DNA from: Colwellia sp. 12G3
GTDB lineage: Bacteria > Pseudomonadota > Gammaproteobacteria > Enterobacterales > Alteromonadaceae
Direction of reading: 5' to 3'
Length of the DNA: 64,000 bases
Assembly (NCBI RefSeq): GCF_002836775.1
Contig: NZ_PJAQ01000066.1
Coordinates: 248,001-312,000 of the forward strand
Part shown: positions 1-64,000 of the stretch, piece after piece
Numbering within the stretch: the stretch's first letter is position 1
Layout of the letters: every line of letters begins with the position of its first letter
Translations under genes and position numbers: made by a program
The notes under the pieces: model-generated
Seen by the model: only the letters and a program-made list of their open reading frames with translations
Databases searched by the model: none
What the model was told of the DNA's origin: nothing

Positions 1-732
1 GCTATGGTACTTAGTACAAGCTTGTTATTATTTTTCATCTGATATTGACTCCATCATTTGTGTTTAACGTTTATTACAGCAGCCCTATGACTAATGTTTT
101 ACGTATTATTTTTATGAGGTAGTTTAAGACTTTAGCAAAAACCAACGTTTATCAGATTGAATCTTTAGGCACTATTTAACTAGTAAATTACCGACAGGTT
201 TTAACAAAAAACCGACGTTTGTTTATGCGAAACTGTTGAAAATAGGAGGCTGGCTGTGTTTTGTCGCTTTTATCTGAAAAACTGTCATGCTTTTTATGAA
301 GGACGTTTACTCATAAATATACTCGTTCCTCTTGAAGATGCAGGTTTCAGCTGGAATTATAAACGCCTTTAGGCAAGGCATTGATTGAAGAGAATAGTTA
401 TTCTATTGTCGAAATCAATAACGCAGCATAAAGCGTTTATAAACCAGCCCTTTGGGGAAGCCTGAGCAAAACATACTCATCGTTACATTTGTTTTTAAGG
501 ACGCTACATGGATGGTGTTGTTAGAGAATGCAGGAGCACATTCTCCTGAGTGACCCTTAACAAAAAAATGTGCCTTGATTATGATTCGCTCAAGTTTCCT
601 GAAACGAGCATCTTCAAGTGGAGCGGGTATAATAGCGATTTGAGTAATCATCATTTCTAATTGACTTTATAAAAAGTAACAAGGTTTAAAGGTGGCGTTT
701 TCTACTAAGCGAACCGTATTTCGCTTAATTTT
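1..732. other. Non-coding stretch holding a composite repeat
   Basis: No convincing gene is seen here. The short open frame on the minus strand at 415-654 runs through repeat sequence (see the repeat entry at 318-631) and is not believed. Bases 1-317 show only AT-rich sequence with two similar short words, AAAACCAACGTTT near 137 and AAAACCGACGTTT near 206. Confidence 0.6.
318..631. repeat. Composite intergenic repeat with inverted ends and an internal hairpin
   Basis: The segment 320-350 reappears inverted at 599-629 with 26 of 31 bases identical, so the roughly 310-bp block has imperfect terminal inverted repeats. Inside it, 500-553 is a 54-nt word that recurs at 52698-52751 with about seven differences, including a hairpin (stem 524-530 with 539-545). 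No transposase and no obvious target duplication are present. It looks like a non-autonomous, MITE-like or REP-like element of this lineage, but mobility is inference. Confidence 0.5.
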
Positions 733-1236
733 TTATTTGGACACTTTAATGCTGAGCTGGTTAGTTGAACATTGGTTTGTTAAAGACACTTCATGGTGCA
801 GGTAATGCCAATTTTTTGGGGCTAACTGAACGGTATATTCGCCCGGCGTTATTGAATAGGCTTGTGTTAAATCAAGTGTTATTTCTACTTTGTCTTTCGC
901 TGAGAATACTAAATAATCTTCAATAGACGGGCTAGAACGTTTTACCATCATGCCGTTATAAACTAACAGCTCACCGACATGATCTTTAATGATAAATAAA
1001 TCGGATAAAAAACCTTCAAACGGGGTATACCAGCTTAAGAGCTGTAATTTATGTTCAGTTAAGTTTGTTACGGTAAAGGTAAGATAAACACCGTGACTTA
1101 ACTTTTGCTCTACGGATGCTGATATTTCGCATCGAAAAGGCTCAACACCTACAGTTTTAATATCCACAGGTGTATGTCCTTCGACTGAATGAGTAATAAA
1201 AATGAATAAAATGATAGCAAAAAATGATTTTTTCAA
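733..1236 (-). CDS. Secreted protein resembling the N-terminal region of the adjacent M35 protease
   Basis: This 167-residue protein starts with a hydrophobic stretch typical of a signal peptide (residues 1-20, cleavage probably after VEG), so it should be exported. Its middle resembles the N-terminal half of the protease encoded just upstream at 1334-2392. Both have a short beta-rich stretch with LSWYT or LGWYT, then a charged patch, a KR(S/H)(S/A)P word and a D(L/F) region ending in GEYTV or GNYEV. It has no HExxH and so no catalytic domain. In aspzincins of the AsaP1 type the N-terminal part is an inhibitory propeptide. A stand-alone copy could be an inhibitor or folding helper of the neighbouring enzyme, which is inference. 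Both genes lie on the minus strand, separated by a terminator-like hairpin. Confidence 0.7.
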   Translation of the reverse strand: MKKSFFAIILFIFITHSVEGHTPVDIKTVGVEPFRCEISASVEQKLSHGVYLTFTVTNLTEHKLQLLSWYTPFEGFLSDLFIIKDHVGELLVYNGMMVKRSSPSIEDYLVFSAKDKVEITLDLTQAYSITPGEYTVQLAPKNWHYLHHEVSLTNQCSTNQLSIKVSK

Positions 1237-1257
1237 AAGCTTCTCGTTGGCTAAAGA

Positions 1258-1294
1258 ACAAAAATCCAGACAAAGAGTTTTATCTGGATTTTCT
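1258..1294. terminator. Hairpin terminator between the protease gene and its paralogue
   Basis: AAAATCCAGA at 1261-1270 pairs with TCTGGATTTT at 1283-1292. The stem is flanked by A-rich and T-rich sequence, so it can act as an intrinsic terminator downstream of the M35 protease gene. Confidence 0.7.
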
Positions 1295-1333
1295 ATTATA
1301 GCTTATTTATTTTTCAGTTTTATTCATAAGTCA

Positions 1334-2392
1334 TTAATTTTGATTTGGCGTATTTTCCGCAAAATATTCATGACTATCCGCATTGTTTAACGCTTGATCA
1401 GGATCTGAATTCGCTAAGCTCTGTGCACCAGATTGGCCATAAACAACATCATCTGTACCAGCAACGGCATTAAAATGACTTAACTCATGAATAATTGTGC
1501 CAGCTCTAGAGTCAGTACCTAATTCATTAGCACTCCAAAAAGCGTTACACATATAAACTTTATAAGGTTGATTTGGGTAAACATAGGCAAAGTACGATTT
1601 TTTACAACTACAGTCAAACGTAATTGGCTTAGTATCTATCGCATCATTTATCGCATCAAAGTGGGCAACGGCAGTGTTGTAGCGAGCAGATGTCGCATTA
1701 CCAAACCAAGTGTCGTAACGTGAAGACGTATTATTTGCTGAATGAGCATTTAAGTATGAAACAGAGCTATTTGCTATTTGGTCTGCAGCACCTAAAGCAC
1801 TAATAAGTTCAGTTTTTTGTCCTGCACTACAGCGACCAGTAAAACAAGTTCCACCGATACAGTCACTAGAAGTTCCACCGCCAGGTTTACCTTTGTTCGC
1901 TGTTGTTCCCTTTGATTCAAAACCTTCTAAATAAATATAAGCAGCATTTGATTGCAGTTTTTCAGCTTTCTTTTGCTGGCCTTTATTGCTAAACAAATGG
2001 AACGAAGTAACGTCATAAGCGACTTCATAATTACCCGCTTCACTCATATCGTATAAAGACGTTAACTCAAATGTTTGACTTAATGACTCACCAGATTTCA
2101 ATTTGATAAAATCTTTTTCCACCGGAGCATGGCGTTTATAGTGTGGTCCAAAGAATTCTACTTCAACACCATCTCTCATAATTTTGAAAATATGCTCTTC
2201 GTCTAGGTCCGTATACCAACCTAATATTTTTTGCTGACCGTTACCGTTATTAGTAATCGTTAGCGTTGCATTTACGTCGCCATTCGCCATATTAGCAACA
2301 TTAACTTGAACATCTAATTGGGGTTTGGCTGCGCTAACGTGTAACGATACAGCCGTTACTAAAATCATTATACATCGTAAAAAAACTTTCAT
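1334..2392 (-). CDS. Secreted M35 (aspzincin) metalloendopeptidase
   Basis: This 352-residue protein begins with a signal peptide (about residues 1-22, ending VSA). An N-terminal domain of roughly 130 residues matches the usual propeptide position. A short Gly-rich, Cys-containing linker (CIGGTCFTGRC) precedes the catalytic domain. The domain carries HELSH (His302, Glu303, His306) and then GTDDVVYG, a perfect match to the GTxDxxYG motif of deuterolysin-type aspzincins, which makes Asp315 the probable third zinc ligand. The family includes Lys-specific endopeptidases and the Aeromonas toxin AsaP1. The protein is therefore expected to be a secreted, autoprocessed protease. Its neighbour downstream on the same strand is a paralogue of the propeptide region. 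Confidence 0.88.
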   Translation of the reverse strand: MKVFLRCIMILVTAVSLHVSAAKPQLDVQVNVANMANGDVNATLTITNNGNGQQKILGWYTDLDEEHIFKIMRDGVEVEFFGPHYKRHAPVEKDFIKLKSGESLSQTFELTSLYDMSEAGNYEVAYDVTSFHLFSNKGQQKKAEKLQSNAAYIYLEGFESKGTTANKGKPGGGTSSDCIGGTCFTGRCSAGQKTELISALGAADQIANSSVSYLNAHSANNTSSRYDTWFGNATSARYNTAVAHFDAINDAIDTKPITFDCSCKKSYFAYVYPNQPYKVYMCNAFWSANELGTDSRAGTIIHELSHFNAVAGTDDVVYGQSGAQSLANSDPDQALNNADSHEYFAENTPNQN

Positions 2393-2851
2393 AGATATGC
2401 ACCTTTTTGTCAGGCCAATTATCGTAGCCTTTGTTATTTTTATTACGTAACTAGTTTTATCAACAAAAATATTGATAGTTAAACAATAAGTTTTTTAAAA
2501 ATAGTTTCTAGTATAGAAGCGTCAAAAACTGTTAAAAACACGACAGGATCATCTATTTATTGAAAATATGCAGAGGTTCGAGGGGGGGAACTATTAACCT
2601 GTGCTAAAACTGGGGGCTATTCGCTTGCGCGTGTTAGGATTAACTCCTTTAAAATTCAATGCTTTGGAAGGGGTTAGGGGAGGGGAGCAAGTTCTTTATT
2701 ATTTTATAAATGCATATTTACTTAAGCTAGGCAGAAATCATTCGTCTGCCATTATTGCCTGTCATTATTGAGAGTGACATAGTGAGCAGTCATCAGCGCT
2801 GTTATATAGCGGTAATAAGGCCTGCTGAAAACACCACTCTTTTATAAAGTA
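2393..2851. other. Intergenic stretch without a recognised gene
   Basis: No coding frame or strong hairpin is seen. There are purine-rich runs near 2579-2590 and 2668-2690. The part nearest 2392 must hold the promoter of the M35 protease gene, but no convincing -35/-10 pair was picked out. Confidence 0.5.
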
Positions 2852-3400
2852 TTAAGCTTGAGTCGATTTTCTAATTTGATTAGCGCATTCGGCCAAAACA
2901 ATCGCACCAGCGGTGGAAACATTCAACGAGTTACCCATACCAAACATCGGAATATGTATTTGTTGATGACTTAATTTTAATGCTTCTTCACTGACGCCTT
3001 TTCTTTCATTACCCAATACTAATACCGATTTAGCAGGATAAGTAACGTTAGTGTAATCGACCGACGCATGGCATAGCTCTACACTGTAAACCGAATAACC
3101 GTCATCCAATAAGGTTTGCAAGCTTGATGTCGTGCTATCACTGTATTCAACGCAAACCCATTTAGCTTCATTTCTAGAGGCTTTTTTCATCTTTTTATCT
3201 GAAATAGTTAGCGCGCCACAGACAATGACTTTTTCGATAGCAAAAGCATCAGCCAAGCGAATAAAAGCACCAATATTGTAGCTATTAGTAACATTATCTA
3301 ATACCACAATTAAAGGGATCTTGGGCTTAGCTAAGTATTCATCTCTATTTGGCTTGTCTTTTCTAAGGTCTTCTTTGCTCATTTGTATTTTTGAATGCAT
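2852..3400 (-). CDS. SpoU/TrmH-family RNA 2'-O-methyltransferase
   Basis: The 182-residue protein shows all three SPOUT/TrmH motifs: NSYNIGAFIRLADAF near residues 39-53 (motif 1), VLGNERKGVS near 128-137 (motif 2) and IPMFGMGNSLNVSTAGAI near 150-167 (motif 3, the knot and SAM site). These enzymes methylate the 2'-O of a ribose in tRNA or rRNA. The protein lacks the long substrate-binding extension of RlmB or TrmH, so the target cannot be named. A second in-frame ATG six codons downstream could be the true start. Confidence 0.85.
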   Translation of the reverse strand: MHSKIQMSKEDLRKDKPNRDEYLAKPKIPLIVVLDNVTNSYNIGAFIRLADAFAIEKVIVCGALTISDKKMKKASRNEAKWVCVEYSDSTTSSLQTLLDDGYSVYSVELCHASVDYTNVTYPAKSVLVLGNERKGVSEEALKLSHQQIHIPMFGMGNSLNVSTAGAIVLAECANQIRKSTQA

Positions 3401-3603
3401 TATTTTTACTCTAATTACTTACGACTGTTACTTGCTACTGTTTTATTGGGTAATGTTGCAACCTTGCCTTTGATTTTACCCTTTCTTACTAGCCACATTT
3501 TCTGCGCTGATTACGGCTTGGTGATAAGCCGAGGATTGTGCGACTTTATCCAGTGAAGATCAAATGAATGTTTAGGGGATAAGTTAAAAATTTCTAACGT
3601 TAG

Positions 3604-4515
3604 CTAGGGCGTTTTTATACTCATTTGGCTGGTAAAATACTCTTTCAAAAAATTAAGCAATAGCCTCAATTTTTTCGAATTGGCAGTGCCAGGCGGAAAA
3701 ACACCATAAACATTTATGTCGTTAAAGGTATAGTCATCAAGCACTGTTTCTAAGGTACCGGCTTGTATTTTTGGCCAAGCATCATAAGTAGGAATGCGGG
3801 CTAAGCCATGGCCAGCTTCAACAAACGCGGTACGAGCCGCAGCATTATTAGTACTAATGCTGCCTTGGGTAGCAATACTAAATGATCGGCTGCCTTTCTT
3901 TAAAGTTAATACCCCTGAAGTCAATTTGTAGATCACCCATTGGTGCTCAGCTAAATCAGCAGGTTTAGTGGGGCGTCCATATTGAAGAAAGTACTCGGGA
4001 GCACCACAGAGACAGGTTTTTAGCGTGGCTAGTTTACTTGCTTGCAAACCAGAGTCAGGTAATGGCGCTCCGCGGATCGCCAAATCGATGCCTTCCTTCA
4101 TGATATTAACCACTTCATCAGTCAGCATGACATCTAGCTCAATTTTAGGATAAATTTTCTTAAACTCATTCAGTGCTGGTACAACCGTCTGTAAGCCAAC
4201 ATTTACTGGACAGGTTATTTTGAGTAAGCCGATGGGCTCATTTTTGAAGTTTTCGATTTGTTGATTAGCGGCACTGGCTTGCTCGGCAATAACACGACAG
4301 CGTTCATAATAGGCTTGGCCAGCTTCCGTGAGGTTAATAGAACGGGTAGACCGGTTAAGAAGCTTAACATCGAGTTGTGCTTCAAGTTTTTTCAGGTGAT
4401 AACTAACTACTGCTCTAGAGAGTCCTAAATGTTTCGCTGCCGCGCTTAAGCTGCCTTGTTCAATGACTTGAGCAAAAACAACCATACTCTTGAGTCGTTC
4501 AAATGAAACATTCAT
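3604..4515 (-). CDS. LysR-family transcriptional regulator
   Basis: The 303-residue protein has the N-terminal winged helix of LysR regulators (SLSAAAKHLGLSRAVVSYHL around residues 22-41) followed by a substrate-binding domain of the CrgA-like subgroup (LLKITCPVNVG near residue 97). It is transcribed divergently from the DJ-1-like, YqhD and CurA genes that start at 4688, with about 170 bp between them. By the usual LysR layout it probably controls that aldehyde-detoxification set as well as itself. The inducer is unknown. A product of carbonyl stress is a reasonable guess by analogy with the YqhC-YqhD pair, although YqhC is an AraC-type protein. Confidence 0.88.
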   Translation of the reverse strand: MNVSFERLKSMVVFAQVIEQGSLSAAAKHLGLSRAVVSYHLKKLEAQLDVKLLNRSTRSINLTEAGQAYYERCRVIAEQASAANQQIENFKNEPIGLLKITCPVNVGLQTVVPALNEFKKIYPKIELDVMLTDEVVNIMKEGIDLAIRGAPLPDSGLQASKLATLKTCLCGAPEYFLQYGRPTKPADLAEHQWVIYKLTSGVLTLKKGSRSFSIATQGSISTNNAAARTAFVEAGHGLARIPTYDAWPKIQAGTLETVLDDYTFNDINVYGVFPPGTANSKKLRLLLNFLKEYFTSQMSIKTP

Positions 4516-4687
4516 GCACTAACCTATTAATGAAAATATACGTCTAGCGTCATTGTATCAATTATTAATACAATGTTGTCAATTTTATCTGCATTGTTCA
4601 TGTTGAGTTCTAGTCCTATACTGCGTGCATAGAAAATTAAAAAGCACTTAAACGCACTTACTTATATTAATAAATGGATGAATGATA

Positions 4688-5374
4688 ATGACTAAAAAAA
4701 TATTAATGGTACTTACTTCACACGACGAACTTGGCAACACAGGCAAAAAAACAGGCTTTTGGGTTGAAGAGTTTGCAGCCCCTTATTACGCTTTTATTGA
4801 TGCAGGTGTTGAAGTAACTTTGGCAACACCAAAAGGCGGACAAGCGCCAATTGACCCAACAAGCACATTAACAGATTTCCAAACTGCGGCCACTGACCGT
4901 TATGACGCTGATGCTACCGCACAAGCTAAAATCGCTACTACAGTATTGCTATCTTCAGTTAACGAAAGTGATTTTGATGGCGTGTTCTATCCGGGTGGTC
5001 ATGGTCCATTATGGGATCTTACTGATAATACTGACTCAATCGCTTTGATTGAAAACTTTCTTAATGCCGGTAAAGCTGTAGCGACAGTGTGTCATGCCAG
5101 TGCCGCTTTATTAAATGTAAAACAAGCCTCTGGCGACTTTGCTGTTAAAGGTAAAGCAGTAACTGGTTTTACTAACAGCGAAGAAGAAGCGGTGCAATTA
5201 ACAGAAATAGTGCCATTTTTAGTTGAAGATGAACTAATTAAACGTGGCGGCGAATATCAAAAAGCTGAAGACTGGCATGCCTTTGCAATACAAGACGGTC
5301 TTATTATTACCGGTCAAAATCCAGCAAGCTCAGCATTAGCTGCTGAAAAATTACTGGCCCATCTTTCAGCGTAG
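4688..5374 (+). CDS. DJ-1/PfpI-family protein (Hsp31/HchA-like)
   Basis: This protein of about 228 residues belongs to the type-1 glutamine-amidotransferase-like DJ-1 superfamily. It has the GFWVEE segment with the conserved acidic residue, FYPGGHGPLWDL, and the nucleophile elbow VCHASAALL with its cysteine near residue 135. Members act as glyoxalase III or protein and nucleotide deglycases that remove methylglyoxal adducts, or as chaperones. It is the first gene of a run with yqhD and curA downstream. An ATG two codons earlier at 4682 is an alternative start, but the one at 4688 has the better placed GGA upstream. Which of the DJ-1 activities it has cannot be told from sequence. Confidence 0.85.
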   Translation: MTKKILMVLTSHDELGNTGKKTGFWVEEFAAPYYAFIDAGVEVTLATPKGGQAPIDPTSTLTDFQTAATDRYDADATAQAKIATTVLLSSVNESDFDGVFYPGGHGPLWDLTDNTDSIALIENFLNAGKAVATVCHASAALLNVKQASGDFAVKGKAVTGFTNSEEEAVQLTEIVPFLVEDELIKRGGEYQKAEDWHAFAIQDGLIITGQNPASSALAAEKLLAHLSA

Positions 5375-5468
5375 ATACCAGAATAGTTAACCAGAATAGT
5401 AAACTAGTGTAGCTAACCCGTTTACTCACTAGTTGGCTCATTTGTTATAGAAAAATACAGGACTAAAT

Positions 5469-6650
5469 ATGTTAAATTTTAATTTTCAAAACCCTACCAA
5501 GATTAATTTTGGTGAGGGGCAAATTAAAGTCATTTCAAAAGAAATCCCTTTAGACGCACGAGTATTATTGGTTTATGGCGGCGGTTCAATTAAAGGTAAT
5601 GGCGTGTATCAACAAGTGAGTGATGCCCTTACTGAACATACTTGGTTTGAATTTTCAGGTATTGAACCAAATCCAACCTATGACACTTTGATGAAAGCGC
5701 AAGAAATAATTAAACGCGAGAATATTGATTATATACTCGCTGTTGGTGGTGGTTCAGTTGTTGATGGCGCTAAATTTATTGCCGCAGCTGCACTTTACCA
5801 AGGTAATAGTGAAGATAGTGATGCAGTAAGTGACCCTTGGGATATTCTTGCTAAAAACAAACCGGTATTAAAAGCGTTACCTATAGGCGCGGTATTAACA
5901 TTACCTGCTACTGGCTCTGAAAGTAATGGTAACTCTGTCGTGACACGAGATGGCAATAAACTCCCTTTTAATAGTCCTTTGGTTTGTCCATTATTTGCTG
6001 TATTGGACCCGACTGTGACCTTGTCATTATCGGATCGTCAAATCAGTAATGGCGTCGTTGATGCCTTTATTCATACCATCGAGCAGTATTTAACTTACAG
6101 CGTCAATGGCAAAGTGCAAGACCGTTTCAGTGAAGGTTTATTACAAACTTTGATTGAAGAAGGGCCTAAAGCGTTAGCCCCAGACACTAAAGAAAACTTA
6201 GACGTTAGAGCTAATATTATGTGGTCAGCAACCATGGCGTTAAATGGTCTTATCGGCGCAGGCGTACCCCAAGATTGGTCAACGCATATGATAGGCCATG
6301 AACTAACGGGCGCTTTTGGTATTGATCACGCACGTACCTTATCTATTGTATTACCTGCGGTAATGAAAGTTCGTAAAGAGCAAAAACGTGAAAAATTACT
6401 ACAATATGCGACACGTGTTTGGCAGATAACTGATGGTGATGACAATGCACGTATTGACCAAGCGATCCGTTTAACTGAAGAGTTCTTCGAAAGAATGCAA
6501 GTACCAACACGTTTATCCCATGTGGATCTTGGTAGCAAAGATATCGACTTACTGATTGAACGATTAGATCAACATGGTATGACGGCATTGGGCGAACATG
6601 ACGATATTACTTTAGACATAAGCCGTGAGATCTTAACTCAAGCATTGTAA
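5469..6650 (+). CDS. yqhD: YqhD-type NADPH-dependent aldehyde reductase
   Basis: The 393-residue protein follows E. coli YqhD along its whole length. It has an N-terminal Rossmann-like domain with YGGGSIK and AVGGGSVVDGAKFIAAAA, the LPATGSESNG segment, and a metal-binding region with NGVVDAFIHTIEQY, HMIGHELTGAFGIDHA. These carry the Asp/His ligands of iron-containing alcohol dehydrogenases. YqhD reduces short-chain toxic aldehydes such as methylglyoxal, acrolein and malondialdehyde with NADPH. An RBS-like AGGA lies just upstream. The gene follows the DJ-1-like gene by 94 bp, which fits a shared role in carbonyl detoxification. Confidence 0.93.
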   Translation: MLNFNFQNPTKINFGEGQIKVISKEIPLDARVLLVYGGGSIKGNGVYQQVSDALTEHTWFEFSGIEPNPTYDTLMKAQEIIKRENIDYILAVGGGSVVDGAKFIAAAALYQGNSEDSDAVSDPWDILAKNKPVLKALPIGAVLTLPATGSESNGNSVVTRDGNKLPFNSPLVCPLFAVLDPTVTLSLSDRQISNGVVDAFIHTIEQYLTYSVNGKVQDRFSEGLLQTLIEEGPKALAPDTKENLDVRANIMWSATMALNGLIGAGVPQDWSTHMIGHELTGAFGIDHARTLSIVLPAVMKVRKEQKREKLLQYATRVWQITDGDDNARIDQAIRLTEEFFERMQVPTRLSHVDLGSKDIDLLIERLDQHGMTALGEHDDITLDISREILTQAL

Positions 6651-6802
6651 TCATTAATCATAATTAAGACCGGCATAAGTGGCGTGTGCATTATTTTCGA
6701 ATGCATTATTTTAAAAGGTTCACACGCAGACTTTTTAATATCTCTTAATACTATCGCTTTGCACTACCTTTTTACATTAGCTCTTTCTTAATAGGAATGA
6801 AC

Positions 6803-7846
6803 ATGACTCAAACAACTGATATAAATCGTCAAATGGTTTTGGCATCAAGACCTTTTGGCGCGCCAACGGCTGAAAACTTTAACCTGGTTAATAGCGAAAA
6901 ACCAACACCTAAAGCCGGTGAAGTATTACTTCGCACTGTTTTTCTTTCACTTGACCCTTATATGCGCGGGCGGATGAATGATGCTAAATCTTATGCTGAT
7001 CCTGTTGGATTAAACGAAGTCATGGTTGGTGGTAGTGTTTGTCGAGTAGAAGAGTCAAACCATAGCGATTATAGTAAAGGCGATTGGGTTGTTGCTTTTG
7101 GTGGCTGGCAAGATTACAGCGTTATCAATGGCAGTGAATTACTCAAACTTGATAACAACATGGCTAACCCATCGCATGCGTTAGGCGTATTAGGTATGCC
7201 AGGGCTAACTGCATATATGGGATTACTTGATATTGGTCAGCCAAAAGCGGGCGAAACGGTAGTGGTTGCTGCGGCAACTGGCGCTGTTGGTAGCTTAGTT
7301 GGTCAAATAGCCAAACTAAAAGGCTGTAAAGTGATAGGCATTGCCGGTGGCGATACCAAATGTAACTATGCGGTTGAAACCTTAGGTTTTGATTATTGCC
7401 TTGATCATAAAAGTGAAAATTTAGCAGAGCAATTAGCGGCGGTTTGTCCATCAGGCATAGATGTTTATTTTGAAAACGTTGGCGGTAAAGTGTTTGACGC
7501 TGTGATGCCATTATTAAATAGCTGTGCTCGTGTACCGTTATGTGGACTTATTTCTCAGTACAATGCCACCGAATTACCAAGCGGTCCTGATAGATTGTCT
7601 TTACTCATGGGCACCTTATTAGTTATGCGCATCAAAATGCAGGGCTTCATTGTTTTTGACGATTATGGCCATCGTTATAACGAATTTAGCGAGCAAATGG
7701 TGAAATGGTTAATGGCTGGCGAGATAAAGTACAAAGAACATAGAGTGGAAGGGCTCGAAAATACGGTAAGTGCTTTTATCGGCTTATTAAAAGGTGAAAA
7801 CTTCGGTAAGTTAGTTGTGCGTGTTGGGCCAGATAACATCGCGTAA
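6803..7846 (+). CDS. curA: NADP-dependent MDR oxidoreductase (CurA-like)
   Basis: The 347-residue protein is a zinc-independent medium-chain reductase of the leukotriene B4 12-hydroxydehydrogenase/CurA group. Diagnostic stretches are LSLDPYMRGRM near the N-terminus, GMPGLTAYMGLLDIGQPK before the Rossmann fold, AAATGAVGSLVGQIAKLKGC as the nucleotide-binding loop, and the C-terminal GLLKGENFGKLVVRV. The family reduces the C=C bond of enones with NADPH, which suits detoxification of alpha,beta-unsaturated carbonyls. The ATG at 6803 is preferred over 6797 because AGGA sits seven bases upstream of it. The gene ends the LysR/DJ-1/YqhD/CurA cluster and is followed by a terminator hairpin. Confidence 0.92.
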   Translation: MTQTTDINRQMVLASRPFGAPTAENFNLVNSEKPTPKAGEVLLRTVFLSLDPYMRGRMNDAKSYADPVGLNEVMVGGSVCRVEESNHSDYSKGDWVVAFGGWQDYSVINGSELLKLDNNMANPSHALGVLGMPGLTAYMGLLDIGQPKAGETVVVAAATGAVGSLVGQIAKLKGCKVIGIAGGDTKCNYAVETLGFDYCLDHKSENLAEQLAAVCPSGIDVYFENVGGKVFDAVMPLLNSCARVPLCGLISQYNATELPSGPDRLSLLMGTLLVMRIKMQGFIVFDDYGHRYNEFSEQMVKWLMAGEIKYKEHRVEGLENTVSAFIGLLKGENFGKLVVRVGPDNIA

Positions 7847-7857
7847 AGTGCTTTCAA

Positions 7858-7900
7858 ATACTAAGAGCAGCCGTCAACTTGATGATTGTTCTTAGTTTTT
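7858..7900 (+). terminator. Terminator after curA
   Basis: ACTAAGAGCA (7860-7869) pairs with TGTTCTTAGT (7887-7896) with one mismatch, followed by a T run. It ends the plus-strand carbonyl-detoxification run before the convergent MocR gene. Confidence 0.6.
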
Positions 7901-7947
7901 GTGCTTGTGTTAATAGTCGAGCTTCAATCCAAGCCTAAACACTATTT

Positions 7948-9384
7948 TTAGCTGGCCAGCTTTATCAATTCCATCAACTTGTTAAGTTGCTTATCTACTT
8001 CTTCTTGATTGCCTTTATCCTTATCATTAGCCTCAGTTATGGTAAAACCGGTATTTAGCCTAAAATAGTCTTGATACAAATTACGGGTACTAAATTGCTC
8101 GCCAATACGTATATCAATATTCACTTTATTAGCTAGCTCAAGTAGTTTACGGCCATTTAAATTTGGTACTTGAATCCATAAAACAAAACCGCCAGAAGGT
8201 GAGCTAATTTTACTGGCAACGGGTAAGTTTTTTGTTAAGTAATTCTGATAACTTAAAGTATGTTGCTGTATTGCGATACGCAATTTTTTGAGATGTTTAG
8301 CATAATCACCATTACTAATAAAATCAGCGAGGGCGAGTTGCACCGGCGAAGAAACACCTTGATTACAGTACTGACGCTTTTGTAAATATTGCGCAGCAAA
8401 GCGACCTGGCCAGCACCAACCTAATCGATAACCCGCGGCGATTGTTTTTGAAACAGAGCCACACCATAAAATGTAGCCGTGTTTATCCCAATGTTTTGCC
8501 GGTAATGGCATAACTTTACTGTGCGCTAATTCAATATAAACATCATCTTCTATGATCGGAATTTTGTAAGTCTCCGCTAGTTTAACTAAGTGCTGCTTTT
8601 GCAATGCGGTCATAGAAATACCTTGGGGATTCATATGAGAAGTGCAAAACAAGCCGGCTTTAATCTGTTTACTTTTCATATGTTGTTCAAGCTGAACAAG
8701 ATCAATACCTTGCTCTGTTGACGGAATTTCGACAACTTTACGGCCCAGTGCCGCCAACATGTCTAATAGACCATTAAAACAAGGCGAGCTTATGGCGATA
8801 GCATCGCCAATGTCAGTGCATATTTCTATCGCGGTTCGAATGGCATCCATACAACCATTAGTGATCAACAGTTCATCGCTGGGTATATGAAAGTCATAAC
8901 TTTTAAAGTGAGTGCTGAGTGACTCTCTCAGTATTTTTTCTCCCTGCACATCCGGATAAAAACTAATATTGTTACCTTGTCGTTTAAGAGCACGACGAAA
9001 ACTGTGCTGTAATTTATCTAGTGGGATAAAGTCTGCAGAGATACGAGCAACTCCCAAAGGACCTACTATTGCCTTATTAACCGAATTATTATGTTGCGCG
9101 TAATTATCGACAGCAGGTAATTTTGGCGCTGTCATGATGCTTTGAAAAGCAATGAGTTCGGGTTTTTCATTAACCATTCGTTGCCCGCAAACGAAATAGC
9201 CTGATTGTGGCTTAGCAAGGATCCAACCTAAGGATTCAAGATGTTGGTAACAGTTAAGTGCCGTGGTCATACTGATTAAGTGCTGTTGCCGAAATTTTCT
9301 TAATGAGGGCATACGGCTATTTTGCACCAGTTTTCCACTGCTGATATCTGCGATACACCTTTGGGCGAGGTCAATATATCTCAT
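7948..9384 (-). CDS. MocR-type regulator: GntR winged helix fused to a PLP aminotransferase fold
   Basis: The 478-residue protein has a GntR-family winged helix (residues 1-70, with SRMPSLRKFRQQH and a recognition helix around MTTALNCYQHLESLGW), then a fold-type I aminotransferase domain. The domain carries the PLP lysine segment GSVSKTIAAGYRLGW near residues 311-325 and the SSPCFNG and EDDVYIEL pieces. It most resembles the YjiR branch of MocR regulators. Such proteins sense PLP or an amino compound and usually control a divergent gene. Here the divergent gene is an EamA-type exporter 198 bp away, a recurrent MocR-DMT pairing. The effector is unknown. Confidence 0.9.
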   Translation of the reverse strand: MRYIDLAQRCIADISSGKLVQNSRMPSLRKFRQQHLISMTTALNCYQHLESLGWILAKPQSGYFVCGQRMVNEKPELIAFQSIMTAPKLPAVDNYAQHNNSVNKAIVGPLGVARISADFIPLDKLQHSFRRALKRQGNNISFYPDVQGEKILRESLSTHFKSYDFHIPSDELLITNGCMDAIRTAIEICTDIGDAIAISSPCFNGLLDMLAALGRKVVEIPSTEQGIDLVQLEQHMKSKQIKAGLFCTSHMNPQGISMTALQKQHLVKLAETYKIPIIEDDVYIELAHSKVMPLPAKHWDKHGYILWCGSVSKTIAAGYRLGWCWPGRFAAQYLQKRQYCNQGVSSPVQLALADFISNGDYAKHLKKLRIAIQQHTLSYQNYLTKNLPVASKISSPSGGFVLWIQVPNLNGRKLLELANKVNIDIRIGEQFSTRNLYQDYFRLNTGFTITEANDKDKGNQEEVDKQLNKLMELIKLAS

Positions 9385-9473
9385 CGTTTTCTTTCACCTT
9401 CTCAATGCAGACGAAAGCGATAATGGTTACTTCAGTCTGTCACTTTCTTAAGTTTTGACAATAAACAAAATGA

Positions 9474-9507
9474 AATTGTACTCTTTTTTATTTCTTTAAT
9501 TGTATCT
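9474..9507. promoter_or_regulatory. Direct repeat in the MocR-EamA intergenic region, possible operator
   Basis: AATTGTACTCT at 9474-9484 is echoed by AATTGTATCTG at 9498-9508, a direct repeat with a 24-bp period between the two divergent genes. MocR regulators commonly bind tandem direct repeats in this position. The sequence is AT-rich, so chance similarity remains possible. Confidence 0.35.
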
Positions 9508-9582
9508 GTTCTCTTTCTGACTTTCATCAATAATAGTTGTTATTGAACCAACGTTTAAAAAAACGAATTATAAGGATGGATA

Positions 9583-10485
9583 ATGAACAATAAGGATCTA
9601 CTACTGGCTATTTTTGTGATGATAGTTTGGGGACTGAATTTTTCAGTGATCAAACTTGGCGTCAGCGAAATTGATCCTCTGTTACTCACAGCATTACGTT
9701 TCACTTTTGCTGTCATTCCCACGATATTTTTTGTTAAACGACCGCAGGTAAAATGGCGGTATTTAGTGGCTTATGGATTAACGTTTGCTATTGGTGTTTG
9801 GGGCATGGGGAGTTGGTCAATTCAAGCAGGGCTTTCTGCCGGAATGGCCTCGGTATTAATGCAGATGAATGTTGTTATCAGTTTATTAGTGGGTTATTTT
9901 TTACTTAAAGAAACGGTTACTTCTATGAGAGTGGTTGGCAGTATTATTGCCATTTCTGGTTTGCTTTTAAGTGTATCGGTAACCGATGGCTCAGTGACAA
10001 TGTTAGGGTTACTGCTAATTATACTCGCTTCTTTGTCTTGGAGCATTACCAGTCTGATTGTCAAAAAAGCAGGTACAAAAGAGGTTTTTGCGTTTAGCAT
10101 TTGGGGTATGTTGTTTGCACCGATACCTTTATTTAGCCTCGCTTATTTACAAAGTGATCATCAGCAATTACTGTCATTAAATTTACTGATGAATAGTTCA
10201 GTTATTTTCTCTGTATTATTTCAAGCCTATCCGGTTACCCTGTTTGGTTATTGGGTCTGGAATCGCCTATTAGTAAAATACCCCTTAAGTACTGTTGCAC
10301 CCTTATCATTATTGGTGCCTATTTTTGGTTTATTAGGTAGTGCCATTTTTTACCAAGAGCAGATAGGACTGGTGAAAGCGATAGCTTGTTTATTGGTTAT
10401 TGCCGGACTGATGATTGGTTTGATCAAAACGGCACAGCTGAAAACTTACTTACAGCAATATAAATCAGTGATAAACCCAAACTAA
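9583..10485 (+). CDS. eamA: EamA/DMT-family exporter
   Basis: The 300-residue protein has about ten hydrophobic segments in two repeated EamA halves. It matches E. coli EamA at VWGLNFSVIKLGV, LTALRFTFAVIPTIFFVKRP, YGLTFAI and the C-terminal VAPLSLLVPIFGLLGSA. E. coli EamA exports O-acetylserine and cysteine across the inner membrane. The gene is divergent from a MocR-type regulator, which probably controls it in response to an amino compound or PLP. An AAGGA ribosome-binding site lies just upstream of the ATG. The transport class is certain, the substrate less so. Confidence 0.85.
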   Translation: MNNKDLLLAIFVMIVWGLNFSVIKLGVSEIDPLLLTALRFTFAVIPTIFFVKRPQVKWRYLVAYGLTFAIGVWGMGSWSIQAGLSAGMASVLMQMNVVISLLVGYFLLKETVTSMRVVGSIIAISGLLLSVSVTDGSVTMLGLLLIILASLSWSITSLIVKKAGTKEVFAFSIWGMLFAPIPLFSLAYLQSDHQQLLSLNLLMNSSVIFSVLFQAYPVTLFGYWVWNRLLVKYPLSTVAPLSLLVPIFGLLGSAIFYQEQIGLVKAIACLLVIAGLMIGLIKTAQLKTYLQQYKSVINPN

Positions 10486-10492
10486 AAATACG

Positions 10493-10545
10493 ATAAACCT
10501 TGCCGCACCAGTAAATATAGTGATAATCGGGCAAGGTTTATTTTT
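10493..10545 (+). terminator. Terminator after the EamA gene
   Basis: ATAAACCTTGCC (10493-10504) is perfectly complementary to GGCAAGGTTTAT (10530-10541), followed by a T run. It is an intrinsic terminator with a 25-nt loop. Confidence 0.75.
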
Positions 10546-10569
10546 GTTGAATTAGGTTAAGTTAATTAA

Positions 10570-11649
10570 GTGCAATTATTAGAAATAGAATGTTTAGGCA
10601 AAACGCTACGGTTAGAAGGTTCAATGGCAGGATGGCAGCAACTCTTTTGGGATGATCAATGTGTCTCGCAAATTAGTGCTAATGCCGACAGTGAATCATT
10701 TTTACATCAATTCTCTCTGCAAAATGAGCAGGGCGAGTTGCATGTAGAACTGAATGGTTCATTGCAATGGCAGCCTTTTGAGCTGCAATTCAAACTTTTA
10801 GTTAATAATGAGCTGTTGCATGAAAATAGCCTCAATGAAAAAGACATAGAGCAACGTCAAATAGGCGAGCACGAAAAACAACCGATGAAGTTTAGCTTCA
10901 TCGGTATGGCTGGTTTAGGCTTAAAGTTATTAAAAAGTGCCAAGGTCATTAAAGTATTATTTGCTGCGGGTAGTTTGGCGGCTTATAGCTGGTTATTTTC
11001 TATTGAATTTGCCATCGCATTGATCCTTTGTTTGGTTTTTCATGAGTATGGTCATATTAAGGCGATGAAATACTTTGGTTTAAAAACTAAAGGTATATAT
11101 CTCATTCCTTTTGTTGGTGGTTTAGCCCTTAGCGATGACAAAATTAATACTCGCTGGCAAGATATTGTTATTTCTATCATGGGACCATTTTTCGGCTTGA
11201 TACTATCTCTCGCCTGTTTAGTGGGCTATTGGCTGACTGATATAGAAATACTGGCCGGACTTGCAGTATTTAATGCGCTGCTCAACTTATTTAATATGTT
11301 ACCGGTATTACCTTTAGATGGTGGTCACGTACTTAAAAGCATCGCTTTTTCAATCAACTCTAAAGTAGGCTTAGTCGCTTGTGTATTGGGTGCTGCGTTA
11401 GGTGTTTATATTAGTTATCACTTTGGTTTAGCGTTATTAGGATTTTTACTAGCTATTGGTAGCATTGAAATATTCTTTGAATATAAACGCCGACATTTAA
11501 GTGATTTATTACCGCTCAACCGCTATGCGCAAATCGTCTCGGTCTTGTGGTACGTGCTGACGGTAGGTGGTTTAAGTGCCATAATCTGGTTTGTTGGCCA
11601 AACGGGCAATGGTGCTTTGTCACTGCCACTTAAAATATTGGCTAGTTAG
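10570..11649 (+). CDS. Site-2-protease-like M50 membrane metalloprotease
   Basis: The protein of about 359 residues has a soluble N-terminal domain of roughly 110 residues, then several membrane segments. It has the M50 zinc motif HEYGH (His158, Glu159, His162) inside a hydrophobic helix and the second motif LPLDGGH around Asp250. Site-2 proteases cut within membrane helices, often to release sigma or transcription factors. This one resembles the Zn-dependent protease group with a compact catalytic core. The start is taken as GTG at 10570. The ATG at 10624 is possible but would remove part of the soluble domain. No substrate is suggested by the neighbours. Confidence 0.82.
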   Translation: MQLLEIECLGKTLRLEGSMAGWQQLFWDDQCVSQISANADSESFLHQFSLQNEQGELHVELNGSLQWQPFELQFKLLVNNELLHENSLNEKDIEQRQIGEHEKQPMKFSFIGMAGLGLKLLKSAKVIKVLFAAGSLAAYSWLFSIEFAIALILCLVFHEYGHIKAMKYFGLKTKGIYLIPFVGGLALSDDKINTRWQDIVISIMGPFFGLILSLACLVGYWLTDIEILAGLAVFNALLNLFNMLPVLPLDGGHVLKSIAFSINSKVGLVACVLGAALGVYISYHFGLALLGFLLAIGSIEIFFEYKRRHLSDLLPLNRYAQIVSVLWYVLTVGGLSAIIWFVGQTGNGALSLPLKILAS

Positions 11650-11694
11650 TGTTATTTATATCGCACTGAGCTATTAGTCACTTGCTCGAACTTA

Positions 11695-11725
11695 AAATAA
11701 AGCCCAGAGATTCTGGGCTTTATTT
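11695..11725. terminator. Bidirectional terminator
   Basis: AAAATAAAGCCCAGA and TCTGGGCTTTATTTT form a perfect 15-bp stem with a 3-nt loop between two convergent genes. It can stop transcription from both sides. Confidence 0.9.
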
Positions 11726-11761
11726 TATTCAACGCTTAATCTTGTATTCTAATACTAAGAA

Positions 11762-13486
11762 TTATTCACCTTTAGGGTTATAAATCCACATTGTATTATT
11801 AATATGTTTACTGGTATCTTCACCAATTAAAACACGACCATCATCCATAACCGCTAAGTTATCAGGGTTAGATATAGCATTTACATCACATTTGTTGCCA
11901 TTTTCGTCGCCGTCTGCATTATAAGCACCACCGACAACGACTGGCTCCATACGGTTAACGTTGAAGTCTGTTTGCACACCAAAACGATAAACTGCGCCAC
12001 AATATGCCGATGAATCAAGCTGAATATCACCCTCGCTATCAACCATGCCTTTACCTACAGAAGACATAGCAACATACATAAAGGGTACTGCACCACTTGC
12101 GACGCCATCGTAATTAATTACCACACCTTCCATTTTACGAAACTCAGTGGTAGCGCCTTTTGCTTTAGCTGCACGTAGTGTTTCTAAAAAAGCGTAACGA
12201 TCATCACCAGTGCCATTAGTTGCCCAATCATCTATTTCTGTTTGAGTTATATAGCTAGTTTCACCTTCAATATAATCTGTTTCGGTAATGCCATTATATG
12301 AATTTATCCATGTTTTGATCTGGGTATTGTTACTGCTGCCTAATTCAATCCATTGGATGTTGAAACCCGCTTTAGCTGGGTCACTGGTAGCATCTTGAGT
12401 TAATTTAGCCGCATATAAAGTGCCTGCACTTAAATCACCTGCGTTGGTTGCTACAAATTTATAAAACGCTTTGTTTGACCCATCGTCGGTAGTGTAAACC
12501 GTTTTCCAATCAGGCATTACTACCGAATTTTCATGAGCAACGCGGCCTAAAGTGAAATGTTTCACTGGTGTTGGGCTGGTTGATGTTGGGTTTGTTACTT
12601 CAACAATATAACCATAATCATAAGGGTTAGGTAAGGTAGAACTTGCTAAGTAGGTTTGTAAATTCTTAACATCAGGATAGCTAGGGTAACCGTCAAGATA
12701 TGCAGTATTATTCCATTGTGCGGTATTTTCAGCTTCGTAATTTTCTTCTGACGTTAAGGGAGTGTTCCAAGGTGATAAGGTGCCAAAACAATTAATTATC
12801 GTGCCTAATACCGCTGAGAAATCAACATTAATGGCATCACCTATAGTCCAACTGCCACTGTCTTCTTTCGTTAATTCTATACGGCTCATCGCACCAGGGC
12901 GATCTTCCCAAGCAGTGAATAAAAACCCGGTATCTCCATTGGCAGAGGTCGGTACAAAAGCATTAAAATCAGGATCTTGAGATTGCTTAATTTTAGTTGT
13001 TTGATCAGCAGTACTGATCGAGCCTAAACCATGTGGTAATTGATTGTTGAGTGTATCTCCAGCTTGCCCCAGTACTTGATAGTTTCCTGCCACTACGCGC
13101 ACAGCAAGTTTTTCTGCATCTGTTGACGGAGCTGGTAAGTCTTCAGTCTTAGGATCAAGTGTACTCCAGTCAAAACCTGTTACTACGCCTACTTGCGCTG
13201 GCGTTTCGTTACCTGACAAGTCAGAAGGATGTTGAACATTAAAGAAAAGTTCATCATTGTCGGTTAAAAACATACCGGTAATTTCGGCACCTACAGGCAC
13301 GGTAGCTACGCGTGTTAATTTCGCTGCGGGCTTTAGGTTTTCTCCGTTAGTACCATTGGTACCATCTACGCCACTAGCGCCGTTTGTACCATTTACACCG
13401 TCATCTCCACCACATGCCGTTAGCATTGAAGAGCCGAGTATCATCGCTATAACAGCGGCAATTTTTCTTTTTTTTATATTCAGCAT
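11762..13486 (-). CDS. PhoX-family (DUF839) lipoprotein with a collagen-like linker
   Basis: The protein of about 574 residues starts at the ATG at 13486, where AGGAAAG is properly placed upstream. It has a lipoprotein signal peptide with lipobox LTAC. Directly after the Cys come seven Gly-x-y triplets (GVN GTN GAS GVD GTN GTN GEN), a short collagen-like linker. The rest matches the DUF839/PhoX group, beta-propeller proteins related to Ca/Fe-dependent alkaline phosphatases. Supporting stretches are TGFDWSTL, RVAHENSVVMPDWKTVYTTDDG, FRKMEGVVINYDG and the C-terminal SNPDNLAVMDDGRVLIGED. It is expected on the outer membrane or in the periplasm. Phosphatase activity is plausible but not proven. 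Further upstream ATGs lack a ribosome-binding site. Confidence 0.85.
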   Translation of the reverse strand: MLNIKKRKIAAVIAMILGSSMLTACGGDDGVNGTNGASGVDGTNGTNGENLKPAAKLTRVATVPVGAEITGMFLTDNDELFFNVQHPSDLSGNETPAQVGVVTGFDWSTLDPKTEDLPAPSTDAEKLAVRVVAGNYQVLGQAGDTLNNQLPHGLGSISTADQTTKIKQSQDPDFNAFVPTSANGDTGFLFTAWEDRPGAMSRIELTKEDSGSWTIGDAINVDFSAVLGTIINCFGTLSPWNTPLTSEENYEAENTAQWNNTAYLDGYPSYPDVKNLQTYLASSTLPNPYDYGYIVEVTNPTSTSPTPVKHFTLGRVAHENSVVMPDWKTVYTTDDGSNKAFYKFVATNAGDLSAGTLYAAKLTQDATSDPAKAGFNIQWIELGSSNNTQIKTWINSYNGITETDYIEGETSYITQTEIDDWATNGTGDDRYAFLETLRAAKAKGATTEFRKMEGVVINYDGVASGAVPFMYVAMSSVGKGMVDSEGDIQLDSSAYCGAVYRFGVQTDFNVNRMEPVVVGGAYNADGDENGNKCDVNAISNPDNLAVMDDGRVLIGEDTSKHINNTMWIYNPKGE

Positions 13487-13543
13487 TGTCTTTCCTAGGG
13501 TTATTTGTAAAAACGCTACTAAGTTAAAGTGAATATGTGACAA

Positions 13544-14049
13544 TTACATGAATGCTTTTTGACGTAATTGTTAAGGAAATATGAAGCGGGTCTGTGCAGG
13601 TGTACTAAAAAATGAGAATTGCGTCACTATGTCAGAACAATGATCATCAACGGTAACTACGCATAATGTTTGATACTACCAATCACTGAATGAGATTGGC
13701 TTCTAATGATCACTTATGCCACGGAGCGGAATAAAATGGGGTTAAAGATCGTAAGGAGCAATGTGCCCTTTTCGGGCATAGAAACTTATGGGTAAAAGTT
13801 TTTTAGGCTCTAAACTCTATAGCGTAATCGCCCCCATTGTGAGTTAGAGCTAACCGTTACTTTTGCCACAGGTTGTGTGAAAACGCTCAGAATAAAATTT
13901 TGATGCGACGTTACCTGAATTAATCGCTGATTTTACCTTAAACGTACGACAGAATTTAATCTAAGGAGGCTTTTTCCGTTGATATTATCCAATTACGCAA
14001 GTTCGAAATAGTTTTTACACAGGCTGGCCACAGAACAGACCTTAGGTAA
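13544..14049. other. Intergenic stretch without a recognised gene
   Basis: No convincing frame is seen. There is a small hairpin GTGCCC/GGGCAT near 13764-13780 and a 12-nt palindrome GTTAGAGCTAAC near 13844. The region lies beside the cassette-like genes and may contain decayed cassette material, which is inference. Confidence 0.4.
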
Positions 14050-14113
14050 CTAGAGACAAACAATGCTTCGGATTAGATTTTGTATCAGAATCCGACTTTA
14101 AGGCCTTGTTAGC
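14050..14113 (-). other. attC-like dyad after the thioesterase gene
   Basis: Read on the minus strand, GCTAACAAGGCC begins two bases after the thioesterase stop codon. A stem TCGGATT/AATCCGA around 14068-14095 and a GTTTGTC end follow. A short imperfect palindrome opening with a TAAC core directly behind the gene is the layout of an integron attC site. The far core is poor (GTTTGTC against GTTRRRY), so the site may be degenerate. Confidence 0.4.
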
Positions 14114-14114
14114 T

Positions 14115-14522
14115 TTAGTTTGATTTAGGTATTGAATATGTTCCAACGACATGCGCTACAGCTTTTTCATCACCTTCGGAATATAAAGAAACCTCACCAA
14201 CAACCAGTGATTTCCCTATTTTTAGTAAAGTACATTTACCAATAATATCTTTTGTTGATGAGGGCTTCCTCATAAAATTAATCGTCAGACTCGTTGTTAC
14301 TGCAAGTGAAACTATTCCTATTTCACCTAAAATAGCCACATATAAAGCACAATCAGCAACAGTCATTAAAACTGGTCCAGATACTGTACCTCCTGGTCTT
14401 AATTCATCAAACCCTATTGTATGTCTCACTGTTGCTGACTGCTCTCCAACGGCTTCAACAATGCACTTAGCCTGAGGAAAGTCAGCCCTCATGAACTCTT
14501 CAATCTCTTTCTTAGTTGCCAA
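14115..14522 (-). CDS. PaaI-type hotdog thioesterase, cassette-like
   Basis: The 135-residue protein has the single hotdog domain of PaaI-like acyl-CoA thioesterases: GFDELRPGGTVSGPVLMTVAD around residues 38-58 and the beta strands VTTSLTINFMRKPS and VAHVVGTYSI. The likely role is hydrolysis of an acyl-CoA thioester; the substrate is unknown. The start is TTG with GGAG nine bases upstream. The gene begins about 15 bases after one attC-like dyad (14538-14712) and ends two bases before another, as gene cassettes do. It lacks a visible promoter of its own. Confidence 0.8.
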   Translation of the reverse strand: MATKKEIEEFMRADFPQAKCIVEAVGEQSATVRHTIGFDELRPGGTVSGPVLMTVADCALYVAILGEIGIVSLAVTTSLTINFMRKPSSTKDIIGKCTLLKIGKSLVVGEVSLYSEGDEKAVAHVVGTYSIPKSN

Positions 14523-14537
14523 GGTAGTTCTCCAAAA

Positions 14538-14712
14538 AAGCTAACGCCCAAACAAGGGCTTATAAATATAATTATCGCAAGCAATTCAGTTTCTTAAGTG
14601 GTGGCCCACTTGGTGCTTGTTATTATTTGCAGCACATGTGTAGCAAGTTGAATTGCACATTGATTGTTTTAAATAATATCATTAAAACGTCGCCAAATGC
14701 CACTTTGTTAGC
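14538..14712 (-). other. Long attC-like imperfect palindrome between two cassette-like genes
   Basis: On the minus strand the element opens with GCTAACAAAG and closes with TTGGGCGTTAGC, so its outer ends are exact reverse complements (GCTAAC/GTTAGC). Inside, GCAATTCA pairs with TGAATTGC and AAGTGG with CCACTT, giving a long hairpin of about 175 nt. Vibrio-type attC sites commonly end in GGGCGTTAG. The core deviates from RYYYAAC/GTTRRRY at one position on each side. Confidence 0.5.
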
Positions 14713-14713
14713 G

Positions 14714-14727
14714 TTACGTTAACGTAA
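14714..14727. repeat. Perfect 14-bp palindrome TTACGTTAACGTAA
   Basis: The word is fully self-complementary and sits just upstream (plus-strand sense) of the 93-codon cassette-like gene. It overlaps GTTAGCGTTACGTT, a 14-mer also present at 39023-39036. It may be a protein-binding site or part of the cassette junction; no function is shown. Confidence 0.4.
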
Positions 14728-14747
14728 ACAATACGCACAAAGAACCA

Positions 14748-14978
14748 CTAATGAATTTCACCATCAGGCTCGATATTAAGTAAATTTCTTTCGTCCTTGG
14801 CTATGAACCCGTCCTTAATTTTTTGTCTTGCTATTGTTTCGCCCAATTTGGATTTTAAATCTTCCCACTCGTCTGCAAACCCTTCAATAAAGCCATCAAC
14901 AAACAACTCAAGCTCTTTATCAGTATATGGTGTCTTACGGTCATTAGCAGGGTTCATCCAGTCAGGTTCATCGGTCAT
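14748..14978 (-). CDS. Small acidic conserved hypothetical protein, cassette-like
   Basis: The preferred product has 76 residues and starts at the ATG at 14978, eight bases after GGAG. An upstream ATG at 15029 would add 17 residues without a ribosome-binding site. It begins with MTDEPDWMNPANDRKTPY and ends in NIEPDGEIH, is strongly acidic and mostly helical, with no signal peptide or membrane segment. I recall similar short proteins from marine gammaproteobacterial gene cassettes, but no function is known. It is followed by the attC-like dyad at 14538-14712 and faces away from the recombinase remnant at 15049. Confidence 0.65.
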   Translation of the reverse strand: MTDEPDWMNPANDRKTPYTDKELELFVDGFIEGFADEWEDLKSKLGETIARQKIKDGFIAKDERNLLNIEPDGEIH

Positions 14979-15048
14979 GGGATCTCCAACATTTAATTTT
15001 ATCAAGATAGTTTCATAATTATAGTTCACTTAAAAAAGCAGTGAAATT

Positions 15049-15609
15049 ATGCATGACATTGTACTTTATCAACCAAAACCTAGCTGGAATAAAGGACAGC
15101 TTGTGGGTCAAAAACTTCCCCTTAAACTTGAGGAAGTTTGGTCTATTAGAACCAGACTTGATTTAGCAGATAACCTTCGTGAATTAACAATGTTTAATTT
15201 AGCCCTAGACAGTAAATTTAGAGCATGTGACTTTATTAAACTTAAAGTGTCGGATATCGCGCATGGAAAAAAAATTCAATGACTTCGTTCCAGTGATTAT
15301 TTATTCGGAAGTAGAGTAAAAGATGATTTCCATTTAACGACTCGGCAATACGCAAGAATAGTCAAATAGTGGATCGCTAGTATTGGCTTGGATGTAACAT
15401 CATACGGCACTCATGCTATGAGACGCACTAAAGTTACCTTGATCTATAAAAAAACCAAAAACCTGAGAGCAGTTCAGATTTTGCTTGGTCATACAAAAAT
15501 AGAGAGTACCGTTCGTTATCTTGCTATAGAAGTAGATGACGCACTTGAACTATCGGAAAATATAAATCACAAACAACTCAGGAATTATGGACGTTTCCTG
15601 CCACACTGA
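15049..15609 (+). pseudogene. Decayed phage-type tyrosine recombinase
   Basis: One reading frame runs through the whole stretch but is broken by in-frame stops at 15280 (TGA) and 15367 (TAG). The pieces carry the tyrosine-recombinase landmarks: the box I arginine in KFRACDFIKLKVSDI, HAMRRT (HxxR), LLGHTKIESTVRYL with the second His and the catalytic Tyr. Between HGKKIQ and SSDYLFGSRV about 25-30 residues expected in this family are missing. It is the short marine integrase often found next to cassettes, not an integron IntI, whose additional domain is absent. It is almost certainly inactive. Confidence 0.85.
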
Positions 15610-15925
15610 AGACATTAGCACTTGATAATTTTCTGTAACATTTGTTGTAATTTTTGTTCTACAGCGGACTGACTGAACAACCACATTACGCTAGAGGTTT
15701 CCTGATAGCGGACGTTCACCATAGATAAAAAATATGTTTCTTGATGATAATTTTTTACCAATATACCGTTAAGTCTGAACGAGAAAAAAGCCACCACAGC
15801 GGTCATTCGTCATCAAACTGTTAATGCTAACTTTGTGGCTAAATTGACTATGTCACTATAAACGGACTAAGCTTCGATGAACCTTTATTTCCAAAGGGGC
15901 TTTTTAAGTCAAAGTGAGTTGAACA
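15610..15925. other. Intergenic stretch with one arm of a direct repeat
   Basis: No convincing gene is seen. It contains the left 17-bp repeat at 15790-15806, and the promoter and ribosome-binding region of the flavodoxin-like gene at its right end. Confidence 0.4.
15790..15806 (+). repeat. Left copy of a 17-bp direct repeat
   Basis: GCCACCACAGCGGTCAT occurs here and again, exactly, at 16467-16483. The two copies bracket the flavodoxin-like gene at a distance of 677 bp. Confidence 0.7.
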
Positions 15926-16387
15926 ATGAAAACACTTTTAATTGTAGCGCATGCTCCTTCAGAAAATACGCAATTAATGGTTGAAGCGATCTTGAAAGGT
16001 GCGCAGCATCCTGATATTGAACAGGTTAAAACAAGCTGGATACCGCCTTTAGAAACTACACCTGAGGATGTATTAGCATGTGATGCGATAATTTTGGGGA
16101 CGACTGAAAATCTCGGTTATATGAGTGGAGCTTTGAAAGATTTTTTTGATCGCTGCTATTACCCTTGTCTGGAAGTAAAGCAGGGATTGCCTTGTGCGTT
16201 ATATGTTCGTGCTGGGAATGATGGAACTGGTACTTGTCGGGCAGTCGAATCGATCTGTACAGGTTTGCGTTGGAATTGGATTCGACCACCATTAGTGTGC
16301 CGTGGTGGCTGGCAATCAACGTTTCTTGACCAATGTGAAGAACTCGGTATGACAATGGCTGCCGGACTTGATGTTGGAATTTATTAA
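15926..16387 (+). CDS. Flavodoxin-like / NADPH-dependent FMN reductase family protein
   Basis: The 153-residue protein has a flavodoxin-type alpha/beta fold: a first strand TLLIVAHAPSENTQ with a phosphate-binding-like loop, then CDAIILGTTENLGYMSGALKDFFDR, typical of the FMN-binding loops of this family. It should bind FMN and act as a small redox protein or reductase in the cytoplasm. It stands alone, between a recombinase remnant and a BlaR/BlaI pair, and is flanked by an exact 17-bp direct repeat. That suggests it may have moved as a unit, which is inference. Confidence 0.8.
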   Translation: MKTLLIVAHAPSENTQLMVEAILKGAQHPDIEQVKTSWIPPLETTPEDVLACDAIILGTTENLGYMSGALKDFFDRCYYPCLEVKQGLPCALYVRAGNDGTGTCRAVESICTGLRWNWIRPPLVCRGGWQSTFLDQCEELGMTMAAGLDVGIY

Positions 16388-16466
16388 TTCGCCTTTTACA
16401 TTGCAGGAGTCATAGGTGTCATAGCATCACCCAACCCGATTGAACATCACCATGACTGACTCCTGA

Positions 16467-16483
16467 GCCACCACAGCGGTCAT
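16467..16483 (+). repeat. Right copy of the 17-bp direct repeat
   Basis: This is an exact match to 15790-15806, lying 80 bp after the flavodoxin-like gene. A nearby CATGAC/GTCAT pair could form a small hairpin with it. Confidence 0.7.
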
Positions 16484-16529
16484 CGCGATTTTAAATTATT
16501 CCGACAAAGCAACCCATTTACAGAGACAA

Positions 16530-16556
16530 GAAAGCCGTCTCAAAAGAACGGCTTTG
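16530..16556. terminator. Hairpin between the convergent flavodoxin-like and BlaR1-like genes
   Basis: AAAGCCGT and ACGGCTTT form an 8-bp stem with a 9-nt loop. The T tail is short, so it is a moderate intrinsic terminator at best. Confidence 0.55.
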
Positions 16557-16597
16557 CTATTAATTAACAGAGAAATACAATTATTGCTATTGCGTAT

Positions 16598-17914
16598 TTA
16601 ATTTCTTGAGCTTGGGTTTTTTGCTTTTAATGGTGTAGCTTTAATCAGGTAAGCATATTTACTAACCTGTGGATTATCAATCTCAATGGTTGCTTCTTTA
16701 CCATAATCTACAGTTAACCTTGGCTTAGAGACTATTTTTTCATCTGAATGCATTGATTCAATTAATTCATATTCTAGAAAGGCAGACTCACCTAAATCTT
16801 TTGCTGTAAAATTGATAATGAAACCTTCTGGGAAATCTTGTTCTCCAATTTTGATCATGGCCTTTTCATCAAAGTTGACCCAAAGAGTCATTTGAGAATG
16901 ATAAGTATCTTGCTTATCGCTTTTTCTCTTACTGGTTATGATTACATCAAAATCGACTAAAGCCCCAAGTTGTTTTTGGCCAATTTTAGTCTGTTGAGAT
17001 ATTTCACTGTTTGTTGCAGTAGCAAGTGTATTCCATGACATTGTTGTTACTGTAGTAAATGCAATCAATGTGTATGTTAGTTTTTTTCTGAACGTCATTT
17101 TTCTTTTCTCCTTGAGTAGTTTGATCCTTGCGATATTGTTTTTGTTATTTGAAGTCGCGGTGCATACAAGGCTACTTGATTTATCATGATGTTTTAAGAG
17201 CATTAAAGATGCTAAGCCCTCGATGTAATCACTATGTCCATATCCCTTACTAGTACTTTCGTCACATCTTGCTTCAATAAAAAACCGATTAGTATTAATT
17301 AATTTTCGAACAAGAGGATTCCACCAAAATAGGCATTCGGCCATTTCGAGTAACACTAACCTTAAATTATCTTTATTAACTAAATGTTGCTTTTCATGAG
17401 CAATAATTAGCTCTAAATGTTTAGGGTCAGTGATTAATTTTGAAATGATTATTACAGGATTAAATATGCCTAATAACAGGCCACTTGATACTTTATTTAC
17501 TGAATAAATAGGTAATTGATACTTTGAGCTAAGCTCACTTATAAGTGTTAAAGACGAATCATTTTTAACTTGATTGTTCCACTTAACAAACCTTATTATT
17601 CTATTGATTAAAAGAAATATTCCAATACTCATCAATGCCCATAAGCCCCTCTTGAGCCATAATTCAATATCAAAATAAAGATTTTTCTCAATACTTACTA
17701 TGCTTGCAGAACTTATTTGTGAAAAGGCTATTACAACTGGCTCTATTAAAATTTCTTTTGGTATCAGTTCAGCTATATAAGGATATGGGATAAACCACGA
17801 TATTATAGCCAGTGACGATAAATAGTAGTTGGCATTGCTGGTGCCTTTACCATATTTGACAAGAATCAGCACTATAAGAGAAATAGCGGTACTTATGTAT
17901 AAGTAGTTTTCCAT
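16598..17914 (-). CDS. BlaR1/MecR1-like M56 membrane metalloprotease
   Basis: The 438-residue protein has N-terminal membrane helices and a cytoplasmic M56 zinc-protease domain with AHEKQH (HExxH) followed by EMAECLFWWNPL. A further membrane segment near residues 280-300 leads to a C-terminal exported domain of roughly 135 residues. In BlaR1 that last domain is a penicillin sensor. Here no SxxK/STYK-type penicillin-binding motif is seen, and the end (SKPRLTVDYGKEATIEID) looks like a small beta domain. The signal sensed is probably not a beta-lactam. It lies directly downstream of its repressor gene, and the start and stop are adjacent, so the two are co-transcribed. Confidence 0.88.
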   Translation of the reverse strand: MENYLYISTAISLIVLILVKYGKGTSNANYYLSSLAIISWFIPYPYIAELIPKEILIEPVVIAFSQISSASIVSIEKNLYFDIELWLKRGLWALMSIGIFLLINRIIRFVKWNNQVKNDSSLTLISELSSKYQLPIYSVNKVSSGLLLGIFNPVIIISKLITDPKHLELIIAHEKQHLVNKDNLRLVLLEMAECLFWWNPLVRKLINTNRFFIEARCDESTSKGYGHSDYIEGLASLMLLKHHDKSSSLVCTATSNNKNNIARIKLLKEKRKMTFRKKLTYTLIAFTTVTTMSWNTLATATNSEISQQTKIGQKQLGALVDFDVIITSKRKSDKQDTYHSQMTLWVNFDEKAMIKIGEQDFPEGFIINFTAKDLGESAFLEYELIESMHSDEKIVSKPRLTVDYGKEATIEIDNPQVSKYAYLIKATPLKAKNPSSRN

Positions 17915-18289
17915 TTACTTAAAATCCTTTTTTCTTTCTTTCAGAACTGATTCTAAGTATTCAATATCTTCTAGATTGAGTTCTTCTTGTTCTAAAATAT
18001 GTGCAGCTAAAGGACGACTTTTACCCAAAAAGACTCTATCTATGAAATCTTTAATTAATGGCGTTCTAACACTTTTTTTCTCATGAATAGGAGAGTAATA
18101 AATTGTTCTTCCTTGAGTTCGGCATCGTTTAATAGATTGTTTTTTTTCTAACCGATCTATTATCGTTTTAACCGTTGAATATTTAGCTTCTCGCCTTTGC
18201 TCTATTATCTTATGAATTTGAGGGGCGGTTGCCTCATTCAATTCCCAAAATAACTGCATAACTTCAAGCTCGAAATTTGATAATGACAT
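17915..18289 (-). CDS. BlaI/MecI/CopY-family repressor
   Basis: The 124-residue protein has the BlaI winged helix (SNFELEVMQLFWELNEATAPQIH, then KYSTVKTIIDRLEKK) and the C-terminal dimerisation tail. It contains an SR-type potential cleavage region in the second half. In this family the partner M56 protease triggers cleavage of the repressor and so relieves repression. Two matching dyads just upstream (18313-18349) are obvious operators, so the pair is autoregulated. No beta-lactamase gene is adjacent. Confidence 0.92.
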   Translation of the reverse strand: MSLSNFELEVMQLFWELNEATAPQIHKIIEQRREAKYSTVKTIIDRLEKKQSIKRCRTQGRTIYYSPIHEKKSVRTPLIKDFIDRVFLGKSRPLAAHILEQEELNLEDIEYLESVLKERKKDFK

Positions 18290-18312
18290 TTATCTTCCTT
18301 TAATGACCAATC

Positions 18313-18326
18313 TCTACGTTTGTAGA
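18313..18326. promoter_or_regulatory. BlaI-type operator 1
   Basis: TCTACGTTTGTAGA is a dyad with 5-bp perfect arms, 24 bp upstream of the repressor start. It fits the TACA/TGTA-type operators of BlaI, MecI and CopY proteins. Confidence 0.8.
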
Positions 18327-18335
18327 TATAGTAGC

Positions 18336-18349
18336 TCTACATTTGTAGA
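18336..18349. promoter_or_regulatory. BlaI-type operator 2
   Basis: TCTACATTTGTAGA repeats operator 1 with one base changed. The centres are 23 bp apart, about two helical turns, which suits cooperative binding of two repressor dimers on one face of the DNA. Confidence 0.8.
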
Positions 18350-18602
18350 TAAGGCAAGAGAAAATAGATCTTTTTGTAACCTTGATTGTAGTTAGGTCTA
18401 AAATGTTCTGATTATTTGTGACGTTATTACTGCTTTTATTACTGCTGTTATTATTCGATTTTCCCCAACAATAATAAATTATTTCACATGTCCGCCTACA
18501 TAATTTATCAAGCTAGATAATCCATGCTCGAAATTTTAGAAGATCGACAGATCTTCAAATAACTGTAATAAATGTCGCGTATAACATGTCGCATATATAT
18601 TA
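18350..18602. other. Spacer between blaI and the dihaem gene
   Basis: The stretch is AT-rich and has no gene. It holds the promoter for the dihaem protein, but no clear -35/-10 pair was identified. A GAAGATCGACAGATCTTC dyad lies near 18538-18555. Confidence 0.4.
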
Positions 18603-20270
18603 ATGAAGCGGTTAGAAAATCTCATGAAAAATTACCTGTTAATTTTTAGTGCACTAGTGTTCGTTATCTTTATTGGCTTTGCAGGAGCATCTAATAGTGA
18701 AAAAATAAATAGCGAGTTATTACCTAGTGTGGCGACAAGCCAAATTATTATACCCACAGCTAATGGTAGTTTTAATGAAGAGGCACCTATTCCTTCGCAG
18801 TGTTATACCAAAACAGAAGGCACTAATAATCCCTGTTATACCTGTCATCAAACGTATAATTCCTCTAAAAATGACAAATACCGCACGAACTTACGCAATG
18901 ACGGCGTTAATCAAGGGCTTTATAATTTTTCAGATGAAGGTGAAACTAATAGTTGGAAAAACTTATTTGTTAACCGCCAACCATGGATAAAAAAAATATC
19001 GGATAAGCAAATAGCACAGTATGTCGATCAAGATAATTACAGTGAGTTAGCTAAAAAACTGACTGCGACTGATTGGCAGGGGTTTATTCCTGATTTGAAA
19101 GATTACCACCTAGCAAGTGAAGCGTTTAATGATAAAGGCATAGCAAAAGATGGCTCTGCGTGGGTCGCTTTTAATTACAAACCATTCCCAGGTACATTTT
19201 GGCCCACAAATGGCGCAACAGATGACGTATTGATTAGATTATCGCCAGAGTTCAGACAATTAAATGGTCAGTATAATGAAAATATATATTTAATTAATCT
19301 GTCGTTGATTGAAATGAGTATTAAGGAATTGACGGAAATAGATATCTTCTCTGCGGATGAAAATATAATAAAACGCGATTTAAATGGTGATGGGAAATTT
19401 ACCGCGAATGTCGACTTATTATCCACACAGGAATATTTTGTTGGTGATGCTCATCAAATAGAAATCCCTCGTCAGCAGTACCCAGTGCAAACAGAAATCA
19501 TGCATTCTGTTCGCTACGTTGGCGTTAACGGCGAAGGAAATACTTACATTCCTAAGCGCATGAAAGAATTGCGTTATATGACCAAAACTCAATTACTCAA
19601 TGATTCAGCAATTGATAGTGCCTATCGACGAGAACGTAAAGAGAAACTTGATGAACAGTTGCCTAGTTATATACGGGTGAAAGACCGTGGTTTTAATAAT
19701 AAATTTGGTTGGCTTATTCAAGGTTATATTGAGGACTACAATGGTGAATTAAGACCTCAATCTTACGAAGAAACATTTTTTTGTATGGGATGTCATTCTG
19801 CAATAGGGACAACGATTGATCAAACATTTGCCTTCCCACGAAAAATAACGGGCAGGGCAGGTTGGGGTTATATTAATTTGAAAGGCATGAAAGATGCACC
19901 ATCGAAAGGCCAGCAAGAAGGTGAGATTTTACAATATCTGCAGGTAAATGGTGGCGGTAATGAGTTTCGTGAAAATATGGAAATGTTCAACAAATGGTAT
20001 AAAGCTGATGGCTCTGTGGATAAAGAAAAAGTAAAAAAGGCCGATGTTTTTGAACTAATCACACCGTCAAAGCAGCGTGCTTATGCCATGAATAAAGCGT
20101 ATACCCAAATTGTTAGGACGCAGAGCTTTATTCACGGACGTGATGTCAATATTACCCCAGCAAAGAATGTCCATAAAAAAATAGATGAATCAGTTGCACC
20201 ACTAAAACCTGAGCACCGAGTAGAAGGTTGGGACCTTCGCTTAGACTGGTCAGCTAAGCCGGAAAATTAA
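18603..20270 (+). CDS. Exported protein with two CxxCH haem-binding motifs
   Basis: The 555-residue protein has an N-terminal signal sequence (hydrophobic residues about 11-28). It has two CxxCH motifs, CYTCH at Cys78-Cys81-His82 and CMGCH at Cys394-Cys397-His398, so it is probably a periplasmic or outer-surface dihaem c-type cytochrome. A calcium-loop-like DLNGDGKFTANVD lies near residues 260-272. A large middle region of about 310 residues between the haems matches nothing I recognise. An electron-transfer or oxidase role is a guess. The gene is divergent from blaI with a 313-bp gap, in which the BlaI operators lie close to blaI and not close to this start. Confidence 0.75.
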   Translation: MKRLENLMKNYLLIFSALVFVIFIGFAGASNSEKINSELLPSVATSQIIIPTANGSFNEEAPIPSQCYTKTEGTNNPCYTCHQTYNSSKNDKYRTNLRNDGVNQGLYNFSDEGETNSWKNLFVNRQPWIKKISDKQIAQYVDQDNYSELAKKLTATDWQGFIPDLKDYHLASEAFNDKGIAKDGSAWVAFNYKPFPGTFWPTNGATDDVLIRLSPEFRQLNGQYNENIYLINLSLIEMSIKELTEIDIFSADENIIKRDLNGDGKFTANVDLLSTQEYFVGDAHQIEIPRQQYPVQTEIMHSVRYVGVNGEGNTYIPKRMKELRYMTKTQLLNDSAIDSAYRRERKEKLDEQLPSYIRVKDRGFNNKFGWLIQGYIEDYNGELRPQSYEETFFCMGCHSAIGTTIDQTFAFPRKITGRAGWGYINLKGMKDAPSKGQQEGEILQYLQVNGGGNEFRENMEMFNKWYKADGSVDKEKVKKADVFELITPSKQRAYAMNKAYTQIVRTQSFIHGRDVNITPAKNVHKKIDESVAPLKPEHRVEGWDLRLDWSAKPEN

Positions 20271-20305
20271 TTTTAGTCAGTAAGAGGAATTAGCTATATC
20301 ACACC

Positions 20306-20341
20306 TTCAGTCAGCGCTTGATTATTCAAGCGCTGACTGAA
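20306..20341 (+). terminator. Strong hairpin after the dihaem gene
   Basis: TTCAGTCAGCGCTTG (20306-20320) pairs perfectly with CAAGCGCTGACTGAA (20327-20341) across a 6-nt loop. The 15-bp stem is very stable, though no long T run follows. Confidence 0.7.
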
Positions 20342-20387
20342 CGCTATTAACTATTGAGTTATTGTTTATATCCATTAATTTATTAGA

Positions 20388-20528
20388 CTATTTTGTAATA
20401 AAAAGCCTTTTTAATACGTTCTCTACTGATAATTTCCCTGCGCCAAATAGCACAGGTAATATTAACTCTCCAGCAGTGCCTAAATAGCTAGCTAGTTCAA
20501 AGGGGATAAACGGCACGCTGTATTCTTC
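20388..20528 (-). pseudogene. C-terminal remnant of a DoxX-family membrane protein
   Basis: The minus strand encodes an open stretch of about 46 codons, including VPFIPFELASYLGTAGELI and LPVLFGAG, which match the conserved PPxLAAYLGTxxELxLPxLL region of DoxX proteins. An in-frame TAG closes the frame just upstream and no start is available, so only the C-terminal third survives. DoxX is a regular member of bufferin (BUF) operons. The next remnant upstream is a DUF2063/BufC-like piece, which supports the reading. Confidence 0.6.
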
Positions 20529-20595
20529 CTAAAATAAAGATAAGGTGGAATTCAGTCTCTTAGTATTGTGAGTCCGGCAGCAAAAAATACCCAAG

Positions 20596-20960
20596 CTACG
20601 TAAATTCTTGCGCAAGCTTGTTAGTTTTGCTCATTATGTCTAACGCCTTACCTAAGCTTATCCCCTGGTTTATCAGTGTTAACCAATGATATTCACTTAC
20701 CGATAATTCGCGTATTTCAGCGTTAAAATGAGGTCGATATATCAGTACTTCCCGTGAAAAATCACTTTGTACTAACTTTTCTACAGCGGTATTAATATAT
20801 TGTTTGTTAAGGTATTGCCGTCTGTTATTTTCCGTAGAGTCTGATTCTGAATGTGGTTGATTTGACAGCCACAATTCGATCACTGGATAACGAGAGTCCA
20901 TACAAAATTGACTGGGTGATAGTTCTATATAAAGTTCATCTATAGATTGCTATTTTATGC
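20596..20960 (-). pseudogene. C-terminal remnant of a DUF2063 (BufC/HvfC-like) protein
   Basis: The frame is open from about 20960 down to the stop at 20596 and gives roughly 120 residues. These include LSPSQFCMDSRYPVIELWL and VLIYRPHFNAEIRELS, followed by a helix-rich tail ending in GKALDIMSK. This is the C-terminal part of the DUF2063 family, normally about 250 residues long; the N-terminal half is missing behind a TAG. DUF2063 proteins pair with DUF692 (BufB) enzymes that modify small copper-binding peptides. With the DoxX remnant downstream, it marks a lost BUF operon. An internal ATG at 20901 could still give a 101-residue product. Confidence 0.6.
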
Positions 20961-20990
20961 CAATAATACTTAAATTAATTGGGGTTACTC

Positions 20991-21128
20991 ATGGAAAACA
21001 CTATCTTTCATTTTGCATTAGATGTCACTGATTTGAATAAAGCATGTGACTTTTACGGTAAAATATTGGGCGCGAAACAAAAACGAAGCACCGATGCTTA
21101 GGTCGATTTTAATTATTTTCGGTATTAA
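20991..21128 (+). pseudogene. N-terminal remnant of a VOC-family (glyoxalase-like) protein
   Basis: The ATG at 20991 opens MENTIFHFALDVTDLNKA, then CDFYGKILGAKQKRSTDA and a TAG, followed in the same frame by VDFNYF. In VOC proteins of this type the residue at the stop position is a tryptophan (Trp-Val-Asp-Phe), so TGG to TAG is the likely lesion. The rest of the domain is deleted. A GGGG ribosome-binding remnant precedes the ATG. It sits immediately before the intact ghrA-like gene. Confidence 0.6.
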
Positions 21129-21143
21129 TGAGGTTTTGAATAA

Positions 21144-22085
21144 ATGAAAATTATCGTATTCATAAGTGAACTTGAATCTGATATACAGCAGCAATGGTTA
21201 GCTCTGATTAAGCAGCAATTAATCAATGAAACGATACTGCTGCCTCATCAAATTAGTGATACCCAAGCTAAGAGTATCGACATTGCTATTGTTGCAAACC
21301 CAAATCCCAACGATTTAGCCAGATATACGGATTTAATTTGGATCCAAAGCCTGTGGGCTGGAGTAGAAAAACTTACCAGTGGCATACTTAACAAATCAGT
21401 AAAACTGGTTAGGTTAATTGACCCTCAACTGGCACAAACTATGGCTGAGTCGGTACTTGCTTGGACCTTATACTTACAACGGAACATGGCGGAGTATGCC
21501 CAACAACAAGCCAGTAAACGGTGGAATCAATTGCCTTGCATATCGTCAAATGAACTTCGAGTGAGTGTGTTAGGGGCAGGGACACTAGGTTCGGCGGCTT
21601 TAAATGCTCTGAATAAATTAGAATATCAACTGAGTTGCTGGAGCAGAACGCCAAAACAATACCATGACATTAAGAGTTACTCCGACTTTAATGGCTTAAA
21701 AATAATGCTAGGAAAAACAGATATTTTGATAAATTTATTGCCTCTGACACAACAGACTCATCACCTTCTTGATAAAGAATTATTAAGTGAACTGCCAAAG
21801 GGGTCAAAGTTAATTAATTTCTCACGTGGTGCTGTAATTGATACACATGCCTTGTTAGAATTATTAGAAATTGGCCATTTATCTCATGCCGTACTAGATG
21901 TATTTGAACAAGAGCCTTTAGCATCGTCAGATCCCGTTTGGTCTAACCCTAAGATCACCGTACTACCACATATATCAGCGCCAACTAATATGCATACGGC
22001 ATCTGAAGTTGTGGGTAATAATATAAAAATGTATCGTGAAAATAACGTTATCCCAAAATCTGTAGATATAAAGCAGGGATATTAA
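21144..22085 (+). CDS. ghrA: D-2-hydroxyacid dehydrogenase (glyoxylate/hydroxypyruvate reductase A-like)
   Basis: The 313-residue protein is a member of the D-isomer-specific 2-hydroxyacid dehydrogenases. It has the VLGAGTLGSAALNAL Rossmann loop near residues 138-152, LINFSRGAVID with the catalytic-type arginine region, LDVFEQEPL with the Glu, and LPHISAPT with the catalytic His. The short N-terminal catalytic domain and the IQSLWAGVEKL segment are typical of GhrA. It should reduce glyoxylate or hydroxypyruvate with NADPH. GAGG lies upstream of the ATG. The genes around it are remnants, so no pathway context is visible. Confidence 0.85.
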   Translation: MKIIVFISELESDIQQQWLALIKQQLINETILLPHQISDTQAKSIDIAIVANPNPNDLARYTDLIWIQSLWAGVEKLTSGILNKSVKLVRLIDPQLAQTMAESVLAWTLYLQRNMAEYAQQQASKRWNQLPCISSNELRVSVLGAGTLGSAALNALNKLEYQLSCWSRTPKQYHDIKSYSDFNGLKIMLGKTDILINLLPLTQQTHHLLDKELLSELPKGSKLINFSRGAVIDTHALLELLEIGHLSHAVLDVFEQEPLASSDPVWSNPKITVLPHISAPTNMHTASEVVGNNIKMYRENNVIPKSVDIKQGY

Positions 22086-22319
22086 ATGCACATTTACTTA
22101 TTTAAGTTATCAAAAGTCGTTTTACTAAAAAATTGTTTATGTGATGGCTTCCTTCGTACTATTAACTTGTTAATTCAATGGTTGCTACTAATAAGGTTAA
22201 ACTGAGTTATCGATCACTTCCTGTATTGTGCTCAGACGACTCAGGAAAACTGATTAGTGAAATATCAGCAGTCAATTTCACCTAGGGCTAACCTCAAACA
22301 TGATTCGTAACTGCTATAT

Positions 22320-22964
22320 TTATAAGTGACCCACCTTAACCAATATAATTGTTTCCTGCTCGACATAAGGAAAGTGTTCACTCAAGTGTGGACTACGAAG
22401 CCAAGAGCCTTCTGGGTAGCGGCCATGCTCATCAATGAACTCACCACTAATTACAAAGATCTCTTCTCCGCCAAAGTGTTTGTGGGGCTGAAATCGCTCG
22501 CCTTTAGGCCATTTAACCAGTGCTGTTGATTGACCTTGATAGCTGTGCAATGGCATAACCATTAAATTTCCCATGCCCGGTGACCAGCTTGTATTTTTGG
22601 TGTCGATAACAACGTGTTCATTATCGCCAGATTGAAATTGGTGAAGTTTTACGAATAATACACAGCCTTCTTTACTAAAAGGGGCATGACGAAACCCTTC
22701 AGGGTTTCGAAAGTAGCTACCTGCATGATAATCGCCAGTGTGATCAGAAAAGGTGCCGGATATTACCAGGATTTCTTCGCCTAGTGGGTGGTCATGTTCA
22801 CTAAAACTAGCACCGGCTTCAAATTTTACTAAGCTCGTTGCATGACCTCTCTCTGCATCTTCTCTGGCTAAAGGTTTGCGCCATACACCCAACTTGGGAC
22901 TTGCTAGCCAAGGTTGTTCATGGGTATTAATAACTACTTGTTCATTGAAGTTCATATTGAGCAT
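22320..22964 (-). CDS. Bicupin protein (ChrR-like cupin domains)
   Basis: The product of about 214 residues starts at 22964, where AGGA is well placed. An ATG ten codons upstream lacks one. It contains two tandem cupin domains. Each has a histidine-rich metal motif, SEHDHPLGEEILVISG in the first half and QPHKHFGGEEIFVISGEF in the second, plus the closing GSYFRNP or GSWLRSP strands. The family covers the ChrR cupin-like anti-sigma domain and related dioxygenase-like proteins. There is no anti-sigma zinc domain here, so it is more likely an enzyme or a small-molecule sensor. It is divergent from an HxlR regulator. Confidence 0.8.
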   Translation of the reverse strand: MLNMNFNEQVVINTHEQPWLASPKLGVWRKPLAREDAERGHATSLVKFEAGASFSEHDHPLGEEILVISGTFSDHTGDYHAGSYFRNPEGFRHAPFSKEGCVLFVKLHQFQSGDNEHVVIDTKNTSWSPGMGNLMVMPLHSYQGQSTALVKWPKGERFQPHKHFGGEEIFVISGEFIDEHGRYPEGSWLRSPHLSEHFPYVEQETIILVKVGHL

Positions 22965-23101
22965 TGATTTTCCTTTAACGCTTGAAATTTTCATAAGAAG
23001 ACTTCATAACTGTAGCTAACTTTGGCGTTATAATATCGTTTATCAAATACTACACCAAGTACGCACATATTGGTTTGGTAAGCACTTTAAGGTACATCTT
23101 T

Positions 23102-23446
23102 ATGAATAGTAAGGGTATTAAATTTTCAAGAAAATCAGCGCCTGAAAAATCAGCTCGCATGGTTGAAACTATTATCGGCTGCAAATGGTCACTCACCGTT
23201 TATAACTTACTGAATAATGATATTAATCGACCCGGCGAAATGGTGAGAAGTGTTGAAGGCTTAACCACCAAAGTATTAAATACCTGTTTAAAGCGAAATA
23301 TTGAGTTTGGTATTCTTGAGCGGGAAAGCTTTAATGAGGTTCCGCCTCGTGTTGAGTATAAGGTAACAGCGTTTGGCGATAAATTTATCAACATACTCAC
23401 TGAATTAGAGAAACTGCAATCAGAAATAGATGACAGTAATTTATAA
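23102..23446 (+). CDS. HxlR-family transcriptional regulator
   Basis: The 114-residue protein has the HxlR winged helix: ETIIGCKWSLTVYNLL, then INRPGEMVRSVEGLTTKVLNTCLK and the wing PPRVEYKVTAFG. It begins at the ATG at 23102 with AAGG upstream. A TTG at 23075 is a weaker alternative. HxlR proteins respond to aldehydes, quinones or similar stress and usually control an adjacent oxidoreductase. Here the downstream SDR gene carries a stop codon, and the divergent neighbour is a bicupin protein. Either could be a target. Confidence 0.85.
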   Translation: MNSKGIKFSRKSAPEKSARMVETIIGCKWSLTVYNLLNNDINRPGEMVRSVEGLTTKVLNTCLKRNIEFGILERESFNEVPPRVEYKVTAFGDKFINILTELEKLQSEIDDSNL

Positions 23447-23588
23447 AAATAAAATTCGTTATTATTCAACAAAATATACTAATAAGTACCTAGCTTACTC
23501 CATTGTACCTACTTTTTTAATCCGGTTTATCTCCTTATCATTTAATCGTATTTATTTTACTTTATAAACGATGAACGGGAGACAAACG

Positions 23589-24356
23589 ATGAATTTTACT
23601 CATCAAGGAAAAGCACTAATTATTGGTGGCTCAAGTGGTATGGGCTTCGCAACGGCAAAATTATTAGCTCAGAATAATATCGAAGTTGTGATTGTCGGGC
23701 GCAATGCCGAAAAACTAGAACAAGCATTAACGCCGCTTAATGAAATAGGAACCGCCTCGGCAATTCAGGCTGACCTATATCAAACAACCGATTTACAGAA
23801 ATTACTCACCTATATTACTCAAGAGGATGTACGTTTAAGTTACTTGGTCAATGCCGCTGGCTATTTTAGCCCTAAGGCCTTTTTAGCACATGACGTTGAT
23901 GACTATAATACCTATATGGAACTGAACAGAGCAACATTCTTTATTGCGCAAGCCGTCGCTTAAAAGATGAAGAAGCAGGGCGGCGGTAGCATTGTTAATA
24001 TTGGTTCAATGTGGGCTCAACAAGCCATTAAAGCGACACCGTCTTCAGCCTATTCTATGGCAAAGGCTGGCTTACATGCCTTAACTCAACATATGGCAAT
24101 GGAACTAGCTGAGTACAATATTCGTGTTAATGCCGTATCACCAGCGGTAGTGAAAACGACCATTTATCATTCTTTTATTGAACCAACAGAATTAGATGAA
24201 GCACTGGCTGGTTTTAATGCCTTTCATCCTGTTGGAAGAATCGGCACGGTTGAAGATATTGCGCGTACCATCGGATTTTTATTATCGGCAGATACGTCAT
24301 GGGTAACCGGCGCTATTTGGGATATAGATGGTGGTGTGATGGCGGGTCGTAATTAA
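23589..24356 (+). pseudogene. Short-chain dehydrogenase gene with one in-frame stop
   Basis: A single reading frame from 23589 to 24356 encodes a full SDR: IIGGSSGMGFATAKLLA (cofactor loop), [17 protein letters not shown] with the catalytic Ser, and YSMAKAG (YxxxK). The C-terminal [14 protein letters not shown] is also present. Codon 125 is TAA at 23961 where AAA (Lys) would be expected, because the next codons read Lys-Met-Lys-Lys. All other parts are intact, so this is a recent nonsense mutation, a sequence error, or a split gene whose second half restarts at ATG 23967. The GGGAG ribosome-binding site precedes ATG 23589. Confidence 0.8.
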
Positions 24357-24393
24357 GTCGATAAAGAATTCGTTAGATAGGAAATGAGCGGTT

Positions 24394-24435
24394 AGTAACT
24401 CAGTGAGTAATAGTTACTGAGTTACTGATTTTTAA
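24394..24435 (+). terminator. Terminator after the SDR gene
   Basis: AGTAACTCAGT (24394-24404) pairs perfectly with ACTGAGTTACT (24416-24426), followed by GATTTTTAAT. Confidence 0.75.
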
Positions 24436-24452
24436 TATTGATTAGATGTTTG

Positions 24453-25328
24453 TTATTTATTGTTTTTTTGCTCATACATCATTTTATCTGCGAACCCAAT
24501 TAAATCATCTAATGTTTCACCGTGTGTTTTCCAAACCGCGAGGCCATAAGAGATTGAACTAGATGTTTTTTGGTCTACGTTATATTCAGCAACACTCATT
24601 GCCAGTCGTTGCGACAACTTTTTTACATGATTTAAAGAGAATATATTAGTAAGTACTATGATAAATTCATCTCCTCCCCATCGCGCCAAAATATCTTCTG
24701 TTCTCAATTCTTTTAAAAGCCCTTGCGCGGTATTTTGTATCACAAGATCACCATATTGATGACCTTTAAGATCGTTGAGTAATTTTAATTTATCTATATC
24801 GACAATCATCACAGCGTAAATAAACTTGTGATTGATACTTTGATGGGTAACTCGGTTGAATGCTTCGTAAAAGCCAAAACGATTAAGTGTATTGGTGAGT
24901 TGATCTAATTGAGCCTGTTCCTTATAAAGCGCTATATTTTCAATTTCATGATCTTTGTCTTCAAAAAACATAATCACGCCATGACTTTTATTATTGCAAT
25001 AAATATTGGCGAAAGACGTTTTACAGGTTTTGTGCGGGCTAATTTTAGTTCTAATGACTATTTCTTTGATGTAATTACTTTCTTCATTCGTCATCACCTC
25101 TGACAATATCATTTCCAGCTCATCAGACATTAACTCATTAATTATATTTAATGTATGTTCGAGGCTTTCAAGCCCAAATGAATTAAGAATAAACCATTGA
25201 GAAAACGTCATATTGGCGTGAAGCAATTTACAGTCAACATCAAATATTGCCACGGGGATAGGCATGACATCTAGAATACTTCTAGACAAAGATATTGGTT
25301 TATTAACGCGATGACTTAACTTAAACAA
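24453..25328 (-). CDS. PAS-GGDEF diguanylate cyclase
   Basis: The 291-residue protein has an N-terminal PAS-like domain (ILDVMPIPVAIFDVDCKLLHA, residues 18-38) and a C-terminal GGDEF domain. The active-site loop is ARWGGDEFIIVL. An RTED word five residues before it is a canonical RxxD inhibitory I-site, so the enzyme should make cyclic-di-GMP and be subject to product inhibition. The DQLTNTLNRFGFYEAF entry helix is typical. No membrane segment is seen, so it is probably a cytoplasmic sensor of unknown ligand. Confidence 0.92.
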   Translation of the reverse strand: MFKLSHRVNKPISLSRSILDVMPIPVAIFDVDCKLLHANMTFSQWFILNSFGLESLEHTLNIINELMSDELEMILSEVMTNEESNYIKEIVIRTKISPHKTCKTSFANIYCNNKSHGVIMFFEDKDHEIENIALYKEQAQLDQLTNTLNRFGFYEAFNRVTHQSINHKFIYAVMIVDIDKLKLLNDLKGHQYGDLVIQNTAQGLLKELRTEDILARWGGDEFIIVLTNIFSLNHVKKLSQRLAMSVAEYNVDQKTSSSISYGLAVWKTHGETLDDLIGFADKMMYEQKNNK

Positions 25329-25420
25329 AGGAGTACCAACATTGTTAAAAAAGTTATAATCATGATCCTTTTACCCTATTATTATGAAGGTATTATCTTA
25401 GAGATAGTCCTTTGGATTAT

Positions 25421-26458
25421 TTATTGGTAATTGGAAGGAGAAACTCCGGTCCACTTCTTAAACGCTCTTGAAAAACTCGATGGCGAGTTAAAACCTAATT
25501 TATAAGTAATTTGGGTTAAGGTCAGTGTGTTTTCTCTTAACAGCATTTGTGCATGTTTAATCTTTTTTGTTTTTAACAAGGTACTGAAGTCGGTATTAAA
25601 TCGCTTTAATTGTCGTTGTAACGTTTTTACGCTCACGTACATCTTGTCAGCTACAAAGACGATATTTAAATTATTCGAAGCAATGTTTTCCACAATCAAA
25701 CGCTCAATATCAGAAAATATTTTGAACTCTGACTTTGAGAACTTATTATCTATGAAGGGCTCTAAACCAAGATCATGAGTCGAGAATATATTTGTTGTAG
25801 CTAATGCCTTGTTGTTAAATACAATAATATATTCAGCTCTGTCATTATAAATCACAGGACAATCAAATATATTTTCTAAACACTGTCTTTTACTTTTCAA
25901 ATCTATAATGACATTTGAAATAATATCTGAATTAAAAGGAAACATTTGATTTATCATTTTATGCACTAAACATAGACCAATTTCCAATGTCGTTCTATGC
26001 AAACTAAATAACTCAACCCTCGATGAAATGACTAATGAGGTGTGCTCTGCTTTAACTGTGGTCACAACTTTAATCAATTCGTGCATTTGTTCACTAGCAA
26101 AGATAATTTTTTCTAGTAAATCACTAACAGATTTTGCATCAGCTATTATCACGCCGGTATAACGTAAAAAGTGAAGTTGAAAAACCTGAAAAATTGAAAT
26201 AGGTAACGCATCTAAGCCGTTATATATTTCAATGCTATCGTAAAGCTTTATCACCACGTCCTTATGAATAAAATTTAATTCATGTAAAGTAGCGACATCA
26301 ATACCTACCGACTCTAATAGATCATCTGCGGGTAAATTTTGTTGTTTTAAAGCAATATAAATAAGTCGAATCCAACTGCCATCTACGCGATATTTAGTCG
26401 CATAACCATATTTTTCACTATGAGTGATTTCTGAACTTAGATTCTTAGCCGGTTCCAT
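25421..26458 (-). CDS. AraC-family regulator with an arabinose-binding-like N-terminal domain
   Basis: The product of about 345 residues has an N-terminal domain of the type found in OruR/ArgR-like AraC regulators (roughly residues 20-210). Its C-terminal double helix-turn-helix contains MYVSVKTLQRQLKRFNTDFS and then ITYKLGFNSPSSFSRAFKKW, the second-helix signature of the family. A start at 26551 would add 31 residues with no conserved look and no ribosome-binding site. The nearer ATG has GGAAG but close spacing, so the start is uncertain. The targets are unknown. Confidence 0.85.
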   Translation of the reverse strand: MEPAKNLSSEITHSEKYGYATKYRVDGSWIRLIYIALKQQNLPADDLLESVGIDVATLHELNFIHKDVVIKLYDSIEIYNGLDALPISIFQVFQLHFLRYTGVIIADAKSVSDLLEKIIFASEQMHELIKVVTTVKAEHTSLVISSRVELFSLHRTTLEIGLCLVHKMINQMFPFNSDIISNVIIDLKSKRQCLENIFDCPVIYNDRAEYIIVFNNKALATTNIFSTHDLGLEPFIDNKFSKSEFKIFSDIERLIVENIASNNLNIVFVADKMYVSVKTLQRQLKRFNTDFSTLLKTKKIKHAQMLLRENTLTLTQITYKLGFNSPSSFSRAFKKWTGVSPSNYQ

Positions 26459-26551
26459 AGACTTCCAATGTAGGTTTATCTCATATAATTCACAATTAGT
26501 ATTCGATAAACTAATAACTGCGGTAGGGCTTCCAATTTCTCCCTTAATCAT

Positions 26552-27340
26552 AGACTTTTCTGTAGTGTTAACATTAACCAGTGACGACTTTTTCTAACCA
26601 ATTAAGGTCATGTATATTACGTATAGATAATTTTTGTGTGATTTTCGTACAAAAGAAGCGTGCAGCATTTTATTTAGCAATGACTAAAAACTGTTTAGTA
26701 AATCTAGCGTTGAAAGCAATATAAAATAAAGGGGGTATTGAAGGTCACAAAGAGTTATTAAGTATATGGATGGTAGAAAGGGCCTTTTCCTATTACCAGT
26801 TCTACTTATTATTCCCAAGTGCAAATACTATAAAAGGAGCGCTATAGGTTAATATTCCGGTATCAAGGTATATTTGATTGAGAAAATAAAGTATCAAATT
26901 GATTGATTACTAATAAAAGACTACCGAAAAGTACCGCGACCAGCAGCGCTTTCATATAAATTTCAGCCAATTTTATGAACCAATGAGTGAAGCTATAATG
27001 TAAGTAATAACAAGATAATAAAGGCACTAGGTAGCTAAAAAAGAGCATTGATTTATCGACTTTGCCTTAGCGCAATTTGCTAATAAATAGCGTGCCAATA
27101 ACTCATAACGGGTAGTTTTTCAGCGCCAAGACAGGCCTTCTAGAAACTGCACACCTATCGACTACTAACTCAGACGATGCTCCCATTATGCTTAACGTTG
27201 AAACCGATCGTCTAAAGAGTGGCGGGAATAGCAGTAATATGACAACTAGTATCATTTGAATAATAAATACAGTTTATTAGTTGCTTCTGTTACTTTAGTT
27301 TTAACAAAAAATAATGTGTCAATTTAAGGATAAGCCTCCC
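26552..27340. other. Long intergenic region with one doubtful small ORF and one coding-like fragment
   Basis: Besides the doubtful membrane ORF at 26863-27048, a plus-strand frame is open from 27116 to the TGA at 27257-27259. It reads through SAKTGLLETAHLSTTNSDDA and VETDRLKSGGNSSN. It has no start codon and looks like the tail of a lost gene. Nothing else is recognised. Confidence 0.35.
26863..27048 (-). CDS. Possible small membrane protein
   Basis: The 61-residue frame encodes two hydrophobic segments. The second half (MKALLVAVLFGSLLLVINQF, then DTLFSQS) resembles the N-terminal part of NrtS-like small membrane proteins, and the first half (SYLVPLLSCYY) resembles their C-terminal part. The order is therefore reversed compared with that family. 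No good ribosome-binding site is seen. It may be a rearranged remnant or a chance frame. Confidence 0.3.
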   Translation of the reverse strand: MLFFSYLVPLLSCYYLHYSFTHWFIKLAEIYMKALLVAVLFGSLLLVINQFDTLFSQSNIP

Positions 27341-27990
<650 letters not shown>

Positions 27991-28012
27991 GCTCGATGCG
28001 AGTAGGTTAAAG

Positions 28013-28042
28013 ACAAAACCAGCAATTGTGCTGGTTTTTTAT
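28013..28042 (+). terminator. Terminator after the HdeD-like gene
   Basis: AAAACCAGCA and TGCTGGTTTT form a 10-bp stem with an ATTG loop, followed by six T residues. This is a textbook intrinsic terminator. Confidence 0.9.
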
Positions 28043-28301
28043 TTTCCTATATTTTCATGTGTTTGCTACAAATAGTATAAATTCACCTCCATTTCCCCCT
28101 CGTCTAACCAATCATTAGTAATCTTCATTTTATATATAGTACCTACCATTATGGTTTTTGGTTATTTTGAATATTCACGTTATAAATAATCACTGGCTGG
28201 ATAAAAAAAGACCACTAATCTATTGTGATTTCGACTGGTCTAACGTCATACCAGTTTAAATTACAATAATAAAAATAATTATAAAAAAGATTGGGGAAAA
28301 T

Positions 28302-29354
28302 ATGAATATAATCAAAATTTCAGCTGCTATTGTAGCCGTTGGTTTAGCACTTTGTTCAACTGACGCGTACAGCAAAGAATATAAAATAGTGCTTATCCAT
28401 GGCTTACAGCCACAACAATTAATATCCGACGGTAATGTCACCGAAAGTGGCCAAAATTATTGGAAAGGTTATTGGAATGATCTAAGTGATGCCCGCATTG
28501 ATTGGCCCTCATATGAACGAATCGAAGGTAAAATTGCAACAGATTATCTTTGGCCAAAGTTAAAATCTTTTTCAGAAAGTAACTTCTGTGATCCTGGCTG
28601 TATATTTGTCACTCACTCTACCGGTGATTTAGTGGCGCGTTATATAATTGAGAACCAAGAAACATGGTTAGAAAATGCTGGCTTAGCACCACTTAATATC
28701 GTTGCTACTTTTGATATTGCTGGTGCTGGTGGTGGCAGTGAACTCGCAGATTTAGCGGTAAGTGTTGCTCAAAACACTGAAAGTTGGACTTTTCTTATCG
28801 AGGCGGCTTTAGAAGCCTGGTTAGGTGGCGACCTTAGTGATGAAATGGGCGTACTGCATGATTTAAAAGTCAATAATGCGAGGCAGCTTGCACCATTTCC
28901 TGATGCTAGAATTCCTCGTTTACGCTTTGTTGGTGATTCAAGTGAATACTTAGGGGTTACTAGCCCATTTATTCAAGGTCATGATGACGGTGTTGTTGGC
29001 AGCCATTCCTCGTGTGGCGGAAATCGCCAAGGACATTTTGGCAGTTGTAGTTCGCAAGTAGCCTTTAACGGTAAAATTACTAATCAAGACAATGCTGTTT
29101 CAGGTTTTATGCCATACCATTATCCAATGCTTATGGGTGAAGACTATAGCCATGGCTCATTACTTGAAACACAGCAAGCAGGTAAAGTTACCGCAGCAAG
29201 TGATCAGAAAAACTTGTTATCTGGCGAGAGTATTCATTTTGATACCTACACCCAAACTTCTGGTTGGTGGCTGTGGAAAAGCAATTATCTATACGTAGAA
29301 AATTCAAATAATGACAGTATGTCAACGCTAATTTATGACGCGATTCCTAACTAA
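28302..29354 (+). CDS. Secreted lipase/esterase-like alpha/beta hydrolase
   Basis: The 350-residue protein has a signal peptide (about residues 1-23, DAYSK junction). Its alpha/beta-hydrolase core has KIVLIHGLQP (oxyanion HG), the nucleophile elbow FVTHSTGDLVARYII with Ser106, where the usual first Gly of GxSxG is Thr, and later GHDDGVVGSHSS with candidate Asp/His residues. Four cysteines in the CDPGC and CGG/CSS words suggest disulfides in an exported enzyme. It resembles bacterial triacylglycerol lipases, with the substrate unknown. GGGGA precedes the ATG. The following gene, 80 bp downstream, is probably its operon partner. Confidence 0.8.
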   Translation: MNIIKISAAIVAVGLALCSTDAYSKEYKIVLIHGLQPQQLISDGNVTESGQNYWKGYWNDLSDARIDWPSYERIEGKIATDYLWPKLKSFSESNFCDPGCIFVTHSTGDLVARYIIENQETWLENAGLAPLNIVATFDIAGAGGGSELADLAVSVAQNTESWTFLIEAALEAWLGGDLSDEMGVLHDLKVNNARQLAPFPDARIPRLRFVGDSSEYLGVTSPFIQGHDDGVVGSHSSCGGNRQGHFGSCSSQVAFNGKITNQDNAVSGFMPYHYPMLMGEDYSHGSLLETQQAGKVTAASDQKNLLSGESIHFDTYTQTSGWWLWKSNYLYVENSNNDSMSTLIYDAIPN

Positions 29355-29434
29355 GCAATATAGGTAGGGCTGTTGTTATTTCTAAGTAAATCACGAAATT
29401 TCAACAGCCTATTAAACAGGAAAGTGAATGAATT

Positions 29435-30487
29435 ATGAAAAACAGCAAATTTTTAAAACGCATGGTGACAATGAGTATTGTTGTTGTCACTGTTTGGATT
29501 TTTTGGCCATCAATACCACAGCAACACATAATGGTTAATAAACCAATAACAAAAATGCCACGCCTAGAAGTTACACATCAGCCAGTTGAAGCGGTTAAAA
29601 CTAATGCTGTACTTGCACTTACGTCAGAAAAAATAACGTCAAATGATTCAGCGACCCTAGTCGCCAAAGCGTATGCCGCAGAATTAACTTTTCCCTCATA
29701 CTCTCAACCACTAACCGATAAAGATTTTGATCGTTTGCAGCCAAATCATTTCAATCCACAATCAATTCCTGTGGACGATGAAGGGACTCAAGTCACAGCG
29801 TCATTATCAAAGTATCGTTATACCTATCCAGAGCAGGTGTTAGCGACACTTACAGGAGAAAAAATTGACAATGCTGAACTGCAACTCGTTGACCTGACTA
29901 ACGGAAAATTATTATTAACCAGCAAGTTTGAACAAGATGAAAAGGGTTGGTATGCACAATTGGACGGCAAACAAGATTTCCCAGCGCAACTGCAAGCGAC
30001 AATAAAAGCAACTGTTAATGGTAAAAATATTACCATTGCGTTATCGCTGAAATATGTTGATTCAGTCGCCACCCTAGAAGGGTTCAATTCAGCAATTAAT
30101 CAAGATGCAGATATGGTGCTGCAAGCGAACCTAACGACAAGACAGAAAGGCCTATATCGAGTACGGGCAAACTTATTTGATGCGAACAACCAACCCATTG
30201 CACACTTAGTAAGTAAAGAAAAACTCAATATAGGCAATGCTCATATAAATTTAAAAGCGCATCAATCTGTATTACAAGGGAAACAAGGACCATTTTATTT
30301 ATCGACCTTCTCAATCGAATTAATGTCGCCAGCACCAGGAAAACCAAAAAAATACGGAAATAGCGACATTAAGAAATATGTAATAAAAGATTTTGAGGTG
30401 TCTAGTTTAAGTCATACGCCCTATCAACCTTCTGAACAGGAGCAACAAAGATTGCGACTATTACAGAATATGGCTGGCGGAGGATGA
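29435..30487 (+). CDS. Membrane-anchored periplasmic protein, partner of the lipase gene
   Basis: The 350-residue protein has an N-terminal membrane anchor (about residues 9-26) and then an exported region rich in beta strands. The region includes KYRYTYPEQVLATLTG and a C-terminal Ig-like part (GPFYLSTFSIELMSPAPG). I do not recognise the family. Its anchor and its place behind a secreted lipase recall lipase-specific foldases (Lif), but the Lif signature RxxFDYxLSA is not seen, so that role is only a possibility. It could also be an adhesin-like or regulatory subunit. A perfect terminator hairpin follows. Confidence 0.65.
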   Translation: MKNSKFLKRMVTMSIVVVTVWIFWPSIPQQHIMVNKPITKMPRLEVTHQPVEAVKTNAVLALTSEKITSNDSATLVAKAYAAELTFPSYSQPLTDKDFDRLQPNHFNPQSIPVDDEGTQVTASLSKYRYTYPEQVLATLTGEKIDNAELQLVDLTNGKLLLTSKFEQDEKGWYAQLDGKQDFPAQLQATIKATVNGKNITIALSLKYVDSVATLEGFNSAINQDADMVLQANLTTRQKGLYRVRANLFDANNQPIAHLVSKEKLNIGNAHINLKAHQSVLQGKQGPFYLSTFSIELMSPAPGKPKKYGNSDIKKYVIKDFEVSSLSHTPYQPSEQEQQRLRLLQNMAGGG

Positions 30488-30505
30488 ATAACTAGAATGG
30501 CTGAT

Positions 30506-30536
30506 AGCGATAGAAAACTACCTTTTCTATCGCTTG
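30506..30536 (+). terminator. Terminator of the lipase operon
   Basis: AGCGATAGAAAA (30506-30517) is fully complementary to TTTTCTATCGCT (30523-30534), with a 5-nt loop. Confidence 0.75.
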
Positions 30537-30652
30537 GCATATATTTAGACACCTGATATATCCCAATCTTAGCCAGTTTAGTACGTCACACTTTGCGCCA
30601 AGTCTTAGATAACTTGAACTGTCACCTTAACCATTTATAGTTGAATGAATGA

Positions 30653-32992
30653 TTAGTACTGGTGTAAAGCATAACCACCTTTCAAGTGTCCTACATTTTC
30701 AAAACCTAACCGACCTAGTGCTTGAGCCGCTAATTGAGAGCGACTACCACTGCGGCAGACTAAGACTAACTCTTGTTTTTTATCCTGTTGATGCTCTTGT
30801 ACAAATTGCACTAATCGAGTCAAAGGCACATTATTTGTGAATTTTTCATCGTGTTGTAGAGCATATTCATGTGGTTCACGGATATCAATCAACTTCATTT
30901 TATTCGATTTTTTTACTGCTTCAATTAAGCTAGCACTATTATATTCGCGTACTACAACTTTCTGGCAAGCACCGCCTAAAGTACTATTGAGCGCGCCACA
31001 CATAATTTCACTGCCTGACTCATCAATAATTTTTTTATCCATTTTTACTTTTTCAATAGAGAACTCTTCAGTATTTATTTCACATTTCATTACTTGGCTG
31101 AGTAGCGAGTTACGTGCTATTTCCGTGGCAATACTGGTAGTAAATTCGTTGTGATAATCATGACTAGGACAAATAAGACTATCCTTGCCAATCAATGCAT
31201 TTACTAATTGTAAACTTGAGTACATTGCTGGTGCGCTGCTGGTTGAGAAATTTGTTCTACCAAGGCTGTCCATTAAAATTAGGTCACCACAAAAGGCATA
31301 ATGTACTTGTAATTTTTCTGTTGGATCAGTGACTGGTTCACATAATAATAAGCTAATGCTGTCATCAGTATGTCCAGGTGTTTCGACTTTAACCAACCAC
31401 TTATCACCTAGGGTGATGTATTGGTATTCTTGACCATTAATGTTTGTTTTGTTCGCATCAGCTGGCCAGCCAAGAGCGTCAGATTTTTGCTTAGCTAAAC
31501 ACTCCTTTGCAATACTTGTACGGCAAGACTCATGATCTGCATGGCCGTGGGTATCAATAACTGCGACTAAATCAAGTCCTCGACAAGTCAGTAATGTTTG
31601 CAGACGTGCAGTAACTTCAGCTAATGGGTCAATAAACAGAGCTGATTGCGTTTTTTTATCGACATATAACCAACTACAACTGCCACCCACTTTAAATTGC
31701 ACCAGACCATCTAACTCAGTTTTATCGGTGATGCTATTTGCGTCCATGGTATGCGTATCAATACTATTTGTGTCAAGAGTGAGACAGCTTTGTACCAATG
31801 CTTGGGCAGCTGAAATTATTCGGCTACAAGCTATGTCAATTTCCCCTTGGGTCATTGCGGGACCAAATGACATTCTTATAGCGGATTCACTTTGCCATGC
31901 AGGCAGCCCCATGGCATCTAAGACGAAACTACGTGTTACTTTAGAGCTACAAGCTGAGCCTGAGCTAACACGAACATTTGCCGCGTCGAATAAATCCATA
32001 ATCTCTTTAGAGCTAAAGCCAGGAATCGCAAAATTAATGGTGGTTGCTACTGAGTTTTCAAAACTATGATTAAAAACAATGTCAGGGAAAGCTTGTGTTA
32101 ATGCTGAGACTATTTGATGGCGAAATAAATGTAAGGTTTCTACTGGAGCAAAGCTAGATTCACTTTCACCTAACAACATACTAAATATTACGCTTAACGC
32201 AGCTAAACCCGGTAAGTTTTCGGTGCCAGAACGTAGACCGCTTTCTTGACCGCCACCGGCAATAATAGCGGTAAACGGTGCGTTTTCTTTAACGTACATA
32301 AAACCAATACCCTTAGGAGCATAAAGCTTATGTCCACTAAAAGGGGCATAGTCAATACTGGTTTGTGCTAAGTCTACGTTTGTTTTACCTAACGCTTGCA
32401 CGCAATCTACCATCCACGCTGTACTTGGGTTATTGGACCGTATGGTTTCGTCTAATAAACTTATGTCTTGGTAAACGCCGGTTTCATTGTTAACGGCCAT
32501 GGTACAAATCATCAAGGCATTTGGTACTTCTTTAGCGATGAAGTCCATATCAAGTTGACCCATACTATCTACGGGGATCGCTTTTACTTCGGCGTTTATC
32601 TCAAGAATTTCATTCCAGTGCTTAAGTGATTCAGGTACCGCTTTATGCTCAGTTGCACCATATAAAAGACAATAGGTTTTAGTGGCATCTAGTGTTTTTT
32701 TTGCATGCAGTAATGCCGACAAAATAGCCGTTTGAATGCCTTCAGTTGCGCCACTGGTAAATATAATTTTACCTGCTCCAGCACCGACAATTTTTTTAGC
32801 TTGTTGTCTGGTTTTATCCATTATCTGTTTGGCTTGAAGGCCGGTAATATGACTACTGCTCGGGTTACCAAAAAGTGTTTCCATGGTCGCTAAAGCTGCA
32901 GCGGCCGCTTGCGGTAAAACTTGAGTGGTGGCATTAGCATCTAGGTAAATTAAACTAAGTGGCTGTGCTGTATTTTTAGTTAATAGGGTCAT
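30653..32992 (-). CDS. Three-domain fusion: cysteine desulfurase, metallo-beta-lactamase fold, rhodanese
   Basis: The 779-residue protein joins three sulfur-related enzymes in one chain. Residues about 12-395 form a NifS/IscS-type class V aminotransferase with SSSHITGLQAK, TSGATEGIQ, the PLP lysine Lys222 in FSGHKLYAPKG and the catalytic-loop cysteine Cys348 in SSGSACSSKV. Residues about 425-640 form a metallo-beta-lactamase fold like ETHE1 persulfide dioxygenase: HGHADH (His482, His484, Asp486, His487), TPGHTDDS, FCGDLIL and CPSHDY. Residues about 680-779 form a rhodanese with MKLIDIREPHEY and the active-loop Cys746 in CRSGSRS. The likely path is Cys to persulfide, then oxidation or transfer inside one protein. 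No isc or suf genes are nearby. Every catalytic motif looks intact. Confidence 0.88.
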   Translation of the reverse strand: MTLLTKNTAQPLSLIYLDANATTQVLPQAAAAALATMETLFGNPSSSHITGLQAKQIMDKTRQQAKKIVGAGAGKIIFTSGATEGIQTAILSALLHAKKTLDATKTYCLLYGATEHKAVPESLKHWNEILEINAEVKAIPVDSMGQLDMDFIAKEVPNALMICTMAVNNETGVYQDISLLDETIRSNNPSTAWMVDCVQALGKTNVDLAQTSIDYAPFSGHKLYAPKGIGFMYVKENAPFTAIIAGGGQESGLRSGTENLPGLAALSVIFSMLLGESESSFAPVETLHLFRHQIVSALTQAFPDIVFNHSFENSVATTINFAIPGFSSKEIMDLFDAANVRVSSGSACSSKVTRSFVLDAMGLPAWQSESAIRMSFGPAMTQGEIDIACSRIISAAQALVQSCLTLDTNSIDTHTMDANSITDKTELDGLVQFKVGGSCSWLYVDKKTQSALFIDPLAEVTARLQTLLTCRGLDLVAVIDTHGHADHESCRTSIAKECLAKQKSDALGWPADANKTNINGQEYQYITLGDKWLVKVETPGHTDDSISLLLCEPVTDPTEKLQVHYAFCGDLILMDSLGRTNFSTSSAPAMYSSLQLVNALIGKDSLICPSHDYHNEFTTSIATEIARNSLLSQVMKCEINTEEFSIEKVKMDKKIIDESGSEIMCGALNSTLGGACQKVVVREYNSASLIEAVKKSNKMKLIDIREPHEYALQHDEKFTNNVPLTRLVQFVQEHQQDKKQELVLVCRSGSRSQLAAQALGRLGFENVGHLKGGYALHQY

Positions 32993-33544
32993 GAAATTCT
33001 CTCAAGTTATGTTGTTAATGCTTACTGAGAAATGCCAGTAATTAACAATGCTGTACATAAGTTAATTATTTCATGATGTTGTCGGTTTTGTTTTGCGTAT
33101 TAGCTATGTAAATCGCGGTGAGGGAGTTTTTAATTTCTAAATTACCCTTTTTTTGGAAACAATAATTCTTTAATGCTGTTTAAGCATGGTATTTAATCTA
33201 TGAAACGGTTTAATTAGAAAATAATAATTCGTCTTGATTTTGAAGGGTGACAGTCTGAATAGTACTGAAATTAACCGTTTTGATGAATGAAGATTTAATA
33301 GGTTTTCAGGTAAAGTCAAACCAGTAACCCGTGCCTCTCATATTTATTGAGTGATTATTATTCAGTTTTAATAACGAAGGTGCGAAATGGTTTGCGCTAT
33401 TAAGATAATCATATTAAGTTTATCTGTTTTTATTAATAAAGTAATTTTTGTCGATAAATATCATTATTTATAATAAAGCATAAACATAGTTAGCTGAATG
33501 GTTGTTAATTGAGTAGTCATAACATTTATAGGGCATCGTGAGTT
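32993..33544. other. Intergenic region between two divergent genes
   Basis: The AT-rich spacer of 550 bp separates the fusion gene (minus) and the M60-like gene (plus). No gene, strong hairpin or clear promoter was recognised. Confidence 0.4.
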
Positions 33545-36500
33545 TTGATCAAAATTAATAGTAGTAAATATCTAAGAGTATTGTTGTGTACAACGATATT
33601 ATTCGGTTGTGGTAGTGGAAGTGAAGAAACAGCAGTAAGTAACCCGCCAGAGGAGATAGTGCCAGATACGGATCCTGTTAGTGAAGCTATAACCGTCGAT
33701 GCGGGGACAGATATCACCCTTTATAATAATGAAGTATTAACGTTAACAGGCTCAACTAATCTAGCCGGCTTAAGCTATTTATGGAGCCAAGTAAGCGGTG
33801 ATACAGTCATAATTACTTCACATGATAGTGCTAGTGCAACGGTGGCGTTGAGTAATATCGCTCACGATAGTAAGTTAGTCTTTAAGCTAACGGTGTCTGA
33901 TTCTAAGGGAAACAGTGAAGCAGATAGCATTACCGTTATTGTGCAAGATAAAGTCAGCGCAGCTATGATCTCTGGCGATCCTTCTTTATTACCAGATACT
34001 CCTGAGTCGATTCTAAATCGCATATTGTCGGTAATTGAAGCAGAAAAAATCGAGAATGAACAAGCTTTACAAGCTATTTATGGTGATAGCAGTATCAGTT
34101 ATTTGCCTAGTCAACATTCTCAGTTTGTTAGTTTTAAACAGCGTGAAGGTGTTTACCCGCTTATTCGTGGCAACAAAGGCCTTAATTTAGCGGCGGCAGT
34201 GAATATCAATGGTCAACATAACGCAGCTTTTGGTACCAACATCATCAGAAGCTTTTATGATGGGGCGTATTTAGAATATGAACCTCACTTTGCTAATTTG
34301 TTGGCTTGGTTACTTAAACGTGACAGTGCAACGTTAGCGGATAAAACAACAGTCAAATTAGCTTTGATGGATGGCACTACGGCATGGAGAACCAGCGAAT
34401 GGTTAACAGCTAAGTATACCAATTGGACAGTTACTCACTGTACTATTGAAAGTGAGCTCAACAACTGTCTTAGTGATGCTGATTTAGTGATTACGGGTTC
34501 AAATAACGATGCTAGTAGTGAGATAGCCCTTGCTGCACTCCAAAGTGCACAAGCAAATGATGCCGCCTTATTATATGTACATTTACATAGTTGGAATTCA
34601 AACGCGTTAACGGTATCAATATTGTCGCAAATGAACCTGATTATGCAAGGCTCTGGCGGACCGGGTAACTATTTCAGCCAAGACACAGCGACGTGGGATA
34701 ACTACCAACAAATGTTAGCGGCAGGTTGGGAACTCAATGATATTTACCAGCTAGTTACTGACTTAAAAGCAAAGGTTTTTTCTTTTGATATCAGTAGCTG
34801 TGCAACAACTTGTGATGATGCTTTTAACTCTGATTTTAAAGCCATAGTACAAAGCCTTCGCATTTCAATGAATGGCTTTGACCGAGACAAGGTTGATATC
34901 TTTGCCAGTGAGTTATACCAAATTGAGAAATTATTGGTTTTACTAGCCGATTTTTATCGCCAATCTATTAGCTACCCAATGAATGTTGGCACAACACCCG
35001 CGAATGAGTTTTTACAAGCATATTTTGCTGATCATCTGGTTTACAACACGCGCGACTTTAATATGCTGCAAAAAGATTTAGGAAATTTTAGTCGCACTGA
35101 TTTTAGTCATGTCACGCCTTCAAGCAAAACGTTAAACATTACGAGTAAAGTCAGTTTTCGTTCAACGGGAGTCTATGCGTTACCAGGTCAAACAATGACG
35201 ATTAGTCGTACTGATAATAGTGAAGTAGACGTTTCTGTCTTTATTAATACTCAACGCTCAGCATCAACCCATGAGTTTGATGGCAATGGTTATAACAGAC
35301 CGAAATATTTACAGTCCGTGGCGGTTAGTATTGAATCAGGTGAAACTATCACGTTAAATTCACCTTATGGCGGACCAGTGCAACTTAAATTTAGTGTGAA
35401 TGATAAAGCGGTGGCAATTAACTTTAGTAATATCGGTCAACACCCTCATTGGGCAAGCGCTTCCGATAATGAAAGTTTTGCTGAAAAAATGACGGCTGCA
35501 GATTTTGATTGGGCAGAGATTGTTACGCCCAATTTTGAAATTCATTCTCAGTTACCAAAAATGAATGCATCACTAAGTAATGTTTATTTTCCAAGCGCCG
35601 CCGAAATTGCAGCGGGTACAGAGCAATATATTCATAACTTCGCTCATGTATTAGCGGGTTTTCAAGGTCCTGGTATTGATGTAGTGGCCGAAATTCATGA
35701 TTTTGCGAACGATAAAGGTTGGAGTATTGATAGCATAGATTATGTTAAACATATGAATGCCGACCAACCTACTTGTGGCTCAGGTTGTTCAGGAAATCCT
35801 TATGATGCCGGTTGGAATTTCAGCCCTATAGGACATGGTGATATACATGAATTTGGCCATGGTTTAGAAAAGAGCAAGTTTAGATTTTCAGGCTGGGATG
35901 GACACGCTTCAACAAATCCGTATTCGTATTACGCGAAAACACAATTTCATAAACTTACTAACACCGCTTCGTCATGCCAGAGCTTACCCTCGCAGGATAT
36001 GTTTAATACTTTAAAAGCAAGCCTTCTCGAGGCTGATGCTTTTGCTCATATGCAAGCGGCTAGTCTAACTAGTTGGAGTCAAGGCATGGCGATATATGTG
36101 CAGATGATGATGGCAGCACAAGAGCAAGGTGACTTGCTTGATGGCTGGCATTTATTAGCCCGTTTGCACATTCTATTACGTGAATTTGAACGTGCAGATA
36201 ATAACGATAATGACTGGTTAGCGAAACGTGATAGTTTAGGTTTTGGCAGTTTCACTCGTGCAGAGGCGCAAGCGCTCAACAACAATGACTGGTTAGTCAT
36301 TGCTATCTCTACAGTGACAGTACGTGATTATCGTGAGCTTTTAACCATGTGGGGCCTAAGTTTTAGCAGTGCGGCGTCATCGCAGGTCGCTAGTTTTGCC
36401 TATGCTCCTATAACACCTACTTTTTATAATACCTCAGGTAATGATTACTGTTTGGGCTTAGATAAAGCGCCAATAGCGATTAATGATCGAGATGGTGATG

Positions 36501-37006
36501 GCATTATCGACGCGGACGATATTTTCCCTGATGATCCTAATGAAAGTAATGATGCCGACGGTGATGGTATTGGCGATAACCAAGATCTGAGTTATGACCT
36601 AGATCCAACTAAACTTACCTATCAAAACATTGAACTTCAGTCAAAGAGTAACACTGAATGTTTAAGTATTGATGCTGGCGCTAGCTTAGCAGGGCAAAAA
36701 ATTGTCAGTGCGGTATGTAGCAATGATAACAACACGCTGTGGAACTGGGGAGATGATGGTCAATTACACACGGCGGCAGATGCTTCAATGTGTATTGCTG
36801 TTGATAGCCTTGGTAATGGCGCACAATTGATATTAGCGAGCTGTGCTGACATTAATAATCAAGCTTGGGCTTATAACAATGACAGTAAGGCTGTTACGAG
36901 CGTTAATTTTACTGGTTTAGCATTCGACTTGTATGGCAATAAAGAAGTTCATTTGTACAATACCCATGGCGGCAGTAATCAGCAGTGGCTGATTACTGTC
37001 CACTAA
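33545..37006 (+). CDS. Large surface lipoprotein with an M60/ImpA-like metallopeptidase domain
   Basis: The 1153-residue protein starts with a lipoprotein signal (lipobox ending in FGC, Cys about 23) and an N-terminal PKD/Ig-like domain (residues about 50-135). A long ImpA-like region follows, with the zinc motif GDIHEFGHGLE (His768, Glu769, His772). DGHASTNPYSYY follows, a position where M60 enhancins usually carry EVxNNI. Near residue 985 are thrombospondin-3-type calcium loops (DRDGDGIIDADD, DADGDGIGDNQD). The C-terminus is a ricin-B-like lectin fold with QAW and QQW repeats. Such proteins cleave mucin-like glycoproteins (IMPa, SslE/AcfD group). The start is TTG at 33545. It is divergent from the fusion gene. 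Confidence 0.85.
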   Translation: MIKINSSKYLRVLLCTTILFGCGSGSEETAVSNPPEEIVPDTDPVSEAITVDAGTDITLYNNEVLTLTGSTNLAGLSYLWSQVSGDTVIITSHDSASATVALSNIAHDSKLVFKLTVSDSKGNSEADSITVIVQDKVSAAMISGDPSLLPDTPESILNRILSVIEAEKIENEQALQAIYGDSSISYLPSQHSQFVSFKQREGVYPLIRGNKGLNLAAAVNINGQHNAAFGTNIIRSFYDGAYLEYEPHFANLLAWLLKRDSATLADKTTVKLALMDGTTAWRTSEWLTAKYTNWTVTHCTIESELNNCLSDADLVITGSNNDASSEIALAALQSAQANDAALLYVHLHSWNSNALTVSILSQMNLIMQGSGGPGNYFSQDTATWDNYQQMLAAGWELNDIYQLVTDLKAKVFSFDISSCATTCDDAFNSDFKAIVQSLRISMNGFDRDKVDIFASELYQIEKLLVLLADFYRQSISYPMNVGTTPANEFLQAYFADHLVYNTRDFNMLQKDLGNFSRTDFSHVTPSSKTLNITSKVSFRSTGVYALPGQTMTISRTDNSEVDVSVFINTQRSASTHEFDGNGYNRPKYLQSVAVSIESGETITLNSPYGGPVQLKFSVNDKAVAINFSNIGQHPHWASASDNESFAEKMTAADFDWAEIVTPNFEIHSQLPKMNASLSNVYFPSAAEIAAGTEQYIHNFAHVLAGFQGPGIDVVAEIHDFANDKGWSIDSIDYVKHMNADQPTCGSGCSGNPYDAGWNFSPIGHGDIHEFGHGLEKSKFRFSGWDGHASTNPYSYYAKTQFHKLTNTASSCQSLPSQDMFNTLKASLLEADAFAHMQAASLTSWSQGMAIYVQMMMAAQEQGDLLDGWHLLARLHILLREFERADNNDNDWLAKRDSLGFGSFTRAEAQALNNNDWLVIAISTVTVRDYRELLTMWGLSFSSAASSQVASFAYAPITPTFYNTSGNDYCLGLDKAPIAINDRDGDGIIDADDIFPDDPNESNDADGDGIGDNQDLSYDLDPTKLTYQNIELQSKSNTECLSIDAGASLAGQKIVSAVCSNDNNTLWNWGDDGQLHTAADASMCIAVDSLGNGAQLILASCADINNQAWAYNNDSKAVTSVNFTGLAFDLYGNKEVHLYNTHGGSNQQWLITVH

Positions 37007-37040
37007 TAACCTAGCTAACTGAAGTGAACTAAAGCTAAAA

Positions 37041-37072
37041 TAACCACCGCTTTTCAATGAAGGTGGTGGTTC
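37041..37072 (+). terminator. Hairpin after the M60-like gene
   Basis: AACCACC (37042-37048) can pair with GGTGGTT (37065-37071) over a 16-nt loop. The T tail is poor, so it is a weak terminator candidate. Confidence 0.45.
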
Positions 37073-37509
37073 CCTTCATCACTAATAGCTTAAGACTATA
37101 ATGTCTAAACCAATGACTAGTGAATACAACTCCTTCTTTGGAATAGACTTCAGTTTTCCTTGTTGAACTACCTTAATTATTAATGCCGATCACCACTGAC
37201 TTTCTGCTCGGGTTATTCTCACTAAATAAGCTAACTCTTCATTTTTACTCAAACCTAGCGGCAGACATCGTCAGGGCGTCTTTAATTCTATGAAATTAAC
37301 GAAACTCTATGCGAAGCAACCTTGTTATCTTAACGTAATATAACATAGAATTGGCTGTCTGGTTTATGAACGGTAAAGCCTTCTAAGATAAAGAAAAATA
37401 AATAAAACAAGAAGAGTGAAATGGTAAACCTGCGAGACTAAATACTTTGTCATAAAGTAGCATGCTAATACGGAATGATTAAACGCTAATTGAATTAGGA
37501 TAATTACAA
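37073..37509. other. Intergenic stretch without a recognised gene
   Basis: No frame or repeat stands out. The ribosome-binding site AGGA for the next gene is at its end. Confidence 0.4.
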
Positions 37510-38034
37510 ATGAATATGGATTTAATCAAGGCCATTTTTTATGCTGGTTTGCCAGTACAAATATTTACGTTTCTAATGGTGTATTATGCCTATCATAAAG
37601 GCTATCTGACTTCTGATGTTAAAATTCAAGATGCCTTCAAAGATAAAAAAAATCCCGATAAAAAGCTATCAAAAATCAACAAGAAAAACTTATTGTTTTT
37701 GCATTCTAAATGGGTAACTTTTGGTGGTGGTTTTTATGGACTACTTTCACTATTAACCTTTATTTATATAGAATTAGAGCAAACAGTACAGTTTTTAATT
37801 CATGCAACGGGTTTGCAATCATTTATTAATTTACTCACCTTTGATGCCATTCTCAGTATGATCATTGAATCGTTTATTAATATGATCAAATCATTATTAT
37901 GGTTTAGTTATTGGCCTAATGTGTTTGAGATGAAGAGCATTACCATTTGGTTCATTGCAACCTATATAGGCTATCGCTTGGGTGCTAATTTAGCGCAACG
38001 ATATATTTTATATATAGAAAAACAACCCAAATAA
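37510..38034 (+). CDS. Uncharacterised membrane protein
   Basis: The 174-residue protein has about four hydrophobic stretches: residues 5-27, 72-88, 110-130 and 148-165. A lysine-rich polar loop lies around residues 45-62 (KDKKNPDKKLSKINKK). There are no recognised motifs. AGGA sits nine bases upstream of the ATG. It stands alone, between the M60-like gene and a DNA-binding protein gene. The function is unknown. Confidence 0.7.
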   Translation: MNMDLIKAIFYAGLPVQIFTFLMVYYAYHKGYLTSDVKIQDAFKDKKNPDKKLSKINKKNLLFLHSKWVTFGGGFYGLLSLLTFIYIELEQTVQFLIHATGLQSFINLLTFDAILSMIIESFINMIKSLLWFSYWPNVFEMKSITIWFIATYIGYRLGANLAQRYILYIEKQPK

Positions 38035-38330
38035 ATTGGCCTAATAAACAGGTTAGTTAACGTTGTTATTGACTGTTATATGAACGTTAAAAATTATCCC
38101 TCAAAGCATTATTTCGATGCGTATGCGGACGCTTCAGTCCTTGTTTCTTCAATGGGTGTGTTCGCATGGTCTATCTAGAAGTATAAATAGGCTTTTAAAC
38201 TCAAAGCTGTGTGATAGATTCGTAGTACCGAATCCAAAAATCAGTGTGAATTTATTTTATCTAGTATTGACTATCCTCTCATCAAAGCATCTAATATGTC
38301 GCAGTAAAATAACAATAAAAAAGGTTTTGT

Positions 38331-38933
38331 ATGGCTACTCACAACATCACTGATAGCGCATTGCTAGTAAAGAAGTCACGAAGAACAATTCAGCGATACA
38401 TAGCTAATGGAAAGTTAACCATGGCAAATGACTCGTTAGGTAATCCACAAATTGAGATTACGGAATTAATACGTGTTTTCGGTGCGTTATCTAAGGTGTC
38501 TCAGAATAGATTAGCTAAAAAGTCGCAGAATGTCGCAGTGAAATTTTCTAAAAAAAATAATACTATTAATTTAACGCATGATGAACTTGAAAATATCATT
38601 ACCCGCGCGGTAGAAAAAGCACTAAATAAAGCTATACCGCTATTGATTGAGCATAAGAAAACAGCACCAATACCCGATAAAATCACACCAACGGCTCCAA
38701 TAGAGCAGAAAAAACGAAAAAAAGCACTACCAATAAGTAGACCTTTCATCGCTAAAAAGAAGGAACCTAAGAATGGTTATGCTGTTGCTTTTGGCCTTCC
38801 TAATGCAATTACTGAGGTTATTCATTTACGGATAATGAAGTTACATGGTGAGGGTTTAACATCGCGAGAGATTGGAAAAGAGGTTGGTGTTAGTCAGGCA
38901 TCTATACAGCGGACTATTAACGTAAGTACCTAA
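38331..38933 (+). CDS. DNA-binding protein with two helix-turn-helix regions, plasmid-type
   Basis: The 200-residue protein has an N-terminal MerR/excisionase-like helix-turn-helix (SALLVKKSRRTIQRYIANGK) and a QIEITELIRVFG segment. A highly basic linker with Pro-Lys-rich words covers about residues 110-150. At the C-terminus is a second helix-turn-helix of the resolvase/Fis-like type (MKLHGEGLTSREIGKEVGVS). I associate this layout with accessory DNA-binding proteins on plasmids and integrated elements, where it often sits beside a replication gene. None is present here, so it may be a stranded relic. AAGG precedes the ATG. Confidence 0.7.
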   Translation: MATHNITDSALLVKKSRRTIQRYIANGKLTMANDSLGNPQIEITELIRVFGALSKVSQNRLAKKSQNVAVKFSKKNNTINLTHDELENIITRAVEKALNKAIPLLIEHKKTAPIPDKITPTAPIEQKKRKKALPISRPFIAKKKEPKNGYAVAFGLPNAITEVIHLRIMKLHGEGLTSREIGKEVGVSQASIQRTINVST

Positions 38934-38991
38934 AGAAATTAGCGAGTTCGATAAAATAGACGGTCGTCATTGGGAGGGGGATCACATTAGC

Positions 38992-39032
38992 TAACGCTAA
39001 CGTACAGATAAATAAATACAAAGTTAGCGTTA
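38992..39032. terminator. Inverted repeat at the end of the DNAJ-related gene
   Basis: TAACGCTAAC (38992-39001) and GTTAGCGTTA (39023-39032) are exact reverse complements, and the right arm includes the stop codon of the minus-strand gene. The 21-nt loop is AT-rich. It may act as a terminator for both convergent genes. Confidence 0.5.
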
Positions 39033-39605
39033 CGTTCCACGATAACTAAACCTTAAAATTTCATAGGCTTTTCGGGTTTCGATAAAGTCATCTGCACAGC
39101 CGCCTTTATCAGGATGGTTAGTAATAATTTTCTTTTGATAAGCCTGACGTATTTCAAACCAATCTACTTCTTGGTCAATTCCTAGGGTAGTCAGAGCAGC
39201 ATTGACCTTATCTACAGCACTATATCTTTGCCAAAAACTAGAAAAGAGTGTCTCAACCTCTTCAATAGTGATGTTATTCAAATTAGACCAGTCCAAATAG
39301 TAGCTAGCCAAGTCAGTATCGCGCGTGGTCAGTGTATTTTCAGCGCCGATATGATTCGGAATCATACCGATTTCTAATGGAAAAATGGTTAGTGAAAATC
39401 CCTCTTTTTGAATATCACGTTGAATTTGATAAAGTGCATTCATTACAAAAAAGTTCTTTTGAAAAATGACTATCTGGGGATCGACATCCTTTAGAATAAG
39501 TGAAAGAAAGTCGTGTTCACAAAGATTCACCAAATCAATTAGCGAGCATGAACTGTTCTGCTTTCTTAAATATTCCAGTATTGAAATCATCAAAGGATTA
39601 GTCAT
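39030..39605 (-). CDS. DNAJ-related protein with a C-terminal J domain
   Basis: The 191-residue protein matches the DNAJ-related family of Vibrio and Shewanella. It has an N-terminal helical domain (MISILEYLRKQNSSCSLIDL, then FFVMNALYQIQRDI) and a short C-terminal J domain. The J domain has the HPD motif in ITNHPDKGG and the closing ETRKAYEILR. J domains stimulate Hsp70 ATPase activity, so the protein is probably a DnaK co-chaperone of unknown client. It stands alone. Confidence 0.85.
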   Translation of the reverse strand: MTNPLMISILEYLRKQNSSCSLIDLVNLCEHDFLSLILKDVDPQIVIFQKNFFVMNALYQIQRDIQKEGFSLTIFPLEIGMIPNHIGAENTLTTRDTDLASYYLDWSNLNNITIEEVETLFSSFWQRYSAVDKVNAALTTLGIDQEVDWFEIRQAYQKKIITNHPDKGGCADDFIETRKAYEILRFSYRGT

Positions 39606-40049
39606 TGGCTTCGGCTTCCGTTCAATTTACTACTAACACAGGCTTTCAGCGGGGTAGTATAGGCTACTGTTAAAATAGTTCCAGTTAATACCTTTTCAGC
39701 TCAGCTGAAATATTAGCTAAGAGCACAAACCATCCGATGATGACTAATTACAGCAGCGAATAAATAACCATTGTTGTGAATAAAGCATTTAAGCACATCG
39801 TTAATACTGAAAAGGCCGCGCATTGCTCACTTTATCTAATAGAATGGACAAACCTTTAATATAGGAAATACGTTTGGCAACGGAGGTTTTATTGGGGATT
39901 ATTGATATTTTTCCGATCAGTTAATAGTGTCACACTAATAAAAGGTCACCATTAAACCTTAACGGCTAGGGGGTAGCTAAAATTCATAAAGTAAAATATA
40001 TAGCTATACTGAGAGATGAAGTTCATAAATTGCTAAATTGGAGCTAACG
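39606..40049. other. Intergenic stretch without a recognised gene
   Basis: The only structure seen is the palindrome TTTCAGCTCAGCTGAAA near 39693. Promoter elements for the thioredoxin-fold gene must lie near its right end. Confidence 0.4.
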
Positions 40050-40274
40050 ATGGATGTACAACTTCTAGTAACACATACTGATTCTTGCTTACCCGGCCTT
40101 AAGCGCAAGCTAGAAGATGTGGGTATAAATTATAGTGTTGAATATGTTGAAGAAAATATTGAGCTAGTTGAATCAAATCATATACGGCATTCGCCAAATA
40201 TTCTAATTAACGGCAGTTTGATCTTCAGATCTCAGCCGACAATAGCAGAGCTAAGAACCTTTTTTTGGGGCTAG
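40050..40274 (+). CDS. Small thioredoxin-fold protein
   Basis: The 74-residue protein starts at the ATG at 40050, seven bases after GGAG; an ATG at 40038 is less well placed. MDVQLLVTHTDSCLPGLKRKL and HSPNILINGSLIF fit a thioredoxin/glutaredoxin-like fold with the Pro of the cis-Pro loop replaced by Ser-Pro. Only one Cys (SC) remains where a CxxC motif would lie. It may be a monothiol redox or metal-transfer protein. The function is not assignable. Confidence 0.6.
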   Translation: MDVQLLVTHTDSCLPGLKRKLEDVGINYSVEYVEENIELVESNHIRHSPNILINGSLIFRSQPTIAELRTFFWG

Positions 40275-40358
40275 TTGAGTGGCTATCAATGACATAAGTA
40301 CACATCCTAATTTACGTTCACTATTTAACATTAAGATCATACTCCACCGACCAACTAA

Positions 40359-40399
40359 TTAAATAAAGCAGCAACGGTTAAGTGCTGCTTTATTTTGTT
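40359..40399. terminator. Bidirectional terminator downstream of hmp
   Basis: AAATAAAGCAGCA (40361-40373) and TGCTGCTTTATTT (40383-40395) form a perfect 13-bp stem with a 9-nt loop. It sits between the convergent thioredoxin-fold gene and hmp. Confidence 0.85.
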
Positions 40400-40453
40400 G
40401 TGACCATTCATTGTAGCTGATATTTTAGTGAGATTTTAAAATGCTAGTATCAG

Positions 40454-41635
40454 CTATAAATCCGCATGAGGACCGAACACTTCATAGTGAATATTCTCCA
40501 TAACTACGCCTAAATTTAGTAACTGTTGCTTGGCAAACTGCATGAACGGAATAGGTCCACAAAGATAGAAGTTTCCGTGTTCAATTGGCAATTCTACCTT
40601 AGTTAAATCCATCATACCGTGATGAATATGCGATTGCTCATTCACTTCGTCTCGATACCAAATAGCTTGCTGCCAATTATTCTCTTCAATAAGGCCAGCT
40701 GTTTTTGATGAAAATGAATGTTGTTCACTGTTTTCACAGGCATGTAAATAATGCACTGCATGGTTATAATCTTGTTGAGCTAATGTCTCTAGTATTGCTT
40801 GCATAGGGGTTATGCCAACACCGGCAGAAAGCAATACCACAGGTGCTTGTCGGTCAGTAAAGAAAAAGTCACCTGCGGGCGCGTATAAGTCTACTTTATC
40901 AGCTATATGTAGTTCATCATGCAAATAGTTTGAAACAATACCTGGTACTTCGTTTGCTTCACGTTTTACTGAAATTCGATAGGTTTCATTATTGGCTTTA
41001 TCAGATAAAGAATATTGACGTATTTCTTTAAACTCTCGGTTTGGATCACAGACTTCAATACCCAGATACTGGCCAGGCTTAAAGCCTATTACTGGTTTGT
41101 CATCAACAGGTGCAAAAATAAAGCTCGTTACTAACTTCGATTCAACTATTTTATTTACCACAGTAAATGCTCTGGCGTCGCGCCAGCCACCTAATGTCTC
41201 AGCACGTTCTTGGTATAGTTCGGTTTCTCTGTTAATAAATATTTGTGATAAAAATTGATAAGCTGCTGTCCATGCTTCTTCAACATCGGCAGTGAAAGCG
41301 TCGCTCGCTAATTCTCGCAATGTCTCGATAAGGTGATGCCCGACAACCGCGTAATGCGGTGCTTTAATATTGAAACTAGTATGTTTTTGCGCAATACGTT
41401 CTACTGCTGTGGTTAATACCGCTAAGTTTTCAATATTTTTAGCATAGGCTGCTATAGCTTCAAACAGTGCAACTTGTTGTCTACCCGAGTGTTGATTAGC
41501 CATATTGAAGATATCTTGCAACTCAGGATTATGGGTGAATAATCGTTGATAAAAATGACCCGTTAACGCGGGACCTGCATTTTCTAAAAGGGGAATAGTA
41601 CTTTTTATTATGTCTATGTGCTTGTCAGTTAACAT
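40454..41635 (-). CDS. hmp: Nitric oxide dioxygenase (flavohaemoglobin)
   Basis: The 393-residue protein starts at the ATG at 41635 with AGGAGC six bases upstream, which gives the usual MLTDKHIDIIKS N-terminus. Residues 1-140 form the globin domain with the haem-region IKAPHYAVVGHHLIETL. Residues 150-260 form the FAD-binding domain (GFKPGQYLGIEV, RQYSLSD) and the rest binds NAD(P)H (LLSAGVGITPMQAIL, FYLCGPIPFM). Hmp oxidises NO to nitrate with O2 and NADPH. It is the last gene of the operon led by the 90-residue protein and nnrS, under the sigma-54/NorR control region at 43373-43477. Confidence 0.95.
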   Translation of the reverse strand: MLTDKHIDIIKSTIPLLENAGPALTGHFYQRLFTHNPELQDIFNMANQHSGRQQVALFEAIAAYAKNIENLAVLTTAVERIAQKHTSFNIKAPHYAVVGHHLIETLRELASDAFTADVEEAWTAAYQFLSQIFINRETELYQERAETLGGWRDARAFTVVNKIVESKLVTSFIFAPVDDKPVIGFKPGQYLGIEVCDPNREFKEIRQYSLSDKANNETYRISVKREANEVPGIVSNYLHDELHIADKVDLYAPAGDFFFTDRQAPVVLLSAGVGITPMQAILETLAQQDYNHAVHYLHACENSEQHSFSSKTAGLIEENNWQQAIWYRDEVNEQSHIHHGMMDLTKVELPIEHGNFYLCGPIPFMQFAKQQLLNLGVVMENIHYEVFGPHADL

Positions 41636-41748
41636 GATTGCTCCTAAGGAAAACTGAAATGAAAAATGAGCTCTAGGTAAATTACCTAGCGTGGTACTCA
41701 TGGATTTTGTATTTTTGAAATAATTGGTATTGCTGTGTATTTATTCTT

Positions 41749-43020
41749 TTAACGACTAAAGGACTTCTCAATTCTTTTAGCGGTCAAAATCGGGTAGTAA
41801 ATTTTTAAGAACAAAGCACCGGCGATTAGCCAGGCGAAGGCGCTAATATTCCAACTCAACAGCGGCTGAAAAATTAATGTCGGCATAAAGGCTCGTGTCA
41901 GTGCTGACAGAATAATCAGAATAAATACCCATGAAACCAGTTTACTCGGTGTTAATGCTCTGCCTGTATGGCCAAGCGATACTCGGCTCATCATGGCAAA
42001 AATCATCAAGCCCATTGCGGCTATGGTAATTAAATGCAGTGCATCACCAAAGGAAATGCCTAACTGAATAAAGCCAATGCCATGCAAGGGCTGGTAGCTC
42101 ATACCGAGTAATATTAATCCCAAACCTAGTGAAAAATACGATAAGTGCAAGGACCATAATAAAGCGATGTTTCTAGTAGCAAAGCTACGCCAGTAACTTT
42201 GTCTAACGAGGTGAAGTAGTCCTGCTGTTATCATTAATCCAGCAGGGCTAAAGGGTAAATCAATGAAAGCCGAACTAAAAAACACCAGTACACCTGAAAC
42301 TGAAGTAATGGTGAGTAATGGTGTTAGCCAACTAGGGCTAGTTATTGGTGAAAGTTTAGCACCGGATATGGTGAAAAAAGGGATCACTCGACCACCTAAA
42401 ATACCCATTAGTAAACAAAACATCAGCACACAGGTTCTAGCAATATGACGGGTCAATTCATAATGACCGTTGAAGTCGAGCAGTAATAAGGCAATATTAA
42501 GCAGCATTAACACCGATAATAATGGAATAAATAGGTAGTTTCGGCGGTTGTTACTTTTAAGCACTAACCGCGTGAAAACAGCAATGGCACCAAGCCACCA
42601 AAAGCTTTGTAAGATGATGGCTATGACAATAGTGCTAGGTAAGTTAATGAATAAGGCGACTCTAACCATTAGCCAAAGTGCTATAAAAGCTAATACCGGT
42701 AAGCCCTTAATGCTTGGTTGTCCTGTCCATGTTTGTGCAGCGGTAAGAACAAAACCAACAGCAACGGTGGCAGCAAAACCAAAGATCATTTCATGAATAT
42801 GCCAAGCTAGCGGGCTAATGCCATTGTCGCTAAAAGTGAAATAACCATTAAAATAGGCTGCCCATATTCCTAACGAGAACATAGAGCAAGTCACGGCAAG
42901 TAAAAAGTAACTTCTAAAAGGTAAGTCAAGCGCGGGGTGCTTTGCTATAAAGCTGACTGAACTTGTATCTTGCTGGTCATAAGTTAGTTGAGCAGTCTCT
43001 GAATCTTGAATTTGTAACAT
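41749..43020 (-). CDS. nnrS: NnrS-family haem-copper membrane protein
   Basis: The 423-residue product starts at the ATG at 43020 with AAGGAAC upstream, one base after the stop of the preceding gene, so the two are translationally linked. It has about twelve hydrophobic helices and the NnrS features LAWHIHEMIFGFAATVAVGF, TAAQTWTGQ and HLITIAAMGLMIFAMMSRVSLGHTGR, with several conserved histidines. NnrS is a membrane haem protein that relieves nitrosative stress. Its place between the small membrane protein and hmp, under NorR-type control, agrees with that. Confidence 0.9.
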   Translation of the reverse strand: MLQIQDSETAQLTYDQQDTSSVSFIAKHPALDLPFRSYFLLAVTCSMFSLGIWAAYFNGYFTFSDNGISPLAWHIHEMIFGFAATVAVGFVLTAAQTWTGQPSIKGLPVLAFIALWLMVRVALFINLPSTIVIAIILQSFWWLGAIAVFTRLVLKSNNRRNYLFIPLLSVLMLLNIALLLLDFNGHYELTRHIARTCVLMFCLLMGILGGRVIPFFTISGAKLSPITSPSWLTPLLTITSVSGVLVFFSSAFIDLPFSPAGLMITAGLLHLVRQSYWRSFATRNIALLWSLHLSYFSLGLGLILLGMSYQPLHGIGFIQLGISFGDALHLITIAAMGLMIFAMMSRVSLGHTGRALTPSKLVSWVFILIILSALTRAFMPTLIFQPLLSWNISAFAWLIAGALFLKIYYPILTAKRIEKSFSR

Positions 43021-43021
43021 A

Positions 43022-43294
43022 TTAAAAGTTCCTTTTACCAAAGCCATGTAAAGCAACGCAGCGCAAGACATAGCCAATTTTGAGTAAACCAGCAAAAACG
43101 ATAGTGGCAATATGCGCAGATACTTGCGCTGAAATGGTGAAGTGTTCGTCATAACCAAAAGTAATAAATATAGAAGTACTCACAATCACTAAAGATAACA
43201 ACATGAGGTAGTTACCTATGACTAAGCATTTTTGAAAACCTAATGCGTTATCTATAGTGGGTAGTTGGCGAGCGATAGAAAATTGTGAATACAT
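43022..43294 (-). CDS. Small conserved membrane protein of the nitric-oxide operon
   Basis: The 90-residue protein has two hydrophobic helices, about residues 28-46 (GNYLMLLSLVIVSTSIFITF) and 56-74 (VSAHIATIVFAGLLKIGYVL), and a basic C-terminus. It is the first gene after the sigma-54 promoter and overlaps the nnrS start closely. Similar proteins accompany nnrS and hmp in other marine gammaproteobacteria in my recollection, but no function is known. A role in NO sensing, haem delivery or NnrS assembly is possible; none is shown. Confidence 0.75.
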   Translation of the reverse strand: MYSQFSIARQLPTIDNALGFQKCLVIGNYLMLLSLVIVSTSIFITFGYDEHFTISAQVSAHIATIVFAGLLKIGYVLRCVALHGFGKRNF

Positions 43295-43372
43295 GGCGGC
43301 CTCTTGTTGATTATTATTTATGGATTATTATTTATGGATTATTAATTACTGCACTTATTTATCACTGATATA

Positions 43373-43387
43373 GCAAAGTAAGTGCCA
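43373..43387 (-). promoter_or_regulatory. Sigma-54 promoter of the nitric-oxide operon
   Basis: On the minus strand TGGCAC (43387-43382), a 5-bp spacer and TTGC (43376-43373) form a perfect -24/-12 element about 80 bp upstream of the first operon gene. The divergent norR gene supplies the required activator. Confidence 0.9.
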
Positions 43388-43441
43388 GGTTTATTTTTAC
43401 TTTATATTCAATTGTTTATATTTTTATACTTACTTCTTGTA

Positions 43442-43477
43442 GTCATATAGACTCACTTGTTGTGTGGTCATAAAGAC
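43442..43477. promoter_or_regulatory. Two NorR-type enhancer sites
   Basis: GTCATATAGAC (43442-43452) and GTCATAAAGAC (43467-43477) both fit the GT-N7-AC NorR consensus, are imperfect palindromes, and lie 25 bp apart. They are 55-95 bp upstream of the sigma-54 element on the minus strand, a normal enhancer distance. E. coli norVW has three such sites; only two are clear here. Confidence 0.8.
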
Positions 43478-43572
43478 TCGGTTGTGTTATTTTGTCTCAC
43501 TAGAAGTTACTGTTATCCTAACTTTTCCGCTAACTATAATGTTCGGAACTGAACCTCTCATCAGGACAAACT

Positions 43573-45156
43573 ATGAAACAAATATCTTCAACGGCAGTTA
43601 TTGAGTTAGCACTCGATCTTGCAACGAGCTTAAATAGCAAAGATAGATTTGATCGGTTATTAGATACCGTCAGAAAAACCATTACCTGTGACGCGGTAGC
43701 ATTACTGTCTTTTCATGGGGATGTGCTAAAACCCATTGCCCTGCAAGGATTAAGTAGAGATACCTTAGGACGTCGTTTTTATGTTGAAGAGCACCCACGA
43801 TTTCTAGCACTTTGCCAATCAAAGTCACCGATTCGTTTTGCTGCCGACTCACCATTACCTGATCCCTACGATGGATTATTAATAGATCGTGCTGGCGATT
43901 TACCTGTGCATTCATGCATGGGTTTACCATTGTATTATGATGATAAATTGTTAGGTTTATTAACAATTGATAGCCTAACGCCCCATGACTTTGAAGATAT
44001 TGAGGTACGGACGTTAGAGGTTATTTCAGCCATTGCGGCAGCAACACTCAATACGGCTTTTCTACTGGATCAACTTGAAAGTAGGGCTGATCATTCACAG
44101 CGTGTGGTGGCAGAATTAACAGAAGAGGCGTGGAAGCGTGATGGTGGCGAACTTATTGGTGAAAGCCCTATTATGTCGCAACTGAAACAAGAATTAGACA
44201 TAGTTGCTTCCTCCGATTTTAATATCTTAATCTATGGTGAAACTGGCGTAGGTAAAGAACTTGTTGCCCGAACCTTACATCAAAAGTCAATGCGACATCA
44301 TGGTCCTATGGTTTATGTCAATTGTGCCGCTTTGCCGGAGAATTTGATTGAAAGTGAGCTTTTTGGTCATGTAAAAGGGGCGTTTACGGGTGCTGAAAGA
44401 AATCGTGCTGGTAAGTTTGCATTAGCCGATGGTGGTACCTTATTTCTAGATGAAATAGGCGAGTTACCGCTGGCTGCACAAAGTAAGATTTTAAGAGCGA
44501 TACAGAGTAATGAGATCCAACCGGTTGGCCAAGACAATGTTGAGGAAGTCGACGTTCGTATTGTCGCAGCGACCAATAGAGACTTGAAAGAAGAAGTCGG
44601 TGAAGGGCGTTTTCGTGCTGATTTGTACCACAGATTAAGCGTATACCCTATCCGGGTGCCAAGGTTGTACGAGAGAGTTGGCGATGTGCAGTTGCTCGCG
44701 GGTTATTTTGTTGAACAAACTCGACGTAAGCTCGGCATAACTCAGTTAAAAATTACCGAGCAAGCAGTTGCTCATTTAACGCAATACAACTGGCCAGGTA
44801 ATGTCCGTGAATTAGAACATGTTGTTAGCCGAGCAACTTTAAAAGCACGAGCCCGTCAACGTGGTAAAGCGATAATCTCTATCGATAAAGTTGATTGTGG
44901 TTCACTTAACGCGATTGGCGTCGAACTACCGATAGAGCTCATAGCCGTAAACGGCTTATTATCAACACCTGAACAGCATACTAACTTTCATTTAAAAGAA
45001 GAAACCGAGAACTTTCAAAAACAATTAATTAGCCGAATACTTAAAGAAGAAGAAGGTAACTGGGCGGCAGCGGCACGACGACTATCGACCGATAGAGCTA
45101 ATTTAAATCGTATTGCTAAACGCTTGAATATTAAAGTAGTTAAGTCAGTTATTTAA
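43573..45156 (+). CDS. norR: NorR, nitric-oxide-sensing sigma-54 activator
   Basis: The 527-residue protein has an N-terminal GAF domain (residues about 1-170), where NO binds a non-haem iron in E. coli NorR. An AAA+ domain follows, with Walker A GETGVGKE, the sigma-54 contact loop GAFTGAE and Walker B GGTLFLDEIGEL. At the C-terminus is a Fis-type helix-turn-helix (GNWAAAARRLSTDRANLNRI). It is divergent from the operon that ends in hmp, with the NorR sites and a sigma-54 promoter in the 278-bp gap. It should switch that operon on in response to NO. Confidence 0.95.
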   Translation: MKQISSTAVIELALDLATSLNSKDRFDRLLDTVRKTITCDAVALLSFHGDVLKPIALQGLSRDTLGRRFYVEEHPRFLALCQSKSPIRFAADSPLPDPYDGLLIDRAGDLPVHSCMGLPLYYDDKLLGLLTIDSLTPHDFEDIEVRTLEVISAIAAATLNTAFLLDQLESRADHSQRVVAELTEEAWKRDGGELIGESPIMSQLKQELDIVASSDFNILIYGETGVGKELVARTLHQKSMRHHGPMVYVNCAALPENLIESELFGHVKGAFTGAERNRAGKFALADGGTLFLDEIGELPLAAQSKILRAIQSNEIQPVGQDNVEEVDVRIVAATNRDLKEEVGEGRFRADLYHRLSVYPIRVPRLYERVGDVQLLAGYFVEQTRRKLGITQLKITEQAVAHLTQYNWPGNVRELEHVVSRATLKARARQRGKAIISIDKVDCGSLNAIGVELPIELIAVNGLLSTPEQHTNFHLKEETENFQKQLISRILKEEEGNWAAAARRLSTDRANLNRIAKRLNIKVVKSVI

Positions 45157-45188
45157 TTTATTGAGGAAACAGGATATAAGGCAGGAAG

Positions 45189-45224
45189 TACGAGAAATTA
45201 GTTAAGCTAACTAATTCGCTCGTA
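45189..45224. terminator. Hairpin between convergent norR and M20 hydrolase genes
   Basis: TACGAG, then ATTAGTTA, pair with TAACTAAT and CTCGTA, giving an interrupted 14-bp stem with a 3-nt loop. It probably ends transcription from both sides. Confidence 0.6.
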
Positions 45225-45257
45225 TTATAAAGCGTCCATAAATAGTTAAGTGACTGC

Positions 45258-46586
45258 TTATTTAGCCAAAATAGTTAACACTGCGCTATTCATCGCCTGT
45301 GTTGCGGTAGCAATAACTTTTCTCGCATCCGGTGCCCAAAATGGACTGTGTAATGACGGTAAACCTTCGCCAGTTTCTTTGGCTGATTGCCACTTATCAA
45401 AAGGCACACCACCTACCCAAAATATCATGCTTTTGATGCTGTTATCCGCTTTGTAATAGCGACCAAAGTCTTCTCCGGCCATGACCGCAGGTACTTCAAT
45501 AACGCGCTCTTTACCTAGTTCTACAGTAAAGAGCTGTGCCATCTTTTTAGTGAACTCAGGTTCATTATAGGTTGCCGGTGTATATTCATCCTTAACGATA
45601 ACTTCAGGCAGTAGTTTTTCAGGTAAACCCATGGCGATGCCTTCACCTTTGGCTATTCTAGCAATACCATCAAGCAAGGTTTGACGCGTTTCATCTGAAT
45701 AGCTACGAACGGTTAACAGCAATAATGCCTGATCAGAAATGATATTGTGCTTAGTACCAGATTGAAAGCTGCCGACGGTGACTACCGCAGGATCTTGAGG
45801 ATCTAATTCGCGACTAACCAAGGTTTGTAAAGCGCCAACAATGCGTGCGCCTAATACAATCGGGTCTTTAGTTGCATGTGGGTAGGCACCATGACCACCA
45901 ACCCCTTTAACAAGGATATTGACACTATCGACATTAGCAAAGGTAAAACCCGGAGTATAACCAATAACACCTGCTTTTAAGCTGGCTGAATTATGAAAAG
46001 CTAAGGCATAGTCAGGTTTTGGGAAACGCTTATATAAGCCGTCGGCAATCATGTCTTTTGCACCACGACCACGCTCTTCCGCAGGTTGTAAGATCATCAC
46101 TAAAGTACCAGACCAATTCTCTTTATTTTCACTGAGCAACTTTGCCGTACCAATCCAACTTGTCATATGAGTATCATGTGCGCAGGCATGCATTACGTGA
46201 GCTTGTAAGCCTTCTTCAGTGGTAGTAATAACCTTGGACGCAAAGGCTAAACCTGTTTGCTCTTTCACTGGTAGGGCATCCATATCAGCACGAATTAATA
46301 CCGTAGGACCTTGACCATTTTTTAATACTGCAACAACACCCGTACCACCGACTTGTTCAGTGACCTCAAAGCCTAATGCGCGCGCCGTTTTAGCTAATTT
46401 CTTTGCGGTATTAAATTCCACACTAGAAAGCTCTGGGCTTTGGTGTAAATCCATATATAGCGTCATTAATTCAGGCATGACAGCGTTGACTAACTTTGCA
46501 TTATTGCTACTAGCACTAGTTGTGGCATAGGATAATGAGCTGCTAGCAAGGCATAAAACAGAGGTTATAAATGCTATATATTTCAT
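45258..46586 (-). CDS. Exported M20-family amidohydrolase
   Basis: The 442-residue protein has a signal peptide (about residues 1-21, SYA junction). It is a full M20D amidohydrolase of the hippurate hydrolase/IAA-amino-acid hydrolase kind: MHACAHDTHMTSWIG holds the metal Cys/His cluster, LQPAEERGRGA the Glu pair, GAYPHATKDPI a dimer-domain His, and MAGEDFGRYY the late metal region. It should hydrolyse an N-acyl amino acid or similar amide in the periplasm. It stands directly downstream of the S10 operon, where rplN would normally be found. Confidence 0.88.
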   Translation of the reverse strand: MKYIAFITSVLCLASSSLSYATTSASSNNAKLVNAVMPELMTLYMDLHQSPELSSVEFNTAKKLAKTARALGFEVTEQVGGTGVVAVLKNGQGPTVLIRADMDALPVKEQTGLAFASKVITTTEEGLQAHVMHACAHDTHMTSWIGTAKLLSENKENWSGTLVMILQPAEERGRGAKDMIADGLYKRFPKPDYALAFHNSASLKAGVIGYTPGFTFANVDSVNILVKGVGGHGAYPHATKDPIVLGARIVGALQTLVSRELDPQDPAVVTVGSFQSGTKHNIISDQALLLLTVRSYSDETRQTLLDGIARIAKGEGIAMGLPEKLLPEVIVKDEYTPATYNEPEFTKKMAQLFTVELGKERVIEVPAVMAGEDFGRYYKADNSIKSMIFWVGGVPFDKWQSAKETGEGLPSLHSPFWAPDARKVIATATQAMNSAVLTILAK

Positions 46587-46697
46587 TGTATTACTCAGTG
46601 AACGATTAAAAATCCATCTTAGCTTAATGCACTAAACTGTTCAAATGAGTTCGGGCAATTAATGTTGTAGTCCTTGAAAGTGTTTTACTCAAGACAT

Positions 46698-46735
46698 AAA
46701 AAAAGACCTTAACAAATAAATGTTAAGGTCTTTTT
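46698..46735 (-). terminator. Distal copy of the rpsQ terminator
   Basis: GACCTTAAC and GTTAAGGTC form a 9-bp stem with an 8-nt loop and A/T-rich flanks. It is identical to the copy at 46862-46899, 164 bp nearer to rpsQ. Confidence 0.85.
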
Positions 46736-46841
46736 ACTAACTATTTAAAGTTTAATTATAAAAATTAAGCTTTAGTAATCACGTCAACTAATTTCCACGT
46801 GTCTTTTCTTTTAACAAGGAACAGCAGACTTAGAAATTGGC
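46698..46841 (-). repeat. Duplicated 3' tail of rpsQ with its terminator
   Basis: The block 46698-46797 matches 46862-46961 with a single mismatch over 100 bp, at an offset of 164. It carries the last 13 codons of rpsQ ([10 protein letters not shown] and stop), the spacer and the terminator. A second 16-bp match follows (46826-46841 with 46968-46983), but between the two matches the outer copy has 28 bases where rpsQ has six. The outer copy is a dead fragment of an S17 gene, diverged just upstream of the tail. Confidence 0.9.
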
Positions 46842-46861
46842 CTATTACTAAATTAAGAACA

Positions 46862-46899
46862 AAAAAAAGACCTTAACAAATAAATGTTAAGGTCTTTTT
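46862..46899 (-). terminator. Proximal terminator of the S10 operon
   Basis: The GACCTTAAC/GTTAAGGTC stem with a T-rich end on the minus strand lies 30-67 bp after the rpsQ stop. It ends the S10 operon. Confidence 0.9.
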
Positions 46900-46928
46900 A
46901 CTAACTATTTAAAGTTTAATTATAAAAA

Positions 46929-47180
46929 TTAAGCTTTAGTAATTACGTCAACTAATTTCCAGTTTTTAGACTTAGAAATTGGCGCAACTTCAGTAATAGT
47001 TACTAAGTCACCTTCGTTACATACGTTAGTTTCATCATGTGCTTTCAACTTAGTTGAACGCGTCATGTATTTACCGTACATAGGGTGCTTAACACGACGT
47101 TCAATCAAAACAACGATAGACTTATCCATTTTGTTACTGATTACGACGCCTTGTAGTGTGCGGATTTTAGTTTCGCTCAT
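46929..47180 (-). CDS. rpsQ: Ribosomal protein S17
   Basis: The 83-residue protein has the S17 features [34 protein letters not shown] and the C-terminal [14 protein letters not shown]. It binds 16S rRNA in the small subunit. It is the last gene of the S10 operon and overlaps the rpmC stop by one base. Its 3' end and terminator are duplicated downstream (46698-46841). In related bacteria rplN of the spc operon follows; here it does not. Confidence 0.97.
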
Positions 47181-47371
47181 TACTTACCTGCCTTTTCAGT
47201 GATGATAGTCTTAACACGTGCGATATTGCGACGTACGATTCTTAGCAAATGAGTTTGTGCTAATTGACCAGTACTTGCTTGCATGCGGTAGTTAAACTGC
47301 TCGCGAAGAAGTTCTAGTAATTCAGCGTTAAGCTCTTCAATGCTTTTTGCTTTAAGTTCACTAACTTTCAT
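47180..47371 (-). CDS. rpmC: Ribosomal protein L29
   Basis: The 63-residue protein ([20 protein letters not shown] start, [15 protein letters not shown], then RRNIARVKT) is a typical two-helix L29 of the large subunit exit-tunnel region. The start and stop codons touch those of rplP and rpsQ, so translation is coupled. Confidence 0.97.
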
Positions 47372-47784
47372 TACAATGCCGTCCTAGTTACGAAGGAAGT
47401 TTTGAATGGAAGCTTAGAGGCAGCTAAAGCAAAAGCTTCACGTGCTACTTCTTCAGAAACACCTTCCATTTCATAAAGAACACGACCAGGAAGAATTTGG
47501 CAAACCCAATATTCTACTGAACCCTTACCTTTACCCATACGAACCTCAAGAGGTTTTTTAGTAATTGGCTTATCAGGGAATACGCGTATCCAGATTTTAC
47601 CTTGACGTTTCACATGACGAGTCATGGCACGACGAGCGGCTTCAATTTGGCGAGCAGTCATACGACCACGTTCCATTGATTTCAAACCGAAAGTACCGAA
47701 GCTAACTGAACTACCTACGTGAGCAAGACCACGGTTGCGCAGTTTAAATTGCTTGCGGAATTTAGTACGTTTTGGTTGTAACAT
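47371..47784 (-). CDS. rplP: Ribosomal protein L16
   Basis: The 137-residue protein carries [49 protein letters not shown] and [13 protein letters not shown], all diagnostic of L16. L16 is needed for the A-site and peptidyl-transferase region of 23S rRNA. It lies 11 bp after rpsC in the S10 operon. Confidence 0.98.
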
Positions 47785-47795
47785 TACTGATTCCT

Positions 47796-48491
47796 CTACT
47801 TAGGCTTGCGATTGGTTTTTCTTTTAGGCTTAGCCGCTGGTTCTTCTGCCTTAAGTGGCATCTTCCCAATTACTTCACCTTTGAAAATCCAAACTTTGAT
47901 ACCAATAACACCGTAAGTAGTGTTACCACGCGCAATTGCGTAGTCAATATCAGCACGTAATGTATGTAAAGGTACACGACCTTCACGATACCATTCTGCA
48001 CGTGCGATATCAGCGCCGCCTAAACGACCACTAACCTGTACTTTGATGCCTTTGGCGCCTAAACGCATTGCATTTTGAACTGCACGCTTCATAGCGCGAC
48101 GGAACATAACACGACGTTCTAATTGACTAGCAATGCTGTCTGCAACTAGCTGCGCATCCATTTCTGGCTTACGTACTTCAGCTATGTTGATTTGAGCAGG
48201 AACACCAGCAATTTTAGAAACGGCTAAACGTAGTTTCTCAACATCTTCGCCTTTCTTACCGATAACAACACCTGGACGAGCCGTGTGAATTGTTACGCGG
48301 ATAGATTTAGCTGGACGTTCGATTACCACTTTTGAAAGTGATGCACGTTTTAGCTTTTCTTTTAAAAATTCGCGAACCTTATGGTCGCCGTCTAAGTTGC
48401 TAGCAAAATCTTTATTGCTTGCAAACCAAGTAGACGCGAAAGGTTTCGTGATACCTAAGCGAATACCGTTAGGATGAACTTTTTGACCCAT
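47796..48491 (-). CDS. rpsC: Ribosomal protein S3
   Basis: The 231-residue protein starts [20 protein letters not shown] and has the KH domain with [14 protein letters not shown]. Its C-terminal domain has [17 protein letters not shown] and a basic tail ([13 protein letters not shown]). S3 lines the mRNA entry channel of the 30S subunit. It follows rplV by 12 bp. Confidence 0.98.
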
Positions 48492-48503
48492 ACTAATATA
48501 CTC

Positions 48504-48836
48504 CTAAGAATCAGACACGATCACAGTGATGTGACTAGTGCGCTTGATGATGCGATCGGCTCGGCCTTTCGCACGTGGCATAATACGTTTCATTGTTGGA
48601 CCATCGTCAATCAAAATTGTTTTAACGAATAATTCATCAATATCTGCACCTTCGTTATGCTCGGCATTCGCGATAGCAGAGTTAAGTACTTTTTTAACTA
48701 ATTCAGCAGCTTTCTTGTTGCTAAAAGTTAGGATTTCAAGTGCTTTCTCTACGTTAACGCCACGGATTTGATCCGCAACTAAACGCGCTTTCTGAGCAGA
48801 ACCGCGGGCAAATTTATGTATAGCAATAGCTTGCAT
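48504..48836 (-). CDS. rplV: Ribosomal protein L22
   Basis: The 110-residue protein has [32 protein letters not shown] and the beta-hairpin end [19 protein letters not shown], typical of L22, whose hairpin lines the exit tunnel. It lies 11 bp after rpsS. Confidence 0.98.
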
Positions 48837-48847
48837 TGTAACTTCCC

Positions 48848-49123
48848 CTATTTCTTCGCTTTCTTATCAGCGACATGACCGCGATAAGTACGAGTTGGTG
48901 CAAATTCTCCTAATTTGTGACCGATCATTTCTTCGGTAACAAATACAGGAACGTGTTGACGGCCATTATGGACAGCGATGGTCAATCCGATCATTGTAGG
49001 AATGATCATTGAACGACGGGACCAAGTTTTAATTGGCTTTTTATTCCCGCTTTCCACCGCTTTCTCTACCTTCGTCAACAAGTGTAGGTCAATAAATGGA
49101 CCTTTCTTGAGGGAACGTGGCAT
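48848..49123 (-). CDS. rpsS: Ribosomal protein S19
   Basis: The 91-residue protein opens [16 protein letters not shown] and has [20 protein letters not shown] and [19 protein letters not shown], as in all S19 proteins of the 30S head. It is separated from rplB by 82 bp, the longest gap in the operon. Confidence 0.98.
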
Positions 49124-49205
49124 GGTGAATCCTTATATATTCAATTCATCATGTGAACTTAGCAAGCTAAGTTCAGCAATCAGAATATTAATTAAATGTA
49201 CTAAA

Positions 49206-50030
49206 TTACTTAGTACGACGACGTACGATAAATTTATCAGTACGCTTGTTCGAACGAGTCTTGTAACCCTTAGTTGGTACGCCCCAAGGGGATACCGGGT
49301 GACGACCGCCAGATGTCTTACCTTCACCACCACCGTGTGGGTGATCAACTGGGTTCATGGCAACACCACGAACAGTTGGGCGAACACCGCGCCATCTTGA
49401 AGCACCAGCTTTACCCAGAGAGCGAAGCATGTGTTCAGAATTGCCGATTTCACCTAAAGTTGCACGACAATCTGTTTCAACTTTACGCATTTCGCCAGAG
49501 CGAAGACGTAAAGTAACGTAAGCACCGTCTTTCGCAACTAATTGTGCGTAAGTACCGGCTGCACGTGCTATTTGAGCACCTTTGCCAGGCTTAAGTTCGA
49601 TTGCGTGAATAACACTACCTAATGGTATGTTACGTAGTGGCATTGTATTACCAGCTTTGATCGGAGCACCTACACCAGACAGGACACTATCACCTGCTGA
49701 TAAGCCTTTAGGGGCTAAGATGTAACGACGTTCACCATCGGCATACAATACTAACGCGATGTTAGCACTACGATTTGGATCATATTCTAAACGTTCAACT
49801 TTGGCTGGAATGCCATCTTTAAGACGTTTGAAATCGATAATACGATAATGTTGCTTATGACCACCACCAATGTGACGAACCGTAATGCGACCATTATTGT
49901 TACGACCACCAGACTTAGACTTAGTGTCTAATAGTGGTGCATAAGGCTTACCTGTATGAAGTTCTTTGTTTACCACTTTAACTAGGTGACGACGACCCGG
50001 AGAAGTAGGTTTACATTTTACTATAGCCAT
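49206..50030 (-). CDS. rplB: Ribosomal protein L2
   Basis: The 274-residue protein has [39 protein letters not shown] and the C-terminal [18 protein letters not shown] with the conserved His near the peptidyl-transferase centre. It follows rplW by 12 bp in the S10 operon. Confidence 0.98.
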
Positions 50031-50042
50031 TTTAGCTGCTCC

Positions 50043-50345
50043 TTATGATTCCGCGCCAACGAAGTCGATTTCACTACCTTCGCTAAGAGTAACATATGCT
50101 TTTTTCCAATCGTTACGACGACCAGTACGAGCACCTGTACGTTTCTCTTTACCTTTAACATTTAAAGTACGAACACCGTCTACTGAAACTTCGAAAAGTT
50201 TCTCAACAGCCGCTTTAATTTCGGCTTTAGTCGCATCAGTTACTACTTTGAAAACAACAGTGTTGTTTGCTTCAGCAGCAGTAGTTGCTTTTTCAGAAAT
50301 ATTTGGTGCTAAAAGCACTTTCAACAAACGTTCTTCGTTTATCAT
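50043..50345 (-). CDS. rplW: Ribosomal protein L23
   Basis: The 100-residue protein starts [20 protein letters not shown] and has [21 protein letters not shown] and [21 protein letters not shown]23 is the docking site of trigger factor and SRP at the tunnel exit. Its ATG overlaps the rplD stop by four bases (translational coupling). Confidence 0.98.
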
Positions 50346-50947
50346 GCTAAAATCCCCTCAATTTCTTTAATCGCATCAGCAGTGATTAAAACTTTTTCGA
50401 AACCTACTAAGCTTACAGGGTCAATTGCTGCAACATCACGAACGTCAACTTTATACAAGTTACGTGCAGATAAGAACAAGTTCTCATCAACTTCTTTCGT
50501 TACAATCAATACGTCTTTAAGCTCTAAACCTTTTAACTTAGCAACTAAGTCTTTAGTTTTAGGCGTTTCAACCGAAAAATCGTTAACTACTACTAAACGT
50601 TCTTGACGAACTAATTCAGATAGGATGCTAGCGATAGCACCACGATACATTTTACGGTTAACTTTTTGGCTGTGATCTTGAGGTTTAGCGGCAAATGTAA
50701 CACCACCTGAACGCCAAATTGGACCACGAGTAGTACCAGCACGTGCACGGCCAGTACCTTTTTGGCGCCATGGTTTTGCACCACCGCCACTAACTTCTGA
50801 GCGAGTTTTCTGAGCACGAGTACCTTGACGAGCACCAGCTGCATATGCAACTACTACCTGATGTACTAACGCTTCGTTAAACTCACGTCCAAAAGTTGCT
50901 TCAGATACTTCAAGAGTACCTGTTGCGTCTTTTAATGATAATTCCAT
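50342..50947 (-). CDS. rplD: Ribosomal protein L4
   Basis: The protein of about 201 residues starts [16 protein letters not shown]; an ATG one codon earlier is also possible. It contains [40 protein letters not shown] and [20 protein letters not shown]. In E. coli, L4 also represses its own operon by binding the S10 leader RNA. A matching hairpin is present upstream of rpsJ (51965-51996). Confidence 0.98.
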
Positions 50948-50963
50948 CATAAAATCTCCTGGA

Positions 50964-51602
50964 CTAAGCTTTAACAGCTGGTTTAATGATTACGTTGCCA
51001 TTGATAGCACCCGGAACTGCGCCTTTAATAAGCAGCAAGTTACGTTCAGCATCAACGCGAACCAATTCAAGGTTTTGTGTAGTACAACGCACAGCACCCA
51101 TGTGACCAGACATTTTCTTGCCTTTAAATACACGACCTGGTGTTTGACATTGACCTAACGAACCGTTAGATCTATGTGATAACGAAACACCATGCGTTGC
51201 ATGTTGCATGCTAAAGTTCCAGCGTTTAATACCGCCTTGGAAGCCTTTACCTTTCGATGTACCAGTAACGTCTACTAATTTAGTGTCATTGAATAATGAA
51301 ACAGTGATTTCACTGCCAGCTTCGATGTCACTACCTTCATTTTCGTTTAAACGGAATTCCCACAAGCCGCGGCCTGCTTCGATACCTGCTTTCGCGAAAT
51401 GTCCAGCAGCTGGTTTAGTTACACGGCTTGCTTTACGCTTGCCCGTAGTAACTTGTAGCGCTGAATAACCATCGTTGTCTACTGTTTTAACTTGAGCAAC
51501 ACGGTTTGCTTCAACTTCAATAACAGTAACAGGGGTAGAAACACCATCTTCTGTGAAGACACGAGTCATACCCACTTTACGTCCAACTAGACCTATAGTC
51601 AT
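50964..51602 (-). CDS. rplC: Ribosomal protein L3
   Basis: The 212-residue protein starts at ATG 51602 with AAGGGGAG seven bases upstream, giving [20 protein letters not shown]. Longer frames upstream overlap rpsJ and are not used. It has [20 protein letters not shown] and [20 protein letters not shown] with the glutamine site that PrmB methylates in E. coli. It follows rpsJ by 13 bp. Confidence 0.97.
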
Positions 51603-51615
51603 GTTAAAACTCCCC

Positions 51616-51999
<384 letters not shown>

Positions 52000-52141
52000 T
52001 TAACTAATAAACATTCAACTCAAAATTAGAGCTGCTGTGAAATAAACAAAAATAATATTCTTATTTATTTAGTGCTATAAGCGATTACCTTTAGTAAAAG
52101 TCTTAAGCAAACACACTCAATTCGGCTGAATGCGAGCGCGT

Positions 52142-52169
52142 ATTATACAAGAAACCTTTTTATGTGCAA
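52142..52169 (-). promoter_or_regulatory. Sigma-70 promoter of the S10 operon
   Basis: TTGCAC (52169-52164), a 16-bp spacer and a perfect TATAAT (52147-52142) form a strong promoter on the minus strand. It gives a leader of about 210 nt before rpsJ. Confidence 0.85.
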
Positions 52170-52834
52170 GCTTTCTTGTCGCTTATTGTAGATTAAGTCA
52201 TTTATAGCAGGCTAAAGGTAGTTTCTACTTAGAAGGATATAGCTGCACGGACATAATACCTCTACTTTAACTGCGTCAACTAAGTGATATTACTCAAACA
52301 CGCTTAAGATGCATCTTGATTACGGTAATGTATTCATTAGTCTGCTGATGAGAGCATTAATCCGATTGGTATAGATGGTAATTATGGATTTTTCATTATT
52401 ACTTTATAGAATGAGGTTTGATCTATTTCATTTACCTAGGCTGTGTGGTGTTACGATTTGGCGAGTTATCTTAATAAAGCCAATTTAGTCGATAACACAA
52501 TATTTCTAGCGGTTTGTTCACCAAACAATATGAGATTGGCGATTTTATTAAAAAATCTGGCTCGATTAAAATTATCAACTAATAACTTTGCAACAGTATG
52601 ATAGTCACTTTCTTTTAAAACTTCATGCCCATTCTATTTTAAGCCCATCGAAGAAGTGTTTGAGCAACATCACTTAATCGTTGTTGTGATTTATAATGGC
52701 GCTACATGGATGGTGTTATTAGAGAATAGATGAGCATATTCTCCTGAATGATAATGATTTCATCATAGCGCCTTAAATTTAAATAGCTCAATCACTCAGA
52801 AATAGGCATCTTGATTAGTAAAGGGGATCTTCGT
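52170..52834. other. Intergenic region between the S10 operon and dgkA
   Basis: No gene is seen. It contains the dispersed hairpin repeat at 52698-52751 and AT-rich sequence that must hold the dgkA promoter. The word AATCCGATTGGTATAG near 52359 looks like another lineage repeat, but I see no second copy in this window. Confidence 0.45.
52698..52751 (+). repeat. Second copy of the covarying hairpin repeat
   Basis: The 54-nt block matches 500-553 with about seven differences. Its stem reads GAGAATA/TATTCTC (52722-52728 with 52737-52743) where the first copy has GAGAATG/CATTCTC. The end pair has changed from G-C to A-T on both sides, so base pairing is kept. Confidence 0.75.
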
Positions 52835-53251
52835 ATGGACAAAAATAATTTTGAACAATCAGGGGGAAATGCTAAGCCTAACGGTTCAGGCTTTACTCGC
52901 ATAGTAAAAGCAACTCGCTGCTCTTTTTTAGGATTAAAAGCGGCATATAAATATGAATCAGCATTTAGACAAGAGTTATACCTATGTCTTTGTTTATTTC
53001 CACTGAGCTTATATATTGCTAAGGGTGGAATGCAGTTAGCACTATTAATAGGGGCGTTAATATTATTACTGTTAGTCGAAGTGATAAACTCAGGAATAGA
53101 AGCCGTGGTAGATCGTATTGGACTAGAGCATCATGAATTATCTGGTCGGGCAAAAGATTTAGGCTCTGCGGCTGTATTTTTAGCTATTTGTTTTTGTGTG
53201 ATTACTTGGGCTGGTATTCTCTTTGATAACTACGTGAGCACTTCATATTAG
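52835..53251 (+). CDS. dgkA: Diacylglycerol kinase
   Basis: The 138-residue protein starts at the ATG at 52835, eight bases after GGGGA, and not at 52811. It has the DgkA core: GFTRIVKATRCSFLGLKAAY, ESAFRQE, three membrane helices and the catalytic EVINSGIEAVVDR, then LSGRAKDLGSAAV. DgkA phosphorylates diacylglycerol in the inner membrane, recycling it from osmoregulated glucan or LPS modification. The N-terminal tail is about 20 residues longer than that of E. coli DgkA. Confidence 0.93.
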   Translation: MDKNNFEQSGGNAKPNGSGFTRIVKATRCSFLGLKAAYKYESAFRQELYLCLCLFPLSLYIAKGGMQLALLIGALILLLLVEVINSGIEAVVDRIGLEHHELSGRAKDLGSAAVFLAICFCVITWAGILFDNYVSTSY

Positions 53252-53532
53252 GGCGTCTTTTTAATACATTTTATTCGTTACCTTTTTTCTACCTATATAT
53301 AGGTACAACTATATAGGGACAACTATATAAGTAGAACATCATAAAGGAGCTATTTTTAACGTAAATTAGTGACTATTAAATATTACTATTTAGTAAAATA
53401 TTTATCAATTTTCTATGGATTTGCTTTTGTTAATGTTATACTCGCGCGCAAATTTTCAACAATTCTGCTTTTATTCTTTCTTATATATAGAAGATAAAGT
53501 GGGATAGACCTTAAACTAAGTAGAGTACTAGA

Positions 53533-55638
53533 ATGGCAGATTTAGCTAAATACAGAAACATTGGTATCTTCGCTCACGTTGATGCTGGTAAAACCACAAC
53601 AACTGAACGTATCCTTAAACTTACCGGTCAGATCCATAAAACTGGTGAAGTACATGACGGCGAGTCTACGACTGACTTCATGGAACAAGAAGCTGAGCGC
53701 GGTATTACTATCCAGTCTGCTGCGGTAAGTTGTTTTTGGAACGATCACCGTTTTAATGTCATCGATACTCCTGGTCACGTTGATTTCACTGTTGAAGTAT
53801 ACCGTTCATTAAAAGTACTTGATGGCGGCGTTGGTGTTTTCTGTGGTTCTGGTGGTGTTGAGCCACAATCAGAAACTAACTGGCGTTATGCGAATGACTC
53901 AAAAGTTGCTCGTATCATCATGGTTAACAAATTAGACCGTTTAGGTGCTGATTTCTACCGTGTTTGTAAGCAAGTTAAAGACGTTTTAGGTGCTAACCCA
54001 TTAATCATGACTTTACCTATTGGTACTGAAGATGATTTTGTTGGTGTTGTTGACCTACTTTCTGAAAAAGCTTACATCTGGGATGACACAGGTCTTCCTG
54101 AAAACTTCACAATCACTGATATTCCTGCAGACATGGTAGAACAAGCTGCTGAGTACCGTGTGAAGTTAATTGAAACAGCTTTAGAAGTTGATGAAGACAT
54201 GTTAATGGAGTTCTTAGAAGGGGAAATGGTTCCTACTATAGAACAAATCAAAGCGTGTATCCGTGCTGGTACTCGTGATATGACTTTCTTCCCAACTTAC
54301 GGTGCATCTGCATTTAAAAACAAAGGTATTCAATTAATTCTTGATGCTGTTGTTGATTACTTGCCTTCACCTACCGATGTTAATCCTCAACCACTTACTG
54401 ATGAGTTTGGCGATGCTAATGGTGAATACGCAATTGTTTCTGCAGACGAAACATTCAAAGCGTTAGCATTCAAAATCACTGATGACCGTTTTGGTACATT
54501 AACTTTCGTACGTATCTATTCAGGTACATTGAAGAAAGGCGATACCATTCTTAATGCTGCAACAGGAAAAACTGAGCGTGTTGGTCGTATGTGTGAAATG
54601 CAAGCCGATGACCGTAACGAACTTACTTCAGCACAAGCTGGTGATATCATCGCAATTGTTGGTATGAAAGGTAACGTTCAGACAGGTCACACATTATGTG
54701 ATCCTAAACACCCTATCATCCTAGAAGCTATGGTATTCCCTAAGCCTGTAATTTCAATTTCTGTAACACCAAAAGATAAAGGTTCTACTGAGAAAATGGG
54801 TATTGCTATCGGTAAAATGGTTGCAGAAGATCCTACTTTTAAAGTTGAAACTGATGAAGATTCAGGTGAAACGATTTTATCTGGTATGGGTGAGCTTCAC
54901 TTAGATATCAAAGTAGATATTCTAAAACGTAGCTATGGTGTTGAATTACAAGTTGGTAAGCCACAAGTTGCTTATCGTGAAACTATCACGACTGCAATTG
55001 AAGATTCTTACACACATAAGAAACAATCTGGTGGTTCTGGTCAGTTCGGTAAAATTGATTACCGTATCAAGCCTGGCGAACCTGGTTCAGGTTTTGTATT
55101 TAGCTCTGTTGTTGTTGGTGGTAATGTACCAAAAGAATTCTTCCCAGCTATTGAAAAAGGCTTCAAAGGCATGATGGATACTGGTGTTCTTGCTGGTTTC
55201 CCTGTACTTGACGTTGAAATTGAATTATACGATGGTGGCTTCCATGCTGTCGATTCATCTGCTGTTGCATTTGAATTAGCTGCTCGTGGTGCTTTCCGTC
55301 AATCAATTCCAAAAGCTGGTGCACAGTTAATCGAACCTATCATGAAAGTTGATGTGTTTACTCCTGATGATCACGTTGGTGATGTTATTGGTGATTTAAA
55401 CCGTCGTCGTGGCATGATCGCAGGTCAAGAAGCGGGTGTTTCTGGTGTTCGTATTAAAGCTGACGTACCTCTTTCAGAAATGTTCGGTTACATCGGAACT
55501 TTACGTACAATGACATCAGGTCGTGGTCAATTCTCTATGGAATTCTCTCACTACATGCCTTGTCCTAATAACGTAGCTGAAACTGTAATTGCTGAAGTTA
55601 AAGCGGCTAAAATCGCTAAAGATGCTGCTAGAAAATAG
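53533..55638 (+). CDS. fusA: Elongation factor G, EF-G2 type
   Basis: The 701-residue protein has all EF-G domains: the G domain with [14 protein letters not shown] (P loop), [11 protein letters not shown] and NKLD; domain II ([13 protein letters not shown]); and domains III-V ending in [18 protein letters not shown]. The sequence style ([36 protein letters not shown]) is that of the second EF-G of Vibrio, Shewanella and Colwellia. It is not the str-operon EF-G, and rpsL, rpsG and tuf are absent. Its role may be in translocation or recycling and overlaps that of the main EF-G. A GTG-poor leader of 281 bp lies upstream. Its 3' tail is repeated downstream. Confidence 0.95.
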
Positions 55639-55659
55639 ATAAGCGTTAGTTATTTTGAT

Positions 55660-55686
55660 AAAAGCATGCTTCGGCATGCTTTTTTA
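55660..55686 (+). terminator. Terminator of EF-G2 (array copy 1)
   Basis: AAAAGCATGC-TTCG-GCATGCTTTT is a 10-bp stem with the very stable TTCG tetraloop and a T run, 21 bp after the stop codon. Confidence 0.95.
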
Positions 55687-55862
55687 TTGCCTGCAATTTG
55701 GCCATTATAATAGGAAGGCATGAAGAAATTCCAACGGAATTCTCCGCTAGCAATACAGGTGCCTTGTCCTATTAATGGTGTGAAACTGTAATTGCTGAAG
55801 TTAAAGCAGCTAAAATAGCTAAAGACGCAGCTAGAAAATAGATAAGCGTTAGTTATTTTGAT

Positions 55863-55889
55863 AAAAGTATGCTTCGGCATGCTTTTTTA
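55863..55889 (+). terminator. Terminator, array copy 2
   Basis: This is the same hairpin as copy 1 with one C to T change in the left arm, which leaves a G-U pair. It is 203 bp downstream. Confidence 0.9.
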
Positions 55890-56065
55890 TTGCCTGCAAT
55901 TTGGCCATTAGAATAGGAAGGCATGAAGAAATTCCAACGGAATTCTCCGCTAGCAATACAGGTGCCTTGTCCTATTAACGGTGTGAAACTGTAATTGCTG
56001 AAGTTAAAGCGGCTAAAATCGCTAAAGATGCTGCTAGAAAATAGATAAGCGTTAGTTATTTTGAT

Positions 56066-56092
56066 AAAAGCATGCTTCGGCATGCTTTTTTA
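56066..56092 (+). terminator. Terminator, array copy 3
   Basis: This hairpin is identical to copy 1, 406 bp downstream of it. Confidence 0.9.
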
Positions 56093-56277
56093 TTGCCTGC
56101 AATTTGGCCATTATAATAGGAAGGCATGAAGAAATTCCAACGGAATTCTCCGCTAGCAATACAGGTGCCTTGTCCTATTAACGGTGTGAAACTGTAATTG
56201 CTGAAGTTAAAGCAGCTAAAATAGCTAAAGACGCAGCTAGAAAGTAGAAAATAATTAGTCTCTAATTATTTTTTGAT

Positions 56278-56304
56278 AAAAGCATGCTTCGGCATGCTTT
56301 TTTA
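56278..56304 (+). terminator. Terminator, array copy 4
   Basis: This has the same hairpin as copy 1, but it is preceded by a different spacer (an AATAATTAG/CTAATTATT inverted repeat), so the phase is six bases off the 203-bp step. It may preserve the original downstream junction. Confidence 0.9.
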
Positions 56305-56364
56305 TTGCCTGCAATTCAGTAAAAATTATTTATTGTGCGGTCTTTTAATTAATAGTCATCGAGA

Positions 56365-57126
56365 TTAATTAAGTTGAAGGCCATGAGGCCAAAATCTTCG
56401 CCAACGGTGCAAAGTCACCAGAGGTAGGTAACTCTGCTTGTTTCGCTTTATTAACCGATGTAGTTGCCAATGTATAGGCGTTAGATGAATAACAATATTT
56501 AGATAGTTAGGAATATTGAAATAAGTAATATGATGATCTGGCCGTAACTGCTGTAATATCGTTAAACATAAGTTAATATCATGGTCACTTATATCAGGTA
56601 AGTTAATTGACAAACAGGCATGTGAATCTAACTTGCTTGTTAACACCTCAAGCTGATTTACGATGCAATCAAAACCAAACTCCTGAGACTGATAAACATC
56701 ACAAATAATCCAGTCGATATCGTCTGCATTTTGCTGGTCTAACCATGTCATGCCATCAGCACAGGTTATATCCATATCAACTTGTTCTGGATTGAAGTAT
56801 TGAGTAAAACTATCGATAACTTCTTGACTGTGATCAATCGTCTTTAACTTTATATCAGGTGATAAATGCTGTAAAAAACGGGTGAGGTTTCCACCACCCA
56901 AGCCTAGTTCAATGATGCGCGTTGGTCTAAATATCAGTAGAGGCAATAGCAGAGCAATTTGATGGGGTAATGTTAATTGCCAAGGTTTACGTTTGTGCAT
57001 AACACTTTGCACTACATCACTAAATGCCATCCAACGATAAGAGTCGTTTTCACTTACCGTTATTGCATCTTGTTGTTGGCTTAAATACACTAACCGCCCT
57101 TGGGCTAAATGTTTCGCTAACTGCAT
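56365..57126 (-). CDS. Spermidine-synthase-like SAM-dependent methyltransferase-fold protein
   Basis: The 253-residue protein has a Rossmann-type fold with RIIELGLGGGNLTRFL (motif I) near residues 90-105, KTIDHSQEVIDSF (acidic strand 2 end), ADGMTWL and DWIICDVYQS. This matches the spermidine-synthase/SpeE-like group. The polyamine-binding residues of true spermidine synthases are not obvious, so the activity is open. It is divergent from the FabY-like gene with 54 bp between the starts. Confidence 0.75.
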   Translation of the reverse strand: MQLAKHLAQGRLVYLSQQQDAITVSENDSYRWMAFSDVVQSVMHKRKPWQLTLPHQIALLLPLLIFRPTRIIELGLGGGNLTRFLQHLSPDIKLKTIDHSQEVIDSFTQYFNPEQVDMDITCADGMTWLDQQNADDIDWIICDVYQSQEFGFDCIVNQLEVLTSKLDSHACLSINLPDISDHDINLCLTILQQLRPDHHITYFNIPNYLNIVIHLTPIHWQLHRLIKRNKQSYLPLVTLHRWRRFWPHGLQLN

Positions 57127-57180
57127 AAGCCAATTCCTAAATTTACTATTAATAATATTGAATAAGCGTAAGGATAGCCA

Positions 57181-58077
57181 ATGAAAGTCTGCAGGTCACC
57201 AAAAACCGTTTTAGAGTTTGAGCAATATTACCAACTACGTTGGCAAATATTACGTCAGCCATGGGGACAAGTCTTAGGCAGTGAACGTGATAGCCTCGAG
57301 CAGGAAAGCCTTCATCGTATGATTATCGATGAAAATAACGAAGTACTCGCTGTGGGAAGACTAGAGAAATCTAGCCAGTTCAGCGGTCAAATACGCTTCA
57401 TGGCAGTCAGCGAAGAAGCACAAGGGCAAGGTCTTGGTCAGCAAATGATGAAATCCCTAGAGCTTCAAGCACAAAAGCTAGGTATTACTGATTTGACTTT
57501 GAATGCTCGAGCAAATGCTGTGATATTTTATCAGCGACTTGGTTATACCTTGCATGGTTTTTCACACCGATTGTTTGATGAAATTGAACATTTCTCCATG
57601 AGTAAAACGTTAGTCCCTTGTGATAATCATCAACAAAAATTATCAGTGGCACTACAAAATATTTGGCATGACACTATTCCGCTCAGTAAAGCGATGAACA
57701 TTAAAATTAGTTATTTTGATGGTAAAGAGCTTATTACACATTGTGAGGGCAGTTTTAATAAAAACCTGCATAACACTATGTTTGCTGGCAGTATTTATAC
57801 CTTGGCTACTTTATCAGGTTGGGGGTGGGTATATTTGCAGTTGCAACACTTACAACTTAAAGGAGATATTGTCTTAGCTAAGGCGAATATTGAATATCAT
57901 GCACCGATAACAGGCATGGGGTATGCAAAAGTTTGTACTGAATCAGTATCGGGTGACTTTACTCGATTAACCTTGGGAAAAAATGCGCGTATTAAGTTAA
58001 CAGCTCAGCTTTACAATGGTGATAAAGTTGCTGCTACCTTCACCGGAAGTTATGCGGTGTTAGCTCCAAAAGCCTAA
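57181..58077 (+). CDS. yiiD: FabY/YiiD-like bifunctional GNAT and thioesterase-fold protein
   Basis: The 298-residue protein has an N-terminal GNAT domain (residues 1-140, with IRFMAVSEEAQGQGLGQQMM as the acetyl-CoA loop). Its C-terminal YiiD_C hotdog domain covers residues 155-298 (NTMFAGSIYTLATLSGWGW, NIEYHAPITG). The layout is that of E. coli YiiD, also called FabY, which helps start fatty-acid synthesis when FabH is absent, reportedly through malonyl-ACP decarboxylation. The N-terminus CRSPKTVLEFEQYYQLRWQI matches that protein. It heads a plus-strand run of three genes. Confidence 0.88.
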   Translation: MKVCRSPKTVLEFEQYYQLRWQILRQPWGQVLGSERDSLEQESLHRMIIDENNEVLAVGRLEKSSQFSGQIRFMAVSEEAQGQGLGQQMMKSLELQAQKLGITDLTLNARANAVIFYQRLGYTLHGFSHRLFDEIEHFSMSKTLVPCDNHQQKLSVALQNIWHDTIPLSKAMNIKISYFDGKELITHCEGSFNKNLHNTMFAGSIYTLATLSGWGWVYLQLQHLQLKGDIVLAKANIEYHAPITGMGYAKVCTESVSGDFTRLTLGKNARIKLTAQLYNGDKVAATFTGSYAVLAPKA

Positions 58078-58154
58078 TGTAAGTTCTCAATTAGCGCTAA
58101 GCTAAACGAAAATATCAAGGCTAATATCAGCCATAACGTTAAAAGTGAGAAAAT

Positions 58155-58652
58155 ATGAAAAAGTATTATCTGTTAGTCGCAACGGTAGTTTTTGGACTAA
58201 CTGCTCAGTTATGCAGTTTGACCGCGCTTGCCGCGAGTGAAGAACAAAGTATAGCTAAAGTGTTAAATAGCTTTCATCAGGCGGCAGCAGATGCTCAAGC
58301 AAAACCTTACTTCGACTTATTTAGCGAAGAGGCCATTTTTCTTGGCACTGATGCTAGCGAGCGTTGGAGTAAAGAGGAATTTAAAGCCTTTGTGGTACCT
58401 TATTTTTCAAAAGGCACAGGCTGGCTCTATACTCCGACTGAACGAAACATCAGTTTAGTTAAAGAAGGGCAGGTAGCCTTTTTTGATGAATTATTATTCA
58501 GTGAAAGTTATGGTACTTGTCGTGGTTCAGGCGTATTGATAAAAACTAAGCAAGGCTGGAAAATATCCCAATACAATCTATCAATCCCTATGCCTAACGG
58601 CTTAGCTAAAGCACTTGTTAAACAGATAAAGTCTTTTGAGCAGCTTCAATAG
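58155..58652 (+). CDS. Exported NTF2/SnoaL-like protein
   Basis: The 165-residue protein has a signal peptide (residues 1-27, TALAA junction) and one NTF2-like domain: VLNSFHQAAADAQAKPYFDL, AIFLGTDASERWSKEEFKAF and the C-terminal strand GVLIKTKQGWKISQYNLSIP. Members often bind small molecules or serve as enzymes such as ketosteroid isomerase; none of that is certain here. It lies between the FabY-like and SDR-like genes on the same strand, five bases before the latter. Confidence 0.82.
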   Translation: MKKYYLLVATVVFGLTAQLCSLTALAASEEQSIAKVLNSFHQAAADAQAKPYFDLFSEEAIFLGTDASERWSKEEFKAFVVPYFSKGTGWLYTPTERNISLVKEGQVAFFDELLFSESYGTCRGSGVLIKTKQGWKISQYNLSIPMPNGLAKALVKQIKSFEQLQ

Positions 58653-58657
58653 AGAAA

Positions 58658-59569
58658 ATGAGAATAAACATGATGAGTAACGAAGTAAGCACTAAGGTAA
58701 TTGCCTCTGTAGGCATAGTTGGTTGTGGTTGGCTGGGCAGCGCATTAGCACATCAGTTGAAAGCACAAGGAGTAGCAGTACTCGCAACGAGAAGTAACAT
58801 TGAGAATACCGAACAATTGAAAAGCCAAGGCGTTGATACTGCGGTGTTATGCTTACCAGCAGATCAAGCGTTGTTAAATAGCCACCCCATTTTTAAACAA
58901 CAATGTTTAGTTATCGCTATTACGCCACAATTTAGGCAAGGTCGAGTTGACTATGCTGAGAAAGTAAAGCAGTTAGTTGAATCGGCTAAAGCTGGTAACT
59001 GCGTTGAACAGATTATTTTACTGAGCAGCAGTGCTATATATAACGGTTTATCAGGACAGGTTGATGAAGGTATTGAGTTAGATTTATCTGCAGATAAAGT
59101 GTCTGTATTAAATGATGCAGAGCAAGCGGTGCTAAATTTCAATGTAAATAGTGATATTGAGTCAAATGCTAACTTAGCTAAGAGAATTGCTTATGTACTC
59201 AGGTTATCTGGTTTAGTGGGACCAAATCGACACCCGGGCAAGTTTTTATTAAATGGCCGTATGCTCAAAAGTCCACAGGCTATTGTTAACTTAATTCATC
59301 AACATGATGCCATTGGTCTTATTCATGCATTGTTACAAAGTGACATCCAAGGTGGTATTTTTAATGGAGTTAGTTCAACTCAGGTAACTAAAAAGCAATA
59401 TTATCAAGCGGCAGCGATTGCCTTACAATTACCGGCACCTAGTTTTGAAGAGAGTAACTTGGCATCAGCGAGCGAACCAAAAATAGTCTCAGCTACAAAA
59501 ACACGTTCCGAATTAAATTACTCATTTGTTTATGATGATTTACTCAACTGGCTAGACCAAGATGAGTAA
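58658..59569 (+). CDS. YeeZ-like NAD(P)-binding epimerase-fold protein
   Basis: The 303-residue protein begins its core with SVGIVGCGWLGSALAHQLKA, an NAD(P)-binding GxGxxG loop. LLSSSAIYNG and LRLSGLVGPNRHPGKFLL follow, as in extended SDR proteins of the YeeZ group, which lack a clear YxxxK catalytic pair. The substrate is unknown. ATGs at 58670 and 58673 are alternative starts. It follows the NTF2-like gene by five bases, so it is probably translated from the same transcript. Confidence 0.8.
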   Translation: MRINMMSNEVSTKVIASVGIVGCGWLGSALAHQLKAQGVAVLATRSNIENTEQLKSQGVDTAVLCLPADQALLNSHPIFKQQCLVIAITPQFRQGRVDYAEKVKQLVESAKAGNCVEQIILLSSSAIYNGLSGQVDEGIELDLSADKVSVLNDAEQAVLNFNVNSDIESNANLAKRIAYVLRLSGLVGPNRHPGKFLLNGRMLKSPQAIVNLIHQHDAIGLIHALLQSDIQGGIFNGVSSTQVTKKQYYQAAAIALQLPAPSFEESNLASASEPKIVSATKTRSELNYSFVYDDLLNWLDQDE

Positions 59570-59606
59570 TTCCTTTTCTGATGTTTAAGTGATAATTTTC
59601 TTACGC

Positions 59607-59672
59607 GCCTATGCACCTGACTTAAGGGTGTCATCCTCGTGGTGTATTAATCAGGGCTCCAGTTTGTCAACG
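59607..59672 (+). repeat. Left arm of a dispersed repeat flanking dusC
   Basis: The sequence from GCCTATGCACCTGACTTAAG through GTGGTGTATTAATCAGGG to CTCCAG matches the reverse complement of 61253-61315 at roughly three quarters or more of positions. The two copies face each other around the 59822-61032 gene pair. It is non-coding. Confidence 0.75.
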
Positions 59673-59821
59673 TCATCTTTGATCAGATACTTCGAGTATG
59701 ACTTGTACAGTAAGACTCTGAGTTAACTACATAGGAATTTTTTCTTATATCAAAAGGATTAATATACTGGGCCACAGCGCTTTTGATATACTAGCGCTGA
59801 TATTTATTAAAGAGCAAACTT

Positions 59822-60100
59822 TTGAATTTATTCCCAACAAAATTTATAATTCGTCATCAAGCTAAACTACTGTTTCTTGTTGTATGGGGCCATGTCACTA
59901 TTTTGGATCTTTGTTATGTGACGTATGCAGGGCCAATCTTTTTCTGGCAAGAAAATTTACAGCCATTCACGTTATTTATTCATCTAACGGTAGCCTCTTT
60001 AACGTTAGCTTTTTATTATTTACTCATTAATGTCGCCACTCGTTTTCGGATAAATAAAACGGCTAAATCACTGAATTCTACAAAGGATACTTCACACTAA
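59822..60100 (+). CDS. Small membrane protein coupled to dusC
   Basis: The 92-residue protein starts with TTG at 59822. It has two hydrophobic helices (about residues 13-33 and 47-69, the latter FTLFIHLTVASLTLAFYYLL) and a polar, basic tail. Its stop overlaps the dusC start (TAATG), so the two are translationally coupled. I do not recognise the family. The TTG start and low similarity to known proteins leave some doubt, but the coupling argues for a real gene. Confidence 0.6.
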   Translation: MNLFPTKFIIRHQAKLLFLVVWGHVTILDLCYVTYAGPIFFWQENLQPFTLFIHLTVASLTLAFYYLLINVATRFRINKTAKSLNSTKDTSH

Positions 60101-61032
60101 TGCGCGTTGTACTTGCGCCTATGGAAGGCGTGCTAGATTACAGGATGCGTGAATTACTCACGCAAGTAGGTAGTTATGATCTCTGTGTTACTGAGTTTAT
60201 TCGTGTGGTTGACCAAGTGCTGCCAGAACGTGTTTTTCATCGATACTGCCCTGAATTAATTAATGCTAATGTTTACGGCAGCTGCACGAAAGCAGGCACC
60301 CCTGTTCGAGTACAGTTATTGGGACAATACCCTGAGTATATGGCTGAAAATGCCGCCAAAGTAATAGAGCTTGGTTCAAGTGGTATCGATTTAAACTTTG
60401 GCTGTCCCTCTAAAGCGGTTAATAAAAGTCGTGGTGGATCAATTTTATTAAAAGACCCCGAAAATCTTTATCAAATAATAAAAGCAGTTAAAGAAGCGGT
60501 ACCCAGCGACACCATTGTCAGTGCTAAAATTCGTTTGGGTTATGAAGACAAAACCCTTGCCATAGAAAATGCGCAAGCGGTTGAAGCTGCAGGTGCCAAT
60601 GAACTGACTGTACATGCCCGTACTAAAGTAGAAGGTTACAAACCACCAGCACATTGGCAGTGGATTGCTAAAATTAAAAATGCCATTAATATTCCCGTTA
60701 TCGCTAATGGAGAAATTTGGAATTTAGAAGATGCAGTTAAGTGTCGAGAAGTTTCTGGCTGTAAAGATATTATGGTTGGTCGTGGTGCCTTAACTATTCC
60801 TAATTTAGGACAAGTTATTAAACAAGAAAGCGATATTATGCCGTGGTTAGAAGTGCTGGCTATATTATCTGCCTATACAGAATTTGAAACTCACGGCGAC
60901 AAGAGCAAGTATTACTGTAATCGTATTAAGCAGTGGCTGAAGTATTTAAAAAATCATTATCCAGAAGCGGGTGATCTATTTGATGAAATAAGAAGGTTAA
61001 AAACAGCCGAAGATATTAAAGCTGCGTTTTAA
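60100..61032 (+). CDS. dusC: tRNA-dihydrouridine synthase C
   Basis: The 310-residue protein has the Dus TIM-barrel: LAPMEGVLDYRMRELL (FMN loop), VQLLGQYPEYMAENA, LNFGCPSKAVNKSRGGS with the catalytic Cys, KIRLGYED, LTVHARTKVEGY and VIANGEIW. The short linker after the barrel and the lack of the longer DusA/DusB tails fit DusC, which reduces U16 of tRNA in E. coli. A terminator follows. Confidence 0.93.
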   Translation: MRVVLAPMEGVLDYRMRELLTQVGSYDLCVTEFIRVVDQVLPERVFHRYCPELINANVYGSCTKAGTPVRVQLLGQYPEYMAENAAKVIELGSSGIDLNFGCPSKAVNKSRGGSILLKDPENLYQIIKAVKEAVPSDTIVSAKIRLGYEDKTLAIENAQAVEAAGANELTVHARTKVEGYKPPAHWQWIAKIKNAINIPVIANGEIWNLEDAVKCREVSGCKDIMVGRGALTIPNLGQVIKQESDIMPWLEVLAILSAYTEFETHGDKSKYYCNRIKQWLKYLKNHYPEAGDLFDEIRRLKTAEDIKAAF

Positions 61033-61049
61033 AAAGTAGAGAAAAATAG

Positions 61050-61084
61050 TTAAAAAGGGCGACATTTGTTGCCCTTTTTTCTAT
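61050..61084 (+). terminator. Terminator of dusC
   Basis: AAAAAGGGC and GCCCTTTTTT form a 9-bp stem with a 10-nt loop and a T tail, 20 bp after the stop codon. Confidence 0.9.
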
Positions 61085-61338
61085 TTATACCCGCAGTTCC
61101 TAGAACGAGTATATATTCCATTAATTTTTATGCCTATCAAGTTAACTCAGGATTTTGCTGTAAACGTCATCTTCTAAGTCTCTGATTAAAACGGAGCATG
61201 GATGCTTCTTATTAGACAATGCCGGACGCATATTGTCCTGATCCATCACTTTTAGAAGCTGGATCCCCCGATTAAGACACCACGGGGGTGACGTCCTTGA
61301 GCCAAGTGCATAGGCATGTTAATTTTTGAGTTCCAAGA
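61085..61338. repeat. Repeat-rich spacer between dusC and the LysR gene
   Basis: It contains, in order, an imperfect inverted repeat TATACCCG...CGAGTATA near 61086-61113, the third copy of the hairpin repeat (stem GACAAT at 61215-61220 with ATTGTC at 61232-61237), and at 61253-61315 the inverted partner of 59607-59672. The TATACCCG/CGAGTATA words also bound the repeat at 318-631, so the same lineage-specific repeat family is involved. No gene is present. Confidence 0.65.
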
Positions 61339-62238
61339 TTATCGAAAAGAATGACAGCGCTTAATTTCTTCTATCAGTGCGTTTGCCAACGGCGAAGCCA
61401 TGTTGCTTTTTGAAGAAATTAACATCACTGGGATTTTATAAAAGTATTTTTGGGGAAGAATCGACTTAAATAAGCCCTTATCAACCCAATAATTCGCATA
61501 GTGTTCTGGTAAATAACCAATAAACTCACCTGACAATATAAGGTGAGCTATGCCTTCGTCATTGTAGGCCGTCGCACTGTTTTGATAATTTAAGCCATCA
61601 TTTCTTACTTCTCTATCACGCATATAGTTACTGGTGATCACTTCAGCGGTTTCAAGCAGTCTAGTTACTTCTGACGGCTTACAGTCGAACAACGTGTGTC
61701 CTTGACCGCAATATAAATAGTTGGTTTCATTGTGTAGTGGATAATAATCTAAACCACGCAGGTGATGGCGACTCACTCCTAGGCCAACTAGCGAACGGCC
61801 ATTAGCTACCGATATTTCTACTTCACGTGCTTCACAGACATTAATATCAAACTGGAGGTTATCGCCTTTCGCTTTTAATGCTGAAATAACACGGGCAACA
61901 CCACAGCGCGGATCGCTGACAAAAGTATCAATAGTTGCAATAGTTACGCGACCTGAAAGTTCATTTTTCGAACTAGCAACGGTACTGGTAAATGCTTCAC
62001 ATTGTTGTAGTAACTCTAGCGATGCTTGATAAGTAACACGGCCTGTTTCTGTGAGCTCAAAACCACTTCTGCCACGGTTGCATAATTTGATACCTAAACG
62101 AACTTCTAAATCCGATAAATGGGCACTTATGGTAGAACGACCTATATTTAAACGGGACTCTGCCGCGGATAAACCACCACATTCAACAATGGCGACGAAA
62201 ATCCGGAGTAAACGTAAATCAACGTCATGAACTTGCAT
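61339..62238 (-). CDS. LysR-family regulator divergent from the hut genes
   Basis: The 299-residue protein has the LysR winged helix (CGGLSAAESRLNIGRSTISA) and an effector-binding domain. It is divergent from hutH with 134 bp between the starts, so it probably controls histidine degradation here. That would replace the GntR-type HutC known from other gammaproteobacteria. A TATGT-N9-ACATA dyad near 62295 in the spacer could be its site. Confidence 0.85.
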   Translation of the reverse strand: MQVHDVDLRLLRIFVAIVECGGLSAAESRLNIGRSTISAHLSDLEVRLGIKLCNRGRSGFELTETGRVTYQASLELLQQCEAFTSTVASSKNELSGRVTIATIDTFVSDPRCGVARVISALKAKGDNLQFDINVCEAREVEISVANGRSLVGLGVSRHHLRGLDYYPLHNETNYLYCGQGHTLFDCKPSEVTRLLETAEVITSNYMRDREVRNDGLNYQNSATAYNDEGIAHLILSGEFIGYLPEHYANYWVDKGLFKSILPQKYFYKIPVMLISSKSNMASPLANALIEEIKRCHSFR

Positions 62239-62372
62239 AGTTTTTAGTTGCCCTCTTTAGTTCGGTAAATCCGGAATGAATTATGGTTATTATGTATTTA
62301 TAAAACATATAGGGCAAGATAAAATAAGGGTATTAAGCTACATAAAACAACTAAATAATTAGGAGCATTAAG

Positions 62373-63890
62373 ATGACATTTAAATACGGTATTGATCGCC
62401 TGAATCTTGATATTGTAAATGGTATTGCTAATGGCAGTATCAAAGCTGAGCTTTGCCAAGAAGCGATAGATAAAATCAACATAAGCCGCCAACGCGTAGA
62501 GAAAATGGCTGCTTCAGATAAAGCTGTATATGGTATCAACACGGGCTTTGGCCCATTATGTGATACACAAATTTCACCTGAAGATACTAATTTATTACAA
62601 AAAAATCTGCTTATCACCCATGCCGTAGGTGTTGGTGAGCCAATCGAAAAAGCAATTTCTAAGCTGATGTTAATCACTAAGGTACATGCGCTAAGCCAAG
62701 GTTTTTCAGGTATTCGCCTTGACGTTGTAGAACGTATGTTAGCGTTTATCAAACTTGATTTGATTCCTGTTGTACCAGAGCAAGGCTCAGTAGGCGCATC
62801 GGGTGACTTAGCACCACTTTCTCACTTGTTTTTACCATTACTTGGTGAAGGTGAGTTTTGGATAAGTGAAGAGGGGCAAGCCGATAAAATAGTCGCTGCA
62901 GCACCATTACTTAGCGAAAATGGTCTAGATATTATGGACCTGCACGCTAAAGAAGGCTTGGCGTTAATTAACGGCACACAATTTATATTATCCCATGCCA
63001 TTACAGCGCTAACTAAAATGCGTTATTTATTAGACCTTGCTGATGTCACAGGTGCAATGAGTATCGAAGGTATGCAAGGCAGCGAATCTCCATTTAGAGA
63101 AGAGTTGCATCAAGTACGCGCATTTAAAGGAAACCTTGAAGTTGCGGGACGCATGAGAAGTTTATTTAAAGGTTCACAAAACATGGCTGACCATGAAGAA
63201 TGTGAACGTGTTCAAGACCCTTATTCATTACGATGTATTCCACAAGTGCATGGCGCATCACGTAATGCGTTTTATCATTTAGAAGAGTTAGTGGAAGTTG
63301 AAATGAACTCTGTTACGGATAACCCAATTGTTATCAGTAGCGAAGAGGCTATTTCAGGTGGTAACTTTCATGGCCAACCACTAGCGATGGTTCTAGATTA
63401 CGCTTCGATTGCGGCTTCTGAGTTAGGTAATATCTCTGACAGACGTTGTTATTTATTGTTAGAAGGTTTACACGGATTACCGAGATTATTGACCTCTGCA
63501 GGTGGCTTAAACTCAGGGATGATGATCCCACAATATACGACGGCTGCATTGGTAACAGAAAACAAATCTCTTTGTTTTCCACCATCCGCTGATAGTGTAC
63601 CTACCTCTATGGGTCAGGAAGATCATGTTTCTATGGGTAGTATTTCTGGCAGACAATTAAATCAAATCTTAGGTAACTTAGAGAAAATACTGGCTATCGA
63701 GTTAATGTATGCGGCACAGGCTATCGAATTTAGACGCCCTAATAAATGCTCAGAACTTATTGAACTAAACCATGCAGTGATCAGAGCGAAGGTAGCTAAA
63801 CTTGAAGAAGATAGACTATTAAAACCTGACATCGATGCCATGATAAAATTAGTTAAGTCGCAAGCATTTACCGTTAGCTTAAACCATTAA
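62373..63890 (+). CDS. hutH: Histidine ammonia-lyase
   Basis: The 505-residue protein matches HAL throughout: KAVYGINTGFGPLCDTQIS, GSVGASGDLAPLSHL with the Ala142-Ser143-Gly144 triad that forms the MIO prosthetic group, and NGTQFILSHA. QDPYSLRCIPQVHGASRNA, NPIVISSEEAISGGNFHGQP and QEDHVSMGSISGRQ are also present. It converts L-histidine to urocanate and ammonia. AGGAG is ideally placed before the ATG. hutU starts 16 bp downstream. Confidence 0.96.
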   Translation: MTFKYGIDRLNLDIVNGIANGSIKAELCQEAIDKINISRQRVEKMAASDKAVYGINTGFGPLCDTQISPEDTNLLQKNLLITHAVGVGEPIEKAISKLMLITKVHALSQGFSGIRLDVVERMLAFIKLDLIPVVPEQGSVGASGDLAPLSHLFLPLLGEGEFWISEEGQADKIVAAAPLLSENGLDIMDLHAKEGLALINGTQFILSHAITALTKMRYLLDLADVTGAMSIEGMQGSESPFREELHQVRAFKGNLEVAGRMRSLFKGSQNMADHEECERVQDPYSLRCIPQVHGASRNAFYHLEELVEVEMNSVTDNPIVISSEEAISGGNFHGQPLAMVLDYASIAASELGNISDRRCYLLLEGLHGLPRLLTSAGGLNSGMMIPQYTTAALVTENKSLCFPPSADSVPTSMGQEDHVSMGSISGRQLNQILGNLEKILAIELMYAAQAIEFRRPNKCSELIELNHAVIRAKVAKLEEDRLLKPDIDAMIKLVKSQAFTVSLNH

Positions 63891-63906
63891 TAAAGGGCCC
63901 ATTGCT

Positions 63907-64000
63907 ATGACAACAACGATGAATTTTCAAGACCTAACGCTTTTCAAAGAGAGTATAAAGCAAGGGATCCCAAGCGAATTACCACCGGCAAAAGCTTATC
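63907..64000 (+). CDS. hutU: Urocanate hydratase, start only
   Basis: The frame opens MTTTMNFQDLTLFKESIKQG, then IPSELPPAKAY, and runs off the window. This N-terminus is like that of the long urocanate hydratases (about 670 residues) found in Bacteroidetes and some Alteromonadales, where the words GIPSELP and PAKAYD occur near the start. Its place 16 bp after hutH supports the call; the catalytic part is outside the window. Confidence 0.75.
   Translation, partial: MTTTMNFQDLTLFKESIKQGIPSELPPAKAY

Follow-up and report, generated by a model that had tools for sequence, protein, structure and literature searches.

The window, a stretch of 64,000 nucleotides from Colwellia sp. 12G3 (248001-312000 of its contig), carries on its minus strand one uninterrupted open reading frame (ORF; 30653-32992) that encodes, from an ATG start, a protein of 779 residues. 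Pfam assigned Aminotran_5 to residues 15-386 (8e-54) and Rhodanese to residues 694-774 (3e-11), both above the cut-off; Lactamase_B was sub-threshold, with 20.1 bits against a cut-off of 22.7. A phmmer search against solved structures matched NifS/IscS at 15-392 and BpPRF, a persulfide dioxygenase-rhodanese fusion, at 438-774. The preliminary description of this DNA had proposed that a cysteine desulfurase, a persulfide-dioxygenase-like domain and a rhodanese are fused in one 779-residue protein, and the ORF, Pfam and phmmer uphold it. The active-site residues that it listed (K222, C348, H482/H484/D486/H487 and C746) are where it placed them, and the later His and Asp ligands correspond to H541, D570, H611 and D612. 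One annotated full-length plasmid match (H3) bears only the name "aminotransferase class V-fold PLP-dependent enzyme". A structure search with the whole predicted model gave only desulfurase-type chains among the 50 matches listed, and the C-terminal half was therefore modelled separately.

Domains and active sites

The class I cysteine desulfurase domain (residues ~15-404; 31781..32950, minus strand), defined by Pfam Aminotran_5 and the NifS/IscS structures, has the PLP lysine (K222), the base His (H116), the Asp and Gln PLP contacts (D196, Q199) and the catalytic Cys (C348), which sits in a loop expected to be flexible and modelled with low pLDDT (348-351). Indeed, H116, D196, Q199, S219, H221, K222, C348 and R373 are identical in 86/86 aligned sequences, that is, in the distinct sequences left from 92 collected once identical ones were dropped. 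The scores fall well short of the equivalog cut-offs, both for NifS (258.9 vs 530.75) and for IscS (202.1 vs 643.2), and in a tree of the desulfurase domain a long branch divides the fusion clade from the three outgroup desulfurases used. The domain is thus related to IscS/NifS without being an equivalog of either, and its activity on cysteine is a prediction from its residues. IscS and NifS are stand-alone enzymes, whereas this desulfurase is fused. PADLOC matches to SspA and DndA were confined to the desulfurase domain.

The middle domain (residues ~429-640; 31073..31708, minus strand) is a metallo-beta-lactamase domain of persulfide-dioxygenase type. It carries the motifs HxHxDH, PGHT, GD, GRT and HDY, common to human ETHE1, MxPDO and AcPDO, which are stand-alone proteins. 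Its putative iron triad (H482, H541, D570) aligns with the 2-His-1-carboxylate ligands of BpPRF and MxPDO, as expected of an ETHE1-type site, and D486, H487, R579, H611 and Y613 form the second shell. Both by sequence and by predicted fold, the domain is nearer to persulfide dioxygenases than to glyoxalase II; its predicted model alone superposes on MxPDO and ETHE1 with an rmsd of 2.8-3.0 Å over 204-208 residues. The Arg163-Asp165 pair of ETHE1 is incomplete: R579, the Arg163 equivalent, is present, but N581 stands in place of Asp165. Position 581 is Asn in 77/86 sequences, Asp in four (L097, L065, L098, L069) and another residue or a gap in five. Since the six separate dioxygenases that were read (L079, L143-L147) all carry Asp at this position, Asn581 is probably the derived state. 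According to the accessible parts of PMC6060420, which is also the source of the human numbering, an AcPDO mutant with Ala for the equivalent Asp kept 1.5% of activity. Given that N581 replaces an activity-relevant Asp, the predicted dioxygenase activity of the middle domain may be weak or altered.

At the C terminus lies a single-domain rhodanese (residues ~681-779; 30656..30952, minus strand), with D703, R705 and C746, the last in CRSGSRS and thus in a CRxGxR context; its Pfam Rhodanese score is 44 bits against a cut-off of 22.2. C746 was found in 85/86 rows, the lone exception (L017) being a sequence that is cut off. In the linker before the rhodanese, C665 (in "MCGA"; 30998..31000, minus strand) is invariant in a 40-row alignment and aligns with the "CG" of BpPRF.

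BpPRF of Burkholderia phytofirmans (PDB 5ve3-5ve5) was the top match of the C-terminal half by sequence (~24-29% identity) and by fold, and it shares the two-domain order, the iron triad, the rhodanese Cys and the linker "CG". As in proteins of BpPRF type, a dioxygenase-like domain is followed by one rhodanese with its Cys; those proteins hold no PLP enzyme, whereas here a desulfurase (15-404) lies in the same ORF. BpPRF itself is without a desulfurase domain and has Asp where the window protein has N581. When both domains of BpPRF and of the predicted model were aligned together, the rmsd was 15 Å, so the arrangement of the domains either differs or is modelled unsurely. CstB of Staphylococcus aureus also combines dioxygenase and rhodanese without a desulfurase. 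PDB 3r2u, matched here by sequence and fold, is presumably CstB or a relative of it.

From the other end, the closest likeness is CD-Rhd of Pseudorhodoferax sp. Leaf274 (PMC12319549), in which, as here, an N-terminal desulfurase and a C-terminal rhodanese each have a catalytic Cys, and cysteine sulfur passes through both. The accessible passages of that paper describe a fused desulfurase and rhodanese and say nothing of a dioxygenase domain between them, whereas here a middle domain of ~210 residues intervenes; accordingly, the catalytic Cys residues given for CD-Rhd are 132 residues apart (C334, C466) against 398 here (C348, C746). Natural desulfurase-rhodanese and desulfurase-TusA fusions (PMC11763069) and dioxygenase-rhodanese fusions (PMC6060420, PMC9774590) have been published, as far as the accessible text of these papers goes. 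The novelty that the preliminary description had suggested must thus be narrowed, because partial two-domain fusions are known; the order desulfurase-dioxygenase-rhodanese was not recognised in the open-licence PMC literature, part of it accessible only in extracts, which is weak as evidence of absence. The three-part fusion is a new combination of known parts.

Spread among relatives and loss of the metal site

We collected 75 distinct related loci, from Colwellia, Paraglaciecola, Pseudoalteromonas, Shewanella, Parashewanella, Arsukibacterium and unclassified gammaproteobacterial MAGs; one of the loci came from a Pirellulaceae MAG (L065, 44-46% identity), where it may lie on a foreign contig. 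The closest relative found was a Colwellia locus (L049) with 93% identity. In 71/75 loci the alignment runs from residue 16 or earlier to residue 773 or later within a single ORF, and the three-domain chain is therefore no product of a frameshift or an assembly join. Among the other four, one (L017) is ended by a contig edge and three (L073-L075, the first of P. luteoviolacea type) have an eroded middle domain: their BLAST alignments span only the first 479-494 residues, and Pfam still detects the rhodanese domain in L073 and L075, the two that were scanned.

In genomes sampled at the level of order, class and phylum, the fusion was patchy. It was found in 32/295 sampled genomes of the order (at E 1e-100), in 1/369 genomes of the class-wide draw, which was the window's own genome, and in 5/299 genomes of the phylum-wide draw, among them again the window's own and another (G910) whose middle domain is eroded. 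The C-terminal, dioxygenase-rhodanese half used as query matched 27/197 genomes. All 25 matches of at least 350 residues with at least 34% identity lay inside ORFs of 747-801 residues, which argues that this half is a distinct subfamily; an unfused copy of it was not found among the 197 genomes. Six other matches (26-34% identity) were separate proteins of 240-368 residues. They came from six genomes, and four of these carry the fusion as well; the fusion is thus no simple replacement for a separate dioxygenase.

The three active sites are not equally conserved. H482 and H541 are retained in 82/86 sequences and D570 in 83/86, and the iron triad together with the pocket Arg, His and Tyr of the dioxygenase is present in 81-83/86. 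The four sequences without H482 and H541 are L073-L075 and L099. In the desulfurase-domain tree (48 rows), L073-L075 group with L066 and L099 groups with L108, both on starred branches, and L108 retains the iron-site residues. Because L099 thus stands apart from L073-L075 and beside a sequence with the iron site, the metal site was probably lost at least twice independently, although L099 is a long branch of unsure exact placement. In L066, L069 and L100-L102, D486 and/or H487 are altered and the iron triad is intact, a pattern that fits a single iron and makes a two-metal hydrolase unlikely. The accessible parts of PMC6060420 report that AcPDO mutants at the residues equivalent to D486/H487 had no detectable activity, and the dioxygenase domains of these five sequences may be impaired. 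Thus, the persulfide-dioxygenase-like domain of the preliminary description is borne out by metal motif, sequence and fold, and has to be qualified for the change of Asp165 to Asn581 and for the loss of the site in two lineages. Mean identity over 600 sampled pairs, with the five eroded or cut rows excluded, was 0.73 in the desulfurase, 0.59 in the rhodanese and 0.55 in the middle domain. As only the two outer sites are invariant, the dioxygenase looks like a common yet dispensable outlet rather than the essence of the protein, with desulfurase and rhodanese as its predicted core.

Neighbouring genes and a CysB-type box

A Pfam scan of the 15 other ORFs of at least 150 residues between 18.6 and 45.2 kb revealed no isc, suf, sulfide-oxidation or other sulfur gene, in agreement with the preliminary description, nor any scaffold or carrier gene of Isc/Suf biogenesis; across relatives, no sulfur gene constantly adjoins the fusion. 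In a minority of loci it lies beside a gene of the TauE/SafE family, which is sulfite exporter-like. In four loci (L008, L012, L013, L060) this gene follows the fusion after 90-97 bp on the same strand, and in five Pseudoalteromonas loci it lies divergently 229-258 bp upstream; together these are 9/76 loci (the own included; 69 had at least 1300 bases on both sides). A further such gene, upstream and divergent, occurs in one of 18 additional regions (L113), and Pfam confirmed the family in all six of the ten neighbours scanned. This pairing is suggestive at most. The conserved neighbours in Shewanella (a pseudouridine synthase, YhcH/DUF386, a DSP-phosphatase-like gene and an M74 endopeptidase) and two in Colwellia without Pfam match look like common gene order and not like function.

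Upstream of the window's gene, an inverted repeat in the 5' leader (TTGTTAAT...ATTAACAA; 33012..33048, minus strand) is kept in the alignment of several Colwellia relatives, with a fold z of -2.4, and a conserved block (GCAAAACAAAACC ... CATGAAATAATT; 33064..33101, minus strand), found in Colwellia and partly in Paraglaciecola, is a possible promoter or operator. A search of the 5' region against Rfam gave no credible family, and a promoter and terminator scan of 30480-33560 did no better than on shuffled sequences.

In Shewanella and Pseudoalteromonas relatives, a 17-bp dyad with the consensus TATAAC-N5-GTTATA lies upstream of the fusion. In a Shewanella-like genome (G105), a pattern search found an exact site before the fusion and four sites with two mismatches, one of them 57 bp before the conserved cysB start; no recognised sulfur gene followed the other three. 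Since the whole-genome count was below that of a reversed-pattern control (54 vs 90), the evidence was limited to which sites were found, not how many. A first, longer motif model was dropped because its control set included the fusion promoters themselves. The symmetric matrix then used was built from 23 site cores, and 316 control promoters from the same loci gave a 99th percentile of 11.0 and a maximum of 16.1.

With this matrix, the region upstream of cysB scored above 11.0 in 6/10 cases (Mann-Whitney p 1e-6) and that upstream of cysK in 6/7 cases with a start found (p 7e-6), both p values being optimistic as the sequences are related; two of the three missing cysK starts were located later and scored 12.3 and 6.1. 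Six genomes account for all the cysB positives and for the six initial cysK positives: G016 and five members of a single genus (g19) that is Shewanella-like by gene content. Upstream of cysD, 7/12 scored at least 14, over up to 1400 bp and without a matched control, and these are used as support only. In the two genomes G105 and G213, respectively, the fusion scored 19.4 and 19.4, cysB 18.7 and 18.8, cysK 13.8 and 13.8, and cysD 20.0 and 15.7. The remaining four genomes were poor on cysB and cysK, the window's own among them (cysB 10.8, cysK 5.1, cysD 18.8). In the only Pseudoalteromonas-like genome scored (G244), the fusion reached 17.1 (L112), cysB -0.5 and cysD -1.6; its cysK start was not located. 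The window's own gene is without a CysB-type box, with a best score of 2.1 in the 250 bp upstream against the control 99th percentile of 11.0, and no Colwellia locus reaches 11 (best 10.2).

A box scoring at least 11 was present in 54/81 loci (one genome being counted twice, as L019 and L112); the motif was supplied by 44 of the scored loci. Among loci outside the motif model, some sharing a genus with training loci, 17/48 scored at least 11, including L066, L075, L069, L109, L110, L106, L114 and L115. An extended -10 (TGnTAnnnT) is present in 41 of the 54 boxed loci, and in 39/41 the box starts 17 bp after it. This fixed position suggests an operator just downstream of the transcription start, which would repress by position; in L180, the single case inspected by eye, the cysB box apparently also lies downstream of a -10. 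From the box common to the fusion, cysB and cysK we infer that CysB binds it in Shewanella-like genomes. The literature search found no published CysB consensus for these bacteria. In Pseudoalteromonas, where the argument comes solely from the box before the fusion itself, the control is perhaps the same. The preliminary description had considered a self-contained module, and this holds in so far as no sulfur genes lie near the window's gene; the box that the fusion has in common with cysB and cysK in Shewanella-like relatives and the TauE-family neighbours in ten relatives qualify it.

A predicted relay for cysteine sulfur

We propose that the protein is a cytosolic enzyme of cysteine-sulfur homeostasis working as an intramolecular persulfide relay, CysB-linked in Shewanella-like relatives, a reading to which we give an even chance and in which catalysis, transfer, end products and the sense of regulation are what we infer. 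The desulfurase domain would load Cys348 with sulfur taken from L-cysteine; this sulfane sulfur would then pass to the rhodanese Cys746, directly or via a small thiol, and onward to sulfite or low-molecular thiols. Part of the resulting low-molecular persulfide would be oxidised to sulfite by the ETHE1-like domain, and cysteine sulfur would thereby exit as sulfite or thiosulfate with no build-up of persulfide or sulfide. A CysB-type operator immediately after the promoter would tie transcription to the cysteine regulon in Shewanella-like relatives and perhaps more widely. The first leg of this relay has a precedent in the Pseudorhodoferax desulfurase-rhodanese fusion, which works by a similar sulfur relay as described in the accessible passages of PMC12319549, and the second leg has one in BpPRF. 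More tentatively, the protein might be a single-chain route from cysteine to sulfite that bypasses cysteine dioxygenase, the desulfurase feeding its own dioxygenase via its own rhodanese, with this route wired into the regulon in some relatives and the erosion of the middle domain being a reversion to a plain relay. In the order, cysteine dioxygenase was matched in 4/295 sampled genomes, three above the cut-off, and one of the four (G233) also has the fusion.

In an alternative reading, the flow serves salvage. Under sulfur limitation, a module induced along with the CysB regulon would supply assimilatory sulfite reductase and CysK with sulfite made from organic persulfides, from thiosulfate or from an unusual sulfur amino acid, and the desulfurase might in truth act on a substrate other than cysteine. 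E. coli CysB acts on the operator of its own gene, cysB. If CysB acts here as it does there, expression might rise in cysteine limitation, which fits an overflow valve poorly; converting cysteine to sulfite would then be futile, and a CysB-induced enzyme should use another sulfur source. The sharing of the box by the fusion, cysB, cysK and probably cysD in Shewanella-like genomes agrees with salvage, as does the title of the BpPRF paper, according to which that fusion "functions in sulfur assimilation". Nevertheless, the desulfurase domain retains every checked residue of a normal cysteine desulfurase, the TauE-family neighbours suggest export in some species, and the box downstream of the -10, as apparently before cysB, suggests repression, although its sign is not given by sequence. 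We consider salvage unlikely but worth weighing; the choice between it and disposal hinges on whether regulation is positive or negative, which cannot be read from sequence.

What the middle domain does divides the relay from a further alternative, in which desulfurase and rhodanese would supply sulfane sulfur to a protein partner or a small thiol and the middle domain would act as a spacer that binds persulfide or glutathione and has hardly any dioxygenase activity, or none. The invariant outer sites beside a metal site lost in two lineages, the prevalence of N581, the lowest mean identity in the middle domain and the already known two-domain desulfurase-rhodanese fusion, as far as it is described, are all compatible with such a protein; an iron triad with pocket Arg, His and Tyr in nearly all sequences is hard to explain without catalysis, and we regard this alternative as rather improbable. 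Glyoxalase II-like hydrolysis of thioesters in place of dioxygenation is scarcely credible: NCBIfam GSH_gloB does match at 441-618 (E-value 1.9e-13), yet its 50.4 bits fall far short of the cut-off of 200.8. Membership of the IscS/NifS class might suggest a common house-keeping desulfurase that serves Fe-S clusters or tRNA thiolation and whose fusions are mere decoration. This is very unlikely, as the window's own genome has two more desulfurase-like genes of full length, besides a 590-residue ORF that matches in part, the gene is patchy within its order, no scaffold or carrier gene was seen among the scanned neighbour ORFs, and the domain scores far under both equivalog cut-offs.

To conclude, the three-part protein probably gives these bacteria a built-in means of handling cysteine sulfur. 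If the relay that we propose is true, persulfide would be generated, handed over and oxidised to sulfite within one protein, and reactive sulfur need not be released. It would provide an oxidative exit for cysteine sulfur in marine gammaproteobacteria that are mostly without cysteine dioxygenase, and in some relatives it would tie persulfide oxidation to the cysteine regulon and not to external sulfide. Lineages in which the middle domain has eroded provide a natural test of its contribution. Thus, a protein now named as a class V-fold aminotransferase would gain a testable role.

Upstream region of the fusion gene

Directly 5' of the gene for the desulfurase-dioxygenase-rhodanese fusion, an upstream block (window 33064-33101, minus strand) and, in the leader, an inverted repeat, TTGTTAAT...ATTAACAA (window 33012-33048, minus strand), are common to Colwellia relatives. 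Both elements differ from the CysB-type box, the 17-bp palindrome found near the fusion promoter in Shewanella and Pseudoalteromonas. In Shewanella loci such as L029 and L041, inspection by eye also showed a CRP-like palindrome, TGTGATCTTGATCA, 5' of the fusion gene, in overlap with the probable -35 element of its promoter.

Neighbouring genes

Divergently from the fusion, the window encodes a large, secreted-looking protein (33545-37006) in which Pfam identified metalloprotease domains of the IMPa type, an M60-like domain at the N-terminus, one PKD domain and one lectin domain of the ricin-B type. Further along, at 40454-45156, Pfam assignments indicate a flavohaemoprotein-like protein with globin, FAD and NAD domains, together with NnrS and a GAF/sigma-54 activator that we take to be NorR-like; this region is a probable nitric-oxide response cluster. 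Among relatives, two genomes (L114 in G133, L115 in G089) carry a cysK-like gene roughly 1 kb 5' of the fusion, and in Shewanella loci a gene for a secreted-looking, DSP-phosphatase-like protein (L041:7073-7630; same family in other Shewanella loci) is often found 5' of the fusion on the same strand.

Distribution and middle-domain erosion

A fusion with 44-46% identity was found in a planctomycete metagenome bin (Pirellulaceae MAG, L065), reflecting either inter-phylum transfer or a foreign contig. The genome of the window itself encodes a separate dioxygenase-rhodanese protein (L079, G000:C3:47616-48566) with the canonical Asp (in GRSDF) at the position equivalent to ETHE1 Asp165, and the rhodanese loop CHSGRRS.

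In three fusions of the Pseudoalteromonas luteoviolacea group (L073, L074, L075) and in L099, the metal ligands of the middle domain are gone and the desulfurase and rhodanese sites are still intact. This loss seems to have had at least two separate origins. These four fusions are probably natural dioxygenase-dead versions of the protein.
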